Assembly: GCF_000006405.1 (NCBI RefSeq)
Contig: NW_003216052.1
Span: 73,103 to 94,332 of the forward strand
Direction: 5' to 3'
DNA length: 21,230 bases
From: Perkinsus marinus ATCC 50983
Lineage: Eukaryota; Perkinsozoa; Perkinsida; Perkinsidae
This document shows, piece after piece, positions 1 to 21,230 of the stretch. Under the pieces are notes generated by a model that did not search any database, had not been told where the DNA came from, and saw nothing but the letters and a program-made list of their open reading frames with translations. Each line of letters starts with the position of its first letter. Within the stretch, counting starts at the first letter, position 1. Both the position numbers and the translations under genes were made by a program.

Positions 1-120
1 GCACATAGCTTACTAGCTTTCAGCTAGTGAAGGCTCATAGCCGTAGCACACTGGGTGTATCGGGCGATGAGTAGTCGTTCGGTTGGGCATGTTAGGACTG
101 CCTATTTCGGAGGGTATAGG

Positions 121-1546
121 ATGATGCCTTCTCAGACACACCTTCCCGACGCCCCCTCCCACCAGCGAGGTCCTGCCCCCAGCAGCAGCAGCAGTCCTGT
201 CCACACCGAGTACAGTAGCTACCTCGGTGGAAGGGGAGGAGGAGGAGGAGAGGGAGTCTGTAGAGCCCAAGATAATGCTCACTACCTCCATGGCTGTAAT
301 ATGGAAAAATAGCGGGTGTGGGAATCGAACTTGGGACCTTCCTGATGGGGGCGAGCATTCTATACGTTGTCAGTATCCCTCCGAGCGATCATACGGTCTC
401 ATTAAAGAGCTGGTGGAAGTGGTGCCGGGCCTGCAGTACTTCCGGAAAAAGCATTTTCCTATCACCAAAATTTGCGACTTTGCCAACAACAGAGGATTCA
501 CAGCAGTCGTGGTAAGCTAGGGCGGACTTCCTCACTCACCAAATGTGACTGCCTCTCTATGCGTGGTAGAATGGCTTAGGGGAAAATGAAATTCGCGTTA
601 AGGCTTGTATGGACTAAAAGTGTCCCTACTACAGGAGGTCTCAGTTTGGTCATTCGCACCTGCTACTGGCTGAATCATAGTGCAATGTGTGGTATCGAAT
701 GGCGGCATTGACGTGGACAGTTTAGATATGCTCATTGGATGTGTAGGTATTATCGGAGGATAGGAAGCACGAGCCATCCTCGCTTCATATCACCAGTCTA
801 CCTGAAGGCCCTACTAGCTATTGGAGGCTAACTAGTTTGGAACTGGGAGCTGATATGAAGCATGGAGCTACATGTAATAGGTCCGGCGGGTATAGTGGGA
901 TGCCACTGAAGGTGTATTCAGGTAACCCGGATGACCGTCCTGAACTGCTGTTGAATGGTTTTGGTACGAGGCTTGGTCACAGAGTAGGGAGGCAAATTGG
1001 AAGCCTTTTCGGTAGGCATATCTCCTTGCACCTTACTGCAGATCAGGGCATCTTGTTGGTGGCGGTGAACGGTCGTTCCCAGTTGGTGCAGCGATTTGTC
1101 CAACGAGACGTTAACCTCCTGAATAGTTACCCGAAAATTCACGTTCCGTCGCTACGTATCTTCTTAGTAGTGGCTATCATCGTTACATCATAATTCACAG
1201 TATCGGATTTGCTCGTCCATACATGTTCGATCAGCTGGCTTTGGTCAGGTGCTATCCAGCCGGACTTCAAGGGCCGAAGAGTAGTCGCATTCCACAACCA
1301 ACGGGACTTCGTATTCTTCCGCCACTACCGGTAGTAGTTGATAATTTCGTGGCGCGCGGTCAACAATATATCAGCACTTAGTCGTGATATCTCAGGTACG
1401 TCTTCCGAGATCTCGAGAGTACCGACAAGGATGATCGATGTGCCTTGCAAGAAATAGGCCCCCGGTTCACGCTCAAGCTGAGGTCATTGCAGCTAGGCCT
1501 GTTCGCCAAACGTAATGGGGAGGATGAGTTCGAGCGCATCAATTAA
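121..1546 (+). CDS. RPF1: Ribosome production factor 1 (RPF1), Brix-domain 60S assembly factor, multi-exon
   Basis: RPF1 is a nucleolar Brix-family protein needed for pre-rRNA processing and 60S subunit assembly. My exons are 121-169, 216-295, 374-511, 747-873, 922-1147 and 1396-1546, giving about 256 residues. Family landmarks appear in order: PKIMLTTS (human RPF1 has PKILITTS), KELVEVVPGLQYF, FANNRGFTAVV, SEDRK, LPEGPTSYWRLTS, LLLNGFGTRLGHRVGRQ, RYVFRDLE, QEIGPRFTLKLRSLQ, then a short acidic tail and TAA at 1544. Frames join exactly across the introns 296-373, 512-746 and 874-921. The first exon (ATG 121, intron 170-215 with weak donor GTCCTG) and the junction 1148-1395 are the least certain, and the segment 1012-1147 is poorly conserved. 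The N-terminal arm before PKI is much shorter than in human RPF1 (about 349 residues) and carries a Glu run. The 78-nt intron 296-373 holds an antisense tRNA-like sequence. Family call firm; exact ends approximate. Confidence 0.85.
310..366 (-). pseudogene. 5'-truncated, decayed tRNA-Gly-like sequence, antisense in an RPF1 intron
   Basis: On the minus strand the intron reads as the 3' three quarters of a tRNA. A TATAGAATGCTCGCC stretch resembles the D-arm/anticodon-arm side of eukaryotic tRNA-Gly. It is followed by the T loop TTCGATT (323-329), a 7-nt acceptor strand (311-317), discriminator A (310) and a T5 run (305-309). The spacing from T loop to T run is exactly that of a tRNA. The T stem no longer pairs (CCAAG against CCCAC) and the 5' acceptor and D stem are missing, so it is not a working tRNA. 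The Gly identity rests on remembered tRNA consensus and is tentative. Confidence 0.6.
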
Positions 1547-2363
1547 TATACAATCACTACGTATCGGATTAGTTCGATATAGACGCCTCTTCCTACGATG
1601 GTCGAGTTTATCTGATGCCAATGGAGGTTGTTCGTGTCTGCATCCTTCCTCTATTAGGTACGGGGGAGTATGAGTATGTATGGAGACCCGACTCTCAGGT
1701 CAGCCGGAAGGTCTTTGCTCTATAGTTCTCCTCATCACATTACCAACGTTTCTTTTCTGCGCACTTAAGGAGTTATCGTGTTAAATGTAGTGGAAAGTTG
1801 GTATAAATACATGAGCATCTCGATGATTGAACACAAATCGCGTTACGCAATAGTAGTAGAAGAATCTTGGTATTGTGAACTGGTGATGCTGACGGAAGGT
1901 GCAGATTGAATTATGACGTTGTCGTCTATGACGCTGTGAATGTGTGGGAGGATCTGTGAGTGCAACTCCACCAAATAATGGCAAAAACGGAATCTCAATA
2001 TTTCGATAATAATCACTGATAGCTGTCCATCATCTGTGTGATGAGAAAGTAACTCGAAAACTCGGTGCAACTTCGCGACTCCATCATCCTTTTTTCGCTA
2101 CCAATCTATGCATCACCCGAGGTGATAAAAGCGCATACAGCAGTGCTTTATGTGCCGCGATAGTGGACATTCTGTATTTGCCATAGAAGTGTAGCGTATA
2201 TTATCAATAGTCTTCCTGTCACAAGAAGATGGCCCTTATACCAGACTACGAACGCGAGGTATTATCATCTTCAACGAGAACGGGCACGACTCGAGTAGCA
2301 ACGTATGTTACATGATACTGACTGCTAGCAGGGAAATGCCGAATCACACTGTAAATTGACTTC
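1547..2363. other. Non-coding stretch between two convergent genes
   Basis: This 0.8-kb stretch separates the RPF1 stop (plus strand) from the histidine-kinase stop (minus strand). It should contain both 3' ends. I see no conserved frame, tRNA or repeat in it; the reading frames present are short and resemble nothing. Confidence 0.6.
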
Positions 2364-5300
2364 TCATTCAGAAGTGTCTCGTCTCCGCATAGCCATCGTA
2401 GAGGGGCCGCGTTCGCTCGGTAGTGCCTGAGGCTGAGGTCGTCGATCATAGCCGTGCATTAGGAGCCTACCCATACGCCGTTCAGAGGAGGGGCCTGCGT
2501 TGTTGAGCTCCTCTACCATGAGGGTAGAGCTCTGTGGGGGGTCATGACCGTTGGACGACGTGACTGGATGCCTGACACCGCAGCATGTGGTAGCGATAAG
2601 TATTGAAGTAGCGTACCCTAGACCCAACGAAGGAGGCATGCCGTAGCCCTGTCGTCCGAAACCGACCTTGATCAGACCGGATACCTTGTCGCCGGGCAGC
2701 TGATCAGTCCAGGAAGTGGGCAATTTCATGGCGCAGCGGTCATTCTCACCAACATCTGATCCCTGGCCTGTCTGATCATATGCCGTGGATCAGCCAGCTC
2801 TATCTCCCTATGTCGCAGTGTCTGAGGAGGCAAGTGGTTAGAGAAGGTGGGCAGAAGATGGTACGAGACCTGCTGCATAAGTTCCATCTTGCTGGCCATC
2901 GCTAACAGCTTCGCCTGCATTGTCTGATTGTCCCTAAACAGCACGCATGCACACCCCTGCTGCCCCTTCTCCACTACTTCGCCAATATTTGGTTGTCACT
3001 AGCAAGCTGTGATGTCTTGCCGTGATGGTATCTCATCTCCAGCATAAGATGCTTCACGTCTTGTTGCGCGTTCAGCAGCGCTTCCTGAAGACCAGCAGTC
3101 CCCCATCTAGAGGAGTGCTTTTTCCCTAAGACCTGAAGGTCCTTGATTTGTCTATTAGCCCTTTCACCCGCGACCAAAGCAGTGTGGCCTGAGTACCGGC
3201 ATCCCTCCTGCCCTCAAGGACCGATCCCACCTGATTTCCCCCCAGCCCTAGCAGCAGCCTCATTCTGCATCTTCACAATCTCGTTATTGAGCTGGTGGAT
3301 GATATCATTCTGTTGCTTCATCACCTACACCTCCACGCCTGGGACCTCCAAAGACCATCCCATCATCCGTACCGCTGCGGCGTTGTTGAGCGGACGGTCA
3401 GCGACTGACGACTTGTACATCTCTGCTTCGGCCTGCTTAGCCGCAAGCAGCCGTCGCAGTCCCTCCACGTCCGCCGATTCAGTGTCAGTACCACTCCTCC
3501 GCGACATCTCGGTAATAGGAGATCTCCGCTCTCTCTGTTTTAGTACATAACCTACCAGCCGGTCACCGACCACAATACGGGTCTCTCTGTTTCTCCCCAC
3601 CTTTCGTTTTCAACCGGCTGATCTCCATTTTAGTGGCTTCTAATTCGCCCTGTAGGCATCCCCGACGTATCTCAGTATCAGTGAGGTCCTTCTGCAACTT
3701 CACAACAATCTGAGCCTCCTCCCCACGGCTATTCAGCTGCTCCTCGAGCCGCTTCAACTCCTATCAATGAACTACTACTTCGCTACTAATGTAAGATCCC
3801 CGTTAGTGATACCTCCTCCTTTGCCAGAAGCGCCGTCTGCAACTGCTGAACCTGCAGCCCGAACAAGCCTTGCGGTTCACTAGTGTTAGCCGCCGTGCCG
3901 CCGGTGACCGCCTCCAATAGGTCTTCTGTATCGGCCACATAGTCCTAATCCAAGAGTCGACGACGCCGAAATGACCCCTCCACAAACTCCTAACCTGTAT
4001 AAAGTCTATCTCCTTCTGAAGAGTCCTCATAGTTTTTATTAATGGATGCATAGCATCGTCGGAGCCTACTCCCACTTGATCTACCCCATCACCATCCTGA
4101 CCAGATATGCATACCATAATGAAGGATAGATCTGCCGTACTTCCTTCCCCCCTCCCCCATCAGCCTCCGAGCCGTTGTCATTCTCCTCCTCTTCTACGAC
4201 CGCCTCTTCAGCAGCTATCCTCTTCTGCTCAGATTCGATCTCTTGTGCGAGACCGGTGGCCATGACGATCGAGTTCACCACTTCCTCCATCGATGTTATC
4301 ATCTCTTCCGCCTTCTCTTGCGACGGCACCATGTCTGTCTGGTCCCCCACGTGGAAACCAATCTGAGGGCCAACAATCCCACTATATACTAGGCCGGTTC
4401 CTACTCACCTTGACAAGGTCCCTCAGAACCCTATGAGCCCTTCTCGCCTCCACATTTGCCTCTGTTGCTTGAGAGTTGAGCTCTTTGATCCGACCCTCTA
4501 GGTCTGCTAGTCTGAGCAATATCGGATGCCCAGAAGCCTCCCCAGCACTTCTTCCTCCTTCCTAAACCATTATTGTGGCTTCACGAGTTGGTACTGTCTT
4601 CAATACCTCCATTAGCTTCCCTCCAGCAGCACTCTGGGGCATCACTTTCCTCTCCAGCAGTTCCGCAGCCCGACCCTCCTCTTCCTCTGCATACGCTACT
4701 ACTTCCATCAGAGTCTCACAGATGCCTGATCGAGACCACAGGCTCATACTAAAGGTGCCCCCCCACTGCGATGGGTCAAGTCCCTTGGACTGGGATAGAC
4801 GAGTAGTGGCTCCTGCTATATTACGCTCCATGGGTTCCACTAGACTTATGGCATTGTTAGCGTTGATGGTTCCTTTTCGTCGGAGCTGCTCCTGTATGAG
4901 GTCGGCCTGTGATGTCGCCTTCTGAGCTACTCCGCCGTCGTTGCCGATGGCAGTAGCTGTTGCTGCTATAGAGGCGGAGGTTCCATGTAGAATACTGAGC
5001 TCTGCTTCCAACTCTTGTATACGTTCAAGCTAACGGTACGACGAGTACACTCTCCAAGGATCGGACGTAGATTCTACCATGTCTCCGGAATCATCACCCG
5101 TTGCCCCACCGACTGTGAGGACGCCCAAAGCCTTCAAGTGGCACAAGTCTTGGTCGGCCTTCTCCTTGAACAACCACGTCTGGAGGGTCTCAGAGTCTGA
5201 TACTCTGAGCTCGCCTCTCTCTTGGAATGAGAACAGGCCCGAACCCTCATGCTCTCTCATAATCAACTTGTAAGTCTCATTGCCGACATGTGGGTGGGAG

Positions 5301-8300
5301 GGAACACCCGTTTCAGCGAGCCACTCGGCAATCTGCACCCCCGGTCCGAAGAAGGCGTACTGTGGAGCCTTGGCTCGGCCGCCGATGACACCAGCATAGG
5401 CCAGGCCTGTGTTTACGCCTATTTTGAGCTTCATGGTTTGCCCAGTGCTGCCGATTTTCAATTGCTCGGCTGAGGAAAAAATACTGGAACCGAGAATCGA
5501 ACTCGGGACCTACTGCGTGTTAGGCAGTCGTCATAACCAACTAGACCATTCCAGCGATGAAATACCCACACTCACCGGGAGCAGTTATCGCACGGGAACT
5601 CACCCTTCAACAGCTTGCTAGCAAATCTCAAGGCCACTTCTGTATGCTCATCATTCGTCGACTCATGCCCGCACACAGCCAGAAATCGCTCCCCATTAGA
5701 AAGCACAGAATACATCCCATTGTCTTTACAGAGCTGGTCGAAACTATTCGTCATTTTATTCATCAGAACAACCAATTGTGTAACCGGCACCGCCTGACCA
5801 AGATCCCTTCCATTACACCAACCCGAGGCTTCGTCGTCAGACCCACCTGCGTGATGAGAGGAAACTGATGCACAACCGCCGCCACGCAGCTGACACATTC
5901 CAACTTATCCGCAATCATTGTGGCACCTCCCCTTAATCGATTAATGATGAATTTTGGCATCACCCGGCCCATCACCTGGAATGAAAGAAGACCTCCCACC
6001 CGAGTCAAATTTCAGGATGCTAACACCTCGTAGTTGACTTTCGCCTTGTTCTCATGTTGAACATGATAACGGTTTCGTATAAGGGCGAAAATGTGGTCAA
6101 TGATGATGGGTAGCTTCTCCTCTGTGACAGGCTTCGTGTAGACTGCTGTAGCCCCTCTCCGTATAGCCTCAAGGTGACTAGACGTCTCTTTTGACTTAGT
6201 AATCACCAGTATCGGTACCTCGGAGGGAGCGCCGTCGCCAACTACCATGCCACTGTTGTAATCTCACCTCCGGTGGCTTCTCTCTCCTGAACTGACTCAA
6301 GAAGTCCAGGCCGGGCAAGTTGCCAGGCAGTTCCGTCTCCATAATCACTATATCAGGCATCGGGTGCATATTGAAGTAATCCAAAGCCGCGAAACCATCG
6401 GTAACCGTATTGGTCTTATAGGCTCGATCCACCAGCATTGGGCGCAGTATCGTCGCAGTGTCATCGCTGTCATCAATAATCAACACTTCCTTCACCGCGA
6501 GCTCGTTGATGGTGTTCTGTAGATCTTCCAGGTCATCTCCTTCGCCAGCTACACCCTCGTCAGCCATAACCTAACAAGGTCCGCTCAGGAGGCGGTGTCG
6601 ATAGGAATACCATTTTCTGTGTCAACTCCTTCTTCTGAGCACGCTTCTTGCTTCGAGCATCCACCACTTCACGAGCGTTGGACACCAAGTCAATGAAGAA
6701 TGTGGCTGAGGGAGAGCGGTTCATAAACGAACTCCTTCACTACGACATCAGCAACTGCAGCATTCAACGACACCAAGGCAGGTCAAGAAGGCTGTGTGAT
6801 TTCTATACAGTGGGATGAACTCCGGCTGGTATATTCTAACAGAGCCTGGCGATTCAGAATATGATAGTTAGTTCGTCTGGATCGTTTCCCACGGTGAGAA
6901 ACCGCGAACCAGTTTTCGGTTCGACGCTCGTGCATAGTCACAACTAGTGAGCGTCGTAGCAGGTCTGGGGGTCCGGCTCTTACTCCCTCGGCCCGGCTCC
7001 GACTCGCACCATAATCTTCCACCATGCAGATTGATAACTTCATTCGATACTGACAGCCCCAAGCCCAGACCCTCGAACCTGAGGGAGACTCGAGTACTCA
7101 CGAGGGGGGAGGGGGACGAAAACAGGATCGGGCCAGAAGGAGAGAGAAGTCGAACTGATGGATCGAATTGCTTCTCCATGTCGTTCTCATTGCCGAGGAG
7201 TTGATCAGAATGAGATCATTGATAATAGCGAGAGAATGCCGTCTCAAATGGAGGTAGCTCACTTGCGATTTTCGTGATCGTCATCCTCTTGCTCAAACTC
7301 TGTGAATATTCGTTTCACATTGTCATCAGCAATGCCAATACCCGTGTCTACAATCTTAATTAGTACCTAAAAATGACATCACCGAGGATCGAACCCGGGA
7401 TCTCTTGCTACTCACCCCTCTGGCCTTGCCCTTGGTGATCACCTTCACTGATCCCTTCGATGTGAATTTGCACGCGTTATTGACCATAGCCGACATCACA
7501 TAGTGCAACCTGATTCACGCCGTCACTGCGCCACAAAATTCTCACTCTACAGTGTGGCCCAAGGCGTTATGCAAAGTAGTACTTACAACGCCTCCAATTT
7601 GTGAGAGTTCGAAGGTTAAATTTGAGTAATATCAACATGATGAAATGTGAATCGATTGACACCAACGTTTTAGAAGCTTTCCAAAGTCTATAATTCTCAA
7701 ATTGAAGAAAACCACCTGGAAAATCCATAACTGTTTGGCTCACACTCTAACTCCCCGGCCCAACGACAACGGAATCACAGTGTTCAGCTTCAATGCTCAT
7801 CACCTAACCCTCAATAGACCACACGTCTCTATATGCCCCTCACTGAGTCCATTCCCATACCGACGATGATCGAGTCGAAGTAACAGTCGAGCGCACTTAC
7901 CTCTCCTTGTCGCCTTCAACCTCAGGGCATGCGGGGTCCGGTATGAAGTCTAGATCGACCTTGTCCTTCTTGATCTTCCTTCCTCTCTTGTCCACTGCCT
8001 CCATCATCTCTCCACATACTTGCTCACATATCTCGTTCACCTTAGGCAATCGTCACGCGCCACGAAATTGGCCCAAGATGCTCCTACATTAACCATACCA
8101 AAATTCAACTGCATCTTCTTCGCCTTCAACGCCGCTATGTCCATAATCTCATTCACCAATGCCAACAATCTAACCTAATTTCCGATAACGAAAAAAACTT
8201 CGCTCCGCTAAGAAATTCCCTCCCCAGTACTGCACAGTTATTAATAATATCCAAATGCTTCTTTCTCCCCGGATTGGGCTCTGTCATCCTGAGCGATTCC

Positions 8301-9206
8301 GAGAGACCAATGACGCCATTCAGAGGAGTTCCTAAAACAGTGTAGGTCTTTGGAGATTAAAAACAGCTACCAGAGCTTACTGAGCTCATGATTCACTGTT
8401 GCCATGAAGCTATCCTTCTTATGCTCTAACTCACATATCTTGGTGCAGTCTCGTAGTATAGCACATAGCTTGTAGTCGCCAGGATCCGAGTCGAAACTGA
8501 GTGAAACTGTACACAACTTTTCAATCTGAAATTCAACAATGGAAAGAACAAATTAGATGAATGAAATTTGATTTTCGACGAGTGAAAGGAGTTCTTCACG
8601 AAATGAAAGTTCAAATTCGAAACGAAAGTTCAAATTCGTAAATGAAATTTATGAGTTCGGAAACGCAAGTTCAAATTCGTCGAACACAAGACCAATTCCG
8701 ACCAATCAAAGCTCAGCTACTACTACTACTACTAGCTATGATCGCGGAGGCTTACAGTATCGATACGAACAACGAGCTTGGAGTAACCTGCCCATCCTTG
8801 TGCTTCACTTCGACATTCCTACTCTCGTCCACGTTTATCTCTGAGTTGGGACACTATCATACCACTGCTTTCCAAAATCATGTCCTACTCGGGCGTCGAG
8901 TAGGGTCCATCGCCATGGCCTCGTCTGCCTTCTTCACGAACTGCTGTAGCAACGAGTCGTGACTCACCGCCACTCTGTCGGGCATGAGCATCTTTATGTC
9001 GCGACCGATGAGCTCCTCAGCTTTGAACCTATCAGGAATATCTTTCTATGCTCTTCCATTCCTCACCCTTACCCAGTCCATGCCTCTGATTGGGAGTTGC
9101 CGTATACGATCTTCCCTTGGCGGTCCGTTAGAATGACCAAGTCGTTGGATATCTCAGCGAAGGAGTCGATACCGCGCCAGAATGCATTGTTCTGGCAGTC
9201 CACCAT
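2364..9206 (-). CDS. Hybrid sensor histidine kinase: PAS-HisKA-HATPase-receiver-(degenerate) class III cyclase-coiled coil
   Basis: Exons (minus strand): 9206-9073, 9028-8889, 8840-8756, 8496-8381, 8331-8231, 8174-8088, 8040-7901, 7509-7416, 7366-7263, 7078-6984, 6705-6611, 6570-6268, 6218-6027, 5975-5847, 5793-5604, 5469-5078, 5029-4607, 4561-4409, 4362-4141, 4096-3995, 3944-3813, 3760-3601, 3551-3373, 3324-3231, 3188-2978, 2933-2750, 2699-2364. Phase is continuous, giving about 1530 residues. PAS (about 10-125): [43 protein letters not shown]. His[15 protein letters not shown], His156. HATPase: N box NNACKFT (Asn279), G1 DTGIGI (Asp306), G2 GLGLGLS (337-343). Receiver (about 424-545): acidic pair DD 430-431, Lys527, but Glu475 where Asp is expected. 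Cyclase-like (about 563-790): [16 protein letters not shown] and flanks are clear, yet the metal Asp sites read Ala (594/595) and Glu640, and Asn/Arg read Gln/Trp (about 714/718). Residues 800-1450 are Glu/Gln/Lys-rich and look coiled-coil. No membrane segment was seen. Function inferred: intracellular sensor kinase; cyclase activity doubtful. The start is the first in-frame ATG before the PAS; further N-terminal exons are possible. Confidence 0.88.
5470..5481 (-). terminator. Shared element: pol III T6 terminator and pol II 3' splice-site pyrimidine tract
   Basis: Directly after the tRNA discriminator base the minus strand reads TTTTTTCCTCAG, and the next base begins the following kinase exon (5469). 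The T6 run (5481-5476) fits a pol III terminator for the tRNA, and together with CCTCAG it forms the pyrimidine tract and AG acceptor of the host intron. The dual role is inferred from position. Confidence 0.7.
5482..5555 (-). tRNA. tRNA-Val (anticodon AAC), nested in an intron of the histidine-kinase gene, same strand
   Basis: A full 74-nt cloverleaf can be drawn. Acceptor GCTGGAA/TTCCAGT is fully paired, with one G-U. The D arm carries an A box (TGGTCTAGTTGG). The anticodon stem ACTGC/GCAGT closes the loop CTAACAC, anticodon AAC (Val, GUU codons). The variable loop is AGGTC, and T stem CCGAG/CTCGG has loop TTCGATT (B box). Discriminator A lies at 5482, followed at once by six T residues (5481-5476). 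The gene fills most of the 134-nt intron 5603-5470, between the two halves of the cyclase-like domain. Intact pairing and A and B boxes suggest a functional gene; expression is not shown. Confidence 0.88.
7374..7403 (-). pseudogene. tRNA 3'-half relic forming the body of a 49-nt kinase intron (7415-7367)
   Basis: The intron starts GTGAGTAGCAAG and then holds a variable-loop remnant, T stem CCGGG/CTCGG (one G-U pair) with loop TTCGATC, a 7-nt acceptor strand TGATGTC and discriminator A (7374). TTTTT and AG follow, and the AG is the acceptor. The 5' acceptor, D arm and anticodon arm are absent, so the isoacceptor cannot be named. Splicing out this intron joins the HATPase segments KGKARG and [12 protein letters not shown] in frame, so the intron call is strong. 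Confidence 0.8.
7510..7900 (-). other. Large (391-nt) kinase intron with no recognised content
   Basis: This is the longest intron of the kinase gene, between the dimerisation-to-HATPase linker (ending GDKER) and the N-box exon. It begins GTAAGTGCG and ends AATCAG. I find no tRNA-like element, repeat or reading frame in it. Introns 8755-8497 (259 nt), 7262-7079 (184 nt) and 6983-6706 (278 nt) are the other long ones; all remaining introns of the gene except the tRNA-bearing one are 40-56 nt. Confidence 0.75.
8600..8679. repeat. About 20-bp imperfect tandem repeat in a kinase intron
   Basis: Units resembling AAACGAAAGTTCAAATTCG start near 8600, 8620 and 8661, with a more diverged unit at 8639-8660. 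The block lies inside the 259-nt intron 8755-8497. Related AT-rich words (ATGAAATTTGATTTTCG) continue on the low-coordinate side to about 8555. On the transcribed strand the repeats are pyrimidine-rich. Confidence 0.7.
8717..8734. repeat. (CTA)6 microsatellite
   Basis: Six uninterrupted CTA units lie about 20 nt inside the 5' end of the 259-nt kinase intron, (TAG)n on the transcribed strand. It may be polymorphic. Confidence 0.85.
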
Positions 9207-9783
9207 AGGGGAGGGAAGAGGAAGGTATCCTGAGGTCCAGCATGCAAGATACAGAATAGGTCAGGCATACACTATTGGTGAACAATACCAAGAACCTCTA
9301 CAGAGAAACACTGCTGACCCTAAACCAGTACAGAGTACATATACAACGCTGTCTCACTCACCGTATTCTCGAAGAGCCGCTCTCTATGAATGGCTATCGT
9401 TACTTTCAGCTCAGTCTGTATGAACTAGCATTAGTCTACAAGGTGCAGTCTATACATCTTGCGCACTCATATTACCTTGCATTTCCTCAACGGTTCCTTA
9501 TTTCGTTCGGTAGGGGTCTCCAAGAGTCCCTAGGGGCCCACGCTTGCTCTATGTTTTCTCTATGGCTTCTGAAATTCCTCTCCGCCTTTGTATCCTTAGG
9601 TTGCGTTGGAAAGATACAAAATAGGTCAGCTTGTAGACTTTTCTGTCGCGGTAGATATTTTTACTTTGGTGTATAGCGACTTGAATTTATCTCTAATTCT
9701 GTACTCACCCATGAGGGGGCCCATTAGAGTATCGATAACCCTTCTAGCGTTAGTGTAGGACATTTTGGGGTCCCTTACACACC
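9207..9783. promoter_or_regulatory. Divergent upstream region shared by the kinase gene and EFTUD2
   Basis: This 577-bp stretch separates two start codons facing away from each other: kinase ATG at 9206 (minus) and EFTUD2 ATG at 9784 (plus). No TATA box stands out. A 19-bp direct repeat with one mismatch (AAGATACAGAATAGGTCAG at 9246-9264, AAGATACAAAATAGGTCAG at 9611-9629) brackets much of it. The promoter role is inferred from layout only. Confidence 0.45.
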
Positions 9784-12700
9784 ATGTCCGACCAGCCGCT
9801 CTACGATGAGTTCGGCAATTACATAGGGCCCGATAGCGATGTTGACGACGCCTCTGATTACGAGAGTAGTAGCCTGACCTTCTATCCATACCACATTTCC
9901 GTCACTTCTTCTTGGATAGGCTCTGCTGGAGGCTCCGAATACGGCGGGGAGGCAGCCGCGGCGGCTAGCCAAGAGGCAGTGCCGATGGACACCACCGAAG
10001 ACGGCGCCCCTGTCGAGCAGAGGATCGTCTTGGCGGAGGACAAGAAGCATTATCCCGATGCCGATGAAGTCTATCCAGAGGCTGAAGTCGTATTCCAAGT
10101 AATAAGGTCTCAACGCACAGCGAAGATTTCGGATGGCATGGTATCTTTAGGATGAAGATACCCAACCGTTGACCCAACCCATCATTGCCCCTACAAAGAC
10201 CTTTGACTTTGATAAGCTGGAGAAGGAGGTACTACTACTCCTCCCTGCTATCCCTCTATGACTCGTACGGCTGCTTAGGTCCCCGAGCTGGTTTATGATT
10301 ATCATTTCCTAGCGGGTCTGATGGAGCACCCCAGCCTCATCAGAAACGTCGCTGTTGTCGGTGGCCTCCATTCGGGGAAGACTCTGCTGTGTGATTTGCT
10401 GGTCTCCCACACGTGGGCTGACAGGAATAAGAAGCTCGGGAATCTCGATAAGGAGGTCAAATACACCAATTTTAGAGGAGATGAGATNNNNNNNNNNNNN
10501 NNNNNNNNNNNNNNNNNNNNNNNNNNNNNNNNNNNNNNNNNNNNNNNNNNNNNNNNNNNNNNNNNNNNNNNNNNNNNNNNNNNNNNNAACTGAGGTACTA
10601 CGAGGGGCATGGTCGCTGGATTTGAAGATGGTGTGGTAGGTATGTAATACAGGAGCTCAACAGCTATATCAGAGAAGAATGCGAGCTGATGGGCTTGGAC
10701 AAGGACGACTACGTGGTGTCTCCCATCAGAGGCAATCTCGCCTTTGCCAGTGGGCTCTACCAGTTCGTCTTTACTACCTACTCGTTCGCCAAGTACTATG
10801 TAGAGGCCAATACTGAGGCCTTCCGAACCAGTGGGGCCGATCAGAACAATGAGTCCAACGGTCTGCCGGCAGCCTTTGGGCGAGCCTCTCAGGAAGGGGG
10901 TCTGCAGCCGCACCAAGTTAACGAGTGTGCTAGACGGTTGGCACGTGGCATGTGGGGTGATGTATGGCGCGACAAGAAGACAGGACAGTTCGTGAAGTCC
11001 CCGCCAAAGGACCAGGGGGAGGTTCAGCGCACCTTCGTCGAGTTCTTCCTAGTGCCACTGTATAAGATGATCGGTCATACCATTGGCGAGGAGCAGGAGT
11101 CTTTACAAGTGACTCTAGGGGATGTTGGCATCTATCTATCTCAGAAGGATTACTACGCTAAGTCCACTAAGTAGGTTTCAGTAATCGATACACATTCTCA
11201 TCATCCTTATCAGTGTTTGATGATCCCTGTCGGTGGTGGTAGTAGTTGCGGTTTCAGGTCCCTTCTCAAGAAGGTTCTGTCGCAGTTCTTCGGCGGTCCT
11301 CAGCCGCTCATTGACCAGATCGTAGCAAAGCTCCCGAGCCCTCAGGAGAACGCTGCTGTATGATCATATCTATCGCCCTTCCCTCCTACCACTCCTTTTC
11401 CACTTCAGAATAAGATCTCTAAGATCTACTCTGGCAATCAGACCAGCCAGATCGCTGATGACATGCGCAACCTCCGTGCCAACGGGGAGCTGCTGGTCCA
11501 CACCTCGAAGAACTATCACAGGTAGGTTGCTATCCGTCCTTGAGCCACCCTAGCTGTCTCCCCATCAGGTCCGACATGTCCGGCTTTGACCTCTTCGGTA
11601 GAGTCATGTCTGGCACCTTACGAGTTGGGGATAAGGTTAAGTAAGACCACTCCGTGAAGTTACGGGTGATGGATGATATTCTTTTCAGAGTGCTAGGAGA
11701 GCGCTATACGTTGGACGATCCTGAGGACTCCAAGGTGGAGACAATCGAGCAGCTGTGGATATACGAAGGAAGGTAGTCTTCATGCTGTCAGCTGCTGTGA
11801 TAAGGTTATCGTGCTGTATCGACAGGTACCGCGTTGAGGTATCTCATGTGCCTGCAGGCAACTGGGTCCTCATTGGAGGATCATTGGATTCGGCTGTAGT
11901 CAAGACAAGTAAGGTTGGGTCTTGGTACCCTCTGCCCCGACCATAGGAACTTTACGGATCTACTCATTTGAGGCTGTGGTTGAACAGATCTCATAGACTC
12001 TAGCATTCACACTGTGAATAGGTTAGGTATTGCATGAGGTATGGGATATGCAGTAGAGTTGGCTTCCTATAGGCGTCTGGGAACCCTCGAGGTGTTGCTA
12101 TCGGAACAAGTGTATATTTTGTGGCTAATTGGAAAAATCATAATCATTCTGATGCACCGTCCGGGGCATTCTCTTCGTGGTAGGTACAATAATAGCTGCA
12201 GACAATACAGATGATGTGGAGATCTGTCGGCCTCTGAAGTTCGCGACTACTGGTTCTGTTAAGGTAGAGGCTCGATGGGTGGTCAGCATTCTGACTGGTA
12301 TCTGTAGATTGCCTGCGAGCCGCTCAATCCGTCAGAGCTTCCTAAAATGCTCGAAGGGCTTAGGAAGATCGACAGGTGAGTCGGAGAATCTTAGGGTCAA
12401 GCTCTTATGATACGCTTTAGGTCCTTCCCGCTCGTACAGTGCAAGGTGGAGGAGTCGGGAGAGCACGTTATCATCGGCACTGGCGAACTCTACTTGGACG
12501 TTATACTACATGACTTGAGGAAGCTGTATGGCGATATCGAAATCAAGGTGGGTGCCTCTGCCCGGTTCCTTGCCACATCGTCATCTCAGGTCTCGGATCC
12601 TGTGGTTCCCTTTTGTGAGACGGTGATAGAAACGTCACAGTTCAAGTGCTCAGCGGAGAGTACCAATAAGCAGGCTAAGCTTTACATGATTGCCGAGCCG

Positions 12701-14006
12701 CTGGAGAAGGTGGGGGGTTGCGGTTCGACGGAGGTGCGGTATAGCGTTGTCTTCAGGGGATAGCAGAAGCGATTGAGTCTGGTGTTGTGACGGGTCTTAC
12801 TCCTACGAAGGAGAGGGCGGATATCTTCGGCAAGCAGTTCGGCTGGGATAAGCTTGCTGCCAGGAACATTTGGTAGGTCGCCTAGTCCCGCATCAAGGAC
12901 GTATAGCATGAACCCTTCAGGGCTTTCGGGGCTGACCCTATCCACGGCACTAATGTGATCCTCAATGAGACGCTCGCGACTGATGCGGAGGCTAGGAACT
13001 CCCTCAACTTGGTAGGTCGATCTTGAGAAAGGTTCCGGCTGTCGTGACTCCGCTGTGGCAGATTCGGGACAGTGTTGTGTCGGGCTTCCAGTGGGCGACT
13101 CGAGAAGGCCCTCTCTGTGAGGATAACGTTCGCAACGTCAAGTTCAAGCTCTTGGATGTGGTCACCACGAATGTGACAGTAATGACGCTTGTGGGATTCG
13201 AACCTGCGCCATCGCCCTTCTTCCTAGGCTGGCGGTATTGGTCTCGGATCGGGTCAGATCATCCCAGTAGCCCGACGAGTGGCCTACAGTAGTATGCTAA
13301 TGGCCACGCCCAGGTTGATGGAGCCGATGATGTTCGCCGAGATAGACGTACCATCTCTGCTGGTGTAAGTAGCATCGCATAGCTGGTTTTCATCTCAGTG
13401 CCCAGCTGACTGTGTCTCGGCCGTCTACACCGTCCTGTCCCGTCGTAGAGGACATGTCCTTAAGGATGTCCCTCGAGTAAGCTGACCGCATCTACTATCG
13501 TTTCTCGCCGTACTCCTCTTCCTATCAGCCCGGCACTCCTCTCTTCTGCGTCTACGCCTACATCCCCTCCATTGAGACCTTCGGCTTTGAGACAGATCTC
13601 CGAACACATACTTCTGGCCAAGCATTCGGCACTACAGTCTTCGACCACTGGTGAGCAGCATCTTGAGAGAGACGGCGCCCTGAGTCGTTGTTGTTCAGGT
13701 CGGTGGTGCCAGGGGATCCGCTAGACTCGTCTATAATACTGCGTCCTCTAGAGCCGGCACCACAGCCGCATCTGGCTAGGGAGTTCGTAAGTTGGCGTTG
13801 AGGAATAGGGCAATAGTATTGCAAGTGGTAAATGTGTAGGTGATCAAGACTCGCCGTCGTAAGGGTATCGGTGAAGATATCAACGCCCATAAGTACTTTG
13901 ACGATCCGGAGTTGGTGAGCGGTCTTTCGCGAGTCGCTAGATAAGTACTCATGGTTAGGTCCAGCGCCTCCAGGCGGAAGATGCAACGGCTGCTGATGTA
14001 TTCTGA
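9784..14006 (+). CDS. EFTUD2: U5 snRNP 116-kDa GTPase EFTUD2 / Snu114, multi-exon, interrupted by an assembly gap
   Basis: EFTUD2/Snu114 is the EF-G/eEF2-like GTPase of the U5 snRNP that controls spliceosome activation and disassembly. Exons: 9784-10098, 10151-10228, 10279 into the gap, then 10653-11170, 11258-11357, 11409-11521, 11569-11640, 11689-11772, 11826-11908, 12184-12263, 12308-12375, 12421-12547, 12590-12709, 12757-12872, 12921-13011, 13062-13178, 13228-13347, 13399-13476, 13529-13650, 13699-13786, 13840-13914, 13959-14006. The acidic N-terminus starts with the family signature [11 protein letters not shown]. The P loop is GGLHSGKT (about 159-166; GHLHHGKT in human). Later landmarks: [137 protein letters not shown], and a short divergent tail ending DVF. 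The switch, DTPGH and NKxD regions should lie in the gap, so GTPase completeness cannot be judged. The exon end just after the gap is uncertain. No disabling change seen. Confidence 0.96.
10488..10587. other. Assembly gap (100 N)
   Basis: There are exactly 100 N inside EFTUD2, just after the P-loop exon. Compared with the family, roughly 120 residues (switch I to the helix before ELNSYI) are missing, more coding sequence than 100 nt can hold. The run is therefore probably a placeholder of unknown true length. Confidence 0.95.
13183..13215 (-). pseudogene. Class II (Leu/Ser-like) tRNA 3'-end relic, antisense in a 49-nt EFTUD2 intron
   Basis: The intron 13179-13227 joins the exon ending TTNVT to the exon beginning [13 protein letters not shown]. 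Its minus strand reads GGCGCAGG, T loop TTCGAAT (13196-13202), CCCAC, a 7-nt acceptor strand AAGCGTC (13184-13190) and discriminator A (13183). This matches the 3' end of Leu/Ser-type tRNAs as I remember them (GGCGnnGGTTCGAATCCCAC). T-stem pairing is partly lost (GCAGG against CCCAC). The T run is reduced to TT because the 5' splice site GTAAT occupies that place. Confidence 0.6.
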
Positions 14007-14214
14007 GGGGTTGCTGTTGATGGTGATCATCGCCGGGGTCGACGTACTGGCTCAACGAGATCGTAATACGTAGACTACCGATCGGTTTCGAAGTACTCCA
14101 AGGATTGTGTTATTCAATGTAGTTGGAGATGTAGACAATCCTACTTGTGTCGATGATAGTCTGAGATTAGATGTCCTCTACTGCTCGTTGTGCAGTTGAG
14201 TACTTCATCGCAAA
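14007..14214. promoter_or_regulatory. Short spacer between EFTUD2 and the MYND gene
   Basis: Only 208 bp lie between the EFTUD2 stop and the next ATG on the same strand, so the 3' end of one gene and the promoter of the other must share it. I see no spliced-leader relic or clear core-promoter motif. The promoter role is assumed from position. Confidence 0.4.
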
Positions 14215-17200
14215 ATGGCCGAAGATCAGGTTTATTTGAGTTGCCTGCCTGTAGCCTCGGTGGTATCCAATTGGACTTACCTCTATCCCTACGCCAACAC
14301 TCCACCAAGAGACCTTTGTGTGACCTCTAGAGGGGCTGGTCAGCACCTCCCCACTCGCGCGATGCTACTCGGTTGCAGCGACCTCATCTCGGTCGCTCAT
14401 ACCTTCCTCCTTAACTGCATGTCCAAGACTTGTGGAAGTGACCCTTCATGGAGCGCTACCCCCCTGCAGGTCATCTGTTGTGATTTCGAGCCCTGCCTTA
14501 TCGCTCGTTCCCTCCTCCATCTTCAACTACTCCTCGGAAGGCCCTCCTCTGACGGGCGAGACGTGACTGTAGAGGACATCGTCGTGGCTTGGGAGGTAGC
14601 CAACTCGATGTTCATCACCCCAGAGGCGGCTGGGAGGTTACAGAGGGCCGCTCAGGAACTCCGCAACTCTCTTGAGGATGATGATAAGTGGAGTCGTGAA
14701 GGCCTTGGGAGGTTCGGCGTCTACGTGACCGGTGACAAGGCGGCTGTGGTAAAGCTGTTGAAGTGGTGGTGTGAAGGTCTCGAGAAGGGTATCTTTAGTG
14801 GCCGCATTGCCCTCACGAGTGTTAGAACTGCGAGGAGGCGTATGAGCGACGCCTTAGGGGTGAGCGAAGCCTACGATCAGACTTTTATGGTCCATAAGGT
14901 CAACGGTGGTGATCCAAGGTTGGAGGAGTTCACCGCCTCGTATGTGGCCCAGGGCTTCGTCGGACTGGAGGGCATCTTAGCTTCCACTGGAGGCTTCCTC
15001 TCACCGACTGAAGCTTCCGAGCGGAAGTGTGTCAATCCAACGTTCCTCGCTGACGTCTACGACTTCCCTAAAAAGATCGCAAAGTTGCCGAAGGGCGCTT
15101 CAGCTAGTGAAGTTGCGAAGGTCTGGAGGGTCCATTACTTCGCCAATCCCTACCAGAGTTGTCCGTTGGATCTCATTAGATGCCTCGAGGAGTTGTCGCG
15201 TCCCTCTACGAAGTTCGTCACCGCCTCTCGCTCGACTTGCCTGTCTCCTGCTCAGTGGTGCTTTGAGCTCTTCGGTCAGCGATCAGAGGCAATGGCATCA
15301 GCTCTGACCACCGGGAGGCATCAGATAGTACTCCACTGTGGTGATGCCTTCGCCCTCTGTGATGCCCTCAGGCCAGGGGATCCTCGGGCTACCCTACCAT
15401 CTCTGATACCAAAAGTGAAGAAGTTAAGGGCGACTTTGAAGGGAATTCAATTTCCCAATCAGTTTGATTTCATTGACACCTCCAACATCGGCGACAACAC
15501 TGGCGTGCTGCCACTCCTGTTGGCGTGTGCTCCCCTGCTTGCCTCCAAAGCTGACAACCCTCGAGCGAGTCTGGCTACTGATGTGATGAAAGGCCGCGGC
15601 AACAACGAGGAGGAAGTCGTTCAGGATTGTCTCTCTAACGTTCCTCTATGGCTCATCCCATTCTCTTGTGGTTTACAGTTGGACTTCGCAAGGTCGACTG
15701 TTGACCATCACGACTCGGCAGCCAAGCGAGACCCCAGCAGTCTGTGGATGGCCTATCCTCGTTCGTTCTCGAGCTTCTTGATTGCGATCGCCTTGCAGCA
15801 TGGTATGGTACCGATGCGGTGGCGTCGCTGTTATGCCGGCTTCAATCAAGTGTCCGTGTCCGACTCCAACGACTTGAAAGCCTCCATCTACCGTGCCTTC
15901 GACATCGCTGTTAGACTGAAGTGTGATCGCCCTGTTGGCCTCAACACCTTCGTCCGTCTCGTCGATTCTCTGGCGGCTTTCCTAAGCCCGGATTGCATCG
16001 ATGAGTTGATGCAGCTCTTCGAGGAGAGTGCGATCATGCGCCTGGTACAAAAGAAGCCTTTTTCTACAATACTGGGATACGCCTTGTCGCTGTCCGGCCT
16101 CCTTGACTTACATGGTGACCTGTATGACTTCGAGAAGGACCTCAGGATACGACGGGCCGTCACCCTATATGATGTTACTGTGAAGATTGGTAGAGATTGG
16201 AAAGTCTACCGCGATGGCCAAGAGAAGCAAGCCTTTGCTCGAATGGCTAAGAAAAACGACTCCAGTGGAAGCTTGGAGAAGCGTCGGCGGGGTGGCCCAG
16301 ATTACTGCCTGGTATCTGTGGTACTCAACGACGAGGGTATCCACGTTGTATTCCCGGTCGAGAGTGTCGAGGGTGACGAGCTCCACATCTTCGTGCCGGA
16401 CGTAGTCGTTCACTATGCCGTCACTGGAAGAGTTTATGTCACGTATTCGAGCTTGAGTGTGATTGAGGAGTCGTTCGAGGCCGATGCGAAGGTGTTGAGG
16501 AAGAAACCGCTCAATCGATCTCTCTATCTGCCTGGAAAATATCATGGGACTGGGGTGAAGGATCCTTCGCTGGCTGTACGCGAATGGAAAGCCGACGGGT
16601 CGGTCCGGTTTGTGGCCAAGTTGAGAGGGAAGGAGCTTGCATCGTTACAGAAGAAGGAGAAGGTTGAGGTCAACGAGCGTGTTGGAGAGCCTCAGACCAT
16701 CGACGTAGTTACAGCCGGGGCCACTCTGCACACCTTCACTTTGCCAGTGGAGGTCGCCGTCAATGATGTCCATATGAAAGTATCCCGTGGCAGCGGCTCC
16801 TTGGACATTACCCTACCGGCCTTGTACTGCTGCCCTCTTGGCTCTCTCACTGGTGATGCCTTGCCACGATCGATCTTCAGCACCTCCCGTAGTGGCGAAT
16901 CGAAGGTTTCGGTGGTCCCGTCAGTCGCCGATGCAACGTTGAAGTCGGTCGCCGACAGTCAGGGTTGGATGAACAGAGGCCTTTTTGGTAGGATGTTGCC
17001 ATTGAAGATTCGGGCCAATAAGAGTACCGCTACGAACCAATTGAGGGAGTCCCTCGCACTCGTCTACTCCACGACCCTTGATGACCGGGCTGCTGGCAAG
17101 GAGTATGGTGGCCGCGCTATAATGTCCCTCGCTCGAGGCACATCGAGTGATGTTATTATGTTGCTCTCCCCCAATACCACCTACGATTGGATCCACGGCC

Positions 17201-18018
17201 TCGTCATAAAGGGTGCGGTCTGTATACTCAAGCACGAGTTCGTCTACGACGTGGCCCCTGAGGTGTCGAGGATTCAAAGCCGCCGGGGGATGAGGTCAAT
17301 CACAGTAGACGAGAGTTGTGGGGAGTTCGAGTGTTGGACTGATCACTACTTGCCAGCTGCGATGGAGCTCGCCCGTGTGACGCGTGGTATACCGCGGATC
17401 AGAGCAGATGCCTACAACTGTGCCATCTGTGGCTCTACCAAACCTTCCCATCTATGTAAGGATGCTGACAAGTTTTGGATGTCCTGGCTAGACTGGAAGA
17501 AGATACCGTTGTCATCGAAGGCTATGCGGCACTTCAAACCGATGGTCATCTTCCCACTATTCTCTTCTGTTATGTCGTACAGCCTCAGTGGTAAGGCCGT
17601 CCCGAATCCGGTTAACGACGCCAACACTATACTTGAGAGCATGCAAGAGAGGCTTGCTAAGAATCCGACGGCGACGGCTGAGGTCATGGGTCTCCTGCAG
17701 CAAATGTCCAACGTGGACCCCTCCAATCCTCCCAAGGAGTTGATAGACCGTCTCCGCGCCCTAATTCCGAATGAGAAGGAGGTAAGAGAGACGCCATCTG
17801 GTGGTAAAAGCAAGAGTGCTTCCTCATCGACTTCCACTACTCCTACTCCTACTAAGGGTGCCGAGGCGGATGGCTTCCCGAGTGGAAACCATCACCTTTG
17901 CGCTACCTGTGGTAAGGCTGGCGACAAGCTGTGCTCGCGATGCAAGGCGGTCTACTACTGCAGTGTGGAGTGCCAGAGACGAGGCTGGTCAGCTCACAAG
18001 AAAGTGTGTGGACACTGA
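14215..18018 (+). CDS. Intronless DUF4470-like / MYND-type zinc finger protein, 1267 residues
   Basis: A single open frame from ATG (AAAATGG context) to TGA. The N-terminal part resembles the DUF4470 domain that often accompanies MYND fingers: YLYPYANTPPRDL (22-34), LLGCSDLISVAHTFLLN (51-67) and VICCDFEPCLIARSLLHLQLLL (87-107). A central region of about 900 residues is unrecognised. A small Cys cluster, NCAICGS with a nearby HLC, sits at about 1068-1082. A Ser/Thr-rich linker (about 1205-1220) leads to a complete MYND finger (1229-1265): Cys 1229, 1232, 1240, 1243, 1249, 1253, His1261 and Cys1265, with the family order C-x2-C, C-x2-C, C-x3-C, H-x3-C. MYND fingers usually bind proline-rich partners; the partner and function here are unknown. 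No signal peptide or clear membrane segment. The absence of introns contrasts sharply with the neighbouring genes. Confidence 0.9.
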   Translation: MAEDQVYLSCLPVASVVSNWTYLYPYANTPPRDLCVTSRGAGQHLPTRAMLLGCSDLISVAHTFLLNCMSKTCGSDPSWSATPLQVICCDFEPCLIARSLLHLQLLLGRPSSDGRDVTVEDIVVAWEVANSMFITPEAAGRLQRAAQELRNSLEDDDKWSREGLGRFGVYVTGDKAAVVKLLKWWCEGLEKGIFSGRIALTSVRTARRRMSDALGVSEAYDQTFMVHKVNGGDPRLEEFTASYVAQGFVGLEGILASTGGFLSPTEASERKCVNPTFLADVYDFPKKIAKLPKGASASEVAKVWRVHYFANPYQSCPLDLIRCLEELSRPSTKFVTASRSTCLSPAQWCFELFGQRSEAMASALTTGRHQIVLHCGDAFALCDALRPGDPRATLPSLIPKVKKLRATLKGIQFPNQFDFIDTSNIGDNTGVLPLLLACAPLLASKADNPRASLATDVMKGRGNNEEEVVQDCLSNVPLWLIPFSCGLQLDFARSTVDHHDSAAKRDPSSLWMAYPRSFSSFLIAIALQHGMVPMRWRRCYAGFNQVSVSDSNDLKASIYRAFDIAVRLKCDRPVGLNTFVRLVDSLAAFLSPDCIDELMQLFEESAIMRLVQKKPFSTILGYALSLSGLLDLHGDLYDFEKDLRIRRAVTLYDVTVKIGRDWKVYRDGQEKQAFARMAKKNDSSGSLEKRRRGGPDYCLVSVVLNDEGIHVVFPVESVEGDELHIFVPDVVVHYAVTGRVYVTYSSLSVIEESFEADAKVLRKKPLNRSLYLPGKYHGTGVKDPSLAVREWKADGSVRFVAKLRGKELASLQKKEKVEVNERVGEPQTIDVVTAGATLHTFTLPVEVAVNDVHMKVSRGSGSLDITLPALYCCPLGSLTGDALPRSIFSTSRSGESKVSVVPSVADATLKSVADSQGWMNRGLFGRMLPLKIRANKSTATNQLRESLALVYSTTLDDRAAGKEYGGRAIMSLARGTSSDVIMLLSPNTTYDWIHGLVIKGAVCILKHEFVYDVAPEVSRIQSRRGMRSITVDESCGEFECWTDHYLPAAMELARVTRGIPRIRADAYNCAICGSTKPSHLCKDADKFWMSWLDWKKIPLSSKAMRHFKPMVIFPLFSSVMSYSLSGKAVPNPVNDANTILESMQERLAKNPTATAEVMGLLQQMSNVDPSNPPKELIDRLRALIPNEKEVRETPSGGKSKSASSSTSTTPTPTKGAEADGFPSGNHHLCATCGKAGDKLCSRCKAVYYCSVECQRRGWSAHKKVCGH

Positions 18019-18448
18019 CTTCCTCGGCTTGAAGTGAAATGTTGGTCTCACTGCACTCCGTACTGGCCTAGCATTACTGGATTCAGGCAGTGAGCAACTT
18101 TGGGGAGTTACCCTTCAGTCTGGTCATTGTCACAGCCGACAGAAGGCTAAGAATCTTCTCGTCGGCCTATCATGGCATTTGATTTTTCCTTATATCTGCA
18201 ATGTTGTGTTCATATTCTAAATGGGCACTGAGAGCCCATGAGCTGAGCTATGGGAAGCTCATGTTGTATTGTACACCGTCGTCCCACACTGAAGGAACTC
18301 TCACTTCACCGTCTTTTCGCCGATTCAGTGAGCCTTTGATGATTCCTATCTCTTTGATGGGTTCATTAGGGTTGGCGAGGGTGGTATCGAGACCGATGTC
18401 ACTATTGCGAATACTCGGCAAATGCGTCCAGTGCGTCTAGTAAATATT

Positions 18449-18501
18449 AGTAAGTAAAAGAACCTCCTTATCAACTTGATGACGAGGTTCTTCTACTTAC
18501 T
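18449..18501. repeat. Hairpin: 18-bp inverted repeat with 17-nt loop
   Basis: Arms AGTAAGTAAAAGAACCTC (18449-18466) and GAGGTTCTTCTACTTACT (18484-18501) pair at 17 of 18 positions around a 17-nt loop. It lies about 430 bp past the MYND stop. A transcript of either strand would fold. It could be a 3'-end structure, a small-RNA precursor or a relic of a tiny mobile element; nothing in the sequence decides between these. Confidence 0.75.
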
Positions 18502-19070
18502 TTCTCTTGAAGAAGTCAAGGTTCCGTCCTAGTTACGCCGTAGTTGTTTCGATGCATTGGGGGTGTTCTGTGCGTCAACGCATGCCATCAGAATCCAATC
18601 AGGAACGGACTATCGAGAATCTGTTGCATTTCACCAACCGGACGCTTCCATGACTCACTATAATTGGCTCTTTTTATTCCGCATGGATTTGTATCCGCAT
18701 TGTCACTCCCCATCCCCAGTCAGCCTCGAAGAACTCGCAGCATCGCCCCATATAACAGTATTCTGGTGAGTCGCACACAACTGTGGAGGATGTGTTCATC
18801 ATTTCCAAAGAAAGCGATGATCTTTGACAGGGGTCTGTCTTTATTCGACGGACATACTCCCCATCTCGGCTTCCCTTCGCATCATCACCATCACAGTAGT
18901 CTCGGTCACGACTCAGTACAGTGTGGAGCGATGCATGCCCGCCCTCGAGTGAGCCCTAAAGGGTGTCATCCTATTCTCACATGCAAGCCAATACATCAGC
19001 ATCATACGCAGCATTGGTAAGCAATGCTCACTAAGCATCGACTGCTGTGACATCTTTGGTATTCATACAT

Positions 19071-19193
19071 TGGAGTTTCACCTGTGATATGAAGAAAACT
19101 AATGAAAAACATATTTCACGACTAGTACAGGCCGCGAATATCGCGTTTTTCACCGAGTAATACGCCACTTCACGTAAAACGGGTGAAACTCCA
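19071..19193. repeat. 123-bp segment bounded by perfect 12-bp inverted repeats
   Basis: TGGAGTTTCACC (19071-19082) and GGTGAAACTCCA (19182-19193) are perfect inverted copies. Between them are an internal near-palindrome CGCGAATATCGCG (about 19133-19145) and a GAAAAAC/GTTTTTC pair. The form resembles a MITE-like element, but the flanks show no target-site duplication that I can see. Confidence 0.5.
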
Positions 19194-19380
19194 CTGTCTC
19201 TCTGCGGCATTAGTTCTCTGCTGAATTATGATGAGATTCAATCACATTGTTCCAACTCAACCAGATGCATCTCGATAGGTATGATCACTGGCGTCACTGG
19301 GTAAGGTGGGCCCTTATAGGTAGACGCTGAAGCATCTGTTTGGGGTGAAGGCGTCTCTGTAGGGTCCGGGGTCCTGGGCA

Positions 19381-20080
19381 TCATCGGAGGATGTGCTTCA
19401 CTATCTCGAGCTCGGAAACAACGACGTCGTCAAGTGCAACGGGTGGGCTACATAGGACTACTGCAAAAGCCTTTGCATAATTCGACGGTTTCCTCGAATG
19501 TGATTTAGAGTAACCAGCGTGCGAGACAGCTTCGACCGCGACGATTGGAGAGCGAGTCAGATGAGGACAGCGAGGCTGATGGGCCGCGTAATCGACGAAG
19601 GCGAGGGAGACGGTGAAAGAAAATTGGGGCATGGTCGATTGAAGCAGCTGTTGTCGATGTGCGTGATGAGTCGTGTTGAACTCTCTAATGGGTTTGATCT
19701 CGAAATTCGAGCAAGGAATTCCGCACTTCTCAATCGAGACACCCTGCTCGCCGTCGTCGAGTGCAGGAGTACATCCATGCTGTCCATAGGTTGTCACTGA
19801 TTCCAGTCGAATCCTCCTCTTCCACCAATATTTGTCCGCACAGTCCTGTATCTCCAATATATATGAGAATCTTATCGCCCGAGCCTAGGATCATAACGAA
19901 CTTGTTCATTGACCGCGGATCGTCGCATTGCTCAAATTTCGCTAGGAAGGCCTCCACCGCTCGAACAATGATTCTCCTCCTTATTTCCAGTCCGCTGTAT
20001 TCAGCTTTATGATTCCCTCGACTAACCGCTCTTTCACTTCTGTGGTCATTCTCGGCTTCTGCTGCATTGAATTGAGCCAT
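19381..20080 (-). CDS. Doubtful hypothetical gene (two overlapping frames)
   Basis: One minus-strand frame from ATG 20080 to about 19730 (116 codons) includes RRRIIVRAVEAFLAKF and MILGSGDKILIYIGDTG, which looks protein-like. A second frame (19857-19381, 158 codons) overlaps its end. A splice could join them, but I cannot place one with confidence, and I recognise no family. Competing frames on the plus strand are of similar length. It would lie head to head with the plus-strand gene to its right. Treat as a candidate only. Confidence 0.25.
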
Positions 20081-20340
20081 GGAAAGCTGGGTGCCTTTGG
20101 TCGAGTGAAAGTAGCGCCCGAGTACATGAGCTACAACGAGCCGAAAGACACCTGGGCTGACAAGGTGAACATCATGCTGTCGTCACGACTTCAGCCTTTT
20201 CGCTTTCAGAAGAAAAACCAGCGAGTATCAGAGGAAACGGAACTCATGGTCGGTGGGGTTCTCGCTCCCGGAAGATAACCAGTGACTGACGACTTGTACA
20301 AAGGCCAATGTGTTAGGTCTTCAAACGCCAACATTCGCGT

Positions 20341-21230
20341 ATGAAGAAGGAGTTAGTGAACGGCAATTTCGTCGAGGTCTATATTGCTCCTCCAATTGGT
20401 GCCCTTTATGGTGAACGACGATTCCAGGTTGTATTCGGTTCTGACGTTACACAAACAGACGAAGGAGCTGCCATGATAACCGACATCACAGAAATGCGTC
20501 GCTCGAAGTAGATGCCTTGATAGTTTTCTCGGTCATCAACTCGATGGCAGGAACTCTGCTGGAACCGAATTCACTATCATAGTCGATCGAAAGCTTATAG
20601 ATCAGAGCAAGTGGGACCCAAAGGAGTAAGCAAAAGAAGAACGTCGGCCAGTGACACTCCGAGCACTAAGTTTGGACTTTCAGAGGTCTGGTCTACAACG
20701 GAGCGCCTGATAAAAGCATAGATCGGCATTTATGCGAGTACACAACCGAGGTGCATGCCAGAAGCCGTATCGACCCTCGGAGGAGTGTATGAGCTCGAGC
20801 GGTTTATGTCACGACGATTCCGTGACACGCGATTCAATTAGGTACCGATCGCAACGTATCGGAGCACTCTAACCTTATCTCACCCGACTGACGGATTCAG
20901 AATTGCTATGCTCTCTGCGGACGTTCTTGACAAGTAATTGCGCCCACATTTCCCCGTCTCAGATAGAAAGCCAGCCGCGTAGGAGGCGCCGATGCTCTGA
21001 TTTCAATGGTCTGTTATTGAGCGTGATGTGGAGTCCTGGTCTTCAGGTCAATCAAGCCCCGGTTTGATATGTCTAAATTTCGCAAGATGATAATGGAATC
21101 GAGAGGTTCAATTCGCACTTTGAGCAAGAGGCCACAGAGACTTGAATTGGAAGTTCAATGCGCAGAGCAGCTGATGGCGTTCGGCACCTCAGCTGCGAGG
21201 CTCCTCGGACAGAAGACTCCTTCGTCTCCC
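20341..21230 (+). CDS. Unrecognised multi-exon gene, 3' end beyond the window
   Basis: Consecutive pieces join in phase through normal-looking introns: 20524-20625 (AGTEFTIIVDRKLIDQSKW), 20684-20786 (GLVYNGAPDKSIDRHLCEY), 20842-20933 (TLSHPTDGFRIAMLSADVLD), and a final open piece 21047-21230 (PRFDMSKFRKMIMESRGS) that runs off the edge. Introns are 58, 55 and probably 49 nt. Upstream, 20341-20511 carries NFVEVYIAPPIGALYGERRF and is probably an earlier exon, though its junction to 20524 is unclear; a frame at 20086-20278 may be earlier still. Exon 20983 to about 21040 is uncertain. I recognise no family, membrane segment or catalytic motif. Coding status is inferred from phase-consistent splicing. 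Confidence 0.5.

Follow-up and report, generated by a model that had tools for sequence, protein, structure and literature searches.

Introns of Perkinsus marinus that carry the 3' end of a tRNA gene: a possible introner-like family

The source of new introns is a long-open question, and a stretch of 21,230 nucleotides from Perkinsus marinus ATCC 50983 (hereafter the window; it lies on contig C215 of the 54.46-Mb, 347-contig genome used for all genome-wide searches) puts it in a specific form. Four introns of this window carry tRNA sequence, and we ask whether they belong to a wider class and whether the tRNA-derived sequence gave rise to such introns or settled in introns that were already there. 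P. marinus introns are reported to measure 39-1622 bp, most of them below 100 bp (PMC3101222).

The four tRNA-bearing introns of the window

All four introns begin with GT and end with AG, and excision of each leaves the reading frame open. What they have in common is a module of about 35 nt, equivalent to tRNA positions 44-73 (AGGTC, the T arm with the B box, the 3' strand of the acceptor stem and A73) followed by five Ts (T5); tRNA position numbering and the terms A box, B box and TFIIIC are used here in their generally known sense. Intron 1 (296..373, plus strand, 78 nt) interrupts a plus-strand gene, with an open frame across the joined exons, for which no Pfam match was found, and a module-bearing intron at the same place in a second copy of the gene (contig C231) and in a paralogue (C22). 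Its module is antisense (305..339, minus strand; positions 44-73 at 339-310, T5 at 309-305) and scores 34.0 bits. Intron 2 (5470..5603, minus strand, 134 nt) contains a whole tRNA gene in sense, a complete tRNA-Val(AAC) at 5482..5555 of the minus strand, recognised by ARAGORN and by cmscan (64.5 bits) and present in 17 identical genomic copies, its own included; the T6 run of this tRNA leads into CCTCAG, which forms the 3' splice site. Its junction was placed by a gene finder trained without knowledge of tRNAs and has weak homology to adenylate/guanylate cyclase (Pfam E 0.0023, below the Pfam cut-off; PDB E 0.065). Neither ARAGORN nor cmscan reported any other tRNA in the window, both missing introns 1, 3 and 4. 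Intron 3 (7367..7415, minus strand, 49 nt) lies in a histidine-kinase gene, with kinase homology over the junction (E 4.8e-4), and carries its module in sense (7369..7403, minus strand; positions 44-73 at 7403-7374, T5 at 7373-7369; 39.4 bits), so placed that the intron ends in A73-TTTTTAG. Intron 4 (13179..13227, plus strand, 49 nt) belongs to an EFTUD2 (U5-116 kDa)-like gene and was predicted blind by the gene finder; EFTUD2 homology spans its junction (E 4.5e-11) with a 3-residue gap nearby, and its antisense module (13183..13212, minus strand; positions 44-73 at 13212-13183) scores 26.5 bits and has a broken T run.

Judged from reading frame and homology, the four introns are real, and both their positions and the original description of their contents, from a whole tRNA (intron 2) down to a 3' end only (the other three), hold. 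The gene finder placed introns 2 and 4 and missed introns 1 and 3; the scores of introns 1, 3 and 4 (26.5-39.4 bits) come from a matrix trained on other loci. When this matrix was run over the window together with eight 10-kb tiles (101 kb), it gave 7 matches above 12 bits against 0 in the reversed sequence, 4 of them being the window introns, and 8 above 10 bits, again against 0; the next match in the window reaches 10.3 bits. Read from the sequence, the T stem is paired in introns 2 and 3, and unpaired in intron 4 and for the most part in intron 1. The contrast originally drawn between paired sense and decayed antisense copies thus stands for these four and weakens to a tendency beyond them, positions 49-65 being paired in 19/34 sense and 5/16 antisense introns. 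Likewise, GTAAT, proposed as the start of antisense copies, opens introns 1 and 4 and does not define the class: it is found in few of the 11 antisense introns and in 4/35 overall, next to GTGAG, GTAAG and GTGGG. The window also encodes a 1267-residue single-exon protein, 97% identical to Pmar_PMAR020284 of P. marinus ATCC 50983.

A dispersed module and its introns

Throughout the genome, 2596 strand matches were counted for the B-box pattern GGTTCGANNCC, as compared with 314 for the reversed pattern. Modules were sampled from the first 48 loci of this list (contigs C1 to C9), in which 50 distinct B boxes were found; 8 of these are preceded by a tRNA-like A box and 42 are not. Among 42 unselected B boxes the first TTT falls at position 74 in 16 and at any other single position in at most 2, with no TTT within range in another 16; A73 is present in 69% and C72 in 74%. 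The matrix itself was derived from the 48 sample loci and 20 loci picked by a pattern of B box, ATTTT and CAG; of 83 matrix windows, 73 were left once tRNA-like ones had been set aside, and 59 entered the matrix. Its information is nearly confined to positions 44 to 78, with A44, G45, G46, T47, C48, C50, the B box, G64, G65, G70, C72, A73 and T74-78 as informative letters, while positions 49, 51, 63 and 66-69 are loose. A pattern fixing only the ends (AGGTC, one C and CATTTTT) occurs at 118 genomic places and, when reversed, at none; the 100 places listed comprise 91 distinct copies, in which G53, T55, C56, A58 and C61 are 97-100% constant, even though the pattern leaves them free. A pattern that demands ATTTT and a CAG close by in addition to the B box yielded 145 matches (its variable gap counts some places twice) and 0 when reversed. 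Between the constant letters the copies differ widely: 83 different acceptor strands were counted among 90 copies, and the loose positions vary between nearly all of them. The module is therefore dispersed over the genome of P. marinus as a large and diverse family.

How often such modules sit in introns was assessed by a tight test, which demanded a GT no more than 14 nt before the module, an AG within the 25 nt that follow and a frame that stays open when 80+80 bases are joined, and which was applied to 37 modules above 14 bits (whole tRNAs excluded) in loci unselected for splicing. At a score of 5, 19/37 modules pass, 13 of them antisense and 6 sense, as compared with 10.4% of 1933 random places; at the stricter score of 7 the figures are 16/37 and 3.4%. 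About half of the sampled modules thus sit, in both orientations, in ordinary GT-AG introns of about 49 nt, most of which they fill; the other 18 modules fail the test. In the CAG-pattern loci 25/34 modules pass, and of the whole tRNAs 3/27, the test being unsuited to their length. Together with the 118 places against none for the reversed ends, these counts bear out the earlier proposal that introns with tRNA 3' ends form a class, here genome-wide and in both orientations. By hand, 35 putative module introns were delimited, with a bias toward short ones, and 32 of them join to an open frame. Homologous proteins match nine of the junctions, six sense and three antisense (EFTUD2, DIM1, CBS); two of the nine are window introns 3 and 4, and the others lie in genes for DDX41, DIM1, a kinesin, a second HATPase, CBS (with a 2-residue gap near the junction), DHX15 and glutaminase.

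Other approaches gave a less clear picture. The gene finder, blind to tRNAs, put a module in 5 of its 35 introns in the sample loci (40, 51, 54, 125 and 192 nt, the last two longer than the limits set by hand); this was its second, conservative version, a first one having been dropped for massive over-prediction (2124 introns). A coding-potential score separates only weakly, with 20/113 modules and 17/339 random places above the 95th percentile of the controls. Genome-wide counts of splice words near B boxes were discounted as support: GTGAG upstream gives a weak signal (116 against 94 for GAGTG, 40 of the latter from two tandem arrays on C60 and C171), and the CTCAC places listed downstream (114 matches, against 47 for CACTC) include arrays on C215, C288 and C289. 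Extrapolated to all 2596 matches, a yield of 19 intron modules from 50 B boxes corresponds to about 1000 introns whose B box is perfect, a figure estimated from few contigs rather than counted. The share of all introns that carry modules is small in the window and the eight tiles, where the gene finder predicted 122 introns of 42-110 nt and 3 of these score above 0 bits (0.4 expected), and the idea that most introns are decayed modules finds no support in these numbers.

The median length is 49 nt both for module introns (n=34, the whole-tRNA intron excluded) and for predicted module-free introns (n=88). In sense introns, 1-14 nt precede position 44 in 23/24 (92 nt in the whole-tRNA intron), and 6-24 nt lead from A73 to the end of the AG in 23/24 (48 nt in DDX41). 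The side of the tRNA that is missing is accordingly its 5' side, as had been predicted from the window, except in the whole-tRNA introns, of which another is predicted at locus L013. Five Ts directly follow A73 in 19/24 sense and 2/11 antisense introns, many of the sense ones having been picked by a pattern that requires Ts; in sense copies the run stands just ahead of the AG, at the place expected of a pyrimidine tract, and in antisense copies it is mostly broken. Similarity to other fetched copies stays within the module in 19/19 intron modules and extends beyond it in 3/18 non-intron modules (L001, L008, L091). In 29 introns just one frame is open, and of these 12 are in phase 0, 8 in phase 1 and 9 in phase 2.

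Relation to tRNAs and to known elements

What, then, is the module? Its distances to A73 and to the terminator are exactly those of a tRNA gene, and the T run begins at position 74, as in the tRNA genes of P. marinus. The T stem, by contrast, has lost the pairing of a working tRNA: in 80 modules positions 49-65 pair in 42 (shuffled mean 42.8) and 51-63 in 40 (38.2), in the 91 copies picked for intact ends the counts are 52 (50.8) and 46 (44.3), and in 27 real tRNAs of the fetched loci they are 26 and 27. No covariation at 49-65, 50-64 or 51-63 was detected in either set of copies. Since the T-stem pairs lack the covariation seen in real tRNAs, the copies do not seem to be fragments of assorted functional tRNAs, and a mature tRNA is an unlikely template because a T run, not CCA, comes after A73. 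Of the two sources suggested originally, a reverse-transcribed tRNA and a tRNA-derived SINE, the ordinary tRNA thus loses ground and a tRNA-derived, SINE-like source is possible. The constant promoter letters and the varied loose positions would fit a lineage that kept its Pol III signals and lost tRNA folding.

SINEs derived from tRNAs have a tRNA-derived B box and a Pol III terminator, occur as dispersed copies and are expected to have an A box. Modules share the B box, the terminator of tRNA origin and the dispersal; they differ in their homologous unit of only about 35 nt, in having neither body nor tail in the intron copies, and in the lack of an A box: no A-box-like sequence was matched ahead of 42/50 sampled B boxes, and nearly all sense introns leave room for only 1-14 nt ahead of position 44. 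In its way of working the family is best compared with introners, as described in a survey (PMC9860276) and in Amoebophrya (PMC7789003), where spliceosomal introns of many unrelated genes likewise consist mostly of a repeated element. The putative module introns resemble these in their number and their homologous junctions, and in boundaries where similarity ends and few flanking nucleotides follow in most sense copies. They differ from introners in their core, which is the 3' end of a tRNA and includes B box and terminator, and in a sequence that varies between conserved letters. Direct repeats of at least 5 nt flanking the module, as target-site duplications would leave, were found in 0/35 introns, and no terminal inverted repeat is visible by eye in the module consensus; such features are frequent among introners, not universal (59.2% of 130 families), and most families are attributed to DNA transposition (PMC9860276, section 8). 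The main text of that survey contains neither the word 'tRNA' nor 'SINE', and in the titles and abstract openings of open-licence literature on introners, intron gain and Perkinsus we found no description of a tRNA-3'-end intron class.

Two further systems link introns or mobile DNA to tRNAs. Dada DNA transposons of P. marinus target tRNA genes (PMC3706591) and so share with the modules the organism and the connection between mobile DNA and tRNA genes; as presented there, they are autonomous transposons inside tRNA genes, which modules are not, and for three families the proposed target-site duplication belongs to the A box, a sequence that modules lack. Human nimtRNAs, of which 281 in 76 host genes are listed (PMC7722341), are also tRNA-like sequences inside introns; in contrast to the modules they are of mitochondrial origin, keep the cloverleaf and do not form the body of short introns.

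Origin of the module introns

We favour, at about even confidence, an introner-like family whose modules descend from the 3' end of a Pol III gene, either a tRNA gene or a tRNA-like one. The ancestor would have been such a gene, the modules representing its end from position 44 to A73 with the T5 terminator; a small non-autonomous element may then have kept its mobility through B box and terminator rather than through tRNA folding, and may have inserted into exons, where copies that could be spliced survived as new introns. Introns with whole tRNA genes, such as intron 2, are longer and likewise have the 3' end of the tRNA adjoining the 3' splice site. That the element is the intron is suggested because module introns are no longer than others and yet mostly filled by the module, and a Pol III element free of tRNA folding because T-stem pairing is lost while the B-box letters stay nearly constant. 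Against this reading count the lack of target-site duplications and of an A box, which would have pointed to a mechanism of transposition, the lack of an empty site among the second copies described below, and the 18/37 sampled modules that fail the intron test. With such a family, the pyrimidine tract of a 3' splice site would seem able to arise straight from a Pol III terminator; its core is a recognisable mark in many introns, by which gain, loss and shrinkage could be counted between Perkinsus species and strains. More tentatively, one might go further and regard the module as a mini-element of about 35 bp that propagates itself, was cut down from a tRNA gene to B box, terminator and 3' end, and seeded something like a thousand spliceosomal introns; the introner would then be defined by half a Pol III promoter, and its spread would select promoter letters, not folding.

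The most serious alternative, which we consider rather unlikely, is that modules inserted into existing introns, these being tolerant places in a gene-dense genome, and that deletions then restored the optimum of about 49 nt, with little but the module left. Second copies bear on it. For 31 of the 35 joined segments the genome was searched for such copies, and the 13 segments that had one all showed an intron-sized gap, so that no empty, intron-free site was found, as insertion into old introns would allow. The 13 second-copy introns that were read (loci L023 and L102 among them) all retain the module, including that of the intron 1 paralogue with exons about 87% identical; insertion therefore predates these duplications. 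Between intron 1 and this paralogue the intron length changed (78 nt against about 54 nt), which also agrees with insertion into old introns, as does the half of the sampled modules outside a recognised intron. Against it stand the equal lengths of module and other introns and the little non-module sequence left at either end of the sense introns, the latter read with the caution that introns were partly placed by hand, which favours those with little such sequence.

If each copy were instead a separate piece of an ordinary tRNA gene or pre-tRNA, taken up by reverse transcription or at a double-strand break, this would explain the exact spacing to A73, the T run from position 74 and the whole tRNAs in introns (intron 2, predicted at L013); with T-stem pairs that do not covary, acceptor strands that nearly all differ, and information that starts at position 44 instead of at scattered truncation points, this origin appears distinctly improbable. 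Even less probable is a B-box-like sequence retained for a function inside introns, be it TFIIIC binding or help in splicing. The near-constancy of the B-box letters would suit it, and human intronic tRNA-like sequences are reported to be able to promote splicing (PMC7722341); the presence of both orientations speaks against it. Nine paralogue pairs, small in number and mostly including a member that had been chosen by its B box, show no extra constraint on the B box, with 7/99 changed sites as compared with 17/171 in the rest of the module, 13/167 in other intron sequence and 24/476 in exons, and selection on the B box inside introns was set aside as unsupported by them; at such similar rates the copies drift no differently from the intron around them. 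Chance matches, for which only the shortness of the motif could be argued, are practically negligible, as reversed patterns gave 0 against 118 and 145 matches and reversed sequence 0 against 8 above 10 bits.

Possible longer repeats around some modules

For some of the modules lying outside recognised introns (the loci L001, L008, L085, L088 and L091), the similarity runs past the module edges; L001 and L085, for example, match at 94% over 285 bases. This suggests longer repeats with the module inside, which might be the source of the modules. Within the module itself, the letters at positions 63-64 (tRNA numbering) are linked, with TG, CA or CG in most copies, a pattern that, noted together with positions 50-51, looks like CpG decay.

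Whole tRNAs in introns and in an array

In addition to window intron 2, a second intron with a whole tRNA was predicted by the gene finder at locus L013: it is 176 nt long, contains tRNA-Arg(TCT) and ends in ...GTTGCAG. Locus L038 has a similar appearance. Copies of tRNA-Val(AAC) form an array at G000:C56:66-3458 in the organism's own genome, many of them spaced by about 172 bases.

Twin copies and a run of N

Each of the four window introns has a near-identical counterpart on a different contig, with exon identity of up to 99% (window 1-21230, twin at G000:C231:239669-253151), and near-identical twins occur at several further loci of the genome. It appears as if the assembly had kept both haplotypes, or as if these were recent duplicates. 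The EFTUD2-like gene of the window contains a run of 100 N (10488-10587).
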